From positions 17,836 through 81,835 of the forward strand of contig CAMJQC010000004.1 of NCBI GenBank assembly GCA_946407975.1: 64,000 nucleotides of DNA. The letters are read 5' to 3'. Shown piece after piece: positions 1 to 64,000 of this stretch. The notes under the pieces are model-generated. The model did not search any database. It was not told the DNA's origin and saw only the letters and a program-made list of their open reading frames with translations. This stretch comes from an uncultured Bacteroidales bacterium. GTDB taxonomy: Bacteria > Bacteroidota > Bacteroidia > Bacteroidales > F082. How positions within the stretch are numbered: the first letter of the stretch is position 1; the number at the start of each line of letters is the position of its first letter. Made by a program: the position numbers and the translations under genes.

Positions 1-1
1 A

Positions 2-1561
2 ATCGGGAGCGCATCGGTCACGGTGAAAGGCGACAAAGTGTCGAGCACCCCGTTCGAAATCAAGGTGTTGCCCGACGATGGCAGCTCCTCAAGTGGAGGA
101 GCCTCGGCAAGCCAGTCGCCATCGTCTCAACAGCAAAGCAACACGAACGACCCGCAAGTCAGTGGCAAAGACCTGTTTTTGAAAGTGTCGTCTTCGAAAC
201 GCTCCGTTTATCTCGGCGAACAAGTCGTATTGTCCTATAAGCTCTATACCAGAGTTCCCGTACATTCCCTTTCGGTCGTCAAGACGCCTTCGTATGGTGG
301 TGCATGGATGAAAGACATCAGTAACGACAATGGCGGTGCCTTGAAGCAGACCTCGGAATATGTCAATGGCATCGAATACACCGTTGCCGAACTTCAGAGG
401 CTCGTTTTAGTACCGCAAAAGACAGGGAAACTTGTCATCGATCCTATGACTGTGGAGTGCATCGCACAAGTTCAAACGCAAAGTGGTAGCCGTCGCAGCA
501 TGGATCCTTTTGACGCTTTCTTCAACGATCCGTTCTTTAACCGAAACATCGTCAACGTCAAGAAAGAGATCAGTTCCTCTTCGCTTGGCATTGATGTGAA
601 GAGTCTGCCGGAAAATGGCAAGCCAGACAGCTTTGCAGGTGCAGTGGGCAATTACAACTTCAAGTCGGATGTTGATAAAACCGAGTTGAAGACCAACGAA
701 GCGTTTACCCTGACCTTGACTGTTTCAGGGACGGGCAATGTGGAGTTGCTGGAGATGCCTAAGCCTGTTTTCCCTCCTGATTTTGAGGCTTATGACCCAA
801 AAATCGTGACCAATGTGGATCCTACCACAACGGGCTTGTCGGGAACGAAAAAAGCGGAGTATCTCGTCATCCCTCGCCGCGCCGGTGAATTCAGCATTTC
901 CCCCGTTTCATTCTCTTTTTTCAATCCGACTACAGGATCGTATTCCCAGATTCAATCGCCTCAGTATAACTTCTCGGTTGAAAAAGGCGAAGGCGGCGAT
1001 TCGGAAAATGCCATTTATGCCTCTAATCAAGAAGACATCAAGTACTTGGGTAGCGACATCCGTCATATCAACACGGGCAATCCTGGATTACGGCAGAGCG
1101 GCTCGTCGTTTTTTGGCTCAGTATTATATTTCATCCTTCTTGTCGCCTTGTTGCTTGCTTTCATTCTTGCGTTAGTTCTTTCCAAGAAACGCGCTGAATA
1201 TAAGCAGGATGCCGCCAAAGTGCGTAACAAGCAAGCCGACCGTGTGGCACGTGGAAGGTTGAAAAACGCCTTGAAATACCTTAAGGCTAACAATCAAAAT
1301 GCATTTTATGTTGAAATGTCCCAGGCTTTGTGGGGCTATATCTCCGACAAGATGGGCATTGAGCAATCGAAACTCTCCATGGATACCGTGAGCGAAGCCT
1401 TGAAGTCAAAAGAAGTCCCTGATGACCTGACGCAACAGTTTGTCAATACGTTGAACATGTGTGAATTTGCTCGTTTTGCCCCTGGCGATGAAGGCAAGAA
1501 GATGGAAGACCTTTATCAGCAAGGCATCGATGTCATTACAAAAGCAGAAAAAGTCTTATAA
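2..1561 (+). CDS. batD: BatD-family protein (aerotolerance operon), 5' end truncated by window edge
   Basis: Reading frame is open to the window start (IGSASVTVKGDKVSSTPFEIKVLP...); BatD-like beta domains, C-terminal TM segment and cytoplasmic tail; followed by a TPR+SH3 BatE-like gene. Confidence 0.85.
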   Translation: MGSASVTVKGDKVSSTPFEIKVLPDDGSSSSGGASASQSPSSQQQSNTNDPQVSGKDLFLKVSSSKRSVYLGEQVVLSYKLYTRVPVHSLSVVKTPSYGGAWMKDISNDNGGALKQTSEYVNGIEYTVAELQRLVLVPQKTGKLVIDPMTVECIAQVQTQSGSRRSMDPFDAFFNDPFFNRNIVNVKKEISSSSLGIDVKSLPENGKPDSFAGAVGNYNFKSDVDKTELKTNEAFTLTLTVSGTGNVELLEMPKPVFPPDFEAYDPKIVTNVDPTTTGLSGTKKAEYLVIPRRAGEFSISPVSFSFFNPTTGSYSQIQSPQYNFSVEKGEGGDSENAIYASNQEDIKYLGSDIRHINTGNPGLRQSGSSFFGSVLYFILLVALLLAFILALVLSKKRAEYKQDAAKVRNKQADRVARGRLKNALKYLKANNQNAFYVEMSQALWGYISDKMGIEQSKLSMDTVSEALKSKEVPDDLTQQFVNTLNMCEFARFAPGDEGKKMEDLYQQGIDVITKAEKVL

Positions 1562-1580
1562 TCAGTTAGAAATTACGACT

Positions 1581-2339
1581 ATGAAAAAGATAATCTTATC
1601 GGTATGCCTCTTTATTATTGGTATGAGCGCTTTTGCACAACAGGATGCTGAAACGTGGTTTGACCAGGCCAATGCCGCATATAACGAAGGAAGATACGAC
1701 ACGGCCATGATCCTCTATCAGTCGGTCCTTGACGCTGATGTGGAGTCTGCCTCTCTGTATTGCAATATGGGCGATGCACAATACAAGTTGCGCAACTATC
1801 CTATGGCTATTTATTACTATGAAAAAGCGTTGAAATTAGATCCTGGTTATGATGACGCAAGACATAATCTGAAAATCGCCAATCTGGCCATTGTGGACAA
1901 GATAGAGCCGGTCCCACAGTCGTTCATAGCACGTGGATGGGACAAGGTGAAAAACCTTCATGCTACGGATGGTTGGGCTGTCTTGTCGCTCGCTTTTTTT
2001 GCCCTATTGTTGATTTCACTGTTTGCCTTCTTCCGTTCCCGTCGAATGGGTTTACGTAAAACAGGCTTTTTCGTGGCGGTTTTGTCTTTGTTGCTTTTTG
2101 CTTTCTCTGTCATTTTCGCTTTGCAGTCGCATCACGATCTTCAAAGCCATGGTGCTGGCATTGTGATGGCGCCTACTGTTATGGTGAAGAGTTCGCCTAA
2201 TGAATCCAGTGTGGACCTTTTTGTCCTTCATGAAGGAACTAAAGTCGAAGTGATGGAAGAAAGCGAATCGTGGCTTAAGATTAAGATTGCCAACGGAAGC
2301 GTGGGTTGGATGCCGTCCTCTTCTTTGGCGACGCTGTAA
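1581..2339 (+). CDS. batE: BatE-like TPR protein with C-terminal SH3-type domain
   Basis: Start placed at MKKIILSVCLFIIGMSAFAQ (signal peptide) inside the longer ORF; TPR motif (ASLYCNMGDAQYKLRNYPMAIYYYEKALKLDPGY), TM segments, SH3-like C-terminus ending GWMPSSSLATL. Confidence 0.8.
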   Translation: MKKIILSVCLFIIGMSAFAQQDAETWFDQANAAYNEGRYDTAMILYQSVLDADVESASLYCNMGDAQYKLRNYPMAIYYYEKALKLDPGYDDARHNLKIANLAIVDKIEPVPQSFIARGWDKVKNLHATDGWAVLSLAFFALLLISLFAFFRSRRMGLRKTGFFVAVLSLLLFAFSVIFALQSHHDLQSHGAGIVMAPTVMVKSSPNESSVDLFVLHEGTKVEVMEESESWLKIKIANGSVGWMPSSSLATL

Positions 2340-2366
2340 CTTTAGATGTACTTATTATTAAAAAAA

Positions 2367-2397
2367 TGCAACGAAAAAAAAGTTTTTTTTTCGTGCA
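2367..2397 (+). terminator. A/T-tract hairpin after batE (possible terminator)
   Basis: TGCAACGAAAAAAAA-G-TTTTTTTTTCGTGCA, arms complementary with one bulge. Confidence 0.35.
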
Positions 2398-2424
2398 AAT
2401 TGTGTTTGCATTTAGATAATGTAT

Positions 2425-2432
2425 TATATTTG
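2425..2432 (+). promoter_or_regulatory. Bacteroidota -7 element TATATTTG upstream of the 967-aa T9SS protein
   Basis: Matches TAnnTTTG; TTTG at 2405-2408 could be the -33 element (spacer 16 nt). Confidence 0.5.
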
Positions 2433-2490
2433 CACACTAATTGCATTTTTATAAACAGTTCATTCGAATAATAATTCAAATTCACATGAT

Positions 2491-5394
2491 ATGAAAAAAA
2501 GATTTTTACCTTTCAGTTTATTACTGTTAATCATGGTTTTAGGGCAGTCGATGGCTGTCGCAGAAAACAACGGACACTATGTTCCGCGTGCAAAAGCAAA
2601 CAATACTGCTGACTCCTTTATGGGGATGCTCCGCGCCAATCAGCACACTGGCTTGATCGATCCAGCTTTGGCGATCAAGGCTGCTCAGGCTACGGAATCT
2701 AAAGATGAAGGAGACTTATACTGGCTTAGCATGGGCCCCAACAATATGGGTGGTGAAACGAGTGCTATAGTTTACGACAAGAACTCACGTGTCGTTTATG
2801 CCGGTTCTATGGGCGGTGGCGTCTTCAAGACCTACAATGATGGCATTACCTGGCATCAGGTCGGTGATGCCAACCTCATGGTAAGCTGCATGGCTCAGGA
2901 TGCCGATGGCACTATCTATGTTGGCACTGGTGACGGTGGCAATGCCGCCACGTACAATGGCCTTAGTTTGCAAGGCTATGAAAACAGTTTCGTCGGCAAG
3001 GGCATTTTCTCATTGAAAAATGATCAGTTGACCCAACTTGTCAACACCAGTCCTGAATCCTTGAACGGCGTTTCCTACTGGAGCTACGTTTACGGTATCG
3101 CTTTCTCCGGCGATAAGATGATGGTCGCTAACCAAGGTGGTCTGATGTATTCTACCGACAAAGGTGAAAACTGGAACTTTGCCGTAACTACCGACGGCGA
3201 GGAGATTCAAGGCGTTGGCCAGGCTGTGACGACAACAGCTAATGGCACTTTTGTCGCTGCCGTGGATGGAAAGCTTTATATCGGTACCCCAGATGCCATG
3301 AAGTGCTGCTCTGCAAATTCACAGCAACTTGACGAGGAAGGCAATATCATTGCTATTCCTGCGGCAGGAGCACTTCTCGATGTTGCCACAGCCCCATCAA
3401 ATGACAACGTTCTCTATGCTGCTTGCATAGGCACAACTGGTAATCATACTTCCATTTTCGTTTCTCTTGACAAAGGTAATACCTGGAAGGTCGCCCTCCC
3501 GACGGTTACGCCTGCTCAAGGCCATAATGTCTATGGAACCCGCGGTCTTTACAATCACGGCCTTGCAGTGAATCCTACTGATGACGGTGTGCTTTATGTT
3601 ATGGGCTATAATCTTTGGAGACTCCAAAGACCAGTAAGCGGTCTGGGTTACTATTACGTACATCAGCTGTCTGATGGTGGCGTTACTACCATGTATGAAG
3701 ATACCTATCTGCATGTCGGATTACATTGCATGACTTTCAATCCTAATAATGTTAGAGAATGCTTCATTGGTACTGATGGTGGTATTTTTAAAGGCATTTT
3801 TGGTTCGGAGCTCACTTTCAAGAATTGCAACAGAAATTATGTCACAGCTAAGGCGATGAACGTCGCTTTTGCCAATAATCCGACACGTGCGTTGTGTGCC
3901 GTGTTAGATCATGGTACGGTTCAAATCGATGGTGATGCAAACCAGAATTCTATGGGAACGGGCTATACGATCAATCCGACAGGCATGAATTATGGCATGT
4001 TTGAAGATGGCTCTCAACCAGGTCCTAGCGCAATTTCTCTCGTGAAGCCCAATACCGTATTTGTTACTTATAAAGGAACCGGTTTTGCCCGTTCAGAAAC
4101 GAGTGGTGCCGACTGGGTGTCAACCAACTTCACTGAAAACCTCAACTTTTCTTCGTCAGCTTACCGTAAGCCCCTCTATCTCTACGAAAACTTTGAAGAT
4201 GATAATAATCCGAATACAGTTTGGGCTTATAACTATGGCATTGAACCTGTTTCCGAAGTTACGGCTTACAGTGCGGATGGCTATCCCTTCAATGTTGAAC
4301 TCAGCGCACCTTTAGCTGTTGGCGACTCTGTCGAAGTTCACGATCCCATTAGCTCCAAATTGTACCTTGCCGTCAAAGACTATCTGTATATGACTAGAGG
4401 AGCACTGCAGTTTGGCCAGGCCCCCACTTGGTACACGCTTTCGAATTCAAGCCTCGGTTTTGCAGGTGAACCTTTGAGTATCGGCATGTCAAAGGACGGC
4501 GATGTTATGTTCGTAGGTTTTATGGAAGGCACTCTCTGCCGCATTGATAATCTGAATACGGTTGTAAGCGATACTACTGGTACCATTGGCTCTCTCGCTT
4601 TCCAGGTTACAACCACCGTTATCGAACTTCCTGTTGAGGGTCAATGCATTACTTCAGTTGCTGTGGATCCACGCGATGCCAATAAGGTGATTGTGACCCT
4701 TGGCAATTATGGTAACGAGACTTATGTGCTGTATTCCACCAATGCTTTGTCAAGTGAACCCACTTTTGTCTCAAAGCAAGGTAACCTCCAGGAAATGCCG
4801 GTGTATTCGTCAGTAATCGAGATGGAATCCGGCCTTGTTATTCTTGGCACGGAACACGGTATCTTTACAACGGATAACATTACCAGTTCTAATGTCGAAT
4901 GGACTTATAATGGATCACCGATGGGTGATGTTCCTGTGATGGAATTGAAGCAACAACTCGTATATCATCCCGACCAGGTTGTTTATTCCTATATGACCGA
5001 AGGCAATGAGACCATTCAAGTTTCTGAAGTCTATCCTGGTGTGAACAACACGGGTATCATCTATGCTGCTACGTACGGCAAGGGAATCTTCCGTTGCGAG
5101 AACTTCAAGCAGTATTCTGGCGATGGCGTCGAGGATAATACTGTTGTTGCCGAGAATTGCGTCAGCGTTTATCCTAACCCTGTTAAAGATCAAGCTCTTG
5201 CAAGCTTCGAAGTGAAGTCACAAAGCAACGTGACCTACCAGATCTATGACATGGCAGGACGCCTGGTTAAGAATGTTAACCTTGGCTCTTTCTCTGAAGG
5301 CAAATATGAAGTCCACATTGATGTGGCTGGCCTCGGCAGCGGCGCCTATGTGCTTCGCCTGAACAACGCTACGACTAAGTTCTTGGTCTATTAA
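2491..5394 (+). CDS. Large secreted T9SS type A sorting-domain protein, probable beta-propeller/BNR-type repeats
   Basis: Signal peptide; repeated blades (VVYAGSMGGGVFKTYNDGITWHQVG, GTIYVGTGDGG); C-terminal CTD VYPNPVKDQALASFEV...GSGAYVLRLNNATTKFLVY. Confidence 0.8.
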   Translation: MKKRFLPFSLLLLIMVLGQSMAVAENNGHYVPRAKANNTADSFMGMLRANQHTGLIDPALAIKAAQATESKDEGDLYWLSMGPNNMGGETSAIVYDKNSRVVYAGSMGGGVFKTYNDGITWHQVGDANLMVSCMAQDADGTIYVGTGDGGNAATYNGLSLQGYENSFVGKGIFSLKNDQLTQLVNTSPESLNGVSYWSYVYGIAFSGDKMMVANQGGLMYSTDKGENWNFAVTTDGEEIQGVGQAVTTTANGTFVAAVDGKLYIGTPDAMKCCSANSQQLDEEGNIIAIPAAGALLDVATAPSNDNVLYAACIGTTGNHTSIFVSLDKGNTWKVALPTVTPAQGHNVYGTRGLYNHGLAVNPTDDGVLYVMGYNLWRLQRPVSGLGYYYVHQLSDGGVTTMYEDTYLHVGLHCMTFNPNNVRECFIGTDGGIFKGIFGSELTFKNCNRNYVTAKAMNVAFANNPTRALCAVLDHGTVQIDGDANQNSMGTGYTINPTGMNYGMFEDGSQPGPSAISLVKPNTVFVTYKGTGFARSETSGADWVSTNFTENLNFSSSAYRKPLYLYENFEDDNNPNTVWAYNYGIEPVSEVTAYSADGYPFNVELSAPLAVGDSVEVHDPISSKLYLAVKDYLYMTRGALQFGQAPTWYTLSNSSLGFAGEPLSIGMSKDGDVMFVGFMEGTLCRIDNLNTVVSDTTGTIGSLAFQVTTTVIELPVEGQCITSVAVDPRDANKVIVTLGNYGNETYVLYSTNALSSEPTFVSKQGNLQEMPVYSSVIEMESGLVILGTEHGIFTTDNITSSNVEWTYNGSPMGDVPVMELKQQLVYHPDQVVYSYMTEGNETIQVSEVYPGVNNTGIIYAATYGKGIFRCENFKQYSGDGVEDNTVVAENCVSVYPNPVKDQALASFEVKSQSNVTYQIYDMAGRLVKNVNLGSFSEGKYEVHIDVAGLGSGAYVLRLNNATTKFLVY

Positions 5395-5411
5395 ATCCAG
5401 GTAAAAATCTG

Positions 5412-5444
5412 AAAAAAGGAGGACCTGTGGTCCTCCTTTTTTTT
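5412..5444 (+). terminator. Rho-independent terminator
   Basis: GGAGGACC TGT GGTCCTCC followed by T8, just after the stop at 5394. Confidence 0.9.
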
Positions 5445-5667
5445 ATGTCCTTATTGCCAGAAGCGTTTTCGTTTTCGTTGATCGTGCAACTTCCGGCAGT
5501 TTTTTGTCGTATGACAGTTGAAGCCATTGATTGCTTGACGTTGGCGGTTCATGTATTTATAGAACAATATGGAAGGCCTTGGCCTGGCTGGAATTCGATG
5601 TTGAACGGAATCGCGTATTTAAGATGTCGTTATGTTCCGTTTATCAGTTTGAATGAAAAAGGAGAAG

Positions 5668-6456
5668 TTACAGTTTGTTGAATCTGGAACCCCAGTTGTA
5701 GGACAGGAACAGCGTGACGAAGACCTTTTGGTTCCGTCTCGAGTCTATTATTGATACGCCTACTGGGAAGTACTCGGCAACGACGCCGAAATGAATGGCT
5801 TGCATCCTGACGCGTGAAGTCCCAATGTCGAAATTGAGGCCTGTTTTAGCATGAATTCCTGGCGAGAGTCTGATTTCATTCAGACCTTTCGCAAAGGGGG
5901 CTCTGCCGACGATACCCATCCATTGCCCGTTGTCATCGAAAGTCTGTTCTTCATAGACTTCTTGATAGGAGCCAGAGCTGTCAGGACGGTATATGATGAC
6001 ATAGTAATAATAAGGCTTCATTAAGGCGAGTGTGGCTCCAGCTTCGTAGGTCCAGCGTAGTTCCACACCGCCCCAATAGGGCTTGCCGAAGATACGCTTT
6101 TCCCATCCATAACCGAAACGGAGAAGAAAGACGCTGTTCAGTTTGCCATATACATACGGCCGTGCAGACCAACTATAGTTGGTAGCTATTTTTATTTCTT
6201 TTAAGTCGTGGAGAGAAGCGAGACTGAATTCCCAATTGGTGGTGCTATAAATGCTTTTTATCCGGCCGAGCTTGAATCCCGCCCCCAGCCCTTGAGAATG
6301 GATTGCGACATGGATGGAATTCTGGCGACTGTAAAGGAGCCGCTCTTCAAGGGGTTTGTCGTCAGGCCTTTCAACATCTATTTCTTGTGCCAAGGTTAAC
6401 AAAGGTAAGGCACATATGAACAGGAAAGGGAACAGGCGCAAAAGCGGCTTTTTCAT
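5668..6456 (-). CDS. Hypothetical secreted/outer-membrane protein (262 aa)
   Basis: Signal peptide MKKPLLRLFPFLFICALPLLTLAQ, beta-rich sequence; no specific family recognised. Confidence 0.7.
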   Translation of the reverse strand: MKKPLLRLFPFLFICALPLLTLAQEIDVERPDDKPLEERLLYSRQNSIHVAIHSQGLGAGFKLGRIKSIYSTTNWEFSLASLHDLKEIKIATNYSWSARPYVYGKLNSVFLLRFGYGWEKRIFGKPYWGGVELRWTYEAGATLALMKPYYYYVIIYRPDSSGSYQEVYEEQTFDDNGQWMGIVGRAPFAKGLNEIRLSPGIHAKTGLNFDIGTSRVRMQAIHFGVVAEYFPVGVSIIDSRRNQKVFVTLFLSYNWGSRFNKL

Positions 6457-6474
6457 GGCATTGCTGCGCTATGA

Positions 6475-6606
6475 TTAATAGCGTGTCTCTTTTTGGAACT
6501 TGCGCGTTTCACCGTAGGCAGGGCAATTGGAGTTTGATTTGCAGGAGGACATGATAATGCCTGCAACAAAAGCCGTCAGGAGGACGATGGCAATTCTCTT
6601 CTTCAT
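6475..6606 (-). CDS. Very small lipoprotein (43 aa)
   Basis: MKKRIAIVLLTAFVAGIIMSSCKSNSNCPAYGETRKFQKETRY; start internal to the longer ORF; lipobox IMSSC. Confidence 0.65.
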   Translation of the reverse strand: MKKRIAIVLLTAFVAGIIMSSCKSNSNCPAYGETRKFQKETRY

Positions 6607-6713
6607 ATTGAATGGTTTTATTTTGCAAAATAACGTATTTTTATCGGATTTATTACCATCTTTGCATAATAATTTAAACGGAAGCAAGGAATTGTCAGAC
6701 TGCAATTGCTGTA

Positions 6714-7397
6714 ATGATGGAAGTAAGAAAACCCGATATTGATGAAAGCTGGTATCGTGTGCTGCAAGACCAGTTTCGAGACCCCTATTTTGCCGCTTTG
6801 AAATCTTTTTTGGTGCAGGAGAAACAACATTATGTCGTTTACCCTCCTGGGAAACTGATTTTTAATGCTTTTAATCTTACCCCTTTCGATAAGGTCAAGG
6901 TTGTTATTCTAGGCCAGGATCCTTATCATGGACCAGGGCAGGCGCATGGGCTTTCTTTTTCAGTACCTGACGGGATCCAGCAGCCCCCGAGTCTGCAGAA
7001 TATCTTTAAGGAGATACAAAACGATTTAGGCTATCCTCCCCCGAAATCGGGCAATTTGGAGAAATGGGCAAAAGAGGGTGTGCTCTTGCTCAACGCATCA
7101 CTGACGGTGCGCGATGGACAAGCCGCTTCGCACGCCCATCATGGATGGGAAGTCTTCACGGATGCTGCCATCAAAGCGTTATCCGATAAAAAGGAGAACT
7201 TGGTGTTTATCCTTTGGGGCAACTATGCCATTGCAAAGGAATCACTTATTGATACCCGTAAACACTTGGTGCTTAAGTCCGTGCACCCGTCGCCACTCTC
7301 GGCGAGCAGAGGCTTCTTCGGTTGCCATCACTTCTCCAAGACCAACAATTATCTCATAGAACATGGTATCAGCCCTATTGATTGGCGATTAGAGTAA
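6714..7397 (+). CDS. ung: Uracil-DNA glycosylase
   Basis: Motifs [19 protein letters not shown] and [18 protein letters not shown]. Confidence 0.97.
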
Positions 7398-7417
7398 TTT
7401 GTTTAATTCGATTAGCA

Positions 7418-8002
7418 ATGAATAAAATTGTTTTTGCCACCAACAATCTGCATAAACTGGAAGAAATACGGCAGATTATGGATGGCTTTTATGAGGTTCT
7501 GAGCCTGACCGACATCGGTTGTTATGAGGAGATTGTCGAAGATGCCGATACGCTTGACGGAAATGCTCAAATCAAAGCGGATTTCGTGACCAACAGATAC
7601 CACATGGACTGTTTCGCCGATGATTCAGGTCTCGAAGTGGAAGCTTTGAATGGCGCGCCAGGCGTGTATTCCGCCCGTTATGCCGGCGAACACTGCACCT
7701 ATCAGGATAATGTCGACAAACTCCTGGCAGCTCTTGATGGCGTACAGAATCGCAAAGCGGCGTTCCGTACGGTCATTGCATTGAATCTGCAAGGCCAAAC
7801 CTATCATTTTGAAGGACGTTGTGACGGCATGATTGCCACTGAACAGCGGGGTGAAGGCGGATTTGGCTACGATCCCGTGTTTCAACCTGATGGCTATGAC
7901 AAGACCTTTTCTGAATTGGGTGTAGAGGTGAAGAACAAGATTAGTCATAGGGGGAAAGCTACGCAAAAACTCATCTCCTTTTTGCAAAATTATGTGAAAT
8001 AG
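7418..8002 (+). CDS. rdgB: RdgB/HAM1-family non-canonical purine NTP pyrophosphatase
   Basis: [20 protein letters not shown]..., [42 protein letters not shown]; start at internal ATG 7418. Confidence 0.96.
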
Positions 8003-8032
8003 TTTTTTTCTATTGACAAATACTTTTTTTCC

Positions 8033-8040
8033 TATTTTTG
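8033..8040 (+). promoter_or_regulatory. -7 element TATTTTTG upstream of the 8083 lipoprotein
   Basis: TTGACA-like at 8013, spacer ~17 nt, then TATTTTTG. Confidence 0.6.
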
Positions 8041-8082
8041 TAGAAACTATTCAACATTATTCATTTATAAATAAAAAGAGCT

Positions 8083-8508
8083 ATGAAAAAAGCATTACAA
8101 ATCTTCGTTTTGGTAGTCGCCGTTGCTCTTGGCTTTTCAAGTTGCAAGACCTACCATAAATCCATGAGCAATTCAAACGTTTACTTGCAACTCACGACCG
8201 ACGATGTCGAACTCTCTGAACCATTTACTGCTGATGCTACAACGGTTTTAGTCCTTGGCATTGACTGGAGCAGACTGTTCGGTCGCATCGAATCAGGTTT
8301 TGTTGGTGGTTTGCCGATTCTTGGCGTGCCTGTAGGCGACCAAACGGCCAACTATGCCCTGTATAAACTCATGCAAGAGCATCCTGGCTACGATTGCATC
8401 GTTTATCCTCAATATTACAAAACCATCAAGGCACCTATTCTGGGAACTCCAATTTATTCCAAGACGACCGTGCAAGCAACGGCAAGACTGGGAAAACTGA
8501 AGAAGTAA
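8083..8508 (+). CDS. Small lipoprotein of unknown function (141 aa)
   Basis: Signal peptide with lipobox (LGFSSC), own promoter and terminator. Confidence 0.75.
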   Translation: MKKALQIFVLVVAVALGFSSCKTYHKSMSNSNVYLQLTTDDVELSEPFTADATTVLVLGIDWSRLFGRIESGFVGGLPILGVPVGDQTANYALYKLMQEHPGYDCIVYPQYYKTIKAPILGTPIYSKTTVQATARLGKLKK

Positions 8509-8524
8509 ACGTTTGTCAAAACAC

Positions 8525-8561
8525 GAAAAAAAGCAAGGACTGAAAAGCCCTTGCTTTTTTT
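8525..8561. terminator. Bidirectional terminator between the convergent lipoprotein gene and alaS
   Basis: AAAAAAAGCAAGGAC TGAAAA GCCCTTGCTTTTTTT. Confidence 0.85.
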
Positions 8562-8589
8562 ATTGATTGATGCGATAATGCATCTCGTT

Positions 8590-11199
8590 TTATAGTCTTT
8601 CTTTAATCATCTGCATCGCCATTGCCAAACCGTCCGCATTGCGGCCACCGGCCACGCAGAGGGTCTTTTGTCCGCCGCCACCGCCTTGGATTTCTTTGGC
8701 CACTTCACGGATAATCTTGGTGGCGTCAAGGTCTTTGGTTTCGGCATATGCATCGGGGAGGAGCAGGCAGAGTGCAGGCTTCCCTTCATTGACGGAACCT
8801 AGGATGGCTATGGTATTGGCATTCATCTTCTTGAGGTTGAGTGCAATGTTGCGTAGCTGATCGCCCGTGCAGTTTAGGTTGGATTCAACCAGTTTGCAGC
8901 CTTCGTGGTCTTTGGCGGAAGCGAGGAGTTGTTCGGCCATAGCCTGCGCCTTTTCCTGCATCAGATGTTCCACTTCTTTCTTGAGGATGCTGTTTTGCTC
9001 GCTGAGCGTAGCGATGCCTTTTACCAGATCGGGCGATTTAACGGTCTCACGGATTTGACCGATGAGGTCGAGCTGTTCGTCGAGGTACTGTTCGACGACT
9101 TCGCCTGTGATGGCTTCGATACGGCGTATGCCCGCAGCGATGGCGCCTTCGGTGACAATCTTGAACATGCCGATGTTGCCCGTGGCAGAGGTGTGGGTGC
9201 CGCCGCATAGCTCCATGCTGTAGTCTTTGTCGAAGACGACGACACGGACTTTGTCACCATATTTTTCGCCAAACAGAGCCGTAGCGCCCATGTTCTTGGC
9301 GTCTTCAATCGGAACGTCGGCCATGGTGACATTCGGGATGTTCTCTCTGATCTTTTGGTTGACAATATGCTCCACCTGTCGGATTTCCTCGTTGGTCATC
9401 TTGGCAAAATGACTGAAGTCGAAACGCAGGCGCTGGTCGTCGACCAGAGAACCCTTTTGTTCCACATGGGTGCCCAGAACCTGTTTCAAAGCGGCATGCA
9501 TCAAGTGAGTGGCGCTGTGGTTGTTGGCGATGCGCTGGCGTCGTGCCGTGTCGATGGCAGCCGTAAACTCGGCTTCAGGAGCCTGAGGCAGCTGTTCGGT
9601 GATATGAATGACGAGGTTGTTCTCTTTAATGGTATTGAGAATTTTTATGGTCTCATTTTCCGAGGTCAAGGTGCCGGTGTCGCCTACCTGACCGCCCATC
9701 TCTGCATAGAAAGGCGTGCGGTCGAGGACGATTTCGAAGTGCATTTTTTTCTTCTCAGTCACCTCGCGGAAACGAAGGATGTGACAAGCGCATTCCGTTT
9801 CGTTATATCCGACGAAAACGGTAGGCTTCTCGCTTTCGCTCACGACCACCCAGTCGCCATTGGCTTTCTCAGCGGCTTTGCGAGATCGGTTTTTCTGTTC
9901 TTCGAGGTTGGCCTTAAAGCCGTCCATGTCGATATTGAGGCCTTTCTCGTTAGCCATCAGTTGGGTGAGGTCGATGGGGAAGCCGAAGGTGTCGAAGAGC
10001 TCGAAGGCGAAGTCGCCGTCGATGTCCTGCTTGGGGTGTTGCTCCACATACCCCTCAAAGCGTTTGATGCCTTGGGCTAAGGTGCGCAGGAACGAGGCTT
10101 CCTCTTCACGGATGACCTTGCCGACCAGCTCTTGCTGCGACTTGATTTCCGGGTAGTTGTGCTCCATCTGGCTGACCAAGATGGGCAGCAGTTTGTAGAC
10201 AAACGGCTCTTCAAAGCCGAGGAAGGTGAAGCCATAACGTACGGCGCGACGCAACACTCGGCGGATGACATAGCCGGCTCCGTTGTTGGAGGGCAGCTGC
10301 CCGTCGGCAATGGCGAAGCTGACGGCACGTAGGTGGTCGGCGACAACACGCATGGCGACATCGGTCTTTTCTTCTTTGCCATAGGCGATGCTCGACATCT
10401 TGGCAATCTCTTGGATGATGGGTTGGAACACGTCGGTGTCGTAGTTCGAGGTTTTGCCTTGCAGCACGCGCACCAAACGCTCGAATCCCATACCCGTATC
10501 GACATGCTTGGCAGGCAATTCGACCAGTTGGCCGTTGGCTAAGCGGTTATATTGCATGAACACAAGGTTCCATATTTCAATCACCTGAGGGTCGTCCATG
10601 TTGACGAGGTCACGTCCAGCGATCTTGGCACGTTCTTCCTCACTGCGTAAGTCAATGTGGATCTCGGAGCAAGGACCGCAAGGACCGGTCTCGCCCATCT
10701 CCCAGAAGTTGTCGTGCTTGTTGCCATAGATGATGCGGTCTTCCTCAACATGCTCTTTCCAAAACTCGTAAGCCTCCATGTCGGCAGGCTGGCCGTCTTT
10801 TTCATCTCCGCCAAAGACGGTGACATAAAGCCTGTCTTTGTCGATTTTCACCACTTCGGTGAGATATTCCCATGCATAAGCGATGGCTTCCTTTTTGAAA
10901 TAGTCGCCAAACGACCAGTTGCCTAGCATCTCGAACATGGTATGATGGTAGGTGTCGTGGCCGACTTCCTCTAAGTCGTTGTGCTTTCCAGAGACACGCA
11001 GACATTTTTGCGAGTCGGCGGCTCGGTTCCATTTGGAAGGCTGGTTGCCGAGAAAGATGTCTTTAAACTGATTCATGCCTGCATTGGTGAACATCAGGGT
11101 GGGGTCGTTCTTCACGACAATAGGTGATGATGGAACAATGGCATGTCCCTTAGAACGGAAAAAATCCAAGAAACTATTTCTGATTTCGAAAGCGTTCAT
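8590..11199 (-). CDS. alaS: Alanine--tRNA ligase
   Basis: MNAFEIRNSFLDFFRSKGHAIVPSSPIV; HSATHLMHAAL; CGGTHTSATGNIGMF; 869 aa. Confidence 0.98.
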   Translation of the reverse strand: MNAFEIRNSFLDFFRSKGHAIVPSSPIVVKNDPTLMFTNAGMNQFKDIFLGNQPSKWNRAADSQKCLRVSGKHNDLEEVGHDTYHHTMFEMLGNWSFGDYFKKEAIAYAWEYLTEVVKIDKDRLYVTVFGGDEKDGQPADMEAYEFWKEHVEEDRIIYGNKHDNFWEMGETGPCGPCSEIHIDLRSEEERAKIAGRDLVNMDDPQVIEIWNLVFMQYNRLANGQLVELPAKHVDTGMGFERLVRVLQGKTSNYDTDVFQPIIQEIAKMSSIAYGKEEKTDVAMRVVADHLRAVSFAIADGQLPSNNGAGYVIRRVLRRAVRYGFTFLGFEEPFVYKLLPILVSQMEHNYPEIKSQQELVGKVIREEEASFLRTLAQGIKRFEGYVEQHPKQDIDGDFAFELFDTFGFPIDLTQLMANEKGLNIDMDGFKANLEEQKNRSRKAAEKANGDWVVVSESEKPTVFVGYNETECACHILRFREVTEKKKMHFEIVLDRTPFYAEMGGQVGDTGTLTSENETIKILNTIKENNLVIHITEQLPQAPEAEFTAAIDTARRQRIANNHSATHLMHAALKQVLGTHVEQKGSLVDDQRLRFDFSHFAKMTNEEIRQVEHIVNQKIRENIPNVTMADVPIEDAKNMGATALFGEKYGDKVRVVVFDKDYSMELCGGTHTSATGNIGMFKIVTEGAIAAGIRRIEAITGEVVEQYLDEQLDLIGQIRETVKSPDLVKGIATLSEQNSILKKEVEHLMQEKAQAMAEQLLASAKDHEGCKLVESNLNCTGDQLRNIALNLKKMNANTIAILGSVNEGKPALCLLLPDAYAETKDLDATKIIREVAKEIQGGGGGQKTLCVAGGRNADGLAMAMQMIKERL

Positions 11200-11248
11200 T
11201 TTCAGCGAATTATAAATTATAGTGTTAAAAAGTTACGTTTTTAGGCTG

Positions 11249-11256
11249 CAAAATTA
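11249..11256 (-). promoter_or_regulatory. alaS -7 element TAATTTTG (minus strand)
   Basis: CAAAATTA on the plus strand, 50 nt upstream of the alaS start. Confidence 0.5.
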
Positions 11257-11267
11257 GAACTATTTTC

Positions 11268-11275
11268 TATTTTTG
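11268..11275 (+). promoter_or_regulatory. -7 element TATTTTTG upstream of the M23 peptidase
   Basis: Matches TAnnTTTG, 70 nt upstream of the ATG at 11345. Confidence 0.5.
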
Positions 11276-11344
11276 CACGGCATTTTATGCAATGAATTCT
11301 CATTTTTTGCGTTATTTCACGCATTTGGGATATACAATTCAAGA

Positions 11345-12295
11345 ATGAAAAGACAAATTAAGCAAAAGATAGCATTGAAGAAAAATCTGCGCCGTTACGC
11401 AATTATGGGTGCGTTGGTGTTGCTTTTCTCTGTCCTATTCTCTGTGCTGTATACGACCTTTATCGCTTCTCCAAAGAAGGAGTTGCAGGCTCAGATGCAG
11501 GCGCGAGAATTGGAGTATATGAGACTTCAGTACGAAATCCTCAGCGATAAACTGGACGATATGGAAGACCTGTTAGGCGATTTGGAGAAGCGTGACGATA
11601 AAGTGTATCGTGTGATTTTCGAGGCAGATCCTATCCCAAATTCGGTCCGTCGTGCAGGTTATGGTGGTGTTGACCGTTATGAGAATCTGTACGGTCATAC
11701 CAATTCCGAATTGGTCGTCAACACTTCCAAGAAACTGGATATGATGGCCAGCCGCTTGTATGTTCAGTCAAAATCGTATGACGAGGTGTTCAAAATGGCT
11801 TCCCGTAAGGTTGAGATGCTGAAATGCATTCCTGCTATTCTTCCCGTCAAAGAGACTGAAGTGAAATATGTCTCGTCTTACTTTGGCTATCGTCCGGATC
11901 CTATCTCCAAACTCACCAAGTTCCACAGTGGCATGGACTTTTCCGCTGAAACAGGCACGAAGGTGTATGCTCCTGGAGATGGCGTTGTGTTAAGTGCCGA
12001 TAATGCGAATCTGGGCTATGGTAACATGATTACCATCGATCATGGTTATGGCTATAAAACCCGTTATGCTCATTTGAATAAGTTCGTCGTCAGGGAAGGT
12101 CAACAGGTTAAACGTGGACAACTGATTGGTTATGTGGGCAGTACTGGCAAATCAACGGGTGCTCATTTGCATTATGAGGTGTTGAAGGATGATGTCCAGG
12201 TTGACCCGATCCATTTCTTCTACAACAACTTGACTCCTGAGCAATACGATTTGATGCTGGAGCAGTCTGAGGAACCTTCCTTAACAATGGATTGA
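11345..12295 (+). CDS. M23 family metallopeptidase, membrane anchored, coiled coil
   Basis: TM near N-terminus; HSGMDFSAETGTKVYAPGDG and GAHLHYEV (intact HxxxD and HxH). Confidence 0.92.
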   Translation: MKRQIKQKIALKKNLRRYAIMGALVLLFSVLFSVLYTTFIASPKKELQAQMQARELEYMRLQYEILSDKLDDMEDLLGDLEKRDDKVYRVIFEADPIPNSVRRAGYGGVDRYENLYGHTNSELVVNTSKKLDMMASRLYVQSKSYDEVFKMASRKVEMLKCIPAILPVKETEVKYVSSYFGYRPDPISKLTKFHSGMDFSAETGTKVYAPGDGVVLSADNANLGYGNMITIDHGYGYKTRYAHLNKFVVREGQQVKRGQLIGYVGSTGKSTGAHLHYEVLKDDVQVDPIHFFYNNLTPEQYDLMLEQSEEPSLTMD

Positions 12296-12657
12296 TGATG
12301 GAAGAATCCAAAACCGGAAAATACTATTATAGCATCGGCGAAGTAGCCGACATGTTTGGCGTCAACACTTCGATGATCCGGTATTGGGAAAAAGAATTCG
12401 ACGTACTGCGTCCCCGCAAGAATAAAAAAGGCAACCGCTTGTTTACGGAGCGTGACGTGCGTTATGTACATGTCATCTATCACCTTCTTAAAGTAAAGGG
12501 CTATACCTTGGCGGGTGCCAAGATGGCTTTGAAAGAACGTTTCGATGCCTACGAAGAACGTATGATTCTTCTGGAAACGCTGGATAACACCCGTCGTTTC
12601 CTGTTAGATCTGGATAAGGACTTGGCAGAGAAACAAAAGCAGCAGAAACAGCAATAA
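12295..12657 (+). CDS. MerR-family transcriptional regulator
   Basis: YYYSIGEVADMFGVNTSMIRYWEKEFDVLRPRKNKKGNRLFTERDV; start overlaps the upstream stop codon. Confidence 0.92.
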   Translation: MMEESKTGKYYYSIGEVADMFGVNTSMIRYWEKEFDVLRPRKNKKGNRLFTERDVRYVHVIYHLLKVKGYTLAGAKMALKERFDAYEERMILLETLDNTRRFLLDLDKDLAEKQKQQKQQ

Positions 12658-12664
12658 GGCCCAG

Positions 12665-13630
12665 TCAGAAGGTCTTGTTTTCCACTAGATATCCTTTGAC
12701 ATAGTCAGCCACTCCCGCTTCAAGGGTGGTGAAAGTTCTGTGGTATCCCGCCTTACGGAGTTTGTCCATCTTGGCTTCGGTAAAATACTGGTATTTATCG
12801 CGGATGTCGACAGGTGTATCAATAAACCGGATGTTGGTCTCCATACCTAAGGCCTTGAAGGTGCTGTCAGCGAGGTCATAGAAACTACGTGCATGGCCCG
12901 TGCCTACGTTGTAAAGGCCGTTTTCCGGCTGATGTTCCATAAGCCATACGATGACATCTGCTACATCTTTCACATAGACGAAATCGCGCAGCTGCTGTCC
13001 GTCTTTAAAGTCGGGGCGGTGCGAGCGAAACAGCTTGACTTGCCCGTCCTTCTGAATTTGTTCGAAAGAATGCAGGACGACGGAAGCCATGCGCCCTTTA
13101 TGGTATTCGTTGGGGCCGTATACGTTGAAGAATTTCAGGCCTGCCCAGAATGGGGGACAGGTATCCTGGTTCAATATCCACTTGTCGATTTCGTTTTTAG
13201 AGCGGCCGTAGGCATTGAGTGGCTGGAGTTGATGGACGATTTCGTGACTGTCCTCATAACCCATCTCGCCCATGCCGTAAGTGGCGGCAGAAGAGGCGTA
13301 GATCATCGGGATGTGATGGCGTGTGCATAGGTCCCATAAGGCCAATGTGTAATCGACATTGAGCTTTTGAAAAACGCTATAGTCGAACTCGGTGGTGTCG
13401 GTACGTGCGCCTAAATGGATGACGAAGTGAACCTGAGCATGATGTTCGTCAAACCATTCAGGAAATACGTTGCGGTCAACGAGCAACCGGTATTTCTTAT
13501 GGATGTAGTTCGCTTCTTTCTCCTTTTTGCTGAAGTCGTCAACGAGAATCAGGTCGTTATGCCCTTTTCGGTTGAGCAAACCTGCCGTGACGCTGGCAAT
13601 GAATCCGGCCGCACCGGTGATGACTATCAT
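12665..13630 (-). CDS. hldD: ADP-glyceromanno-heptose 6-epimerase
   Basis: MIVITGAAGFIASVTAGLLNRKGHNDLILVDDF; FFNVYGPNEYHKGRMASVV; SDR fold. Confidence 0.92.
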   Translation of the reverse strand: MIVITGAAGFIASVTAGLLNRKGHNDLILVDDFSKKEKEANYIHKKYRLLVDRNVFPEWFDEHHAQVHFVIHLGARTDTTEFDYSVFQKLNVDYTLALWDLCTRHHIPMIYASSAATYGMGEMGYEDSHEIVHQLQPLNAYGRSKNEIDKWILNQDTCPPFWAGLKFFNVYGPNEYHKGRMASVVLHSFEQIQKDGQVKLFRSHRPDFKDGQQLRDFVYVKDVADVIVWLMEHQPENGLYNVGTGHARSFYDLADSTFKALGMETNIRFIDTPVDIRDKYQYFTEAKMDKLRKAGYHRTFTTLEAGVADYVKGYLVENKTF

Positions 13631-13632
13631 GG

Positions 13633-14688
13633 TTAATTCTCAAATAAGTTCCTTGCTTTCAAATAGTTGCGCCATTTTTCCAAGACGGCTGTCATGTCGT
13701 CGGGCAGTTCTGAGACGAACATCATCGGCTTGCCCGTGGTTGGGTGAACAAATCCGAGCTCTTTGGCGTGCAGGGCATGACGTGGCATGATCTTGAAGCA
13801 GTTGTCGATGAACTGTTTGTATTTGGAGAAAGTGGTGCCTTTAAGGATGATGTCGCCTCCGTACATGGCGTCATTGAAGAGGGGGTGGCCGATGTATTGT
13901 GAGTGAACGCGGATCTGATGGGTGCGTCCGGTCTCGAGGCGGTATTCGTTGAGGGTGACATAGCCGAAACGTTCCAGCACCTTCCAATGCGTGATGGCTT
14001 CCTTGCCGTGGTCGCCGTTCGGGTAGACGGCCATCTTGCGCCGGTCGTTGGCGCTACGGCCGATGTTTCCTTCGATAGTGCCTTCGTCTTCGTTGAAGTC
14101 GCCCCACACCAAAGCGTAGTAACGGCGATGGATGCTGTGTTCGAAGAATTGATGCGCCAGTATGGCCTGAGCGGTTTCGTTCTTCGCTACAATCATTAGG
14201 CCTGTGGTATCTTTGTCGATACGGTGCACCAGATAGCCGAAACGGTTTTCGACTGGTTGTTTTGTCTGTTCAAAATAATAGGCCAGGCCATGGAGCAGAG
14301 TGCCTTCAAAGTTGCCGTGTCCGGGATGGACGACAAGGCCAGCCTGTTTATTGATGACGATGACGTCAGCGTCTTCGTAAACGATATTCAGCGGTATCTC
14401 TTGAGGGACAATATCAGTCTCATTGGGCGGGTAGCTGAAGACCACCGATATGACATCGCAAGGCCTTACTTTGTAGTTCTGCTTGACCACTTTGTCGTTG
14501 ACCAGGATGTTGCCTGCCTTTGCCGCATTCTGAACACGGTTGCGCGAGATATTCTGTATATGGTTGGTCAGGAAGGTGTCGATACGTTCGGGACTTTGCC
14601 CTTTGTCGACGACGATGCGTATGTGCTCGTACAGTTCACTGCCTTCTTCGTCAGTGTTGTCGACACTTTCGATAGGGAGTTCGCTCAT
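13633..14688 (-). CDS. rluD: RluA/RluD-family pseudouridine synthase
   Basis: S4-like N-terminus; HRIDKDTTGLMIVAKN; ETGRTHQIRVHSQYIGHPLFND. Confidence 0.92.
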   Translation of the reverse strand: MSELPIESVDNTDEEGSELYEHIRIVVDKGQSPERIDTFLTNHIQNISRNRVQNAAKAGNILVNDKVVKQNYKVRPCDVISVVFSYPPNETDIVPQEIPLNIVYEDADVIVINKQAGLVVHPGHGNFEGTLLHGLAYYFEQTKQPVENRFGYLVHRIDKDTTGLMIVAKNETAQAILAHQFFEHSIHRRYYALVWGDFNEDEGTIEGNIGRSANDRRKMAVYPNGDHGKEAITHWKVLERFGYVTLNEYRLETGRTHQIRVHSQYIGHPLFNDAMYGGDIILKGTTFSKYKQFIDNCFKIMPRHALHAKELGFVHPTTGKPMMFVSELPDDMTAVLEKWRNYLKARNLFEN

Positions 14689-16796
14689 TTTGCCACTGAG
14701 AATTTTTGAGTGAAACGATGTCCGTCAGCTGTGGCAACCTGAATGAGATAGAGCCCCTCGCTGAAATCCGCCACTGAGATGTTGTTCGAGTAGGTGCCTT
14801 GATAGCATTTTCTTCCCGTCATATCGTAAATAACAATGCTAATGCCGTTTTCAATACCGTTGATATTCAGGGTAGATGTGGCGGGATTAGGATAAAGCGT
14901 TATCGCTTGGCTTTCGTTCTCGTCAAGGCCGATGTAGTAGGAACTGCCTACGACGGGGCGTATCATCAGTGAACCGGATTTCATGCTGTTTTGCCACGAA
15001 CCGTTTACATTATAGAAGTTATAAGCGCTGTTGTCGTTGCTCGCATCAAAGCCAATATTGATGATGCCGCCGCTTTGTTGTACTATTCCGATATAGAACG
15101 TACCTGTGAGCATGACGGGCCTGTTGAAACGATAGTAGCTAAACTCATAAAGAAAGTCTTCCCATTGAGGGCGTTGGCCAGAAAGGCGGGTGATTTCAGC
15201 GCCAGGATGGCCGTTCTCGTCACGCCAGACTACGATGTCGAAGTATTTGTTATTGGCATCTTTGAGCGTGTGATTGAAGAGTATCTGCACGCCTGCGATG
15301 GTGTCGTATGTGGCCATGTCGAAACGGACGGCAAAACTTCCGTTAGCGGGTTCTACGCCATAACCGAGTTCAGGTGTGCCGTCATCGTAGGCGTAGTAGT
15401 TGTAGAAGCCTTGGCGATGCACAAGCGAATCGATGAGTGGCGGATTGCAGCTGTTGTCAGATATATAGTGCTTGATGATAAAGGAGGTCGTGTCGCTCAA
15501 ATAGTCGATGGCGAAAGCCTGACCTACATATGGACAAGCAGGCGATTCGCCATTTCCGGGACAATTGAGGAATCCCGATTCTTGATATGGCATAATCATC
15601 ACGGGGTCGACTTCACGGGTGTAGTGTTGTGTTCCTCCGACTTGGTCGACGGTATAGTGATACTGCGCTTCGTGAGGCACTTTGTCAAGGTTGGCGACGT
15701 CAAGGTGGAAGCTCTCAGCCAAGGCTGCCGTTCCAATGGAACGATACTGTCGGTAAGGCATGGACCGGTATCTGCCGAGGAAAGTGGGTGCCTGACCGGA
15801 AAAGGCCAGCATGGGATAGGAGCCGTCGTCTCCGCTTCGGTTGATATCGAGGTAGATCACGTCGATGTTCCAATTGTCTTCGTTGCTTCTGGCCGTGGGT
15901 TGTGCCGAGCTGACGATACTGGCATAATTGTAGAATCGTATGTAGAAGTTGGACTTGAAATACTTTTGGTCCCGTATCGGAATCATCACCTGTTTGAAGG
16001 CTTTGCCGTCGTTTTGCGCCATAAAACTATCCAAATCCTGACCAGGAGCGCTCCAGATGTGGTACCATGTGGTGTCGGCTACTGTGGTAAAAACCGAATC
16101 GCACGGGATGGCTATGCTGCCTTGTGCGATTGAGGTCAATGTGTCGGTGATGATATAGAACAAATTGGGATTGCAGCCGTTGAAGGCCCAGACCGTATCG
16201 CCAGGGAACAGGATGTCAGTATGCATCTGTTCCATGATTTCGCCAATGCTGAAATTCTGGTAGTCGAGATAAAGGAATTCTTCATGCTCGGTTGTGATGC
16301 CGAATTGTAAGACGAGCGAATCGTTGACCTCTGGGGCGTTACCATTACCTTGCGGCTGATAATAAAAACTCAAGTAAAGCGAGTCCGCTAGGGTAAGGGC
16401 ACGTGGAACTGGCTCAAAAACGGAGTCAAGACGGATGCGGGCGGAAGTGAGGTATTCAGCAACGAAAGGATTGCTGATGGCATAATCATAGACGCATCCG
16501 TTTTCGTCGAGCACGTCAAAAGTGGCGGCATTATAGGTAGGCGCCTGATAAGGAAAGCCGTTGTTTACCATCACGCAGCGGTCGGTCCATTTTATGGTAT
16601 CTGCATAGAGCCTGGCTTTGCTGAAATCGTCGAAAAAAGGGAGAGTAAGTACGACATCTTTCTTTGTCTGACGCGGTTTTTCTGCTTTTTCATTGCGATG
16701 AAATCCGGTCAGTATCTCTTGTGCCTTGCTTTGAGGCATAAAGAGGGCTAATAATAGAGCCAAGCCGATAGTCTTAGAAATCGTCTTCATATTCAT
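14685..16796 (-). CDS. T9SS type A sorting-domain protein (703 aa)
   Basis: Signal peptide; C-terminal LYPNPATSTLNINGIENGISIVIYDMTGRKCYQGTYS...GLYLIQVATADGHRFTQKFSVAK. Confidence 0.85.
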   Translation of the reverse strand: MNMKTISKTIGLALLLALFMPQSKAQEILTGFHRNEKAEKPRQTKKDVVLTLPFFDDFSKARLYADTIKWTDRCVMVNNGFPYQAPTYNAATFDVLDENGCVYDYAISNPFVAEYLTSARIRLDSVFEPVPRALTLADSLYLSFYYQPQGNGNAPEVNDSLVLQFGITTEHEEFLYLDYQNFSIGEIMEQMHTDILFPGDTVWAFNGCNPNLFYIITDTLTSIAQGSIAIPCDSVFTTVADTTWYHIWSAPGQDLDSFMAQNDGKAFKQVMIPIRDQKYFKSNFYIRFYNYASIVSSAQPTARSNEDNWNIDVIYLDINRSGDDGSYPMLAFSGQAPTFLGRYRSMPYRQYRSIGTAALAESFHLDVANLDKVPHEAQYHYTVDQVGGTQHYTREVDPVMIMPYQESGFLNCPGNGESPACPYVGQAFAIDYLSDTTSFIIKHYISDNSCNPPLIDSLVHRQGFYNYYAYDDGTPELGYGVEPANGSFAVRFDMATYDTIAGVQILFNHTLKDANNKYFDIVVWRDENGHPGAEITRLSGQRPQWEDFLYEFSYYRFNRPVMLTGTFYIGIVQQSGGIINIGFDASNDNSAYNFYNVNGSWQNSMKSGSLMIRPVVGSSYYIGLDENESQAITLYPNPATSTLNINGIENGISIVIYDMTGRKCYQGTYSNNISVADFSEGLYLIQVATADGHRFTQKFSVAK

Positions 16797-17676
16797 AGTC
16801 AGTCGTTTCTATAAGGTCGTTTACTATGGTGTCGTTTCCGAAGAGGGTGTCAACAATGACGGGATGGTTGAAGATGGAGTCTTCTTTCAGAAGTTCATCC
16901 ATCTGCTTGTCGAAGTTGAATTTGCGGTTAGAACGGAACCAGAGGGTTATTTCTGTTCCGGCAGGAACGGATGGGGAACTGGGTCCCGGCATCATCTTGG
17001 AGATGCGTTGGTATTCCAAACTGTCACTGTCTTCGAAGAATTGTTCTTTGAGGTTCAATCCAGCCATGTGGAGCAACCGTTTGGCATCGCTTGCAGGCTT
17101 GCCGATAAGATTCGGGACGGCAATGTTTTTTGCCTTGTCTCCTTTGCCGACACGTAATACAATGCCGCTGCCTTTGTTAATGATGGTCCCAGGCTCAATG
17201 CTGCTGCCTTGATAGAGCTGGTCGATGATGGCGTTTTTAGCAAAGTAGTTTTCAAATTGAAGCCACTCGATCTCCAAGCCTTTCGATTCCAATGTGCCTA
17301 TGGCTTGACGAAGAGAGAGGTTCTTCAGATTGGGCATTTCAACCTGTTCTGGGTTCTCAGCGACGATGATGTAATAGACGTTTCTGCCTTTCTTCACTTT
17401 TGAGTCCGGAAGCGGGTCTTGCTGTATGATGGAACCAGGCTCCTGTCCTTTGGGATAGACGCTGTCGATAAGGATGAAGTGGAAGTCTCTGGAATACTCC
17501 TTTTGCACTTCCTTGTAGTTTCTCCCGATGAGGTTAGGCATGTTGTAAACCTTGTCGTGACGCGTGTATTTGTCGAGCAAAATGAAAGCCAACCAGAACA
17601 GCACGATACACAGTAGCAGAATGATGAGGAGGTTGACGTAAAATTTCTTTTGCTTTAAGAACTGAAAATGTCCCAT
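16774..17676 (-). CDS. PASTA-domain membrane protein without kinase domain
   Basis: N-terminal TM; repeated PASTA-like units (VYNMPNLIGRNYKEVQKEY, VEMPNLKNLSLRQAIGTLES, IAVPNLIGKPASDAKRLLHMAGL). Confidence 0.85.
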   Translation of the reverse strand: MGHFQFLKQKKFYVNLLIILLLCIVLFWLAFILLDKYTRHDKVYNMPNLIGRNYKEVQKEYSRDFHFILIDSVYPKGQEPGSIIQQDPLPDSKVKKGRNVYYIIVAENPEQVEMPNLKNLSLRQAIGTLESKGLEIEWLQFENYFAKNAIIDQLYQGSSIEPGTIINKGSGIVLRVGKGDKAKNIAVPNLIGKPASDAKRLLHMAGLNLKEQFFEDSDSLEYQRISKMMPGPSSPSVPAGTEITLWFRSNRKFNFDKQMDELLKEDSIFNHPVIVDTLFGNDTIVNDLIETTDYEYEDDF

Positions 17677-17760
17677 ACTTTGCTAATTTTGCGCTTGAAT
17701 TATAACTATGGCAGGTCTGTTTTTATTGCCTTGATTTAAACGGACAAAAATACGAAAAAT

Positions 17761-18735
17761 ATGAAGAACGTAGCAATTATTTGTGGTGGTGATTCTGGAG
17801 AATTTGAAATTTCCGTCAAAAGCGCCCATGTGGTGAAGAAGAATCTCGATCCTGAAAAGTATCTTTCTTACATCATCGTGGTTTCCAAGAAGGGCTGGTA
17901 TGGCCTTTTGGACAACGGACAGAAAGTGGATGTGGACAAGAACGATTTCTCGATCCGTGATGGCAAGAAACACGTTGTCTTTGACGTGGCTTTCAATGCT
18001 GTTCACGGCGAACCTGGTGAGAACGGCCCGCTTTCAGGCTATCTTGAGCTGATGGGCATTCCGTGCACGTCTTCAGGTCTTACCACTTGCGCCCTGACCT
18101 TCCACAAGGAGTTCTGCAAACGTCTGGCCTCTGCCTATGGCGCCTTAGTGGCTCCCTCGGTTGTAATCAACAAAGGCGAGGCCTATGATGTGAAGAGGAT
18201 TATCAAAATGTTGGGACTGCCCCTGTTCGTCAAACCGACCTGCAATGGCTCGAGCGTAGGCGTCACAAAGGTGAAGAAAGAGGCTGATTTCGTGCCAGCT
18301 GTGGAGACTGCTTTTGCGGCAGGTACCCAGGTGATGTGCGAGAAGTTCGTGAGTGGTCGTGAGTTTGGCTGCGGCGCCATGAAGTATGACGGAAAGATGA
18401 TGGTCTTTCCATTGACCGAAATCTGCAGTAAGAACGAGTTCTTCGATTACGAAGCCAAATATACGGCGGGAAAGTGCGATGAGATCACCCCTGCCAAGGT
18501 CGATCCTGATACCGAGATCGAAATCAAGGCGACGACGGCCATGCTTTACGACAAGCTGGAATGCAAAGGCTTTGTCCGTATGGATTACATCGTCTCCGAT
18601 GAAGGCGTGTTCTTCATCGAAGCCAATATCGTTCCTGGCATGTCGGAGGCCAGCATCATCCCCAAGCAGGCCGCCTGTTTCGGCTTCAGCCTGAAGCAGC
18701 TGTTCGGCATGGCCTTGGAAGATGCACTGAGATAA
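17761..18735 (+). CDS. ddl: D-alanine--D-alanine ligase
   Basis: NVAIICGGDSGEFEISVKSA; VKPTCNGSSVGVTKV; FFIEANIVPGMSEASIIPKQAACFG. Confidence 0.95.
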   Translation: MKNVAIICGGDSGEFEISVKSAHVVKKNLDPEKYLSYIIVVSKKGWYGLLDNGQKVDVDKNDFSIRDGKKHVVFDVAFNAVHGEPGENGPLSGYLELMGIPCTSSGLTTCALTFHKEFCKRLASAYGALVAPSVVINKGEAYDVKRIIKMLGLPLFVKPTCNGSSVGVTKVKKEADFVPAVETAFAAGTQVMCEKFVSGREFGCGAMKYDGKMMVFPLTEICSKNEFFDYEAKYTAGKCDEITPAKVDPDTEIEIKATTAMLYDKLECKGFVRMDYIVSDEGVFFIEANIVPGMSEASIIPKQAACFGFSLKQLFGMALEDALR

Positions 18736-18760
18736 ACTCACAAGCCTTTTGGACAATAGA

Positions 18761-18800
18761 AACAAAAAAGTCTGCCAACCTCGGTTAGCAGACTTTTGTT
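18761..18800. terminator. Bidirectional terminator between convergent ddl and frr
   Basis: AACAAAAAAGTCTGC..AACC TC GGTT..AGCAGACTTTTGTT. Confidence 0.85.
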
Positions 18801-18817
18801 ATTTATCGTCTGAATGA

Positions 18818-19381
18818 TCAAACGGTGAGGATATCCTTGGATTTCAATTCCACCAGTTCGTCTACCTTCTTGATGTACTTGTCGGTGAGTTTCTGAATCT
18901 CTTCCTGGAGCAGCTTGGACTCGTCTTCCGAGATGGTGTCCTTTTCCAGCTTCTTGGCTTCGTCGTTAGCGCTACGGCGGATGCCGCGGATGCCGACCTT
19001 AGCCTCTTCGGCCACGGTCTTGGTGCGCTTGACGAGCTCATGACGACGCTCTTCCGTCAATGGTGGCACGCTGATACGGAGGATTTCGCCGTTGTTCATC
19101 GGGTTGAAGCCCAGGTTGGCATTCAGGATGGCCTTGGCGATGTTGCCGAGGGCGCTCTTGTCGAAGGGCTGCACCACGATCATCCTGGCATCGGTGCATC
19201 CGATGTTGGCGGTCTGCTCGATGGGAACGGTCGTGCCATAATATTCAACCATAACGCCATTCAGCATCGCTGGACTGGCTTTGCCCGCCCGGATGCTCTG
19301 GAACTCGTGCTCCAAGTGCTTGATGGCATTTTCCATGCTTTCAGTAGCTTCGTCTAATACAAATTGAGATTCTTCAGTCAT
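18818..19381 (-). CDS. frr: Ribosome recycling factor
   Basis: AIKHLEHEFQSIRAGKASPAMLNGVMVEYYGT; RRHELVKRTKTVAEEAKVGIRGIRRSAND; start MTEESQF, with a -7 box (CAAAAATA on plus) at 19403-19410. Confidence 0.97.
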   Translation of the reverse strand: MTEESQFVLDEATESMENAIKHLEHEFQSIRAGKASPAMLNGVMVEYYGTTVPIEQTANIGCTDARMIVVQPFDKSALGNIAKAILNANLGFNPMNNGEILRISVPPLTEERRHELVKRTKTVAEEAKVGIRGIRRSANDEAKKLEKDTISEDESKLLQEEIQKLTDKYIKKVDELVELKSKDILTV

Positions 19382-19442
19382 AGTGCTTTGTAAATTTGCG
19401 GACAAAAATAAACTTTTTTTCTTTTTCTGGATTTGTTTTGCA

Positions 19443-20192
19443 TCATTTTTCTACAAAACCCGTTCCAAATAGTTCTTCAGAATTGGGATTTTTGTCCAAG
19501 GCGATTTCTCTCTTCTTTTTGTCAGTGTATACGATGTAAACGATCCACACGGTCAGAAGCACCGCCAGCAAAATGCCGGTCCGTACGTTGATTTCGGAGA
19601 AGAAGTTGTTCAAGGAATGGAAGGCGGCCACGGCCAGCAGGGAATTCGTCTTGTCGGCCACCAGTCCGATGCCCCAGCTTCCGAGCAGCAGAATGAAGAA
19701 AAAGAGGATGTTGGCCCCCGTCATTTGGAAGTTCAGGTGCCAAACGAACCAAAGCACGGTGACGATCAGAATGGAGGCAATCTTGGGCAAGGGGGAGAGC
19801 AGTGGCTGTAGGAAACCACGCCAGCCGATTTCTTCGAGCAGCCCGTACAGCAGAATGGTGATGACGGTTACGATAGGGAAGGTCCCTTTTGCAAAATAGG
19901 CCACCACGCTAATCAGCACCATCGGCAACAGCCAATAGATGGCAAAGGGAAAGATGAGATTGGAGTGCTTTCCTTTTAAAGTCATTTTGAACGGGATGCG
20001 AAAGGCCAATATGGCGACCAAAGCGCCTACGGCAGGTCCGATGCCTTGCAACAGGGTTTTCAGTACAGGCACATTGACGTTTTCCAACAAGTGGGTTTTA
20101 TTGGTCATGAATCGAAGCACAATGGCAATAACATAGAAAACCACAATAGCGGCTACCGTGGTTTTCCAGTTTTTCTTTTCTGTGGTGGGCAT
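19443..20192 (-). CDS. CPBP-family intramembrane protease
   Basis: Multi-TM; GLLEEIGWRGFLQPLL (EExxxR) and WFVWHLNF motifs. Confidence 0.9.
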   Translation of the reverse strand: MPTTEKKNWKTTVAAIVVFYVIAIVLRFMTNKTHLLENVNVPVLKTLLQGIGPAVGALVAILAFRIPFKMTLKGKHSNLIFPFAIYWLLPMVLISVVAYFAKGTFPIVTVITILLYGLLEEIGWRGFLQPLLSPLPKIASILIVTVLWFVWHLNFQMTGANILFFFILLLGSWGIGLVADKTNSLLAVAAFHSLNNFFSEINVRTGILLAVLLTVWIVYIVYTDKKKREIALDKNPNSEELFGTGFVEK

Positions 20193-20299
20193 AGAATCGT
20201 ATGTTTTAAATCAATCGCATTACGATTAAAAGCTAAAAACGTTACGGGTTAATGTTGAATATATGTCAACATCTTTCGTTTTTTAGGTGTTGATGAATC

Positions 20300-20845
20300 T
20301 TACCATTCCATGCTAAAAGTTAACGAGAGGTTGGAAGGGTTCTCTTGGTTGTCATGAGAGTTTCCTGCCAGCCATTTGTAATCACTTTGCATAACGGTAA
20401 TATCGCCATAATAAGTGGCGCCTGCCAACAAGTTGAAAGCGAGGTCTTTCTTTGTTGCAATGCGTACGCCCACGGCTATATTGCCATAAGGCCCTATGTC
20501 TTTCTTGTGGTAAAATGCGCCAGCACGGATTCTTATGACAGGGCTTATTCTATTGTCGTTGAAGATATAACGGAATGATGCGTAAAAAGGAATGAGTATA
20601 TGATGGTTCAAGCTCATCTCGCAGCCTACCCCAGGACCAGTAAATATTCTATCGTTGAATTGATATCCATGAGTGGTAGATATAGTGTAGCAGTGAGCGA
20701 AAATATCGTTAAAACTACGGGCACCTCCTATCTCAAGGAATCCGTGGTATCCGTTCAGCGTATGATAAGGGTTCCCTTTCTTGTCTTGTGCGAACGACGT
20801 AATCGCCATGAATACGATGGCAAATGCCAGAATTGTCTTTTTCAT
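20300..20845 (-). CDS. Hypothetical beta-barrel/outer-membrane protein (181 aa)
   Basis: Signal peptide MKKTILAFAIVFMAITSFAQ; alternating beta pattern; C-terminus LSLTFSMEW. Confidence 0.65.
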   Translation of the reverse strand: MKKTILAFAIVFMAITSFAQDKKGNPYHTLNGYHGFLEIGGARSFNDIFAHCYTISTTHGYQFNDRIFTGPGVGCEMSLNHHILIPFYASFRYIFNDNRISPVIRIRAGAFYHKKDIGPYGNIAVGVRIATKKDLAFNLLAGATYYGDITVMQSDYKWLAGNSHDNQENPSNLSLTFSMEW

Positions 20846-20932
20846 ATTTAATTAGTTTTGACATTAATTAGACGTAAACAAATCTGATTAGCAACAAGGA
20901 TCATGCTGTTTTGCATTTTATTGTTAGGTCCG

Positions 20933-22819
20933 CTAATTCAAAGGCTTGTAAAGTCCAGTCAATACTGGGCTTTCCTTATGAGTATAGAAGCTGATTCCGT
21001 TGAGGGTTAGCGGCCGTTTTCCTCGGTTCCAGAGGAAGACTTTGATGGTCTTGCCTTGAGGACGGAGGTCGTCGTTGAAGATCACGGCATCGACAAGGTA
21101 GTTGTGGCCTGGCGGGATGAGATCGTTGGCATTTCCGGTGCCGTGCCAGAACAATAGCGAGTCGCTCTCGGCATCATGGACTTCGATGACCATGGTGCTG
21201 CCTACGAGCGTGTCGCGGCTTGTCACGTCGCCAATGATGCCGAAGTATTCGGTCTTGGCGTCAAGCGAATCGCCCGAGATGGTGAAGGCGTTGCCCCATT
21301 CCTGTCCTTCGGCATAAACATAAGGGGAATCGCCCAATGGGGTCACTAAAGGCGTGCTGTCTTGTATTGAGTCTTTGCTGAGGGTGAGATAACGCGAGGT
21401 GAACCAGTCTTTCTCATAAAGGAGATAGGGATAGTTCGCCACGGCGGTAATTTCCCAGATGGGGTTGACGTAATCGGTCCATCCGAAACCTAATAGCTTG
21501 CTATCGCCGTTGCTAAGCCAGTCGCGGAAGTCTTGCAGTTCCGTATAGCGGTCGAAAACGATACGGTTCTCAATGTTTGTCGGCTCCTGATAAAACTCGG
21601 CGGCTCTTCCGATCTCGGTACGAGTGGCGAAACGGATGGCATCGCCATATTGAGTTTGGTCTTCCTGCATCTTCACAGCAATTTGGTCAAAGCCTTGGTG
21701 ATACATGAGCTCGTAGTGTTTCCTTGTCGAGACCAAGGTGCTCGTACCAACGAAGAGCAGGATGAGGATGACGGCAACTGTTTGCCATTTGGTCATCGTG
21801 TCGTTCTTGTATAGCGAGAAGGCGACGATGACGACAAAGGGGTAGCTGAAGATGAGCGTGCTTTGTTGCAGAATGGGTTCGCGGAGCAGGGAATAGACGT
21901 AGGCCACCCCGTAGGCGATGAGAAACCAAGCGATGGCGGCCCAGCGGATAGGATAGCGGCGTTTCTGTCTTCGGCCCAAAATGAGGGGCAACAGGATGAG
22001 AATGCCGACGGTGAACATGAACAGCGGAGCGTAGTTCATCGTATATTGCACGAAGTCGAGCAGAAAGCTGGGCTTGGGCATGGTGAGCCAACCTCCGATA
22101 CCGCCTTCCTCGATGAGCTGATGGTAGAAGATGGGCAGGTTAGGGCTGTAAAGCAAAACTGCTCCGATACCACTCAGCCAATAGGCCTTGCGACGGTCTT
22201 TGGGCAAGAAGAAGAGACCTGTGAGAAACAACAGTCCCGCTTGAGCCGTGGAGAACGAGTGTGTCAAGGCAGCCAAGGCGGCGGCGATGGCAAAGCCGAT
22301 GCAGGTGCCAACTTTGGGCTTATGGTCATCGAAGAGAATCTTGTTCCAAAAGACGGCGAAGAGCAAGACGGCAAACAGACCTGCTATGTAAGGGCGTGCC
22401 AGCTGGCTGTAGAAGACGGTGAACTGACTCACTGCGAAGAAAGCCGCCGAGAGCAAGCCCACCTTGCTGTTGAACCACTGCTTTCCAACGACGTAAATAA
22501 GATAAATGGAAACGATGCCCATCAGGGCAAAGGGCAACTTGACCCAGAACTCGCTCCAACCGAAGATTTTGACCCATAGAGAAAGGAAAAACTGTATGCC
22601 GGCAGGATGGGTGTCGACCAGGATGCCTTTTGTAACCAAGTCGTGCAAGTTGTCAAAGTCGGTGCGTCCCAATGCACTGAACTCATCGTGCATGAAGGGC
22701 ACCTGACCTAGCTTCCACAAACGGAGCACTGCCGCTACCAGCAGGATGATAGCCAGTAACAGATAGTCCAGGCGGATGTCAGTTTTATTTCGGATTCTAC
22801 GCAGATGGTGATGTCTCAT
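20933..22819 (-). CDS. GT39/ArnT-like membrane glycosyltransferase
   Basis: Multi-TM; RLWKLGQVPFMHDEFSALGRTDFDNLHDLV (acidic first-loop motif); 628 aa. Confidence 0.8.
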   Translation of the reverse strand: MRHHHLRRIRNKTDIRLDYLLLAIILLVAAVLRLWKLGQVPFMHDEFSALGRTDFDNLHDLVTKGILVDTHPAGIQFFLSLWVKIFGWSEFWVKLPFALMGIVSIYLIYVVGKQWFNSKVGLLSAAFFAVSQFTVFYSQLARPYIAGLFAVLLFAVFWNKILFDDHKPKVGTCIGFAIAAALAALTHSFSTAQAGLLFLTGLFFLPKDRRKAYWLSGIGAVLLYSPNLPIFYHQLIEEGGIGGWLTMPKPSFLLDFVQYTMNYAPLFMFTVGILILLPLILGRRQKRRYPIRWAAIAWFLIAYGVAYVYSLLREPILQQSTLIFSYPFVVIVAFSLYKNDTMTKWQTVAVILILLFVGTSTLVSTRKHYELMYHQGFDQIAVKMQEDQTQYGDAIRFATRTEIGRAAEFYQEPTNIENRIVFDRYTELQDFRDWLSNGDSKLLGFGWTDYVNPIWEITAVANYPYLLYEKDWFTSRYLTLSKDSIQDSTPLVTPLGDSPYVYAEGQEWGNAFTISGDSLDAKTEYFGIIGDVTSRDTLVGSTMVIEVHDAESDSLLFWHGTGNANDLIPPGHNYLVDAVIFNDDLRPQGKTIKVFLWNRGKRPLTLNGISFYTHKESPVLTGLYKPLN

Positions 22820-22838
22820 TTATCAGTTGTTCAGTTGA

Positions 22839-23033
22839 TTAGTCTCGCGAGTCTTTTGTTATGCTGTTGAATATCCTATTTAGTTCTTGGCATTTATTGT
22901 TGATGTCTTCGAATTCAGTAGAAGTCAAATAATCTGTCCTATAAAGGAGTTGAAGCCCAAAATTGGTTTCAGCACATCGCTTTAAGCGAAATTTAGGTCT
23001 TTGCAGTGAAATGTATTCGCCGTCTTTTTGCAC
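22839..23033 (-). pseudogene. Decayed remnant of a four-helix-bundle (S23/IVS-type) protein
   Basis: RCAETNFGLQLLYRTDYLTSTEFEDINNKCQELNRIFNSITKDSRD resembles only the C-terminal half of the family; no N-terminal half before pyrH. Confidence 0.65.
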
Positions 23034-23064
23034 AGTTAGCTTTTTTGTGCAGTTAACTGAACAA

Positions 23065-23772
23065 CTATTTCGTCACAGTAGTGCCGATGTCCTCGCCTTT
23101 CAACACCTTCATCAGGTTGCCACGGGTGTTCATGTCGAAGACATACATGGGCATGTTGTTTTCCTTGCAGAGGGTGAAGGCGGTCATGTCCATTACCTTG
23201 AGGTTGCGGTTGTAGGCTTCGTCGTATGTGAGATGCTGGAACTTGGTGGCAGTAGGATCCTTTTCAGGGTCGGCGGTGTAGATGCCGTCCACGCGGGTGC
23301 CTTTCAGAATGATGTCGGCTTTGATCTCGACGGCACGCAAGGCGGAACCGGTGTCGGTAGTAAAGAAAGGATTGCCCGTGCCGGCGCCCATGATGACGAT
23401 ATGGCCTTCTTCGAGCAGTTTAATGGCTTTGGCACTGCTCATGGTGTCGCAGATGCGGTCGATGAAAAGACCCGACAGCAGGGTGGCCTTCTGGCCTTTG
23501 CCTTGCAGGGTGGATTGCATGGCCATCGAGTTGATGACGGTGGCGAGCATGCCCATATAGTCGCCCTGGATGCGGTCCATGCCTTGGCTGGCGCCTTGCA
23601 GGCCACGGAAAATGTTGCCGCCACCGATAACTATGCCAATCTGTACGCCCGTCTTGGCCGCTTCGATAATTTCATCGGCATATTCATTCAGACGTTGTGG
23701 GTCGATGCCGTATTGCTGGCTGCCCATGAGGGCTTCGCCGCTGAGTTTTAAAAGTACTCTCTTGTATTTCAT
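23065..23772 (-). CDS. pyrH: UMP kinase
   Basis: YKRVLLKLSGEALMG; VIGGGNIFRG; GTGNPFFTTDTGSALRAVEI. Confidence 0.97.
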   Translation of the reverse strand: MKYKRVLLKLSGEALMGSQQYGIDPQRLNEYADEIIEAAKTGVQIGIVIGGGNIFRGLQGASQGMDRIQGDYMGMLATVINSMAMQSTLQGKGQKATLLSGLFIDRICDTMSSAKAIKLLEEGHIVIMGAGTGNPFFTTDTGSALRAVEIKADIILKGTRVDGIYTADPEKDPTATKFQHLTYDEAYNRNLKVMDMTAFTLCKENNMPMYVFDMNTRGNLMKVLKGEDIGTTVTK

Positions 23773-23835
23773 AATGGTAAATGTTTGTTTCCGTTAATTG
23801 TGCAAAATTAATAAAAAAGGCGTTTGATTTGGAAG

Positions 23836-23883
23836 ATAAAAAGAGACGCGAAACAAATGGAAAACACCATTGTTTCGCGTCTC
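23836..23883 (-). terminator. secA terminator, long GAGACGCGAAACAA hairpin
   Basis: GAGACGCGAAACAAaTGG ... CCATTGTTTCGCGTCTC; on the minus strand followed by TTTTT. Confidence 0.8.
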
Positions 23884-23906
23884 AAATGCATAAAGCTTTA
23901 AAACGT

Positions 23907-26900
23907 TTATTCTGCTCCGGCTTCTGTTCTTCCGTGACAGTTTTTGTATTTCTTGCCGCTACCACAAGGACAGGGATCGTTGCGGCCTACTTTCTTTTCC
24001 ACACGGATGGGCTGGGTGATCTGTCGCTCTTGCGTGTTGCTGTGCGACTGGGTCAGCAGGTCGTTGCGCTGTTCCTTGATCTTGGAACGGTCGATGCCTT
24101 GGGCGCGGTGTTCGCGGACGGTGTCGGCGTTTTGCACTGGGATATCAGCTAGCATAAGGAAGGAAATGACGTCTTCGTTGATCTTCTCCAGCATGGCTTT
24201 GAAGAGGTTGAACGATTCGAGCTTGTAGATGACCAGTGGGTCTTTCTGCTCGTAGGTGGCGTTCTGCACGGATTCCTTCAGGTCGTCGAGTTCACGTAAG
24301 TGTTCCTTCCAGGCGTTGTCGATGAGGCCCAAGGTGATGCTCTTCTCGATGCTCAGGGTCACCTCGCGTGCTCCGTTTTCAACGGCTTTCTTGAGGTTGA
24401 CGATGATGTTCATGCCACGTTTGCCGTCGGTGATGGGGATGGCGATGTTCTCAAAGTGCGTCTGACGCTCATACACGTTCTTGATGACGGGCATGGTCTT
24501 TTCGCCAATGATACGCGATTTCTCACGGTAGTGCTCTAATGCTGAATCGAAGAGCCTATCGGCCAGCTCCACTTCTTTTAGTTTATCGAATTCCTCTTCG
24601 CTGAAAGGGAGGTCAATGCCCATGCCGGCAAGCACGGCCATCTGCAGGCCTTCGTAGTCGCGTGCATCAGAATACTCGTTGATCAGGCGCTCTCCATAGT
24701 CGTACATCATGTTGTTGATATCGATGGAGAGTCGTTCCCCGAACAGGGCGTGATGACGTTTTTTGTAGATGACCTCACGCTGGGCGTTCATTACGTCGTC
24801 GTATTCGAGCAGGTGCTTACGTACGCCGAAGTGGTTCTCTTCGACTTTCTTCTGCGCTTTCTCGATCTGTTTGGTGATCATGGGGTGCTGGATGACTTCG
24901 CCTTCCTGCAGACCCATGCGGTCCATGATGCCGGCAATACGCTCGGAGCCGAACATGCGCATCAGGTTGTCTTCCAACGAGACGTAGAACTGAGAGCTGC
25001 CAGGGTCGCCTTGACGACCGGAACGGCCTCTCAACTGACGGTCGACACGACGCGACTCATGACGCTCGGTGCCGATGATGGCCAAACCGCCTGCTTCTTT
25101 CACTCCAGGTCCCAACTTGATATCGGTACCACGGCCTGCCATGTTGGTGGCGATAGTAACGGTACCTGCCTGACCTGCCTCCTTGACAATCTGTGCTTCC
25201 TTGAAGTGCAGTTTGGCGTTCAACACGTTGTGCGGGATGCCTTTGCGGGTGAGCAGTCGGCTGAGCAACTCGGAGATTTCGACGGAAGTAGTACCGACCA
25301 GTACAGGACGGCCTTCTTTCACCAGGGATTGGATTTCGTCGGTGACGGCGTTGTATTTCTCGCGCTTGGTCTTGTAGATCATGTCCTCCATGTCGATACG
25401 GGCGATGGGCTTGTTGGTGGGGATGACCACTACATCGAGTTTGTAGATGTCCCAGAACTCGCCAGCCTCGGTCTCAGCGGTACCTGTCATACCGGCCAGC
25501 TTGTGATACATGCGGAAGTAGTTCTGCAAGGTGATAGTGGCGTAGGTCTGTGTGGCGGCTTCTACCTTCACGTTTTCCTTGGCCTCTACAGCCTGGTGCA
25601 GACCATCGCTCCAACGGCGGCCTTCCATGATACGGCCCGTCTGTTCATCGACGATCTTGATCTTGTTGTCCATAATGACGTAGTCTACGTCTTTTTCGAA
25701 CAGGGTGTAGGCCTTCAGCAGCTGATGCACGGTGTGCAGGCGCTCCGATTTCTCGCCGAAGTCACGCATGATTTCGGCCTTGCGAAGCACTTTTTCATCG
25801 TTGCTGATGTTTTCTTTTTCCAGCTCTGCAATCTCGGAACCGACATCGGGAAGGATGAAGAAATCGGGTGTCTTATAGGCGCTGGTGAGCGCGTCAATGC
25901 CTTTTTCAGTTAGGTCGACGGTATTGAGCTTTTCGTCGATAACGAAGTAGAGTTCGTCGTCGATGATATGCATGTTTTCGTTGCGGTTTTGCATATAAAA
26001 GCCTTCAGTCTTCTGCAAAAGGGCCTTCATGCCTTCTTCACTGAGGAACTTGATGAGGGCGTTGTTCTTAGGCAGACCTCTGTAGGAGCGGAAGAGCTGG
26101 TCGGCGCCGTGCCTCTTCTCCTCTTCGGTGGCGTTGGGATTGGTGAGGATGCGTTTGGCCTCGGCCAGAATCTTGGTCACATAGGCCTTCTGTGCCTCGT
26201 AAAGCTTTACCACATCGGGCTTGAGTTGGTCAAACTCTTGCTGATCCCCACGTGGAGTAGGACCGGAGATGATCAAAGGCGTACGGGCATCGTCAATCAA
26301 CACGGAGTCCACCTCGTCGACAATGGCATAATGGTGCTTGCGTTGGACGAGTTCTTCGGGGTTGCTGGTCATGTTGTCACGCAGGTAGTCGAAACCGAAC
26401 TCGTTGTTGGTACCATAGGTGATATCGGCCAGATAGGCTCTGCGGCGTTCGGACGAGTTGGGCTCGTGCTTGTCGATGCAGTCAACGGTGAGGCCGAGGA
26501 ACTCATACATGGCGCCCATCCACTCGGAGTCACGTTTGGCCAGATAATCGTTCACGGTGACAACGTGGACGCCTTTGCCGGCAAGGGCATTCAGATAGAC
26601 AGGAAGGGTGGCGACGAGGGTCTTGCCTTCACCAGTGGCCATCTCGGCGATCTTGCCTTGGTGCAGGACGATACCGCCAATGATTTGCACATCGTAGTGG
26701 ACCATATCCCATGTCACCATGTTTCCGCCAGCCATCCAACTGTTCTTATAGTAAGCCTTGTCGCCCACGATGTTGACGTGTTCATATTTGGCGGCCAATT
26801 CCCGGTCGAGGTCTGTAGCGGTCACTTCTACCGTCTCATGTTCGCAGAAGTATTTTGCTGCTGCTTTCACCACGGAGAAGGCTTCGGGCAGGATTTCATT

Positions 26901-27209
26901 AAGGGTGTCCTCGATGATTTCCAATTCGCGTTTCTCCAACTTGTCAATTTGGTTGTAGATCTTTTCCTTTTCATCCGGATCCATGTCGTAGCCGGCTTCG
27001 GCCTTGGCCTTAAGTGCGTTCATCTCGTCTACGACACTGGCAGTCTTGCTTTTGATATATTCTTTGAACTCGACGGTCTTGTGCCTCAAGGAGTCGATGT
27101 CAAGTTTTTCTATGCTTTCGTAAGCTTTCAGCGTCTTTTGCAAGATGGGCTGCAGGGCTTTGTTATCGCGTGTGGCTTTGTCGCCAAATAGTTTCTTGAA
27201 AAATCCCAT
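23907..27209 (-). CDS. secA: Preprotein translocase subunit SecA
   Basis: [46 protein letters not shown]-terminal SEC-C motif [17 protein letters not shown]. Confidence 0.98.
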
Positions 27210-27311
27210 AGTTTATTTTGTGTAAATAGACTTAAAAAGTGTCAAAAATCGTGCAAAGGTAACGAATTTCTGAATTTTGGCAGACAGATGCGACAAAAAG
27301 GCAGCAGTTTT

Positions 27312-28679
27312 TTATTTTCCATAGAGTTTCCTGACCCTTTCCTCTAGATATTGGTCAGGTGCTGGCGCTGGCACTTCGCCAATCTTTGTGCCTGGTTTGA
27401 TGAGAATGTATTCGGGGAAAGTCCTGACATCATAGGCTTCGAGCAACAAGATGTCGTTGCCTAGGTCAAGAAGGGGCCAGCCATAATGCTTTTCGTCGAA
27501 TTTCTTCTTATACGCCGCCATCTGGTCTTTGGTCGAAATGGTGATAATCTGAACGGAGTCTTGCCATTGCTGGTGAAGCTCTTTGAGTCGCGCCATCTGA
27601 CGTTCGCTTACGGCCGATTGTCCGTCAACAAACTGTAGTAATACCAGGTTCTTCTTATAATCAGACAGCCTTACCGTTTTATTGTCACTGTCTTTTAATT
27701 CAAAATCAGTGGCTTCGCTGCCTGTTGCGAAACGGTTGAGTCGCTTGAAGATGTTGCTGATGATGGTCTTGTGTTCCGTAAAACGGGTGTTTTTGTTAAT
27801 CTGGTCCAAATGTGCCTTGGCATAATAGCGGGTCTCACGGTCACCATAACACATTTTTTGAAGGTTGTGAATGGTAATCAGTTCGGCAAGTCTTGGATTA
27901 TGGGCCATGAGCGGATCTGTGTTCAGATAATCAAGGAAGGCGGCAGGACCTGTAAGGAATGCCTCGTTTAAGGCATGGATGTCGTATTGTGATTTGTTAA
28001 AATAATTATCAAAAAGTTCCTTGAAAAGGTCCATATAGGCGGGAAGCGTATAGAGTACGGGCTTTCCGTCGAAATAATCCTTGATGATGCGTTTGCCGTG
28101 ATCGGTGCTGATGGAGAGTTTGATGGAAGCCAGCTTGTATCGGTTGAAGTCTTTCACGAATGACGAACTGATGTCAGGAAGTTCGCGGTTGATGTCGGAT
28201 TGGATGGAATCGATGTAGCGTATCTGACGGCCTCGATAGATTTGGTTGAAGTGCTCCATCAGGTAACTGTTGACGATTTGCTCGGAGTAAATGATTTGTC
28301 TGTATAATCCTTTGTCGGTCGCGGTCTTAATACGCAAAGTGGGCTGTTCTCGCTCGAAATAGGATGCAGAAGGGTCTTTTTCAGGGATGATGATTTCCAA
28401 ATCATAACGGGCGTTAGGCGTCAGATATAGGTCGGCGTTTTCCAGCCCGACAAAGATTCTTGCTGGTAGGATTTGACTGATGTCTCCGTTGAGCATGAAA
28501 TATCCTTTGGCATCTGATCGGGTTTCGGCAATGAGTGTGCCGGTGCTGGTGATGAGTTCGTCATAAACGAAGAGTCTTACCAAGGCATCGGTTTTGTTGG
28601 TTTTACCCGTTATGATGACGTTTTGCGCCATCATGCCCAGACAAAGGCTTAGGAATAAGACTGTGAAAAGACGTTTCAT
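27312..28679 (-). CDS. TlpA/AhpC-like thioredoxin-fold protein with N-terminal DUF4369-like region
   Basis: Signal peptide; C-terminal redoxin region (ATDFELKDSDNKTVRLSDYKKNLVLLQFVDG) with no recognisable CxxC. Confidence 0.7.
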   Translation of the reverse strand: MKRLFTVLFLSLCLGMMAQNVIITGKTNKTDALVRLFVYDELITSTGTLIAETRSDAKGYFMLNGDISQILPARIFVGLENADLYLTPNARYDLEIIIPEKDPSASYFEREQPTLRIKTATDKGLYRQIIYSEQIVNSYLMEHFNQIYRGRQIRYIDSIQSDINRELPDISSSFVKDFNRYKLASIKLSISTDHGKRIIKDYFDGKPVLYTLPAYMDLFKELFDNYFNKSQYDIHALNEAFLTGPAAFLDYLNTDPLMAHNPRLAELITIHNLQKMCYGDRETRYYAKAHLDQINKNTRFTEHKTIISNIFKRLNRFATGSEATDFELKDSDNKTVRLSDYKKNLVLLQFVDGQSAVSERQMARLKELHQQWQDSVQIITISTKDQMAAYKKKFDEKHYGWPLLDLGNDILLLEAYDVRTFPEYILIKPGTKIGEVPAPAPDQYLEERVRKLYGK

Positions 28680-28748
28680 GCTGTGTAAACGTTCAAAATC
28701 CCGTATTATTATACGGAATGCAACGGAATGACAGTAAATAAAAGGTGT

Positions 28749-29210
28749 TTACTTCAATTTGACCTCTTCAGGGACGAAACGCGTCACGTCGCCGCCGTTT
28801 TTGTAGATGTCGCGCACCACGCTTGATGAGACGCCCACCAGTTCGCTCTCGGTCAACAGGAAGATGGTCTCCAGTTCGGGGTGCAGACGCTTGTTGGCGT
28901 GACCGATCATGTTCTCGTATTCGAAGTCGCTGCCACAACGCAAGCCACGGATGATGAAGCGCGCCCCGACCTTCTTGCAAAAATCAGCGGTCAGGCCTTC
29001 GTAGCTCTCGACTTTTACGTTGGGGTAATCGGCAAAGACGTTTTTGATCCAATGGATACGGTCTTCTAAGGAGAAAGTGGTTCTTTTTTCCATGTTGACG
29101 CCGACGGCGACATAGATTTCGTCAAACATCGGCAAGGCCCTAAGGACGATGGAACGGTGACCCAAGGTTATGGGGTCGAACGAACCTGGGAAAACGGCAA
29201 TTCTTTTCAT
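28749..29210 (-). CDS. coaD: Pantetheine-phosphate adenylyltransferase
   Basis: KRIAVFPGSFDPITLGHRSIVLRAL; IIRGLRCGSDFEYE; SSSVVRDIYKNGGDVTRFVPE. Confidence 0.96.
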   Translation of the reverse strand: MKRIAVFPGSFDPITLGHRSIVLRALPMFDEIYVAVGVNMEKRTTFSLEDRIHWIKNVFADYPNVKVESYEGLTADFCKKVGARFIIRGLRCGSDFEYENMIGHANKRLHPELETIFLLTESELVGVSSSVVRDIYKNGGDVTRFVPEEVKLK

Positions 29211-29316
29211 GTGTCCCGCTTTTTGTTCTCAAATGATGTGGCAAAAGTAATAAAAAACACTATCTGCAAAGATAAAATGCTGTTTCTTTCTTGTGGTGCC
29301 GTCTATGGGTTGAAAA

Positions 29317-29937
29317 TCAATGCAGAAGCCGCCTGATGCTGTCGCCAAGCGTCTCGCTGATGGAGCGGAAAGTGCCTTGTAGGAAGGCGTCAGCCTCGTC
29401 TTTTGCAATGCATTTCACGTTGGTGATGCCTTCTTCGGTTTGAGGCTGGACGTGAATTTCGTGTTCGGTCTTCATCACATACCAGTAGGTTTGTTTCAGC
29501 ATCCAGACGTCTCTCAGCAGATAGCAATGCCAGGTGCAGGGAAGAGGCTTGACAATGGAGAGCCCGGTGATGCCGGTTTCTTCTTCGACCTCTCGCAAGG
29601 CGGCTTCTTCGGGCGTTTCTTCTTTCTCGATATGCCCTTTGGGCAGGTCAGGGATGCTGTTTCTAATAATGACGACGATTTTATCTTTATTCACGACAAT
29701 ACCTCCAGCAGCTGGGGCCATCTTGAAAAAATGCTGAATCAGGTTTTTTGCCTCGTCTGTATCCATGTCTTCAACGATAAGGTCGGAATGGCTGTCTTCC
29801 AGCCAATTTTTGATATGTTTTATGTTTTTTTCAATATCTTTAGGATTTGTTTGTTCCTGATTATGAGTATTAAAGATGGTCTTTTCCTCAATATGAGGAA
29901 AAATCAATGCTTTGTTTTCGTGAAAAATCTTGTACAT
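29317..29937 (-). CDS. NUDIX hydrolase
   Basis: Nudix box GHIEKEETPEEAALREVEEETGI; start ATG at 29937. Confidence 0.9.
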   Translation of the reverse strand: MYKIFHENKALIFPHIEEKTIFNTHNQEQTNPKDIEKNIKHIKNWLEDSHSDLIVEDMDTDEAKNLIQHFFKMAPAAGGIVVNKDKIVVIIRNSIPDLPKGHIEKEETPEEAALREVEEETGITGLSIVKPLPCTWHCYLLRDVWMLKQTYWYVMKTEHEIHVQPQTEEGITNVKCIAKDEADAFLQGTFRSISETLGDSIRRLLH

Positions 29938-29940
29938 TTG
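29933..29940 (+). promoter_or_regulatory. pyrE -7 element TACATTTG with -33 TTTG at 29911-29914
   Basis: TTTG-N18-TACATTTG, 36 nt upstream of the pyrE ATG. Confidence 0.65.
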
Positions 29941-29943
29941 CAA

Positions 29944-29960
29944 CGCTATTGATAATAGCG
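29944..29960. promoter_or_regulatory. Perfect dyad CGCTATT-GAT-AATAGCG between the Nudix gene and pyrE (operator-like)
   Basis: 7-bp perfect arms with a 3-nt centre, lying on both predicted start sites. Confidence 0.5.
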
Positions 29961-29968
29961 CAAAAATA
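29961..29968 (-). promoter_or_regulatory. Possible Nudix-gene -7 element TATTTTTG (minus strand)
   Basis: CAAAAATA on plus; no clear -33 TTTG. Confidence 0.4.
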
Positions 29969-29975
29969 CGTTTTT

Positions 29976-30635
29976 ATGACATACGATGATTCCGCCCTGA
30001 CCTTAGCTTTACATCTGCTTCAAATTAAAGCGGTGAAACTTAGTCCTAACGCACCCTTTACGTGGGCTTCTGGTTTGAAAAGCCCCATTTACTGCGACAA
30101 TCGGGTGACGCTTTCTTATCCTGTCGTGAGGACTTTTATCCGTCAAGAGTTTGTGAACCTGCTGATGAGGCATTATTCAAAACCGGATGTGATAGTGGGC
30201 GTGGCTACGGGCGGTATCGCCCATGGCGCTTTGGTGGCGCAGGAGTTGGGTCTTCCGTTTGCTTATGTCCGCTCCGAAAAAAAGTCGCACGGCATGCAAA
30301 ATCAGATTGAAGGCGTTGTAAATCCTGGACAATCGGTGGTGGTGATAGAGGATCTTGTTTCAACGGGCAAGTCCAGCTTGGCTGCCATTGATGCTTTACG
30401 TGAAGTTGGTGCCGAGGTTAAAGGCATGTTGGCTATCTTTACCTATCAGATGAAAGTGGCTGCTGAAAATTTCGAAGCCAAACAGTGCCCATTGTTCACG
30501 CTTTGCAATTATGAGACCTTGATTCATAAGGCTATCGAAGAGAATTATGTCACGGAACAGGACCGTGCTTCATTGAAGGAGTGGCGTAAGGACCCGCAAG
30601 CCTGGAGTGATAAGTTTCAGGATGTTCTCAAATAA
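29976..30635 (+). CDS. pyrE: Orotate phosphoribosyltransferase
   Basis: FTWASGLKSPIYCDNRVTLSYP; VVVIEDLVSTGKSSLAAIDAL; start at internal ATG 29976. Confidence 0.96.
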   Translation: MTYDDSALTLALHLLQIKAVKLSPNAPFTWASGLKSPIYCDNRVTLSYPVVRTFIRQEFVNLLMRHYSKPDVIVGVATGGIAHGALVAQELGLPFAYVRSEKKSHGMQNQIEGVVNPGQSVVVIEDLVSTGKSSLAAIDALREVGAEVKGMLAIFTYQMKVAAENFEAKQCPLFTLCNYETLIHKAIEENYVTEQDRASLKEWRKDPQAWSDKFQDVLK

Positions 30636-30640
30636 TAGAC

Positions 30641-31027
30641 ATGTTGCTTTCAAGCCCTTGGAGACCTGTGTCGATGCCTGTTGACGAGGCCTGCCGTTAT
30701 TATGCCATTCCGGATCATCTCATGCGCCTGATGCCTGAACAGATAACGGATTGGCAAGCAGATTCAGAGACTTGTCGTTTCCTGATAAAAGGAATGGGAC
30801 ATGTTCAGCTGAGGATGTCGGAAATGAAAACTGGGGAAAGTGTTTCCTACGTGCCTTTGGGCAAGATGCCTTTTCCCTTTGCGTTGCGTTTCATGATGCA
30901 TGAGAGCGACGCAAGTCGTTGTGAGGTAAGGGTGGAAATGGATGCTGATCTCAGCAATCCCTTGATGGCCATGATGGCGCAGCGTCCTTTGCAGAATCTC
31001 GTTGAGGCAATGGCTTCAAGATTGTAA
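30641..31027 (+). CDS. SRPBCC-superfamily-like small protein
   Basis: 128 aa, 5 nt after pyrE; polyketide-cyclase-like pattern ending QRPLQNLVEAMASRL. Confidence 0.6.
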   Translation: MLLSSPWRPVSMPVDEACRYYAIPDHLMRLMPEQITDWQADSETCRFLIKGMGHVQLRMSEMKTGESVSYVPLGKMPFPFALRFMMHESDASRCEVRVEMDADLSNPLMAMMAQRPLQNLVEAMASRL

Positions 31028-31801
31028 TTACAACACGAATTTTACTTGTTTCACATCGAAAAACAGGTTGTGGCCTTCGGCGTCGTTGAGATGTAGCCTG
31101 CCGAACGGATCAACGCCCTGCATGTAAAGATGCCTCTTGTTTCCTTCGATTTCATAATCCGCCCATGTCCGATAGCGGAATAGCCGGCGCAAGTATTGCT
31201 GATGCATCTCATGGAAAGTCAGTCGCCAATCTGAAGTGTCATTTTGTTTAGAGGCTATCTCTTTCATCAGCTCGATGGAACCAGCGATGTTTTGGGCCAT
31301 GGTATGAAGCAAGGGCATCAGTTCAAAAGTCTTTCCTGTGATAGCGCGTAACGAAGAAGGATGTGTCGGCCAGTCTTTGAATTGTATTTGATTGACATTC
31401 AATCCAATACCTATAATTGAAATACCCATCTTGCTTCCAGTGATGGTACTATTGATAAGGATGCCGGCAATCTTGTTGGTTTCAAACAAAAGGTCGTTAG
31501 GCCATTTCACATGTGTTTTTTCAGAGGGGAGAATGTTGTCAAGTGTCTTGAGCATGGCAAGAGGAACGGCTTCGGAAAGTGCGAATTGTTGTTCTGCTTG
31601 CAAAAAACTCAAATCAAGAGCTAGGGAGAAAGTGAGGTTTTCTCCCTTTTTGCTCTCCCAGGTGTTGGAGCCCATGCCTTTGCCCGCCGTCTGTTCGTCG
31701 GCGGATACGACAAGACCCCGAATGTCTTCATCTGCCTGTGCTTTTTGCAGGTAAACGTTGGTAGAATCTATCGTTTCAAAGTGTCGATAGCTGAAGTCCA
31801 T
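31028..31801 (-). CDS. birA: Biotin--[acetyl-CoA-carboxylase] ligase (no HTH domain)
   Basis: FETIDSTNVYLQKAQ; ADEQTAGKGMGSNTWESKKGENLTFS; VKWPNDLLFETNKIAGILI. Confidence 0.95.
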   Translation of the reverse strand: MDFSYRHFETIDSTNVYLQKAQADEDIRGLVVSADEQTAGKGMGSNTWESKKGENLTFSLALDLSFLQAEQQFALSEAVPLAMLKTLDNILPSEKTHVKWPNDLLFETNKIAGILINSTITGSKMGISIIGIGLNVNQIQFKDWPTHPSSLRAITGKTFELMPLLHTMAQNIAGSIELMKEIASKQNDTSDWRLTFHEMHQQYLRRLFRYRTWADYEIEGNKRHLYMQGVDPFGRLHLNDAEGHNLFFDVKQVKFVL

Positions 31802-31831
31802 TGAGTTTTTTCAAAGGGTTGATATTTGTGA

Positions 31832-31839
31832 CAAAGGTA
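31832..31839 (-). promoter_or_regulatory. birA -7 element TACCTTTG (minus strand)
   Basis: CAAAGGTA on plus, ~31 nt upstream of the birA start. Confidence 0.5.
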
Positions 31840-31890
31840 CGATTTTTGATTAAAATGATCATTTGTTGCATTATATAAAGAAAAAATATA

Positions 31891-31898
31891 TAACTTTG
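31891..31898 (+). promoter_or_regulatory. -7 element TAACTTTG upstream of the 31922 T9SS protein
   Basis: Matches TAnnTTTG, 24 nt upstream of the ATG. Confidence 0.55.
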
Positions 31899-31921
31899 CA
31901 CCCAAAGATTAACTATTCGAT

Positions 31922-32683
31922 ATGCTTAAAAAAACTGTACTTACGTTAGGGCTGATGGCTGCCGTTGGCATGCTTGCGGCACAGACCCTGCAATTTGAAT
32001 GGCAGGGCCAAGTTTATTCAGAAGGCGATAAAGTCGTCGTCACCGAGTTAGATCCTGACTTCGGAAATGAATTTGTCCTTCATATGCAACTTCATAATTT
32101 GACAGAAGAAGATATTAATGTGATTGTCGCAAAGGAAGAGATTCAAATGGTGGAAGGGTCGACTAATTCAATATGCTGGGGCGCGTGCTTTAGTCCAAGC
32201 ATATTTGTTACCCCTCCTCGTGTGTTGCAAGCTCATGCAATCAGCAACGATTATGAATTGTCTTTCCACCATAACATCGATCCAGATGCTACGTATGATC
32301 CTGCTCAATTTCTTTCAGGTACTTCTGTTGTAAAGTACACTGCTTATGATGAACTTAATCCTGAGGAGAAGGTGACACTGGAAGTGTGGTTTGCGAATAA
32401 TGCTGATGGCGTTGCGGAATGTGCTCCGAACGTCATGCATGCCTATCCTAATCCTGCTACGACAGAAGTCAATTTCAATTTTGAGGCCCCAGCAGGTAAG
32501 AATGTCATGATGACCGCTGTGGTGTATAATTTGTTGGGCCAGGAAGTTATGCGCCAAGATGTGAATACCATGCAAGGCAGAATCACTTTTGACGTCAGCA
32601 GACTTCAAGCTGGAGTTTATTTTTGCAACTTCATGGCCAATGGCTCTGCTGTAAAGACGGAAAAGTTCGTTGTGAAGAAATAA
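31922..32683 (+). CDS. T9SS type A sorting-domain protein (253 aa)
   Basis: Signal peptide; C-terminal AYPNPATTEVNFNFEAPAGKNVMMTAVVYNLLGQEVMRQ...QAGVYFCNFMANGSAVKTEKFVVKK. Confidence 0.85.
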   Translation: MLKKTVLTLGLMAAVGMLAAQTLQFEWQGQVYSEGDKVVVTELDPDFGNEFVLHMQLHNLTEEDINVIVAKEEIQMVEGSTNSICWGACFSPSIFVTPPRVLQAHAISNDYELSFHHNIDPDATYDPAQFLSGTSVVKYTAYDELNPEEKVTLEVWFANNADGVAECAPNVMHAYPNPATTEVNFNFEAPAGKNVMMTAVVYNLLGQEVMRQDVNTMQGRITFDVSRLQAGVYFCNFMANGSAVKTEKFVVKK

Positions 32684-32706
32684 GTCGGTTTCTTCGTAAT
32701 ACTACA

Positions 32707-32737
32707 TTAAAGGCGGCCCTCAGAGCCGCCTTTAATT
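32707..32737. terminator. Terminator between the convergent T9SS protein gene and coaE
   Basis: TTAAAGGCGGC CCTCAGA GCCGCCTTTAA. Confidence 0.8.
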
Positions 32738-32751
32738 GTTTAGTTTGCCCA

Positions 32752-33348
32752 TTAGAAATCCAAAAACCGTATACAGGAATCGATTTTGACTATTTGTTCC
32801 AACAAATAATCGTCTTCCTCATCGTTCTCGTGTATGATGATGAAATCAGAGTGTTTTCGTTTTTCTGATTCACTCCACTGAGCGGCCATGCGGCGACGGA
32901 CGGTTGCTTCGTCACAATGGTCGCGCAGCATGACGCGATGCAGCCGTGTGGACTCTGAGGCTGAAACAAGGATAATGGCGCCGAAGAGATGCTCCAGATG
33001 CTTTTCAAACACCAGTGCAGTCTCGTAAAGGACATAAGGAGTCTCCTGCTGTTCCGCCCATTCTAAGAAATACTGATTGAGGGCAGGGTAGAGGTGCTGT
33101 TCTACAAAGTCGCGGGCTTCAGGGTTTGAAAAGATGATTCTTGAGAGCTTGGCCTTATCCAACGAGCCGTTGTTTTGATAGATGTCATTGCCAAAGCGTT
33201 CGGTCATGACCTTTTTTATGTCATCGCGATAGTAGAGCCTCTTGGCCTCATTATCGGAATAGAACACGGGGATGCCCTTTGACTCAAACAAAGCGCAGAC
33301 CCACGACTTGCCGCTGCCGATGTTGCCGGTGATGCATATTTTTTTCAT
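32752..33348 (-). CDS. coaE: Dephospho-CoA kinase
   Basis: KKICITGNIGSGKSWVCALFESKGIPVFYSDNEAKRLY. Confidence 0.95.
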   Translation of the reverse strand: MKKICITGNIGSGKSWVCALFESKGIPVFYSDNEAKRLYYRDDIKKVMTERFGNDIYQNNGSLDKAKLSRIIFSNPEARDFVEQHLYPALNQYFLEWAEQQETPYVLYETALVFEKHLEHLFGAIILVSASESTRLHRVMLRDHCDEATVRRRMAAQWSESEKRKHSDFIIIHENDEEDDYLLEQIVKIDSCIRFLDF

Positions 33349-34292
33349 TGGACAATCAGATATTCCACTTTGTCGGGCGTAGTGCTGAGCACCCGTACGT
33401 AATCGGGAGCTTTTGTCAATTTTACCTCGATAGGGTTCATGTTGCGGTGGAATTGGATCTTGTCGATTTCAACCTTGAACTGGTTCGGCTTGACTTGACC
33501 GTAGTCCTTGATGGCAACAAGGCACTTCACATTGACCTTCTCTGGGAAGAACCGCATCTGTAAGGTGTCAGGAATAGCAATAGGAACGGCAATGTTTGCC
33601 TCGGTATATTTTTCAATTTCCACGCCGACTTCCACTTCTTTAGTATCGGTCCGGACAGCCTGGCCGGATAAGTCAAGTCCAATGGTTTCGGTGAAGCTTT
33701 GGTTGATCTCTGTTTTTGTAATGTGAACCGTTTTGACAGAATTCACGCTGTCGATGGCTCCTTTAGAGCCGAAAATGGTCACTGACGCCGGCGTGATACG
33801 GGGGGTCCCATAAACGTCATATTGTCTCTGTGTCTTTAAATCCAAATCTAACTCTACCGGCACTATTTTCGAAACCATGTCATCCATATTAAAGTAAATC
33901 TTGTCCTCATTCATTGTGATGTCAGTGGCATTGATACCGATGCGTTTGGCAAGCTTTTCGGCTACATATTGGCTGCTGAATGAATAAGTGTTTCCGCCTT
34001 CTTGACGGTATTTGACCTCGTTGATGCCGATTTCGACGAATCTGCGCTGCGGTCGGATGACGTTGTGGCGTAATGTGTGGAACCCGTCTGTTTCAAATGA
34101 AAACTTGACGACTTGTTCCGTTGATGAAATCCATTTGTCGACAGGTATTTCCGTAAAATGGATGGTGAAGGAACTTTGGGTAGAGTAGTCTTTTGATAAT
34201 TTGATAAGCAGCCACAGGACAGTCGATATGACAAGAAAGATGAGAAAAGTAAGCAGTTTTCTCCTGTCTTTAATGGGCTTGACTTGGTTCAT
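33345..34292 (-). CDS. YbbR/CdaR-like domain protein
   Basis: N-terminal TM and YbbR-like repeats (EIPVDKWI..., VPVELDLDLKTQRQYDVYGTPRITPASVTIFGSKGAIDSVNSVKT); 4-nt overlap with coaE. Confidence 0.85.
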   Translation of the reverse strand: MNQVKPIKDRRKLLTFLIFLVISTVLWLLIKLSKDYSTQSSFTIHFTEIPVDKWISSTEQVVKFSFETDGFHTLRHNVIRPQRRFVEIGINEVKYRQEGGNTYSFSSQYVAEKLAKRIGINATDITMNEDKIYFNMDDMVSKIVPVELDLDLKTQRQYDVYGTPRITPASVTIFGSKGAIDSVNSVKTVHITKTEINQSFTETIGLDLSGQAVRTDTKEVEVGVEIEKYTEANIAVPIAIPDTLQMRFFPEKVNVKCLVAIKDYGQVKPNQFKVEIDKIQFHRNMNPIEVKLTKAPDYVRVLSTTPDKVEYLIVQ

Positions 34293-34307
34293 TACAATTA
34301 CAGTTTA

Positions 34308-34331
34308 GGGGCTGAAACCTAGGTCAGCCCC
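34308..34331. repeat. GGGGCTGA/TCAGCCCC hairpin between the yajC and ybbR-like genes
   Basis: Perfect 8-bp arms with 8-nt loop, no long T tract. Confidence 0.5.
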
Positions 34332-34354
34332 GATTCGTTATTGCTGTTGTGACA

Positions 34355-34678
34355 TTAGGCCTGGCCTACGCGGGATCCGCTTTGCACAAGGGCGGTTTTC
34401 TCTACTTCCACTTCCATGTTGGGAGCGAGTGAGAGGATAACGGTGCTTTCTTTCACCTCGACGATTTTGCCATGAAAGCCACCGATAGTGACTACTTTGT
34501 CACCTTTTTGAAGTTCATCGCGGAATTTTTTCTCTTCTTTGGCTTTCTTGGATTGTGGACGGATGAAGAACAACCAGAATACCAGCACGAGAAGCAGAAT
34601 GAAGATTAGACTTGAAAAGGCTGACCCTTTAGGCTGTGCTTGTGTTGCTTCTTGGAGTAAAACAGTTAAGATGTTCAT
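34355..34678 (-). CDS. yajC: Preprotein translocase subunit YajC
   Basis: LIFILLLVLVFWLFFIRPQSKKAKEEKKFRDELQKGDKVVTIGGFHGKIVEV. Confidence 0.95.
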   Translation of the reverse strand: MNILTVLLQEATQAQPKGSAFSSLIFILLLVLVFWLFFIRPQSKKAKEEKKFRDELQKGDKVVTIGGFHGKIVEVKESTVILSLAPNMEVEVEKTALVQSGSRVGQA

Positions 34679-34713
34679 TGCGTTAAGATTTGATTTAAAG
34701 GGAATATTGTGTG

Positions 34714-35172
34714 TTAAAACTGGTCGGGTGTTTGGACAGTGGCTTTGATGCGTAACGTATTGGTCGCTGGGTTTGTGTTAGTTGCCACTGTCAGTGTCCG
34801 GCTCTGAAAGCCATGATGGCCTTTGCTGTCATAGGTAGCTTTGATGACGCCTTTGTCTCCTGGTGCGATAGGCTCTTTTGGGTATTCTCCCACAGTACAA
34901 CCGCAACTGGTAGTGACACGGCTGATGATAAGCGGAGCCTTGCCGGTGTTGGTGAAGTGGAAAGAGCACGTGACGACTTCTCCTTGTAGTAGTTTTCCGA
35001 AATCGTGCTCTGTTTTTTCAAATGTAATTATGGCCTCGTCACCTGAATTGACAGTGGCAGACTTTGGATTAGTGACCAAATCACCTGAAATTTTATGCGA
35101 GCTTCTGTTGTTGCAGGCAGCAAGAAAAAAGCAGAGCATAAAGACAACACAAAAGGATGCTACATGTTTCAT
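34714..35172 (-). CDS. DUF1573-domain lipoprotein
   Basis: Lipobox FFLAAC; KTEHDFGKLLQGEVVTCSFHFTNTGKAPLIISRVTTSCGCTVGEYPKEPIAPGDKGVIKATYDSKG. Confidence 0.9.
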   Translation of the reverse strand: MKHVASFCVVFMLCFFLAACNNRSSHKISGDLVTNPKSATVNSGDEAIITFEKTEHDFGKLLQGEVVTCSFHFTNTGKAPLIISRVTTSCGCTVGEYPKEPIAPGDKGVIKATYDSKGHHGFQSRTLTVATNTNPATNTLRIKATVQTPDQF

Positions 35173-35180
35173 TTTTATCT

Positions 35181-36368
35181 TTATTTTTTTCGGTTACCTC
35201 TGAATATCATTACTGAGCCCTTGTATTCCGCATCTTGTTTGAGGCCATGGCATTTCAGCACATAAAAATAAGTTCCATCGGGCAAGTCCCCTCCGTCCCA
35301 ATCATTGTTGTAATCGCTAGATTTATAGACAATGCGTCCCCAACGGTTGAAGATGACCAGATCGGTTGATTCATAATAGGTGTTGATGGGCTCATAATCG
35401 TCAATCTCGGCCCGAGTGCCGTAATCTCCTTTCGAATCGCCAGTGTCGGTGCCTTCAAGACGGATGATGAAACGGTCGTTTCTTCCATCCCCATTAGGCG
35501 TGAAAACATTAGGAATCAATAGCTTTACTGGAGCAACGGTTATTGTCTTGTAATAGGAAGTGTCGCATCCTTGCGGTGAGAAGACTTTAAGTTCTGTAGT
35601 GTAATCACCTTCTTCGACATAGGTGTAACGAGGCGATTCTTGAGTTGAACTGATGTCGTATTGCGAATTGAGAATCCAGTAGTAATTTGCAATCGCGATG
35701 CTGTCGGAGGACAGGTTGTCAAAAGAATAAGTGACATGGGGATTTTGCATATAAACGGTGTCACCAGGGTCCGTGATGATTTCAACGATGGGATTCGGGA
35801 ATGCTTTTGGCATAATGCTGTCACGTTGGGCGCAACCCCGGCCGTCGGTAACTTTTATAGCGTAATAGGAAAACGCTGAAAGGCCGATGGCAAGTGAATC
35901 ACAGCCAGGAGCGATATGGAGAGGAGGGATGTTCCATTTGTATTCATAAGGTCCTGTGGAACCGTTCGCCCAGGCCAACATCTGTGCGGTGTTGCCGTTT
36001 TCTTCGTTGTTGTTGCTGCAAGTCAGTTGCAATTGACGGAAATGAATGTTGAAACGGGGCTTTACTTCTACGGTGAAAGGCTCTGATAAACAAATCAATT
36101 CATCCGTTTCTCTGTCGTGAATTTCAACTTGATATTCTGTGGTTTCACGAGGATGCACGGTAATGCTGCTGGTGATCTGACCGTCAGGAGTCCAAAAATA
36201 GGAGTATTGAGGACTGTGCTCTACACTTAATGTGACAGGGCTTTCGCTGCAAATCGGCATTTGGGCACTACAGGTGATGCTGCAAGGGTCTTGCGCCTGT
36301 AAATCCAAGAAGGAAAAGGAGGCGACAATCATTATGCAGACGGCCAATATGTTGAATCTGTTTTTCAT
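35181..36368 (-). CDS. Gliding-motility-associated C-terminal domain (T9SS type B) protein
   Basis: Start MKNRFNILAVCIMIVASFSFLDLQAQ; C-terminal VFTPNGDGRNDRFIIRLEG...LVIFNRWGRIVYKSSDYNNDWDGGDLPDGTYFYVLKCHG. Confidence 0.9.
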   Translation of the reverse strand: MKNRFNILAVCIMIVASFSFLDLQAQDPCSITCSAQMPICSESPVTLSVEHSPQYSYFWTPDGQITSSITVHPRETTEYQVEIHDRETDELICLSEPFTVEVKPRFNIHFRQLQLTCSNNNEENGNTAQMLAWANGSTGPYEYKWNIPPLHIAPGCDSLAIGLSAFSYYAIKVTDGRGCAQRDSIMPKAFPNPIVEIITDPGDTVYMQNPHVTYSFDNLSSDSIAIANYYWILNSQYDISSTQESPRYTYVEEGDYTTELKVFSPQGCDTSYYKTITVAPVKLLIPNVFTPNGDGRNDRFIIRLEGTDTGDSKGDYGTRAEIDDYEPINTYYESTDLVIFNRWGRIVYKSSDYNNDWDGGDLPDGTYFYVLKCHGLKQDAEYKGSVMIFRGNRKK

Positions 36369-36391
36369 AGATTTCCGATGATAATAATCTG

Positions 36392-36399
36392 CAAAGATA
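36392..36399 (-). promoter_or_regulatory. -7 element TATCTTTG for the T9SS type B gene (minus strand)
   Basis: CAAAGATA on plus, 24 nt upstream of the start. Confidence 0.5.
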
Positions 36400-36514
36400 G
36401 GAATTTTTCTGAAGTATAACGTCGGGTTGTAGCCAATATTATTTTTCGCGCAATCAATTGCGTCTGCCGTGTCAGATTTATAATATGAAATGCTAAAGCC
36501 AGCATATTTTTTCA

Positions 36515-36522
36515 TATTTTTG
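36515..36522 (+). promoter_or_regulatory. hutU -7 element TATTTTTG
   Basis: 34 nt upstream of the hutU ATG. Confidence 0.5.
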
Positions 36523-36555
36523 CGTTTTCTCGTATAAACAATTAAGGCACACAAT

Positions 36556-38556
36556 ATGAAAGCACTCAACGATTTTCAAAAAGAGATTCTCGCCGGCATT
36601 CCTGATGAGCTGCCGGAAGCGAAACCTTACGACAAGACCATCAACCATGCTCCAAAGCGTAAGGACATTCTTAGCAAAGAGGAAAAGAAACTGGCTGTCC
36701 GTAATGCATTACGTTATTTCCCGGCCAAATTCCATAAGACATTGGCTCCTGAGTTTGCCGAGGAACTTGAAAAATACGGCCGCATCTATATGTACCGTTT
36801 CCGTCCATCCTATAAGATGTATGCCCGTCCTATCGACGAGTATCCTGCCAAGAGCCGTCAGGCTGCCGCTATCATGCTGATGATCCAGAACAACCTTGAT
36901 CCGGCTGTGGCACAGCATCCTCACGAACTCATCATCTACGGCGGTAACGGTGCCATCTTCCAGAACTGGGCGCAATACCGTCTTGTGATGCAATATCTTG
37001 CCAATATGGAAGAGGACCAGACGCTGGCCATGTATAGCGGACACCCGATGGGACTGTTCCCGAGCCATAAGGATGCGCCTCGCGTAGTCGTTACCAACGG
37101 CATGATGATTCCAAACTACTCGAAGCCAGACGATTGGGAACGCTACAATGCTCTCGGTGTTACCCAATACGGTCAGATGACGGCAGGTTCTTATATGTAT
37201 ATCGGACCTCAGGGTATCGTTCATGGAACGACCATCACTGTGTTGAACGCTTCGCGTAAGCAAGGCGGCGGTTCCGCTGGCAAGCTGTTCATCACCGCAG
37301 GTCTGGGCGGCATGTCGGGTGCTCAGCCTAAGGCTGGCGACATCGCAGGTGTGGTGAGCATCACCGCCGAGATCAACCCTGCCGCTACGCAAAAGCGTTA
37401 TGACCAGGGTTGGGTCGATGAAGTGTATGACAACCTTGACGAGCTGTTCAAGCACGCCCTCGCTTCGGTGGCTAAGAAAGAGGCTCGCAGCTATGCCTAT
37501 CAGGGCAATGTGGTGGACCTTTGGGAATATGCCGCCGCTCACGATATCCGTGTAGACCTCGGTTCCGACCAGACCTCCTTGCACAATCCTTGGGCAGGCG
37601 GTTATTATCCGGTAGGACAGAGCTTCGAAGCGTCGAAGGATATGATGGCCAAGGACCCTGACCTGTTTAAATCCAAGGTGCAGGCCTCGTTGCGCCGTCA
37701 TGTAGCTGCCATCAACAAATTGACTGCCAAAGGCATGTACTTCTTCGACTACGGCAACGCTTTCCTGTTGCAGAGCAGCCGTGCGGGTGCCGATATCCTC
37801 AAGGCTGACGGCAGTTTCCGTTATCCTTCCTATGTGCAGGACATCATGGGTCCCATGTATTTTGACTATGGTTTCGGACCATTCCGTTGGGTGTGCACCT
37901 CGGGCAAGCCTGAAGACCTCGCTGTCACCGACGATATCGCCTGCCACGTGCTGGAGACCATTGCCAAGACGGCTCCCGAAGAGATCCGTCAGCAGATGCA
38001 TGACAACATCCAGTGGATTCGAGGCGCACAGGCCAACCATCTCGTGGTCGGCTCGCAAGCCCGTATCCTTTACGCAGACTGCGAAGGCCGTACCAAGATC
38101 GCCGCTGAGTTCAACAAGGCCATCGCCGATGGTCGCTTGAGCGGTCCTGTCGTCCTGGGTCGTGACCACCATGATGTGTCGGGCACCGATTCGCCGTTCC
38201 GTGAGACTTCCAACATTTACGACGGCTCCTGCTTCACAGCTGATATGGCTATCCAGAATGTCATCGGAGACGGTTTCCGTGGCGCTACCTGGGTCAGCAT
38301 TCACAACGGTGGCGGCGTGGGCTGGGGCGAAGTCATCAACGGTGGCTTCGGCATGGTCCTCGATGGCTCTGCTGATGCCGACCGTCGTCTGCACTGCATG
38401 TTGCACTGGGATGTCAACAACGGCATCGCCCGTCGTAACTGGGCCCGCAACGAAGGCGCCACCTTCGCCATCAAACGCGCCATGGATGTCGAGCCTCGCC
38501 TGAAGGTGACGATACCTAATCTGGTGGATGACAATCTGTTAAAGGATTTGTTCTAA
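36556..38556 (+). CDS. hutU: Urocanate hydratase
   Basis: HPHELIIYGGNGAIFQNWAQYRLVMQYL; YIGPQGIVHGTTITVLNASR; GRDHHDVSGTDSPFRETSNIYDGS. Confidence 0.95.
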   Translation: MKALNDFQKEILAGIPDELPEAKPYDKTINHAPKRKDILSKEEKKLAVRNALRYFPAKFHKTLAPEFAEELEKYGRIYMYRFRPSYKMYARPIDEYPAKSRQAAAIMLMIQNNLDPAVAQHPHELIIYGGNGAIFQNWAQYRLVMQYLANMEEDQTLAMYSGHPMGLFPSHKDAPRVVVTNGMMIPNYSKPDDWERYNALGVTQYGQMTAGSYMYIGPQGIVHGTTITVLNASRKQGGGSAGKLFITAGLGGMSGAQPKAGDIAGVVSITAEINPAATQKRYDQGWVDEVYDNLDELFKHALASVAKKEARSYAYQGNVVDLWEYAAAHDIRVDLGSDQTSLHNPWAGGYYPVGQSFEASKDMMAKDPDLFKSKVQASLRRHVAAINKLTAKGMYFFDYGNAFLLQSSRAGADILKADGSFRYPSYVQDIMGPMYFDYGFGPFRWVCTSGKPEDLAVTDDIACHVLETIAKTAPEEIRQQMHDNIQWIRGAQANHLVVGSQARILYADCEGRTKIAAEFNKAIADGRLSGPVVLGRDHHDVSGTDSPFRETSNIYDGSCFTADMAIQNVIGDGFRGATWVSIHNGGGVGWGEVINGGFGMVLDGSADADRRLHCMLHWDVNNGIARRNWARNEGATFAIKRAMDVEPRLKVTIPNLVDDNLLKDLF

Positions 38557-38577
38557 GTTTTAACGGAAAACTTGAGT

Positions 38578-38614
38578 AAATACGGATGCCATTAATCGGC
38601 ATCCGTATTTTTTT
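38578..38614 (+). terminator. hutU terminator
   Basis: AAATACGGATGCC ATTAATC GGCATCCGTATTTTTTT. Confidence 0.9.
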
Positions 38615-38693
38615 GTTCATAATAGCTGGAAAAATCTCGAATTGTCTTAATGTTTATTTGTTAATAAAGGAATTATATATCATGGATTTTTAC

Positions 38694-38701
38694 TAATTTT
38701 G
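38694..38701 (+). promoter_or_regulatory. -7 element TAATTTTG upstream of the carboxyltransferase gene
   Basis: 38 nt upstream of the ATG. Confidence 0.45.
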
Positions 38702-38738
38702 CGGTCCCATTTTAAACAAGGTATAAATACAACGATAT

Positions 38739-40505
38739 ATGAGCAAAAAAGAAGTGAAATTCAGCCTGGTTTACCGCGACATGTGGCAATCTTCAGGCAA
38801 ATATGTGCCCCGCAAGGACCAGTTGGAAAAGATTGCTCCTTTGATCATCGACATGGGATGTTTCGACCGTGTGGAGACCAACGGCGGTGCCGCCGAACAG
38901 GTCAACTTGCTGTACGGTGAGAACCCGAATCCGTCGGTTCGTGCTTTCACGGCGGCACTGCATAAGGGCGGCATCGAGTGCCATATGCTCGACCGTGCTT
39001 TGAACGCATTGAGAATGAACCCCGTTCCTGCCGATGTGCGTCAGCTGATGTACAAGGTGAAGAAGGCGCAGGGTGTCGATATCACCCGTATTTTCTGCGG
39101 TCTGAACGACGTGCGCAACATCATCCCGTCCATCCAATGGGCTAACGAAGCTGGCATGATCTCGCAGGCTGCCATGAGCATCACCTACTCTCAAGTGCAT
39201 ACTGCCGAGTATTACATCAAGATGGCAGACGAACTCATCGCCGCTGGTGCAAAGGAGATCGCTCTGAAGGATATGGCTGGCGTAGGCCGTCCTGCCTCTT
39301 TGGGCAAGATTGTCGCCCACATCAAGACACAGCATCCTGAAATCAAGGTGCAGTACCACGGTCACACGACCCCGGGTCTCTCGATGGCTTCCATGCTGGA
39401 AGTGGCCAAGGCAGGCTGCGACTACCTCGATGTGGCCATGGAGCCGCTGTCGTGGGGTACGGTGCATCCTGACGTCATCAGTGTGCAGGCCATGCTGAAA
39501 GATGCCGGTTTCCTCGTGAAGGACATCAACATGAAAGCCTATATGGCTGCTCGCAGCATGACGCAGAGCTTCATGGACGACTTCCTCGGCTACTGGATCG
39601 ACCCGCGCAACCGTTATCTTAACTCCCTGCTTTTGGGCGCTGGCCTTCCGGGTGGTATGATGGGTTCGCTGATGGCTGACCTCAAAGGCGCCCACGCCCT
39701 CATCAATATGAACTTCAAGGCGCAAGGCAAGGCCGAACTCAGCGAAGACGAACTGCTCGTCGCCCTCTTTGACGAAGTGCAACGCATATGGCCTATGGTC
39801 GGCAACCCGCCTTTGGTGACGCCGTTCAGCCAATATACCAAGAACATCGCTCTGAAGAACCTCATTGGCCGCAGCATGGGCAAACCCGATTTCAACGACC
39901 TCGACGATGCCATGTGGGGCATGATCCTCGGCAAGTCAGGCAAGCTGCCGGGCACCCTGGCACCCGAAATCGTGGAGCTGGCCAAGCAGAAAGGCCTCGA
40001 GTTCTTCACAGGCAATCCGCAAGACAATTATCCGGACGAACTGCCACGCTTCATCAAAGAGATGGAAGAAAACGGCTGGGACCGCGGACAAGACGATGAA
40101 GAACTCTTCGAGTTCGCCATGCACGAGAAACAGTACCGTGAGTACAAGTCGGGCGAGGCCAAACGCCGTTTCAACCAGGAGTTGGAAGCCAAGATGAAGG
40201 AAAAGTTCGAGAAAGCCGGTGGGGCCGTCAACATCCCCGATCTGCGCGCTTTACGTCATCCGAATGCCGAACCCGTCGTGGCTCCCGTCAGTGGCATAGT
40301 GCTTTGGGAAGTCGACTTCGACGACAAGTCGGTGGCTCCTGCTCCCGGCAAGGTTTATAAGGAAGGCGACCTGCTCTGCGCTATCAGCTCCGACCACGGC
40401 ATGGAACCCGTCTATGCCCTCTGGCCAGGCAAAATCGTAGAGGCTACGGCCGACCAGGGCAAACGCGTTCAAAAAGGTGACACGATAGCTTTTATAGAGA
40501 AATAA
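38739..40505 (+). CDS. Pyruvate/oxaloacetate carboxyltransferase (OadA/PycB-like) with non-canonical C-terminal biotinyl-like domain
   Basis: CT barrel motifs VYRDMWQSSGKYVPR, ALKDMAG, YHGHTTPGL; C-terminal hammerhead-like domain APVSGIVLWEV...KEGDLLCAISSDHGMEPVYALWPGKIVEATADQGKRVQKGDTIAFIE. Confidence 0.85.
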   Translation: MSKKEVKFSLVYRDMWQSSGKYVPRKDQLEKIAPLIIDMGCFDRVETNGGAAEQVNLLYGENPNPSVRAFTAALHKGGIECHMLDRALNALRMNPVPADVRQLMYKVKKAQGVDITRIFCGLNDVRNIIPSIQWANEAGMISQAAMSITYSQVHTAEYYIKMADELIAAGAKEIALKDMAGVGRPASLGKIVAHIKTQHPEIKVQYHGHTTPGLSMASMLEVAKAGCDYLDVAMEPLSWGTVHPDVISVQAMLKDAGFLVKDINMKAYMAARSMTQSFMDDFLGYWIDPRNRYLNSLLLGAGLPGGMMGSLMADLKGAHALINMNFKAQGKAELSEDELLVALFDEVQRIWPMVGNPPLVTPFSQYTKNIALKNLIGRSMGKPDFNDLDDAMWGMILGKSGKLPGTLAPEIVELAKQKGLEFFTGNPQDNYPDELPRFIKEMEENGWDRGQDDEELFEFAMHEKQYREYKSGEAKRRFNQELEAKMKEKFEKAGGAVNIPDLRALRHPNAEPVVAPVSGIVLWEVDFDDKSVAPAPGKVYKEGDLLCAISSDHGMEPVYALWPGKIVEATADQGKRVQKGDTIAFIEK

Positions 40506-40558
40506 GGCCTTTTCGGAGATTTTTCCCAGATAGGACAGAAAACTGATACGTAATTTGT

Positions 40559-40566
40559 TATTTTTG
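40559..40566 (+). promoter_or_regulatory. -7 element TATTTTTG upstream of the porin-like gene
   Basis: Matches TAnnTTTG, 64 nt upstream of the ATG. Confidence 0.5.
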
Positions 40567-40629
40567 CCTCGTTTTGAAAAACGAAGAACAACAAACCTAA
40601 TTATTTAACATAATTAAAACTTAATCAAA

Positions 40630-41145
40630 ATGAAAAAGTTAGTCTTAGTCTTAGCACTTGCCTTCGCAGGCATCTTCACTGCTAACGCTCAAGTTTGGGT
40701 CGGCGGCGGCCTCGGTGCAAGCATTCAAAAGGATTACACAAACCTCTCCATCGCTCCTGAGGTGGGCTATGCCATCAACAACCAATGGCAAGTAGCTCTT
40801 GGCGTAGGCTATGGTTTCACTCAAACCAAGACCGATGTGCTCGGAGAAACCATCACCAATACCACCAACACGCTGGCTCTTCAGCCTTATGTCCGTTACG
40901 TGGCTGCCTCTATCGAAAAATTCTCTCTGTTTTTCGACCTTTGCGGCGACTTCGGCTTGCTCGATGACGCCCGTGACTACGCTGTGACAGTTCAACCCGG
41001 TATCGCTTGGATGGCTACCGAACACTGGACAGCTGCTTTCCGTTTCGGCAAAGTCGGTTACGACCACAACTTCTATGGCACCGATGGTTTCCTGCTGAAT
41101 GCCGACCTGGCTGCCCCGCAAATCAGACTGTATTACAATTTCTAA
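40630..41145 (+). CDS. Small outer-membrane beta-barrel (porin-like) protein
   Basis: Signal peptide MKKLVLVLALAFAGIFTANAQ; alternating beta strands; C-terminal APQIRLYYNF. Confidence 0.8.
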   Translation: MKKLVLVLALAFAGIFTANAQVWVGGGLGASIQKDYTNLSIAPEVGYAINNQWQVALGVGYGFTQTKTDVLGETITNTTNTLALQPYVRYVAASIEKFSLFFDLCGDFGLLDDARDYAVTVQPGIAWMATEHWTAAFRFGKVGYDHNFYGTDGFLLNADLAAPQIRLYYNF

Positions 41146-41160
41146 TATGAATATGGTTTG

Positions 41161-41180
41161 AGACGCAAGTGGTTGCGTCT
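41161..41180. repeat. AGACGCAA-GTGG-TTGCGTCT palindrome
   Basis: Perfect 8-bp arms with a 4-nt loop; shares the AGACGC core with hairpins at 23843 and 59235. Confidence 0.6.
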
Positions 41181-41185
41181 ATACA

Positions 41186-41222
41186 ACAAACAAAAAGCCG
41201 CTCCGAAGAGTGGCTTTTTTCT
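41186..41222. terminator. Terminator between the convergent porin-like gene and glgB
   Basis: AAAAAGCCGCTC CGAA GAGTGGCTTTTTT. Confidence 0.85.
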
Positions 41223-41223
41223 T

Positions 41224-43230
41224 TTATGGGATGCGTTGGTATACCGTTGCCACGCGGCTGACGTTGTATATCTTCATCGTGATGTTGTCTTTCTTTTTCT
41301 CTGACGGGAACTTCACACTCGCATCAATATTACCAAAGCCTCCAAAAGCCTTGTCGTCGGAGGTAAAGATAATCCGGTAATCGCCCGTTTCTCTTACGGG
41401 AATCTTGTAATCAGGAATGGATTTCGTCCCCCAATTGAAGACGAATATCAAGTTGCCGCGTTCATAGACGACGGTTTTGTTCTCCTCGTCGGCTTTCAGC
41501 AGCCATCCGGGTTGAGTCTGGTTGACATGGGTCTCTTTCATGAAAGCGATCATGGCTTTGTCAAAATCGCCCATAAAGTGGTATTTCAGGTCGTGGTTGT
41601 CGTTGAGCGACCATTGTCGGCGGGCATATTTGTAGCTCCATCCGTTGTCGAATCTGGGGAAGTCGATCCATTCGGGATGTCCGAACTCATTGCCCATGAA
41701 ATTGAGCCAGGCCTCACCGCCCAGAGTGATGGTGAACAGCCTGATCATTTTATGCAGGGCGATGCCTCTGTCGACGGTGATGCTGGGGGTAAAGACACTC
41801 ATCGAGGTGTACATCTCCTTGTCCATCAGACGGAAGGCGATGGTCTTGTCGCCTACCAACGCCTGGTCGTGCGACTCAGCGTACGCCACGGTCGGGGTGA
41901 CGGGCAGGTGGTCGTTCATGGTGAAGAAGAAATTGCTCATGTTCCACTGCTCTTCGGACTGGTCTTTCAGCACCTTGATCCAGAAGTCGGGGAGACCCAT
42001 GCCGAGGCGGTAGCCGAAGCCCATGCCGCCGTCTGCGATGGGCTGGCACAAGCCGGGCATGCCGCTCACATCCTCTGCGATGGTGATGCTGTCGGGGTTG
42101 AGGTCTTTGCATAAGGCATTGGCCAGTTGCAGGTAGGTGACGGCATCGTCATCGACATTGTCGCCGAAGTATTTCTCAGGCGCATCGAAGGTCACCCCGA
42201 TACCATGGTCGAGGTAGAGCATGGAGGTCACACCATCGAAGCGGAAGCCGTCGAAACGGAACTCTTCCATCCAGTAACGGATGTTGGAGAGCAGGAAACG
42301 GAGCGTCTCCTCCTTGCCGTAGTTGAAAAGCTTGGAGTCCCACAGCTCGTGGTTGCCGCGTTTGCCAGGATGGAGGTACTGCTGGTCGGATCCGTCGAAG
42401 AGGTTGATGCCTTCCAGCGTGTTTTTCACGGTGTGGGAGTGCACCAGGTCCATGATGACCTTCATGCCCATGCCATGGGCAGTGTCGATGAGTTCTTTCA
42501 ATTCCTCTGGCGTGCCGAAACGCGAGCTCGGTGCAAAGAAGTTGGAGACATGGTAGCCGAAGGAACCGTAGTAAGGATGTTCGGCGATGGCCATGAGCTG
42601 TAAGGTATTGTATCCGTCGGCTTTGATGCGGGGCAGGATGTTGTCGGTGAACTCCTTGTAAGTGCCGACACCTTCTTTCTCTTGCGCCATGCCGACATGG
42701 GCCTCGTAGATGAAGAGCGGTTGTTTGCCGAAGTCAGGGGAGCTGTGCCTAAACCTATAAGGTTTTGCAGGATTCCAGAACTGGGCGGCGAAGTCTTTGC
42801 TCTCTTCGTCTTGGACGACGCGACGGATGTAGACGGGGATGCGCAGCTGCTCGCCGATCTGACTCTGCACCAGCACCTTGAATTTGCTGCCGTGCGTCAT
42901 CTTATCGCCGAATTGCCGGTCGGGGAAGAATCCTTCCCATACGCCGTGACCTATGTTTTCGAGAGGGAACTCGTAGGGCTTCCATCCGTTGAAATCGCCC
43001 ATGAGGCAAAGATAACGCGCTGCCGGAGCCCATTCGCGATACCACCAGCCTTTTTTCTTGGCGTCATAGCTCATGCCAAAGAACTGATGTGCAGTGGCAA
43101 AAGCCTTGAGGCTACCATAGTTTTCGCTAATGGCCTTGAACCTGTCTTGATAACGTTTCCAACGCGCTTCAACCTGTCTGGCAACAGGTTCAAGCCAGGA
43201 ATCTTGTTCGACGATGGGAATTTTTTTCAT
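41224..43230 (-). CDS. glgB: 1,4-alpha-glucan branching enzyme, eukaryote-like GH13_8 type
   Basis: GFRFDGVTSMLYLDHG, TIAEDVSGMPGLC, YAESHDQALVGDKTIAFRLMDKEMYTSMS, LNFMGNEFGHPEWIDFPR; start at MKKIPIVEQ. Confidence 0.93.
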   Translation of the reverse strand: MKKIPIVEQDSWLEPVARQVEARWKRYQDRFKAISENYGSLKAFATAHQFFGMSYDAKKKGWWYREWAPAARYLCLMGDFNGWKPYEFPLENIGHGVWEGFFPDRQFGDKMTHGSKFKVLVQSQIGEQLRIPVYIRRVVQDEESKDFAAQFWNPAKPYRFRHSSPDFGKQPLFIYEAHVGMAQEKEGVGTYKEFTDNILPRIKADGYNTLQLMAIAEHPYYGSFGYHVSNFFAPSSRFGTPEELKELIDTAHGMGMKVIMDLVHSHTVKNTLEGINLFDGSDQQYLHPGKRGNHELWDSKLFNYGKEETLRFLLSNIRYWMEEFRFDGFRFDGVTSMLYLDHGIGVTFDAPEKYFGDNVDDDAVTYLQLANALCKDLNPDSITIAEDVSGMPGLCQPIADGGMGFGYRLGMGLPDFWIKVLKDQSEEQWNMSNFFFTMNDHLPVTPTVAYAESHDQALVGDKTIAFRLMDKEMYTSMSVFTPSITVDRGIALHKMIRLFTITLGGEAWLNFMGNEFGHPEWIDFPRFDNGWSYKYARRQWSLNDNHDLKYHFMGDFDKAMIAFMKETHVNQTQPGWLLKADEENKTVVYERGNLIFVFNWGTKSIPDYKIPVRETGDYRIIFTSDDKAFGGFGNIDASVKFPSEKKKDNITMKIYNVSRVATVYQRIP

Positions 43231-43269
43231 AGGTCGTATTTGCCACAAAAATACAAAAATATCGTTGGC

Positions 43270-44814
43270 TTATCTTTTTTGTCGGGTTAATGTCCAGATG
43301 CAGGACTGGGATGGTGCCAATGTCATGGAGAGACCGCTTCCGGCGAGTTGAGAAGGATCGAATTTGATGCACGCTTGGGTGAAGAGCTCTTTCGCTTTCC
43401 AGTTTCCTTTCTCCATTTCCATCAGCTTCTGGGCGTCTTCGGGGACGCGCATCTCGATCTGTCGGCCTTCGTTACGGTTGAAATTGACAACGATGAGCAG
43501 GCGTTCTTCTCCATGATAGCGCAGGAAGGCATAGATGTTTTGCGGGTCGAAATGCTTGAACCAGGGATTGCACCACATCAGGTCGTAGAAGGCGCCTTCG
43601 GTGATGGCTTTGCTCTTGATCCTGAGGTTCAGCAATTCGGAATAGAAGGCGCGCAGTTTGTTTTGGCTCAGACTGCATTTTCCTCCGTCAAATAAACCGC
43701 CGTTCATCCAAAGCTGGTGTTTGGGCATCGAGCAGTAATCGAAGATGGAGGTGCGTCCGTCGTTGCCGCTGTACCCCTCTGCTCCGATGGCGTTCTCGCT
43801 GTTTTCTTGACCGTTGTAAATCATGAAAGGACCTGTGTTCATGAGGGCGGAGACGCACACAGCGGGCAGGGCGGCGAAGGCATCACCGACGAAATGGGGC
43901 GAGGCAAGGCGCACTTCATCGTGGTTCTCCATAAAACGCAACATGTGTGCATCAAGGTCATGTAGGTTCTTCCACACCTGGCTGATGCTTTCGGCAGGTT
44001 GTCCATGACGCAGTATGGCTTCCAACGTGTTGTAAAGCCCCACTTTGTCGTACAGATAGTCGAATCCGGCATCAAGGAAAGGCTTGTAAAGTTCGGGTTT
44101 GTAGATCTCGGCGATGAGCAAAGGCTGGAAGGTCTTTCTCAACTCGGCGATACACCAATTCCAAAACGCTAAGGGAACCATTTCGGCCATGTCGACGCGG
44201 AACCCGTCCACGCGTTTGCGACACCAGAATTGCAATATGCAGAGCATCTTCTGCCATGTGTCGCGGTGTTCATAGTTGAGTTTGATGGTGTCGTACCAAT
44301 CGTTTATGCTGGGGTTGGGCGTAAACACGTCGTTGCCGGAGGCCTTGGCGGGTATTTCCTGATAGCCGTTTCCGGTGGGGGCGACAAAGGCGCTACCATG
44401 AAGCAGATAGAAATTCTCATCGCTGAAACCGCGACACTGTCGCGCCACATGGTTAGGAATGAAGTCGATAAGGACCTTCATCCTGTGACGATGGATACGG
44501 CTGACCAATTGCTCGAAATCAGTCATATTGCCCAAATCGGGATCGACATCATAATAATCGGTGACGGCATAGGGTGAGCCCGCCTTGCCTTTGGTGATGT
44601 CGGGATGGGTCTCTCCGCTGCTGGCATGACGCAGGATACCGGTGAGCCAGATATGCGTGATGCCCATTTCTTTGAGGGCCTTGAGGGCTGTGTCGTCGAT
44701 GTCGGCGAAGGTGCCGCAGCCGTTCTCCGACTTGTCGCCGTCGAAATGTTGCATGACGGTTTTGTTGCCGAAGAGACGGGGGAAAAGCTGATAAATGTTA
44801 ATGGATGCAGCCAT
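43270..44814 (-). CDS. GH13 alpha-amylase-family glycoside hydrolase
   Basis: VDGFRVDMAEM (nucleophile), LLIAEIYKPELY (acid/base), FMENHDEVR. Confidence 0.9.
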   Translation of the reverse strand: MAASINIYQLFPRLFGNKTVMQHFDGDKSENGCGTFADIDDTALKALKEMGITHIWLTGILRHASSGETHPDITKGKAGSPYAVTDYYDVDPDLGNMTDFEQLVSRIHRHRMKVLIDFIPNHVARQCRGFSDENFYLLHGSAFVAPTGNGYQEIPAKASGNDVFTPNPSINDWYDTIKLNYEHRDTWQKMLCILQFWCRKRVDGFRVDMAEMVPLAFWNWCIAELRKTFQPLLIAEIYKPELYKPFLDAGFDYLYDKVGLYNTLEAILRHGQPAESISQVWKNLHDLDAHMLRFMENHDEVRLASPHFVGDAFAALPAVCVSALMNTGPFMIYNGQENSENAIGAEGYSGNDGRTSIFDYCSMPKHQLWMNGGLFDGGKCSLSQNKLRAFYSELLNLRIKSKAITEGAFYDLMWCNPWFKHFDPQNIYAFLRYHGEERLLIVVNFNRNEGRQIEMRVPEDAQKLMEMEKGNWKAKELFTQACIKFDPSQLAGSGLSMTLAPSQSCIWTLTRQKR

Positions 44815-44898
44815 TTCTTTTCGTTTTATGGGGTAAAAATACGGTTTTTCATAGAAATTTCTTATTCTTGCAATTGTTTTTCACGAAATAATTCTGTT

Positions 44899-46623
44899 AT
44901 GAAACGTTTATTCCTCTCATTCAGTCTCATGCTTCTGTTTGCAAACCTTTCGGCGCAAGTGATGCCGACATGGGAATCCATCAACCAACGGGGCTATCCG
45001 CAGTGGTTCAGCGATGCCAAATTGGGCATCTTCATCCATTGGGGTGTGTATTCCGTGCCTGCTTATGCCAGTTTGGAAGGCTATGCTGAATGGTATTATC
45101 GTGGCCTTAGCACCAACGATGAGCGTAAGACATTTCAGGAGCGCATCTATGGGAAAGACTTCAAATACGAGGACTTCGCCCCGATGTTTAAGGCTGAGCT
45201 GTGGGATCCTGCCGAATGGGCAGAGTTATTCAAGAAATCGGGAGCGAAATATGTGCTTTTGGTTTCGAAACATCACGACGGCTACTGTTTGTGGCCGAGC
45301 AAATATGCTCCAGAGTGGAACTCCGTTGCCATCGGCCCGCATCGTGACATCTGCGGGGAGTTGACAGAGGCGGTTCGTGCCAAGGGATTAAAAATGGGCT
45401 TCTATTATTCGTTGCCCGAATGGTCGAGCAAGATTCACCCATGGTATGTCGCACCTGACGATTCCATCGGACCCTATGTCGAAACCCATATGATCCCTCA
45501 ACTCAAGGAATTGATATCGGCCTATAAGCCCACGGTCCTCTTTACCGATGGCGAATGGCGCAATACGGCCGAACAATGGCATGCACGCGAACTCATCTCG
45601 TGGTATTACAATACGGTGGGGAAGGATGCCATCGTCAATGACCGATGGGGCGAAGGACAGCAACACGGATTCCGCACGCCCGAATACAGTGCCGGCATCA
45701 CGCTCACCGACCGTCCTTGGGCGGAATGCCGTGGTCTGGGACGTTCTTTCGGTCTGAACCGTAATGAGCCTTTGGAGAACTATCTTACCTCTGATGAGCT
45801 CATCCGTCATTTCTGCGTCCTCGTGGCAGCAGGTGGTGGCATGACCCTCAATGTGGGACCTGCCGCTGATGGGAAGATCCCGCTTTTGCAGCAAGAGCGT
45901 CTGTTAGACCTCGGAAGATGGCTGGATATCAATGGTGAGGCTATCTATGGGACGAGACCCTACAAGAAATTCTACGAGATGAAGCCGGTCTCTGTGGCCC
46001 GTTTCGACAAAGCGATTGACTTCGACTGGAAAAGGAATTCTCCCGATCCGATCATCAGTTGCGACAACTTCAGTGCACATTGGCAGGGCGTGTTTATTGT
46101 TGAAAAATGCGCCAAATATACCTTTGAGTTTAAGACGGACGATAAGGCCTCTTTGCTGATCGATGGCAAGACGGTGATTAAGGATTCTCGTGACAATCCT
46201 GTTGGGAGCGTCAAGCTCAAAGAAGGTCAGCACGAGATAGAGGTGTTCTATGAAGAGGACAATCTCGAGGCGACGATAAGCCTGTATTGGTCCTCGAAAA
46301 AGATGGAAAAGCAACTGATGAAAGGCTTCAAGGTAGGAGGCCTTTTGCCTGAAGAGGGGTTGAAGGCGACTTATACCAGCGAGCAACCCAGGGTGTGTTA
46401 CACGCAAGGCAAAGATGCGCTTTATGCCATCGCTTTGGAATATCCGGAAAAGGGACTTATTCTGAATATCGATCGTCCTGCCGACAACATGAAAGTGCAG
46501 CTGTTGGGCTGCCCGAAGTCTTTGCCTTGGAAATACAAAGACGGTCAACTATTCATTGACACAAGCGAATTGAAATACAGTGATGTGACAAGCACGGCGG
46601 CTTGGGTGTTCAAATTGAAATGA
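44899..46623 (+). CDS. Alpha-L-fucosidase (GH29) with C-terminal PA14-like domain
   Basis: Signal peptide; WFSDAKLGIFIHWGVYSVPAYA, AKYVLLVSKHHDGYCLWPSKYAPEWN; C-terminal YTFEFKTDDKASLLIDGKTVIKDS. Confidence 0.9.
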   Translation: MKRLFLSFSLMLLFANLSAQVMPTWESINQRGYPQWFSDAKLGIFIHWGVYSVPAYASLEGYAEWYYRGLSTNDERKTFQERIYGKDFKYEDFAPMFKAELWDPAEWAELFKKSGAKYVLLVSKHHDGYCLWPSKYAPEWNSVAIGPHRDICGELTEAVRAKGLKMGFYYSLPEWSSKIHPWYVAPDDSIGPYVETHMIPQLKELISAYKPTVLFTDGEWRNTAEQWHARELISWYYNTVGKDAIVNDRWGEGQQHGFRTPEYSAGITLTDRPWAECRGLGRSFGLNRNEPLENYLTSDELIRHFCVLVAAGGGMTLNVGPAADGKIPLLQQERLLDLGRWLDINGEAIYGTRPYKKFYEMKPVSVARFDKAIDFDWKRNSPDPIISCDNFSAHWQGVFIVEKCAKYTFEFKTDDKASLLIDGKTVIKDSRDNPVGSVKLKEGQHEIEVFYEEDNLEATISLYWSSKKMEKQLMKGFKVGGLLPEEGLKATYTSEQPRVCYTQGKDALYAIALEYPEKGLILNIDRPADNMKVQLLGCPKSLPWKYKDGQLFIDTSELKYSDVTSTAAWVFKLK

Positions 46624-46626
46624 GGT

Positions 46627-47235
46627 TTATCCCTTGTCGTCGGTGAGGTCTTTCATGAAGATGTAACCGATGATATGGGTGGATTTGTTGGGCAAACGTT
46701 TGATATAGAAACGCTCGTCTGCTTGCACAAATTTGAAATGGATCCGATCACCTGATGGGAAGCATTTCAAGTCTTTCCTCCCGTTCCAACTGGTCTGATA
46801 TTCAAAGTCTTTGGTCTTCGTGAAGATATACCTGCATTTTCCTTTCAGGATGCTGGTGGTGAAGCCGTCAAAGTAGTTGCGGTTGCCCCATTTTCCAGCG
46901 AACGCAGCGGGGTTTTTCAAGCCATGGACGAACACTTTGAAAGTCTTTGACGAAATGGGCTTGATTTCGAGAACTTTTTGCACCAGGATTTCTTTGGTTT
47001 CAGGATTGACTGCCTCCATGTAGAGCCACTGAAAACGGTTGCCACGCTGTTCCCAGATAGGGGTAAAGTGCAAGGCAACGGTCGTGGAGTCGTTGATTTT
47101 TGCCGAGTAATCGCCTTGAATAGTGCGATAAAACTGCTTGGCATCTTCTTCCGTATACTTGGCTTTCTTTTGTGAGAATGCAGACCCTATCAGCAGAAAT
47201 GCTGCAAAAAACAAAAAGATTCTCTTCGTGTTCAT
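46627..47235 (-). CDS. CpeT/CpcT (DUF1001)-like secreted protein
   Basis: Signal peptide; WLYMEAVN..., QKVLEIKPISSKTFKVFVHGLKNPAAFAGKW, KGKCRYIFTKTKDFEYQTSWNGRKDLKCFPSGDRIHFKF, HIIGYIFMKDL. Confidence 0.65.
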   Translation of the reverse strand: MNTKRIFLFFAAFLLIGSAFSQKKAKYTEEDAKQFYRTIQGDYSAKINDSTTVALHFTPIWEQRGNRFQWLYMEAVNPETKEILVQKVLEIKPISSKTFKVFVHGLKNPAAFAGKWGNRNYFDGFTTSILKGKCRYIFTKTKDFEYQTSWNGRKDLKCFPSGDRIHFKFVQADERFYIKRLPNKSTHIIGYIFMKDLTDDKG

Positions 47236-47246
47236 GTTCGTATGGG

Positions 47247-49601
47247 TTAGAAGGTTAAGGTGAGACCTATGCTCGGCAGGATGGGCAGCTGATAGACTTC
47301 TTCGCTCGTGATGAGGTTGACGTAGAAGATGTTGTTTCGGTTATAGATGTTGGTGACGCTGAAATCGGCCTCAAGTATGGTGCGCTCGCTGAAGTAGAAC
47401 TTGCGTTTTACATCCAGGTCTAAACGGTGGTAGGTGGGCAGACGGCCTTCGTTAAGTTCACCGTAAACGACACCCATGTCGCCGTTAGTAGTGGTGTAAT
47501 CGAAGTTGATTCCATCTTGGAAGGAGAAGTATTCATAATAGCCTTGGACCTGGGTAAAGGGGAAGCCCGTGCCGAAGTTCCATCGGCCGCTGAATTCCCA
47601 CTGACGTTTGTCGCCAGCCGTGTAGGTCACGATGGTGTTGATATTGTGACGACGATCAAAGTGAGGCGCGTAGTCTTTGAGGAGAACTTCGTTGCCTTCG
47701 ATTTTTTCATATTGTCTGTTGACAAATCCGAGCGCATATACGGCCCAGACGTACCATCTCTTGTTTTCGAACTTCAACGAGAGGTCAAATCCGTAAGCAG
47801 AGCCTTTCTCAACGATGAAGTCCTTGGTCAACAGCTCAGCTATGTGATCGTCGGCAGCTTCGAATACATCACCGAAGTTATAAAGCTTATTACGGTTGAT
47901 GTTGGTGAGCTGGTTGAAGTCTTTGTAGTAGCCTTCCAAATTGAGGGTGACTTGCTTGCCGAGGTCGAACTCAGTACCTAAGATGGCGTGGTTGGCTTTT
48001 TGGAGATAGGATCTGATGGGTTGTCCGTTGAAGGTTTCTGGCAGGTTGTCAATGCCCGAAAGGAAGCCGTAGAACAGGTTGACGACATCGCGGTCACTGG
48101 TGGCGGCAACGAAGTTCTGGGAATACATTCCGGCGGCGGCCTTCAGCCTCAACCAGTCGTTGACGTTGTATTTCATAGCTAGGCGAGGTTCGGGTGAGAT
48201 GTCGGGCAACGAGGCATACCACTGCAAGCGGAAACTGGGCTCTAACAACAGTTTGCCAATGGTGGTCTTGTATTTCACGAAGGCGCCGATCTCGGTGGAG
48301 TTCTCTTTGGCTGTGATTTTCTTGTGGCCGTATGTGCTGTAGGTGACGTAGTCGGTCGTATAGCCTAACACTTCGATACCGTATTTGATGGTGCTCTTGC
48401 CCAAGAAATAGCTGAAGTCGAAGTTCATGTTGAAACCGTTGATGGTGCTGGTCCTGTCAGGGTTGAACTGCTCTTTCATCCTGGACTTATAGCTGGAATA
48501 GGCCACGGTGCCCTCGATCATCACAGGGTGTTTGCCAGGGATGATGAGGAAATTGGTGCCGCCGCCAAAAGAGTTCCAGCCGAAGTCGGAAAGCGACATG
48601 TAGTTGTTCACCTGGTCGTTGAACGAGAAACCAAACAGGTTGACTTTACTGCCGTTTGGGGCATTCAGGGAGATCTTGCCATAGACGTCCTGATAGTTGA
48701 AAGGCAATCCTATTTCGGAAGCATAGCTGTAGATGGCTTTGCTGGTTTGTTCCAGATAGGAGTTTTTGGCGGAAAGGACAAAGGTCGCAGCGGCTTCATC
48801 GGGGGTCTTGGCTTTTTTGAGTGGTCCTTCCAATGTGATCTTGGTGCCGAAGGTGCTTCCGCCTATCTTGCCTGTGAAACGGTTTTTGTTACCGTCACGG
48901 GTGGAGATGTCCATGATGGATGAGATACGGCCACCGTGTTCAGCGCCAAAACCTCCCGTGTAGACCTCGGCGTTACGGATGATGTCGGTGTCGAATACGG
49001 AGAAAAGGCCGATGGAGTGGAAGGGGTTGTAGACGACCATGCCGTCAAGCAACACTTTGTTTTGGATGGGCGAACCGCCACGGATATAGAGCTGACCGCC
49101 TTGGTCACCCGTGAAGATGACGCCTGGGATGACCTGCAGGTATTGCGCCAGGTCGGCCTGACCTCCAATGCTCGGAATCTTGGTGATAGTCTTAGGCGTG
49201 ACCGTGATGACGGAAGTCTTGGTCTCGGTACGGGCCTCGATCTTGTCAGCCGTGATGGTGACAGTCTCAAGGTTGAGACTGGTAGCCTTTAAGTAGTATT
49301 TTTTGTTGATCGATTGTCCTTTGGAAAGCGTGATGTTTTCTCTGATGGTGTCATATCCAACGCTGGTGACCAAAAGGGTATATCTGCCATCAGGGATGCG
49401 GCTGATGTCAAAGTGACCGTTTTCGTCGGTCGATCCACCGATGGTAGTGCCTTTAAGATAGACATTACAGTACATGACGGGTTCACCTGTCGATTCTTCA
49501 TAGACAAAACCTTTGATGTTGTTGTTTTGGGCAACAGCAGCTATGGTAATGAAAAGGACCAACGTGGTGAGGCAGAGTCTTCTGAGTAGTTGATGCAGCA
49601 T
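47247..49601 (-). CDS. TonB-dependent receptor with carboxypeptidase-regulatory-like N-terminal domain
   Basis: IKGFVYEESTGEPVMYCNVYLKGTTIGGSTDENGHFDIS; plug LAQYLQVIPGVIFTGDQGGQLYIRGGSPIQNKVLLDGM; C-terminal LPILPSIGLTLTF. Confidence 0.92.
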   Translation of the reverse strand: MLHQLLRRLCLTTLVLFITIAAVAQNNNIKGFVYEESTGEPVMYCNVYLKGTTIGGSTDENGHFDISRIPDGRYTLLVTSVGYDTIRENITLSKGQSINKKYYLKATSLNLETVTITADKIEARTETKTSVITVTPKTITKIPSIGGQADLAQYLQVIPGVIFTGDQGGQLYIRGGSPIQNKVLLDGMVVYNPFHSIGLFSVFDTDIIRNAEVYTGGFGAEHGGRISSIMDISTRDGNKNRFTGKIGGSTFGTKITLEGPLKKAKTPDEAAATFVLSAKNSYLEQTSKAIYSYASEIGLPFNYQDVYGKISLNAPNGSKVNLFGFSFNDQVNNYMSLSDFGWNSFGGGTNFLIIPGKHPVMIEGTVAYSSYKSRMKEQFNPDRTSTINGFNMNFDFSYFLGKSTIKYGIEVLGYTTDYVTYSTYGHKKITAKENSTEIGAFVKYKTTIGKLLLEPSFRLQWYASLPDISPEPRLAMKYNVNDWLRLKAAAGMYSQNFVAATSDRDVVNLFYGFLSGIDNLPETFNGQPIRSYLQKANHAILGTEFDLGKQVTLNLEGYYKDFNQLTNINRNKLYNFGDVFEAADDHIAELLTKDFIVEKGSAYGFDLSLKFENKRWYVWAVYALGFVNRQYEKIEGNEVLLKDYAPHFDRRHNINTIVTYTAGDKRQWEFSGRWNFGTGFPFTQVQGYYEYFSFQDGINFDYTTTNGDMGVVYGELNEGRLPTYHRLDLDVKRKFYFSERTILEADFSVTNIYNRNNIFYVNLITSEEVYQLPILPSIGLTLTF

Positions 49602-49764
49602 GGCGCTTAAAAGTATTTTACTGATTTTTAATATGCTAAGTAATCGTTCCGTAAGGAATTAATTCGCAAAAATATAAAAAAGACAACAACCTTTGTTTGT
49701 TTTTGTCTGTTTTTTCTGAGCAAAAACAAATTATAGCAAAATGACATTTAAAATAGGGGTGGCC

Positions 49765-49799
49765 AAAAAAGAAAAAAGCACGGACGACAGCCCGTGCTT
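49765..49799 (-). terminator. Terminator of the pspC-like/liaF-like operon
   Basis: Minus strand: AAGCACGG GCTGTCGT CCGTGCTTTTTTC. Confidence 0.85.
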
Positions 49800-49820
49800 A
49801 ACCTTTCTTATGATGGCAGA

Positions 49821-50789
49821 TTAATCTGTTTCGTATCGGCTGACGCTGATGGTGGATACGCCGCAGTCGAACGTGATGAAGATTTTGTGTTCGGATTCGT
49901 TGAAGCCGGGAGTCTGGTAAAGGCCTTTATTGACCATGGTGAAACCCGGGAAGTCCTTGCTGGTGAGAGCGGATTCGACGCTGATGCGGCATCCCATGCT
50001 GCTAGGAACTTCGATATTGATGTCGGATACACCGGAATCGACATCGAGAGTGATGTCGGTCCCATTGTCAGCTAAGAGTATGTTCATTTTGCAAGCTCCG
50101 GCATCGATGTCAACATGGTTGATCCGGTAGGGTCTGAGGTCAAGGTCGCAGTCGGAAGCACCTGTGTCGATGTTGAGGTCCCAAGCGGGATGGTCGCTCA
50201 TGGCAATAGAGAGCTCGTTTTTGATTTTATTCGATTTGTTGTTCACATTTCCTTTCCCTTTGACAAATACATTGGCGACTTTGTCATTTGTTTCTGTCCT
50301 GAAGTTGTACTTGGCGAAACTGCTTGTGCTGTTGACCGTCACCAGTTCGGCACAAGGGGGAAGGATTTCGAGGTTGCCAGCTCCAAAATCAATGTCGAGC
50401 GTAGCTTTTTTATAATCTCCGTAAGGTTCAGAGAAATGTTCCGAGATGAGACCTTGCTTGTCAGCATCCCATTCTTCCTCGTCTTTGGAATTGTCATTGT
50501 CGTTGTCCCAATCCCAGTTTCTGAAAAGGGAAGATAAAGAGTAACGATTGGCATGGTTGACGGCTTCGTTGTGATAGAGCAGTACGGAGGCCCCCATGGT
50601 TAACAAGAGCAGGATGGCCTTCAGATAATCCTTCACGGGCAAGATGGCGATGCCGATGAGGATGAGTATAAAGGGCCAAAGACGGGAGGCGATGCGCCAG
50701 CTGAAATCTATGACATTAAGTGCGCCTAGCAAGGCGATGATACCGATGAAAAGGACAATTAGTCCAAGGAATAAGTTTCTACTTTTCAT
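49821..50789 (-). CDS. LiaF-like / DUF5668 membrane protein with adhesin-like beta domain
   Basis: Four N-terminal TMs (LFLGLIVLFIGIIALLGALNVI, LWPFILILIGIAILP); C-terminal DITLDVDSGVSDINIEVPSSMGCRISVESALTSKDFPGF. Confidence 0.8.
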   Translation of the reverse strand: MKSRNLFLGLIVLFIGIIALLGALNVIDFSWRIASRLWPFILILIGIAILPVKDYLKAILLLLTMGASVLLYHNEAVNHANRYSLSSLFRNWDWDNDNDNSKDEEEWDADKQGLISEHFSEPYGDYKKATLDIDFGAGNLEILPPCAELVTVNSTSSFAKYNFRTETNDKVANVFVKGKGNVNNKSNKIKNELSIAMSDHPAWDLNIDTGASDCDLDLRPYRINHVDIDAGACKMNILLADNGTDITLDVDSGVSDINIEVPSSMGCRISVESALTSKDFPGFTMVNKGLYQTPGFNESEHKIFITFDCGVSTISVSRYETD

Positions 50790-51201
50790 AGTTGTTCTTT
50801 TTTGAAAGTGGGAGGATGAGCAGTAATCCGATGGCTATTAAGATGATGGGCCATAGCGTATGCCAGTTGAATCGAGGCACGAGATTGCCGAGGAGGAATA
50901 GACATCCTAAAAGGATAAGTGCGATGCCTCCAATCAGGCCACCCCTGTTCTCATCTTTAACAGGAACGGGTTGCCCTTGCTGGTCGTTTACGAATTGTTC
51001 TGCCTTTATGCCTCTGTCGGCGGGCAAAATGATCCATAGGATAAGGTAGATGAGAAATCCTGAGCCGCCAGCGAGAAAGAAGACGACAAAAAGAATCCTG
51101 ATGATGGTGGGGTCGACGCCCAGCATGTCTCCTAATCCAGAGCAAACGCCACCTATGACTTTATTCTGGATGTTGCGATGTAGTCTTTTTTGATTGTCCA
51201 T
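50779..51201 (-). CDS. PspC-domain protein
   Basis: RLHRNIQNKVIGGVCSGLGDMLGVDPTIIRILFVVFFLAGGSGFLIYLILWIILP. Confidence 0.93.
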   Translation of the reverse strand: MDNQKRLHRNIQNKVIGGVCSGLGDMLGVDPTIIRILFVVFFLAGGSGFLIYLILWIILPADRGIKAEQFVNDQQGQPVPVKDENRGGLIGGIALILLGCLFLLGNLVPRFNWHTLWPIILIAIGLLLILPLSKKNNYEK

Positions 51202-51361
51202 TTTATTACTGATGTTTGTTGCTATACGATTGTTCGTGTCTTTTGTTACAAAAGTTGTGCAAAAATGTGCATATTTTTTAAAAGTGGCCAGTTTTTTTTA
51301 AGGTTGCAACCTTGCAACTGCCCAAAATTGCTTTTCTTTGGGGTCGCAAATCGGAATCTTT

Positions 51362-53656
51362 ATGAGAAAGACTTTTTTGGTATTATTAATGGTGCTGTCT
51401 GCACTTGTTTTGAATGCTCAAGATAAGGCCACGAAAAGGTTGCTACAGGATTATGAAAAATCGAAGCCTGCTTTTGAAGCGGCGTATAGGGTTTTCCCGA
51501 CGATTCCCCAAGGATTGCTTGAAGCGGTTTCGTATACCAATACCCATTTCCATCATTTGACGGATGCCGACTATGGCTTTGACGATTCTACGGCGATGCC
51601 TCGCAGTTATGGCCTGATGGGCCTGGTGATGGATGGCAAGAACTGCTTCCGTGAGAATCTGCATGTGATCGCCAAATTGTCAGGCATTCCCGAAACGGAT
51701 ATTTTGACCGATCCAGCAAAGAACGTTCTGGCTTATGCAGCAGCCTTTTCGAATTTGTTGGAAGATAAGGAGGGAAGCGATTTTAAGCATTGCCTTACTG
51801 TAGTGGAAGACCTTTCAGAACTGCCTGTGGGAGGTGAAAAAGACGCTTTCGTCATGAACACGATGCTGTATTCGGTTTGCAATTTCCTTAATGATGAGAA
51901 AAAGGCGAGCTTGTGTGGCTTCGTTCCCTATGCTTTAGACCTGAAATCTGTCTTTGGTGATGAATTGCCTCTGCTTTCGGCTCGAATTCTTCGGGTGAAG
52001 GATGGCCCCGATTATCCTGGTGCCATTTGGAATCCTGCTCCAGAGTGCAATTTCAGCGAACGCAGCGATACGACGGTAATCAGCTCGGTGGTCGTCCATT
52101 ATACGGAAGGCTCATATGCCGGTAGCATCAGCTGGTTCTTGAACTGCGATTCACAGGTTTCGGCGCATTATGTCATCCGTTCGTCGGATGGACAGATTAC
52201 CCAGATGGTGAGAGAGGCTGACAAGGCGTGGCATGCCCGCACCGCCAACGCCTATTCCATTGGCATTGAGCATGAGGCTTATGGTGATATTGTCAGTTAT
52301 TTTACGCCAGAGATGTATGGCGCGTCGGCTGATTTGGTGCGTGACATCTGCCAACGGCATGAACCCATCCTTTCGCATAGGGTCTTCTATCGCGATACGC
52401 TCGACAGCGGAATCTGTTTAAATAATGGGCTGCACGACCTCGGCGGCGAGACGTCCTGTGTCAAGATCCGTGGGCATCAGCATTATCCCAATCAGTCGCA
52501 TACCGACCCTGGCCCTTATTGGGACTGGAATTACTACTATAAGCTGATCAACCAGGGAACGGAGATGGAGATTCTGGAAGGGGAGTCGGGAGTCTTGAAT
52601 CACCAAGACTATCCTGACGACGAGCGCAGGCTGTGGCTGGTACGTGTGCCGCTGGGCCATATCGTGCAAATGAATTTCGAGTCGTTTGAACTGGAGACGG
52701 ATTATGATTTCTTATGGATATATGATGGGGAAGATGAATTTGCGCCTAAGATCGGCCGATGGAACACGCAAAGCCCGGGTACTGTGATATCCACTGGCAA
52801 TGTCATGTGTCTGGAGTTTCGTTCCGATTGCTTCACTACGGCGGCGGGATGGCGCGCTACATGGCGTGCTGTGGAACCTGTCCCTGTTGAGAGTATTACT
52901 ATCGAACCTGCTCTGGCTGAGGTGATAATGGTTGAAGGACAGCAGCAGTTCATGGCACGGGTCCTTCCCGACGACGCCACCTTTAAAAAGGTCAGATGGT
53001 CGGTGAGCGACGAAAACGTCATTACCGTCGACAGAAATGGGCTGGTCAGGCCGGTTAATGTGGGCAATGCTACGGTTACCGCTACCTCAGCCGTTTATCC
53101 GGAACGCTCGGCTACGGCTTATGTCACCGTCCTACCGTGTCCTGTGGCCAGTATTGCTTTATATCCTACTGTTGTGGAGATGAATGTGGGCGACACCGTT
53201 GTTTTCACGGCGACACTCCATCCAGAATATGCTACAAATCAGCATGTCACTTGGAGAATTAACGATGAAACGGTTGCAAGCATTCGTGCAGTCAATAGCG
53301 ATGAGCTCAGTTGCACGGTGGAAGGAATGCTGGGTGGAAAAGTCCATCTCTCCGTCATCACTGAAGACGGTCAGCATTTGGCTTTAGCTGACATTTCTGT
53401 TAATGCGTCACCTGACCCCTTTATCGTTGGCGTGTTTCCCAATCCCGTCAGCGACTTGCTGCATGTCAACGTAGCGGAAACGGGATTGATAGACATTGAA
53501 GTCTATGACGCATATGGCAATTGCCTGTTGACGGATCGCTTTCAGAAAACAATGGATATCGACGTGAGTCAATGGCGTTCGGGCGTGTACTTCTTACGTT
53601 ATGGCCCCGCTTTTCAAGAAAAGCAATTGATTAAAATTGTGAAAGTTACACCTTGA
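51362..53656 (+). CDS. Secreted N-acetylmuramoyl-L-alanine amidase (Amidase_2) with CUB-like, Big_2-like and T9SS type A domains
   Basis: VVHYTEGSYAGSISWFLNCDSQVSAHYVIRSSDGQITQMVREADKAWHA; NFESFELETDYDFLWIYDG...LEFRSDCFTTAAGWRATW; VRWSVSDENVITVDRNGLVRPVNVGNATVTATS; CTD VFPNPVSDLLHVNVAETGLIDIEVYDAYGN. Confidence 0.85.
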   Translation: MRKTFLVLLMVLSALVLNAQDKATKRLLQDYEKSKPAFEAAYRVFPTIPQGLLEAVSYTNTHFHHLTDADYGFDDSTAMPRSYGLMGLVMDGKNCFRENLHVIAKLSGIPETDILTDPAKNVLAYAAAFSNLLEDKEGSDFKHCLTVVEDLSELPVGGEKDAFVMNTMLYSVCNFLNDEKKASLCGFVPYALDLKSVFGDELPLLSARILRVKDGPDYPGAIWNPAPECNFSERSDTTVISSVVVHYTEGSYAGSISWFLNCDSQVSAHYVIRSSDGQITQMVREADKAWHARTANAYSIGIEHEAYGDIVSYFTPEMYGASADLVRDICQRHEPILSHRVFYRDTLDSGICLNNGLHDLGGETSCVKIRGHQHYPNQSHTDPGPYWDWNYYYKLINQGTEMEILEGESGVLNHQDYPDDERRLWLVRVPLGHIVQMNFESFELETDYDFLWIYDGEDEFAPKIGRWNTQSPGTVISTGNVMCLEFRSDCFTTAAGWRATWRAVEPVPVESITIEPALAEVIMVEGQQQFMARVLPDDATFKKVRWSVSDENVITVDRNGLVRPVNVGNATVTATSAVYPERSATAYVTVLPCPVASIALYPTVVEMNVGDTVVFTATLHPEYATNQHVTWRINDETVASIRAVNSDELSCTVEGMLGGKVHLSVITEDGQHLALADISVNASPDPFIVGVFPNPVSDLLHVNVAETGLIDIEVYDAYGNCLLTDRFQKTMDIDVSQWRSGVYFLRYGPAFQEKQLIKIVKVTP

Positions 53657-53701
53657 CGCAAACTATTTCCTTGAAACGATTGCTCGTGTCTTTCTATTTT
53701 G

Positions 53702-53709
53702 TATCTTTG
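53702..53709 (+). promoter_or_regulatory. iorA -7 element TATCTTTG with TTG at 53680-53682
   Basis: TTG-N19-TATCTTTG, ~40 nt upstream of the iorA ATG. Confidence 0.55.
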
Positions 53710-53748
53710 TGGCAAATGAAATATTGTTGAAAGATATAAAATAATCAC

Positions 53749-55329
53749 ATGGAGAAATTATTGTTATTAGGCGATGAAGCCATAGCTCAAGGCTTTATCG
53801 ATGCCGGAGGCAGTGCTATCAACAGTTATCCAGGCACGCCTTCCACCCAAATCACGGAATACGTCATCAATTCGAAGCAAGCCAAGGAACTGGGCGTCAG
53901 AGCCAATTGGTGCGCTAATGAGAAGACGGCTCTCGAGGCTTCCATCGGCGTGGCTTATGCTGGCAAACGTGCCATGACCTGTATGAAGCATGTGGGCCTT
54001 AATGTCTGTGGCGACCCCTTTATGAATGCCGCCATCATCGGCACGAAAGGCGTTTTGGTTGTCGTAGCCGACGATCCGAGCATGTTCTCTTCGCAGGATG
54101 AACAAGATAGCCGTTTCTATGGCCATTGGGCCATGATCCCAATGCTGGAGCCATCCAATCAACAGGAAGCTTACGATATGGTGCATTACGGTTACGATTT
54201 GAGCGAACAGCTGGGTACCCCGGTGCTGTATCGTATCCCGACCCGTTTAGCCCACAGCCGTGCCGGCGTGGTGCGTAAGCCTGTCCGCAAGCAGAATGAT
54301 TTGACGGAACCTGCCGATGCCAAATCGTTCGTGTTGCTGCCCGCCAATGCCAAACGACTCTATCGTGACCTGATCGACAAGCAGCCTGCTTTCAGCAAGG
54401 CTTCTGAAGAATCTGGTTACAACAAATACTATGACGGACCGAACAAAAAGCTGGGCATCATTACTACTGGCATTGCTTATAACTATTTGATGGAGAACTT
54501 CGCTGACGGCAAGTGCCCTTATCCGGTAGTGAAAGTGACGCAGTATCCGTTGCCGTATAATATGATTAACAAGCTCTACGACGAGTGTGACCAGATTCTC
54601 GTACTTGAAGACGGTCAGCCTTTCGTTGAAGAACTGATCAAGGGCTTCCTTGGCAAAGGCAAGAAGGTGATGGGTCGTCTAGACGAGACCATTCGTCGCG
54701 ATGGCGAACTGAATGCAGAAAAGGTCGCTAAGGCGCTCGGCATGAAGGCTGCTGGTGAATTTACTGTTCCTCAAGTCGTTGTGAATCGTCCTCCGGCGCT
54801 CTGTCAGGGTTGCCCTCATACCGATAGCTACACAGCATTGAATGCTGTTATGGCCAATCATAAAGGAGGCAAGGTCTTCGGCGACATCGGTTGCTATACC
54901 TTGGGATTCAACATGGGTGCCATCAATACGACGGTATGCATGGGCGCTTCCATCACCATGGCGAAAGGCGCCAGCGAGGTGGGCATCTTCCCGAGTGTGG
55001 CAGTCATCGGAGACGGCACTTTCGGTCACAGCGGTCTGACAGGTCTCATGGACTGCGTCAACGAGAAAGCCAATGTGGTGGTCATGATTCTTGACAACGA
55101 CATCACGGCCATGACGGGAGGTCAGCCTTCGTCAGCTCATAACAAGATCCGCCGCATCTGCGAAGGCCTTGGCGTTGAACCCGAACACATCCGCGATATC
55201 GTCCCATTGCCGAAGAATCATGAAGAAAACGTGAAGATCATCGAGGAAGAGGTGAACTACAACGGCGTTTCGGTCATCATCCCGCACCGTACCTGTATCG
55301 TTGAACTGAAGAAGCACATGAAGAAATAA
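53749..55329 (+). CDS. iorA: Indolepyruvate:ferredoxin oxidoreductase alpha subunit, short form
   Basis: SYPGTPSTQITEYVI; PPALCQGCPHTDSYTALNAV; GDIGCYTLGFNMGAINTTVCMGASITMAKG; GDGTFGHSGLTGLMDCV. Confidence 0.92.
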   Translation: MEKLLLLGDEAIAQGFIDAGGSAINSYPGTPSTQITEYVINSKQAKELGVRANWCANEKTALEASIGVAYAGKRAMTCMKHVGLNVCGDPFMNAAIIGTKGVLVVVADDPSMFSSQDEQDSRFYGHWAMIPMLEPSNQQEAYDMVHYGYDLSEQLGTPVLYRIPTRLAHSRAGVVRKPVRKQNDLTEPADAKSFVLLPANAKRLYRDLIDKQPAFSKASEESGYNKYYDGPNKKLGIITTGIAYNYLMENFADGKCPYPVVKVTQYPLPYNMINKLYDECDQILVLEDGQPFVEELIKGFLGKGKKVMGRLDETIRRDGELNAEKVAKALGMKAAGEFTVPQVVVNRPPALCQGCPHTDSYTALNAVMANHKGGKVFGDIGCYTLGFNMGAINTTVCMGASITMAKGASEVGIFPSVAVIGDGTFGHSGLTGLMDCVNEKANVVVMILDNDITAMTGGQPSSAHNKIRRICEGLGVEPEHIRDIVPLPKNHEENVKIIEEEVNYNGVSVIIPHRTCIVELKKHMKK

Positions 55330-55354
55330 GTTGAATTTTTAAAATGGAATCAAT

Positions 55355-55927
55355 ATGAAAAAAGATATAGTTCTCTGTGGCGTTGGCGGTGATGGTATCG
55401 TGTCAGTCGCCAAGATCATTTCTGATGCCGCCCTTAACATGGGCATGAACATCAAGCAGTCCGAAATCCACGGCATGTCGCAGCGCGGCGGATCTGTGTT
55501 TTCACACCTCCGCATTTCAGATAACGAGATTTATGCCGATGTCATCCCGGAAGGACAAGCCGACATCATCCTCTCTTCCGAACCGATGGAAGCCTTACGC
55601 TATTTGCCTTGGCTGGCTAAGGAAGGCTGGGTCATCACCAACTCTGATCCTTTCGTGAATATCAAGAACTATCCTGATATGGCTGTGATTAATGCCGAAC
55701 TGGGCAAGTTGGAGCATGTCGTGGCTTTCGATGCCAATGCCATTGCCAAGGAGTTGAAAGCCCGTTCCAACATGGTGCTTTTGGGCGCTACGGTGCCTTA
55801 TCTCGGCATCGAGATGAGCAAAGTGGAAGAGGCCATCGCCCATATCTTTGGCAGAAAAGGTCAGGATGTGGTCGACTTGAACCTCCAGGCTGTCCGCGCA
55901 GGATACGCTCAAGCGACAGAAAAATAA
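55355..55927 (+). CDS. iorB: Indolepyruvate:ferredoxin oxidoreductase beta subunit
   Basis: KKDIVLCGVGGDGIVSVAKIISDAALNMGMNIKQSEIHGMSQRGGSVFSHLRIS. Confidence 0.93.
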   Translation: MKKDIVLCGVGGDGIVSVAKIISDAALNMGMNIKQSEIHGMSQRGGSVFSHLRISDNEIYADVIPEGQADIILSSEPMEALRYLPWLAKEGWVITNSDPFVNIKNYPDMAVINAELGKLEHVVAFDANAIAKELKARSNMVLLGATVPYLGIEMSKVEEAIAHIFGRKGQDVVDLNLQAVRAGYAQATEK

Positions 55928-55966
55928 TCGATGGGTTTTACAATAAACTAATAGACCGTCCGTATA

Positions 55967-55997
55967 ATATAGAGGTGCTGTGCACCTCTATATTTTT
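55967..55997 (+). terminator. iorAB terminator
   Basis: ATATAGAGGTGC TGT GCACCTCTATAT TTTT, perfect 12-bp stem. Confidence 0.85.
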
Positions 55998-56019
55998 GTA
56001 ATAATTTGAGAAAAAACTC

Positions 56020-57357
56020 ATGAGTAAAACGCGTGTACGTTGGGATCGTGTCATCCTTTTCATCATACTTCCTATTGTCATCATCATTGCCGCCATCGTG
56101 TTTGGCACACGTTCGTGTAAACACATCGGTGATCCTTCTTATCAAGAAGAAGCTGTGGAGCCTGCCGAACCGACATATCTTTACGGCATTTGTGTCGACT
56201 CGATGTATGTGGAAGATGGCAAGATAGAGCCCGATCAGACGCTTTCCGACATGTTGACGGAGAAGGGCGTTTCAATGCAAGTCGTCAACCATATTGCCAA
56301 CGATTGTCGCACCGTCTACGATGTAAGCAGGATGCGGAGTGGCAACACCTATTATCTTTTGGCGACTAATGATACGTCACAGACGCCCTTATATTGGATC
56401 TATGAGATCGATTATCGCAATACGGCGGTTTTCAGCCTCACGGATTCTTTGACAGCCTGGCGTATCGAGAAGGATATCGACGTGCGTATGGAACGGACAT
56501 CGGGCACCATCACCAGCTCATTATGGAGCGCCATTGTCGACCAAGGCGGAGATCCCGCCCTTGCGGTGAAACTGGCTGACATCTATGCATGGACGGTCGA
56601 TTTCTTTGGCATTCAGGAAGGCGACTCCTTCGATGCGGTGTATGAGCGCAAATATGTGGAAGACAAGTCGGTCGGATTAGGGAAGGTATACTTCTGTAAT
56701 CTGGTGCATGCGGGCGACACCGTCCGTGCCGTGGCTTTCGATCAGGACGGGAAGACGAATTATTTCAATGAGAAGGGCGAGAGCCTTCGCAAGGCTTTCC
56801 TCAAGGCGCCTTTGAACTACAGCCGTATCAGTTCCACCTTCAGCAACCGACGTTTCCATCCTGTGCTGAAATACTATCGTCCGCATCATGGCGTTGACTA
56901 TGCCGCTCCTGCCGGCACGCCTGTCTATAGCATCGGCGACGGCGTAGTCATCACTAAGGCCTATCAAAGGGGTGGCGCTGGCAATTATCTGAAAATCAAG
57001 CATAACGAAACATACACTACCAGTTATATGCACCTGAAGGGTTATGCCAAAGGCATCAAGCAGGGTTCCCGTGTGAAACAAGGTCAGTTGATCGGTTATG
57101 TAGGTTCAACGGGCGTCGCTACGGGCCCGCACCTTGACTTCCGTGTCTATAAGAATGAAGTACCCATAGACCCCTTGAAGATGGAGTCGCCGAACGCTGA
57201 TCCTGTGCCACAGTCTGAGAAGGAGCAGTTCAACAAAGTAGTCAAGTATTGGATGGAAGCCGTGAAGCGTTCTGGTGTTCCTGAACCTTATCATGAGAAA
57301 GAAGTGATTGTGGACAGCCTTGCCGTCGATTCTTCCGCACTTGTTGTAGCACAATAA
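56020..57357 (+). CDS. M23-family peptidoglycan metallopeptidase with variant HLD motif
   Basis: N-terminal TM; HHGVDYAAPAGTPVYSIGDGVV; KQGQLIGYVGSTGVATGPHLDFRVYKN. Confidence 0.9.
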   Translation: MSKTRVRWDRVILFIILPIVIIIAAIVFGTRSCKHIGDPSYQEEAVEPAEPTYLYGICVDSMYVEDGKIEPDQTLSDMLTEKGVSMQVVNHIANDCRTVYDVSRMRSGNTYYLLATNDTSQTPLYWIYEIDYRNTAVFSLTDSLTAWRIEKDIDVRMERTSGTITSSLWSAIVDQGGDPALAVKLADIYAWTVDFFGIQEGDSFDAVYERKYVEDKSVGLGKVYFCNLVHAGDTVRAVAFDQDGKTNYFNEKGESLRKAFLKAPLNYSRISSTFSNRRFHPVLKYYRPHHGVDYAAPAGTPVYSIGDGVVITKAYQRGGAGNYLKIKHNETYTTSYMHLKGYAKGIKQGSRVKQGQLIGYVGSTGVATGPHLDFRVYKNEVPIDPLKMESPNADPVPQSEKEQFNKVVKYWMEAVKRSGVPEPYHEKEVIVDSLAVDSSALVVAQ

Positions 57358-57392
57358 ACCACAGATGCCGACAAGGCCAAAGGCATAAGGCT

Positions 57393-58169
57393 TTAGCCCA
57401 GCGCCACATCCATCACCATCATCAGAGCAAATCCCAAGGCAAATCCGATGGTGCCAAGGTTGGAATGGTCTCCCTGAGAAGCTTCAGGTACAAGTTCCTC
57501 AATGACCACGTAGAGCATGGCTCCGGCTGCAAAGGAAAGCAGGTAAGGCATGCTTGTCATCACGGCAGAGGCTAAGACAAACACCAATGCTCCTCCTAAA
57601 GGTTCAACGATGCCGCTAATCGACCCGATGATAAAAGACTTCATCCTGCTGTTACCTGCAGCTCGTAGGGGCATGGAGATGATAGCGCCTTCTGGTATGT
57701 TTTGCAAGGCTATGCCGAGCGACAGGGCTAGTGCGGCGCTTGAATCTATGATGGCTTCTGTGCCTGATGCACCTGCTAGGGCTATGCCAACTGCCATGCC
57801 TTCGGGCAGGTTGTGAATGGTGACGGCAAAGGCCAGCATCGCCGTTTTCGACAGGCGGCTTTTGGGCCCTTCAACTTCGCCCAGCGGGTGGAGGTGCGGC
57901 GTGATGTTGTCGATGAGTAATAAAAAAGCAAAACCTGCCAATAGACCTATTACTGCCGGAATAACGCTCGTGGTGCCACGGCTTTGGTTCATCTCCATGG
58001 CGGGGATGAGCAACGACCAAACCGAAGCAGCGACCATCACGCCAGAAGCAAAGCCCAAAAGGGATTTTTGCAGACGTTGTGGCATCTCTTTCTTCATGAG
58101 AAACACGAAGGCAGAGCCCAAAACGGTGCCTGCAAAAGGTATGAATAAACCAATCAGTATGGCGTTCAT
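57393..58169 (-). CDS. ZIP-family divalent metal transporter
   Basis: FAVTIHNLPEGMAVGIAL and SLGIALQNIPEGAIISMPL (ZIP TM4/TM5 motifs). Confidence 0.93.
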   Translation of the reverse strand: MNAILIGLFIPFAGTVLGSAFVFLMKKEMPQRLQKSLLGFASGVMVAASVWSLLIPAMEMNQSRGTTSVIPAVIGLLAGFAFLLLIDNITPHLHPLGEVEGPKSRLSKTAMLAFAVTIHNLPEGMAVGIALAGASGTEAIIDSSAALALSLGIALQNIPEGAIISMPLRAAGNSRMKSFIIGSISGIVEPLGGALVFVLASAVMTSMPYLLSFAAGAMLYVVIEELVPEASQGDHSNLGTIGFALGFALMMVMDVALG

Positions 58170-58720
58170 GCTGTTGTATTGGGGTTTTGCTCTTCGGAAG
58201 AAACGACTTCTTCAGGTTCAGAGGCGGATTCTTCTTGCAGTTCGTCCTGACCTGCATTTTGTTCGGTCGCTTCTGAGTCTTTGGGCGTTTCTTTAATCTT
58301 CTTCATCCTGATGGGAGCAATGATGAGCAGAAGCAAAATCTCTAAAGCATATTTGTACCAAGGGAAGAACCCTGTGGTAATGAGTTGAAAGATGATTAAA
58401 AGCAAAGAAGCGAGGACGAAGATGGATTTGCCGTTGTTTTTCTTCCTGAAAATCTGAATCAGACTGAAGACCAGCAATCCGGAAAGGATGAGTTCCAATA
58501 TCAGTATGACGAAGTCAGAAGACCAGTTTTCAAAGACCTTTTCACCGTGAAGGTAATAGGAATCGATAGAATAGTGACAGAAGATGACGGTGATGATTTC
58601 ATAAATGAAGAGCATGCCATAATAGGTGATAGCGAAACTCGCTGCCAGTTTCATGGCAAGCGTGAGCTCGGGCTTCGTGTCAAAAAGCTGGTTTTCTTTT
58701 CTATTCTGTTTCTTTCCCAT
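58166..58720 (-). CDS. Hypothetical multi-TM protein with acidic C-terminus
   Basis: Four TM-like segments, tail TEQNAGQDELQEESASEPEEVVSSEEQN; 4-nt overlap with the ZIP gene. Confidence 0.65.
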   Translation of the reverse strand: MGKKQNRKENQLFDTKPELTLAMKLAASFAITYYGMLFIYEIITVIFCHYSIDSYYLHGEKVFENWSSDFVILILELILSGLLVFSLIQIFRKKNNGKSIFVLASLLLIIFQLITTGFFPWYKYALEILLLLIIAPIRMKKIKETPKDSEATEQNAGQDELQEESASEPEEVVSSEEQNPNTTA

Positions 58721-59210
58721 TGTTTTCCAGGCTGAATCGTTTGAAAAAGAGATAATAGACCAGAATAAACAATGCAGTCAGCATCGCATCGGATAAAAAG
58801 GGAGAAGTAGGCATCTTAGGATATTGGAATACCGAGGAATTGATGAGCATGCAAATCTGTGCGATGGAATAGATGTGTAATCCTGTCTTGTCCCATTTGA
58901 ACATTTTCAACACACCTATCAAAGAGGCAATAAAGAGTACGCCCATAATGAGGTAATAGATCCTGTCGATACTGAGCATGGCGGCCATGCCGTCCTTCAT
59001 GGCAGTAACCATCTCTGAATTCATCATCTGGAAAAAAGGTTCCATCATGCTGTCCAGTTCACCGCTTTCCTGCATTCGTATCATGGTTGGGGCGCTGATG
59101 TACAGAATGAGGGATTGGAAAATGTTATAAATGGCGTTGATGAGCGACAGCACCAGCAAAATGGTCATGCCAGTAGGGCGTTTGGGCTGTTGGTCGGTGG
59201 ACGATTCCAT
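58701..59210 (-). CDS. Hypothetical multi-TM protein
   Basis: TM segments MTILLVLSLINAIYNIFQSLILYI, YLIMGVLFIASLIGVLKMF; overlaps the next gene by 20 nt. Confidence 0.65.
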   Translation of the reverse strand: MESSTDQQPKRPTGMTILLVLSLINAIYNIFQSLILYISAPTMIRMQESGELDSMMEPFFQMMNSEMVTAMKDGMAAMLSIDRIYYLIMGVLFIASLIGVLKMFKWDKTGLHIYSIAQICMLINSSVFQYPKMPTSPFLSDAMLTALFILVYYLFFKRFSLENNGKETE

Positions 59211-59234
59211 GATGATGAATTATAATGGGGCATG

Positions 59235-59262
59235 GTAGAGACGCGATTCATCGCGTCTCTAC
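59235..59262. repeat. 28-nt perfect palindrome GTAGAGACGCGAT-TC-ATCGCGTCTCTAC
   Basis: 13-bp perfect arms around a 2-nt centre, in the intergenic gap downstream of hutH(-) and upstream of 59210(-). Confidence 0.85.
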
Positions 59263-59276
59263 TGTTTCCCGATGAT

Positions 59277-60791
59277 TTATTTGTTCTTCAAAATGTCGAA
59301 TGCCAGCGGATATTCTTGGACGAATTTCACGCTCTTGGCGATCTCGGTGTACATCACCTTGTCGACTTGCACGAATTCGACGTGCTTTCGGTATTCGGCT
59401 ACGAATTTCTCAATGCATTCCGATGACTTTAGCGGTCTCCTGAAGGCCAATGCCTGGGTGGCGTTAAAGAGCTCGATGGCGAGGATGCGCTCTAGGTTCT
59501 CAGCCACGCGCAGCGCCTTGGTGGCTGCGTTGGCGCCCATGCTCACGTGGTCTTCTTGTCCTTGTGAAGACTCGATGCTGTCGACCGAAGCGGGGGTGCA
59601 GAGCTGTTTGTTCTGGCTGACGATGCTGGCGGCGGCATATTGAGGAATCATGAAACCTGAATTGAGGCCTGGTTCGGCGACGAGGAAGGAGGGCAGGTCG
59701 CGCTTGCCGGCGATGAGCTGGTAGGTGCGGCGCTCACTGATGTTGCCGAGTTCTGCCATGGCAATGGCAAGGAAGTCCAAAGTGATGGCCAGAGGCTGTC
59801 CGTGGAAGTTACCGGCTGAGATGACGAGGTCTTCGTCGGGGAAGATGGTCGGGTTGTCGGTGACGGCGTTGATCTCTTCGCTGAAGACGGAGGCCACATA
59901 GTCGATGGCATCCTTGGAGGCGCCATGGACCTGAGGCATGCAGCGGAAAGAGTAGGGGTCTTGGACGTGTTTCTTCTCTCTCGATATCAGCTCGCTGCCT
60001 TTGGTGAATTCACGGATGCGCTTGGCGGTGACGATCTGTCCGTTGTGGTGGCGTATCTGATGCACTTGGTCGAAGAAAGGCTCGATACGGCCGTCGAAGG
60101 CTTCCAGAGAGACCGTGCCGATGAGGTCAGCGAGATAACTCAGACGGAAGGCTTTCAGCAAGACGTAGGTGCCGTAGCTGCTCATGAACTGGGTGCCGTT
60201 GAGCAGAGCCAGACCCTCTTTCGACTGCAGCGTGATGGGCTCCCAGCCGAATTTAGCCGAGACCAGGGTGGCGGGGACGATTTCTCCTCTATAATGCACT
60301 TCGCCTAAGCCGAGCAGGGGTAACATGAGGTTGGCCAGAGGAGCCAAGTCGCCAGAAGCGCCAAGTGAACCTTGGTTATAAACCACGGGCAGCACGTCGT
60401 TGTTGAAGAAATCGATCAGACGCTGTACGGTGATGACCTGCACGCCCGAATTGCCATACGACAGACTCTGCACCTTGAGGAGGAGCATGAGGCGGATGAT
60501 CTCTTCAGGCACCATCTCGCCCGTGCCGCATGCGTGTGACATGACGAGGTTGCGTTGCAGGGTGCTGAGGTCTTCTTTTGAAATGCTATGGTCGCAGAGC
60601 GAACCGAAGCCAGTGGTCACGCCATAGATGGGTTTGTCAGGGTTTTCCATCTTTTTGTCGAGGTAGTCACGGCATTTCTGGATGCGACGGATGGCATCGT
60701 CGGAAAGGGCGAGTTCATATCCTTCATGGAGAATCTCGTCGACTTGCTTAAAAGTGAGTTCTTCTGAACTGATGTAATGTATCTTTTTCAT
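59277..60791 (-). CDS. hutH: Histidine ammonia-lyase
   Basis: MIO motif GSLGASGDLAPLANLMLPLLG; GSLCDHSISKEDLSTLQRNLVMSHACGTGE; MGANAATKALRVAENLERILAIEL. Confidence 0.95.
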   Translation of the reverse strand: MKKIHYISSEELTFKQVDEILHEGYELALSDDAIRRIQKCRDYLDKKMENPDKPIYGVTTGFGSLCDHSISKEDLSTLQRNLVMSHACGTGEMVPEEIIRLMLLLKVQSLSYGNSGVQVITVQRLIDFFNNDVLPVVYNQGSLGASGDLAPLANLMLPLLGLGEVHYRGEIVPATLVSAKFGWEPITLQSKEGLALLNGTQFMSSYGTYVLLKAFRLSYLADLIGTVSLEAFDGRIEPFFDQVHQIRHHNGQIVTAKRIREFTKGSELISREKKHVQDPYSFRCMPQVHGASKDAIDYVASVFSEEINAVTDNPTIFPDEDLVISAGNFHGQPLAITLDFLAIAMAELGNISERRTYQLIAGKRDLPSFLVAEPGLNSGFMIPQYAAASIVSQNKQLCTPASVDSIESSQGQEDHVSMGANAATKALRVAENLERILAIELFNATQALAFRRPLKSSECIEKFVAEYRKHVEFVQVDKVMYTEIAKSVKFVQEYPLAFDILKNK

Positions 60792-60793
60792 TT

Positions 60794-62149
60794 TTATATG
60801 ATTGTTTCTACTAATTTGTTGGCTTCAACAGTCTCTTGACGACCTTCTTTCATCCATTTCACGGTGAATTTTTGTTCAGCCACTTCCTGTTCGCCAGCGA
60901 TGATGACGACGGGGATGTTGCGTTGGTCGGCATATTTCATTTGTTTCTGAATCTTGGCGGCGTCGGGATAGATCTCCGCATTGATGCCGTGTTTGCGCAC
61001 CTGGTTGAGGTACTTCAGACAATACTTCTCTTCTTCTTTGCCAAAGTTGAGGAAGATGGCTCTGGTGCCTTCCGAGAGCGTCTCTGGGAAGAGGTTGAGG
61101 TTCTCCAGCACGTCGTAGATGCGGTCGGCGCCGAAGCTGATGCCCACACCTGAGACGTTTGGCAGACCGAAAATGCCGGTGAGGTTGTCGTAACGCCCCC
61201 CGCCGGAGATGCTGCCGATGGCATAGTCCTTGGCCTTCACCTCGAAGATGGCCCCTGTGTAATAGTTCAAGCCACGGGCCAAGGTGAGGTCGAGTTCGGT
61301 CTCGATATTGAGCGTCATGCCGTCGATATAGTCGAACAAGGTCTCGATTTCTTCAATGCCCTTCTGACCGATTTCGTTGTTGAGCAAGGGCTTTAGTTGA
61401 GCAATCTTCTCGCGGACATCGCCTTTCATGAAGAGGATAGGCTGTAGCTTTTCAATGGCGTCGGCATCCAGGCCCTTTTCAGCCAACTCTGCGTTGACGG
61501 CGTCGATGCCGATTTTGTCGAGTTTGTCGATGGCCACAGTGATGTCGACCAGAGCGTCCGATTTGCCGATATACTCAGCGATGCCGGCCAAAATCTTGCG
61601 GTTGTTGATCTTCAGCAGCACGTTGATTTTCAGGTTGGTAAAAACCTCATCCACAATCTGTACCAGTTCGGCTTCGTTGAGCAGGGAGTTGCTTCCGATG
61701 ATGTCGACATCACACTGGCAGAACTCGCGGTAACGTCCTTTCTGGGGGCGGTCGGCACGCCATACGGGCTGGATCTGGTAGCGTTTGAAGGGGAAGGCGA
61801 TTTGGTCGCGATACATGGTGACGAACCTGGCAAAGGGCACGGTCAAGTCGTAGCGCAGGCCCTTCTCGCTGATCTTGCTGGCCAGTTTCAGCGATTCGAG
61901 CGGTTCTCCGTTTTGCTCTACACCCGACATGAAGTCGCCCGAGTTGAGTATGCGGAAGAGGAGCTTGTCGCCCTCGTCGCCGTATTTGCCGAGCAGGGTG
62001 CCGAGATTTTCCATCGAAGGGGTCTCGATAGGCAGGAAACCGAAACGTTTGAATACACTCTTGATGGTGTCAAAAATATAATTGCGGCGCATCATTACTT
62101 CTGGCAGGAAGTCGCGTGTGCCTTTGGGTATGGAGGGTTTTTGTGCCAT
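60794..62149 (-). CDS. hisS: Histidine--tRNA ligase
   Basis: [67 protein letters not shown]; start [10 protein letters not shown]. Confidence 0.96.
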
Positions 62150-62164
62150 TTCATTAAATTTTGG

Positions 62165-62172
62165 CAAAAATA
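62165..62172 (-). promoter_or_regulatory. hisS -7 element TATTTTTG (minus strand)
   Basis: CAAAAATA on plus, ~16 nt upstream of the hisS start. Confidence 0.5.
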
Positions 62173-62320
62173 CGGAATATTGGCGAATGATTTGTCGATT
62201 AACTGTTTAATTGTTGACGGCTCGCCTAATATAGTGTTTTCGGTTTATTTGATGATGCGGTATCCTGTGTTTATCAGCAGTACGAGGTTCTAGGCCTTCT
62301 GAGAGGTGAAGCAAAGCATA

Positions 62321-62348
62321 AAAAATCCCCGATGGCATCAGGGATTTT
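62321..62348 (-). terminator. Terminator downstream of the MBL/beta-CASP gene
   Basis: AAAATCCC C GATG G CATC A GGGATTTT; minus strand ends in a T run. Confidence 0.85.
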
Positions 62349-62370
62349 CATCTTATCAGAAATGGTTGCG

Positions 62371-63783
62371 TTATTTCAACTCAAACGTCTCGCCCGGTTC
62401 TGGGATGACAATGTTTTCCCAGCCTTCCTTGCGCAATTGTCGCTTGTAATACTTCTGGGCTTCGGGATCACCGTGAACGATAAAGGTCTTCTTCACCTTG
62501 CTCGGGTCTTGGCAACTCAGATAGTCGATCATCTCCTTATAGTCGCCGTGACCACTGAAGGCGTCGATCTCGTAGATTTCAGCATTGACGGCGTGCTCTA
62601 TACCGAAGATGGAGACGGTCGCAGGCGTGGGCTTTTCCAGCAGTTTGGCACCCAAGGTGGTTGGGGCGCAGTAACCAATGGCAAGAATGCTGTTATTGGG
62701 ATTCTCGATGCTGTTGGCGATGTGGTGTTTCACACGGCCTGCCTCCATCATGCCCGATGCGGAGATGATGATGCAGGGATCTTTGCGTGCGTTCAAGGCT
62801 TTTGATTGGTTGATGTCGCGTACGAAGGTAAGGCTGTTAAAGCCAAAGGGGTCCGGGTCATATTCGATGACATCCTTTACATCATCGTTGAATAGTTCGA
62901 GATGCATGCGGAAAATTTCAGTAGCATTGACGGCCAAAGGACTGTCGACGAATACCGGGATCTTTTCTGGCAGCTTGCCTTGGTTGTAGAAGTTGTTGAG
63001 CAAATAGACGATCTCCTGGGTGCGGCTGACGGCGAACGAAGGGATGATGAGTTTGCCTCGCTTCTCAACGCAAGTGTGGTAGATGATCTCAAGCAGCTGC
63101 TGCTCGGCGTTTTCTCGGTCGCTATGGAGGCGATTACCATATGTGGATTCGGTGATGAGGTAATCGCAGTGTGGGAAGGCCTCCGGTGAGCGCAACAGAT
63201 AGTTGTACTCGCGTCCGATGTCACCGGTATAGCCTATGCGGGTCATCTTGCCCCCCTCGTCTATTTCAATGATGGCGCAACCACTCCCCAGCATGTGCCC
63301 CGTGTTATTGAATTTCACTTTAACGTTCGTGTCAATGTTGAAGTATCGGTTGTAGCCTATGCTAACGAAAGTCTCCATGCAGGCGCGGGCGTCTTTCTCG
63401 GTGTAGATGGGCTGTAAAGCGGGCAGACCTTGCTTGCGGCGCTTCTTGTTAAACCACATCATATCGTTTTCCTGGATGAAACCGCTGTCGGGCAACATGA
63501 TGTTGCAGAGGTCTTGGGTGGCATTCGTGCAGATAACCTGACCGCGGAACCCTTGTTTGTAAAAATAAGGTATCAGGCCACAGTGGTCAATATGGGCGTG
63601 GGTAAGGATGATGGCATCGATTTCCTTGGGGTCAACCATGATGTTGCGGTTGGCGGCATCGGTCTCGAGGCCCTTGCCTTGGAACATGCCGCAGTCGAGT
63701 AGTATTTTTTTGTCATGGTCGGTGGTAATCAAATGCTTGCTACCAGTCACCTCTTGGGCAGCGCCGATGAATTTGATCTTCAT
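62371..63783 (-). CDS. MBL-fold/beta-CASP RNA-metabolising metallo-hydrolase
   Basis: LTHAHIDHCGLIPYFYKQGF; STYGNRLHSDRENAEQQLLEII; RMT/KH region AFSGHGDYKEMIDYL; start MKIKFIGAAQEVTGSKH. Confidence 0.93.
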   Translation of the reverse strand: MKIKFIGAAQEVTGSKHLITTDHDKKILLDCGMFQGKGLETDAANRNIMVDPKEIDAIILTHAHIDHCGLIPYFYKQGFRGQVICTNATQDLCNIMLPDSGFIQENDMMWFNKKRRKQGLPALQPIYTEKDARACMETFVSIGYNRYFNIDTNVKVKFNNTGHMLGSGCAIIEIDEGGKMTRIGYTGDIGREYNYLLRSPEAFPHCDYLITESTYGNRLHSDRENAEQQLLEIIYHTCVEKRGKLIIPSFAVSRTQEIVYLLNNFYNQGKLPEKIPVFVDSPLAVNATEIFRMHLELFNDDVKDVIEYDPDPFGFNSLTFVRDINQSKALNARKDPCIIISASGMMEAGRVKHHIANSIENPNNSILAIGYCAPTTLGAKLLEKPTPATVSIFGIEHAVNAEIYEIDAFSGHGDYKEMIDYLSCQDPSKVKKTFIVHGDPEAQKYYKRQLRKEGWENIVIPEPGETFELK

Positions 63784-63801
63784 AGATGGATAATTTTGGC
63801 C

Positions 63802-63809
63802 CAAAGATA
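63802..63809 (-). promoter_or_regulatory. -7 element TATCTTTG for the MBL gene (minus strand)
   Basis: CAAAGATA on plus, ~19 nt upstream of the start. Confidence 0.5.
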
Positions 63810-63947
63810 GGGAAAAAACACATGAATAAAATATTTCCGCGTTGATTTTCAAACCTCTCTATGAAGGAATAACAAATACTGTTGCATTTCAGAGTATTAT
63901 AAAACAATAATGCCTTTGAATTGATTTATAAAAAAAGAGGGCGCAGA

Positions 63948-64000
63948 TGTGATGTGACCCCAAAAAGTTGGACGGTTTAACATTAAATTAGGCCCCAGAG
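63948..64000 (+). mobile_element. Possible left terminus of an IS3-type insertion sequence running off the window
   Basis: TGTGATGTGACCCCAAAAAGTTGGACGGTTTAACATTAAATTAGGCCCC resembles IS3-family terminal repeats (GACCCCAAAAAGTTGGAC); no transposase ORF visible. Confidence 0.5.

Follow-up and report, generated by a model that had tools for sequence, protein, structure and literature searches.

A conserved 5S-like carboxyltransferase of Bacteroidales with a lysine-less biotinyl domain, and its possible part in an ATP-free transcarboxylase

In rumen and gut Bacteroidales (Xylanibacter), propionate formation has been reported to depend on methylmalonyl-CoA decarboxylase, a Na+ pump, and not on transcarboxylase (PMC11575231), and a genome-based survey of gut bacteria recorded transcarboxylase in Actinobacteria (PMC9403272). 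A family-wide study left aside divergent bacterial homologues resembling transcarboxylases (PMC3199775). In B. thetaiotaomicron, BT1196, which bears the name "pyruvate carboxylase subunit B", drops when sigH-1 is repressed (PMC12596196). Finally, the BADC proteins of plants provide a precedent for a functional BCCP devoid of its lysine (PMC11926652).

The gene described here encodes a carboxyltransferase (CT) and lies in a 64,000-nucleotide stretch of DNA from an uncultured Bacteroidales bacterium, hereafter called the window (Table 1). Its reading frame is open and intact, and the translation is identical to the one quoted in the first-pass annotation. An AlphaFold2 model of the whole protein, computed with 28 homologues (pLDDT 83), is composed of a CT barrel, the PYC_OADA region and, at the C-terminus, a barrel-sandwich domain; when searched with Foldseek, it matches the beta chain of a two-subunit pyruvate carboxylase (PC; 5ks8, best match), PC, the transcarboxylase 5S subunit (1rqh) and OadA (2nx9), while the best PDB match by sequence is the transcarboxylase 5S subunit. 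The nearest NCBIfam models are those of PycB (the nearest named one), OadA and 5S, all with scores far under their cut-offs, e.g., 195 bits for OadA (TIGR01108, cut-off 756.5). Since the 5S model (PRK12330) yields 151 bits against a cut-off of 827, the protein is not classed as an orthologous 5S subunit, and we call it 5S-like only for the way in which it would work. The terminator-like stem located 3' of hutU suggests that the CT gene is its own transcription unit. The urocanate hydratase gene hutU (36556-38556) is directly upstream, but an operon uniting the two is unsupported, because the stem lies between them and hutU is found nearby (within 10 kb) in some congeners only. An apparent histidine ammonia-lyase is encoded on the opposite strand (59277-60791), about 20 kb from the CT gene.

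Table 1. Features of the CT gene and its surroundings, in window coordinates
Feature	Position	Strand	Evidence
Lysine-less 5S/OadA-type CT, 588 aa	38739..40505	+	ORF, Pfam, AlphaFold2 model, Foldseek
HMGL-like (TIM-barrel CT) Pfam stretch, residues 127-235	39117..39443	+	Pfam, above cut-off
PYC_OADA conserved carboxylase domain, residues 343-482	39765..40184	+	Pfam, above cut-off, E 1e-12
Pseudo-BCCP, residues 510-588: AccB-like biotinyl fold with thumb-like insert	40266..40502	+	Alignment, AlphaFold2, Foldseek, dN/dS
His553, hairpin tip, at the position of the biotin-acceptor lysine	40395..40397	+	Alignment, AlphaFold2
Asp14 (5S Asp23), metal ligand	38778..38780	+	64/65 lysine-less proteins, remaining one truncated there
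Lys177 (5S Lys184), carboxylated metal-ligand lysine	39267..39269	+	65/65
His207 and His209 (5S His215 and His217), metal ligands	39357..39365	+	65/65
Thr361 in VTPFSQ (5S Thr349)	39819..39821	+	65/65
Terminator-like stem (atacggatgcc/ggcatccgtat) and T run, 3' of hutU	38580..38614	+	Seen directly in the sequence
Biotin protein ligase, BirA-like	31028..31801	-	PF03099, E 3e-19

The first-pass annotation had described the C-terminus as a biotinyl-like domain deprived of its acceptor lysine, a description that our analyses bear out. Although PF00364 (Biotin_lipoyl) scores residues 535-585 below its gathering cut-off (17 bits vs. 22.1), the predicted structure is the barrel-sandwich (hammerhead) fold of BCCP: when modelled alone (pLDDT 86), the domain has the biotinyl domain of E. 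coli AccB (1bdo, TM 0.75) as its top PDB match in Foldseek, including a thumb-like insert as in AccB, and strands 545-551 and 554-559 place Asp552-His553 at the hairpin tip. In an alignment, a check that the first-pass annotation had proposed, the biotin column holds Lys in 27/27 true biotinyl paralogues of the oadB-linked type, vs. none of the 144 lysine-less relatives, in which His (65), Tyr (34), Gly (13), Leu (12) and other residues occur. A lysine shifted along the hairpin was also rejected, any Lys being present within three columns in merely five of the 144 sequences; in one genome (G471), the motif reads E-S-M-L, i.e., a bare Lys-to-Leu change. An assembly error, the objection raised at the outset, is ruled out by the hundreds of independent assemblies that carry the lysine-less form. 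The absence of the lysine is thus a family trait, common across Bacteroidales, where true biotinylated paralogues exist as well, two points that go beyond the first-pass annotation. Some lysine-less homologues from Paludibacteraceae-type MAGs (L042, L044, L052, L067 and others) have an additional Lys/Ala-rich C-terminal tail of 40-60 aa beyond the pseudo-BCCP.

Genome contigs yielded no fewer than 586 related loci, of which the best 80 were retained; all of these belong to Bacteroidales or Bacteroidia. Three forms can be distinguished. Form A (mostly 600-660 aa) has an E-A/S-M-K motif and adjoins oadB in nearly every case with sufficient flank, e.g., oadG-[WP_195398617.1]-oadB in B. finegoldii (L115). 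Form B (about 720 aa) ends with a carrier domain bearing E/D-A/S-M-K. Form C, the window's type, is the one that never has the lysine. Among 49 other genomes of the window's genus, all searched and at least 90% complete, 47 encode it, as the sole copy. In a tree built from the CT part, form A is set apart from forms B and C with full support (100/100), form B branching inside or beside form C. Only this unrooted split is trusted, rooting by conventional 5S proteins having been rejected owing to a too long outgroup branch. The lysine may have disappeared once, with a later regain through fusion, or on several occasions. Two B. finegoldii "plasmids" of about 100 kb, listed as non-mobilizable in PLSDB (NZ_OY725910.1 and NZ_OY725912.1, i.e., L114 and L115), carry housekeeping genes (dusB, dprA, purL and the gene for release factor 3) and appear to be chromosomal fragments submitted under the name of plasmids.

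The CT half looks like an active enzyme. Its TIM barrel and metal site (5S Asp23, carboxylated Lys184, His215, His217) are recognisable in both the sequence and the predicted structure, and the equivalents of Asp23, Gln26, Lys184, Asp185, Met186, His215, His217 and Thr349 are invariant in the lysine-less proteins, except that one truncated sequence is without Asp23. In the biochemistry of PC, the threonine equivalent to 5S Thr349 takes the proton from biotin, and its strict conservation therefore argues for continued use of biotin. Moreover, 5S position 59 is Ala in forms B and C as in 5S itself, vs. Gly in form A. Comparisons within the window's genus gave median dN/dS values of about 0.065 (CT) and about 0.09 (pseudo-BCCP): the CT is the slower-evolving half, and the pseudo-BCCP is under purifying selection, hence kept rather than decaying. 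From its sequence, the lysine-less protein looks like a catalytically competent pyruvate/oxaloacetate CT. As to what the first-pass annotation made of the domain, a pseudo-BCCP complemented by a biotin carrier on a separate protein is supported, while its other two suggestions are unsupported, i.e., a vestigial domain, if this means a decaying one, given the low dN/dS, and a biotin-free enzyme, given the invariant threonine.

A true BCCP was indeed found in 40/40 genomes checked. The genome of the window is a MAG of 1.68 Mb that is 77% complete; as initially noted, the window encodes neither BCCP nor biotin carboxylase, and by PF00364 the MAG has a single true BCCP domain, which is joined to a biotin carboxylase encoded on a different contig. 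The birA-like gene pointed out in the window was confirmed, and it gives the cell the means to attach biotin to a separate carrier. An mmd operon, a 12S-like CT and a separate carrier were not found in this 77%-complete MAG, but they are present in its relatives, including complete congeners (L178, L179, L207), in which the operon MCE-mmdA-mmdD-mmdC-mmdB corresponds to methylmalonyl-CoA decarboxylase and a stand-alone carrier of the MmdC type adjoins mmdA. Nor had the first-pass annotation foreseen that the partner of the lysine-less CT is likely the methylmalonyl-CoA carboxyltransferase rather than a biotin carboxylase.

Among about 40 distinct neighbourhoods, the lysine-less gene stands next to mmdA in only one and alone in the rest, and oadB adjoins it in none. 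In L171 (genome G471), a single strand encodes, in this order, the lysine-less CT, a protein 70% identical to MmdA, a 66-aa MmdD without membrane helix and a 143-aa BCCP with EAMKM, and neither OadB nor biotin carboxylase was found in this genome. Likewise, G411 and G417 have the lysine-less CT, mmdA and a BCCP, along with a truncated MmdD, and are devoid of both OadB and biotin carboxylase, while G501, assembled as a single contig, has the lysine-less CT but no OadB. In these four genomes, MmdD is 58-77 aa long and its membrane helix is gone, whereas pump-type operons retain it, implying a putative soluble complex of MmdA and carrier. Helix-less MmdD proteins (58-87 aa) encoded between mmdA and the carrier, in genomes devoid of OadB, occur at L171:11210-11410, L172:7910-8086, L175:8416-8649 and L177:2431-2649, as well as in L255, L256, L258 and L259. 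About 2 kb downstream of the carrier in G471, L171:13959-18326 encodes a 1455-aa protein whose N-terminus (MAKILGLDLGTNSIGWAVVED) resembles that of Cas9.

A second family of 5S-like CTs, here named T2, exists in Bacteroidales (L274:6485-8221, L256:9190-10884, L260-L279), some members being without any biotin domain and some having a fused EAMKM domain; in G499, the T2 gene is inside the mmd operon. Co-occurrence was studied in 198 genomes of the order, 34 with and 164 without the lysine-less form. With p-values that correct for shared ancestry only in part, MmdA is found in 34/34 genomes with the lysine-less form vs. 129/164 others (p = 0.001), T2 and the lysine-less form are mutually exclusive (T2 in 0/34 vs. 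59/164, p = 2e-6; by family, p = 0.015), and MmdA accompanies either of them in 92/93 genomes vs. 71/105 (p = 5e-10; at the family level, p = 3e-4). T2 and the lysine-less form swap inside families f75 and f87. T2 was found in no genome of the window's genus and, contrary to expectation, in only three genomes of one genus elsewhere in its family. An enrichment of OadB loss among genomes with the lysine-less form was not found (4/34 vs. 35/164, p = 0.24; 4/34 vs. 6/129, p = 0.22, when restricted to genomes with MmdA). Pooling the lysine-less form and T2, a choice made after the data were seen, gives a weakly significant difference (9/10 OadB-less genomes with MmdA vs. 83/153, p = 0.044).

According to the reading that we tend to favour, with some reserve, the window's protein is a 5S-like CT taking its biotin in trans, and it forms a methylmalonyl-CoA:pyruvate transcarboxylase with MmdA (12S-like) and MmdC (1.3S-like). 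Having given up its own biotin, the lysine-less CT would take (carboxy)biotin from a stand-alone carrier of the MmdC type: MmdA would move CO2 from methylmalonyl-CoA to the biotin of the carrier, and the lysine-less CT would then pass it from biotin to pyruvate, giving oxaloacetate, without ATP; the reaction may run in either direction. The retained pseudo-BCCP would probably be a docking or assembly domain. In favour of this reading are the loss of the lysine together with the conserved CT residues, the gene row of L171, the OadB-less genomes G411, G417 and G501, the 14 complete genomes that combine form C with a lack of biotin carboxylase, the constant company of MmdA and the mutual exclusion with T2. 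Against it count the single neighbourhood with mmdA, the presence of OadB in most complete congeners, the missing mmd operon of the window's MAG, the incomplete correction of the statistics for ancestry and the score far below the 5S cut-off. A serious rival, which we nonetheless hold to be rather unlikely, is that the lysine-less CT serves as an alternative alpha subunit of a Na+-pumping oxaloacetate decarboxylase, transferring CO2 from oxaloacetate to biotin on MmdC for release by a shared MmdB/OadB membrane subunit. Most genomes with the lysine-less form do encode both OadB and a BCCP (OadB in 30 of the 34 genomes above and in 8/9 complete congeners checked, with a membrane-type mmd operon where inspected), so that in the window's lineage the CT might supply the pump with carboxybiotin, and operons of the type oadG-oadA-oadB contain its biotinylated paralogue. 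Against such a role stand the four genomes in which the lysine-less CT is found without OadB and with a helix-less MmdD, and the fact that the OadB-linked paralogues all have kept their lysine, while the lysine-less gene was never seen beside oadB.

The other explanations fare less well than the transcarboxylase. That the protein is the beta subunit of an ATP-dependent two-subunit PC, with its biotin carboxylase encoded elsewhere, would agree with PycB as the nearest named model, with the best Foldseek match and with the single biotin carboxylase per genome in the window's genus; yet the latter belongs to an acyl-CoA (MCC-like) alpha chain that has a BT-BCCP of its own and is encoded beside an acyl-CoA dehydrogenase, and 14 complete genomes encoding form C were found to be without biotin carboxylase. 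In these 14, an ATP-dependent pyruvate carboxylase is thus very unlikely, and it is rejected as a family-wide role; we hold this explanation to be decidedly improbable. The loss of the biotin lysine throughout the clade could also point to a biotin-independent enzyme, either an oxaloacetate decarboxylase or an aldol-type lyase, built on the retained CT scaffold, but we deem this improbable in view of the biotin-specific Thr361, invariant along with its surroundings, of the BCCPs in every genome checked and of the close biotinylated relatives using the same CT. Even less probable, at the far end of the range, is a non-catalytic assembly factor, or a brake on another biotin enzyme, after the manner of the plant BADC proteins, which are lysine-less relatives of BCCP that help to assemble the heteromeric ACCase via their thumb (PMC11926652): the window's domain has a thumb-like insert too, but in 65 proteins no catalytic residue of the CT half has been lost, and this half evolves more slowly than the pseudo-BCCP.

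Form B adds a further arrangement. These chimeras (L090, L091, L165, L166, L211-L219, L239, L243-L245, e.g., L216:6496-8670 and L215:5558-7741) combine a 5S-type CT with the BT-BCCP part of an alpha chain resembling that of 3-methylcrotonyl-CoA carboxylase, a part that shows 29-35% identity to L001 over about 215 aa. Their operons are of the leucine/isovalerate type, with genes for an MccB-like CT, a methylglutaconyl-CoA-type hydratase, an acyl-CoA dehydrogenase, an HMG-CoA lyase and a CoA-transferase, and genome searches found no biotin carboxylase in G471, G511 and G429. The chimera is predicted to be an ATP-free methylcrotonyl-CoA:oxaloacetate transcarboxylase, on which a literature search returned no paper. 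More broadly, and only tentatively, Bacteroidales might possess an unrecognised modular set of ATP-free transcarboxylases based on this CT. One form would borrow the biotin of methylmalonyl-CoA decarboxylase through a docking pseudo-BCCP, pump and transcarboxylase sharing their carrier, while in the sister form fusion to the BT-BCCP part would replace biotin carboxylase, the breakdown of leucine and isovalerate being driven by oxaloacetate instead of ATP and bicarbonate.

The lysine-less CT may represent the unrecognised half of a transcarboxylase of the propionate pathway. If it is a missing 5S subunit, some of the CO2 released from methylmalonyl-CoA would return to oxaloacetate, which would alter the ATP and CO2 balance of a main rumen and gut fermentation. 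Proteins of this kind would be misnamed by the automatic label "pyruvate carboxylase subunit B". In addition, they offer a conserved bacterial pseudo-BCCP, similar in this respect to plant BADC, on which the docking role of such domains can be tested.

Among known systems, the 5S subunit of Propionibacterium transcarboxylase (1rqb/1rqh) shares with the window's CT the fold, the metal and substrate residues, Ala59 and the absence of a biotinyl lysine from its own chain, its biotin carrier and 12S being separate proteins, as proposed here; in contrast, the window's predicted CT, about 25% identical to this 5S, adds a lysine-less biotinyl domain and is usually not encoded beside its partners. OadA (2nx9; paralogue WP_195398617.1) has the same succession of CT, PYC_OADA and C-terminal biotinyl fold, and the Bacteroidales paralogues are about 60-65% identical over the CT, but the paralogue carries EAMK, lies between oadG and oadB and has Gly at 5S position 59, whereas the window's form has His553 instead of the lysine, Ala at position 59 and no such neighbours. 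The beta subunit of two-subunit PC (PycB; 5ks8) is similar in overall domain order and fold, but carries biotin and depends on a partner biotin carboxylase, which is absent from many genomes with the window's form, the window's own genome having only the MCC-like chain. T2 (e.g., L274:6485-8221) likewise consists of CT and PYC_OADA, often with no biotin domain, and occurs in the same kind of genomes, yet never alongside the window's form, from which it differs by its distantly similar sequence, the lack of a pseudo-BCCP and, in some members, a fused EAMKM domain. Finally, plant BADC has also kept a BCCP-like domain after the loss of the biotin lysine, but as a stand-alone plastid protein, whereas the window's domain is fused to an intact CT.
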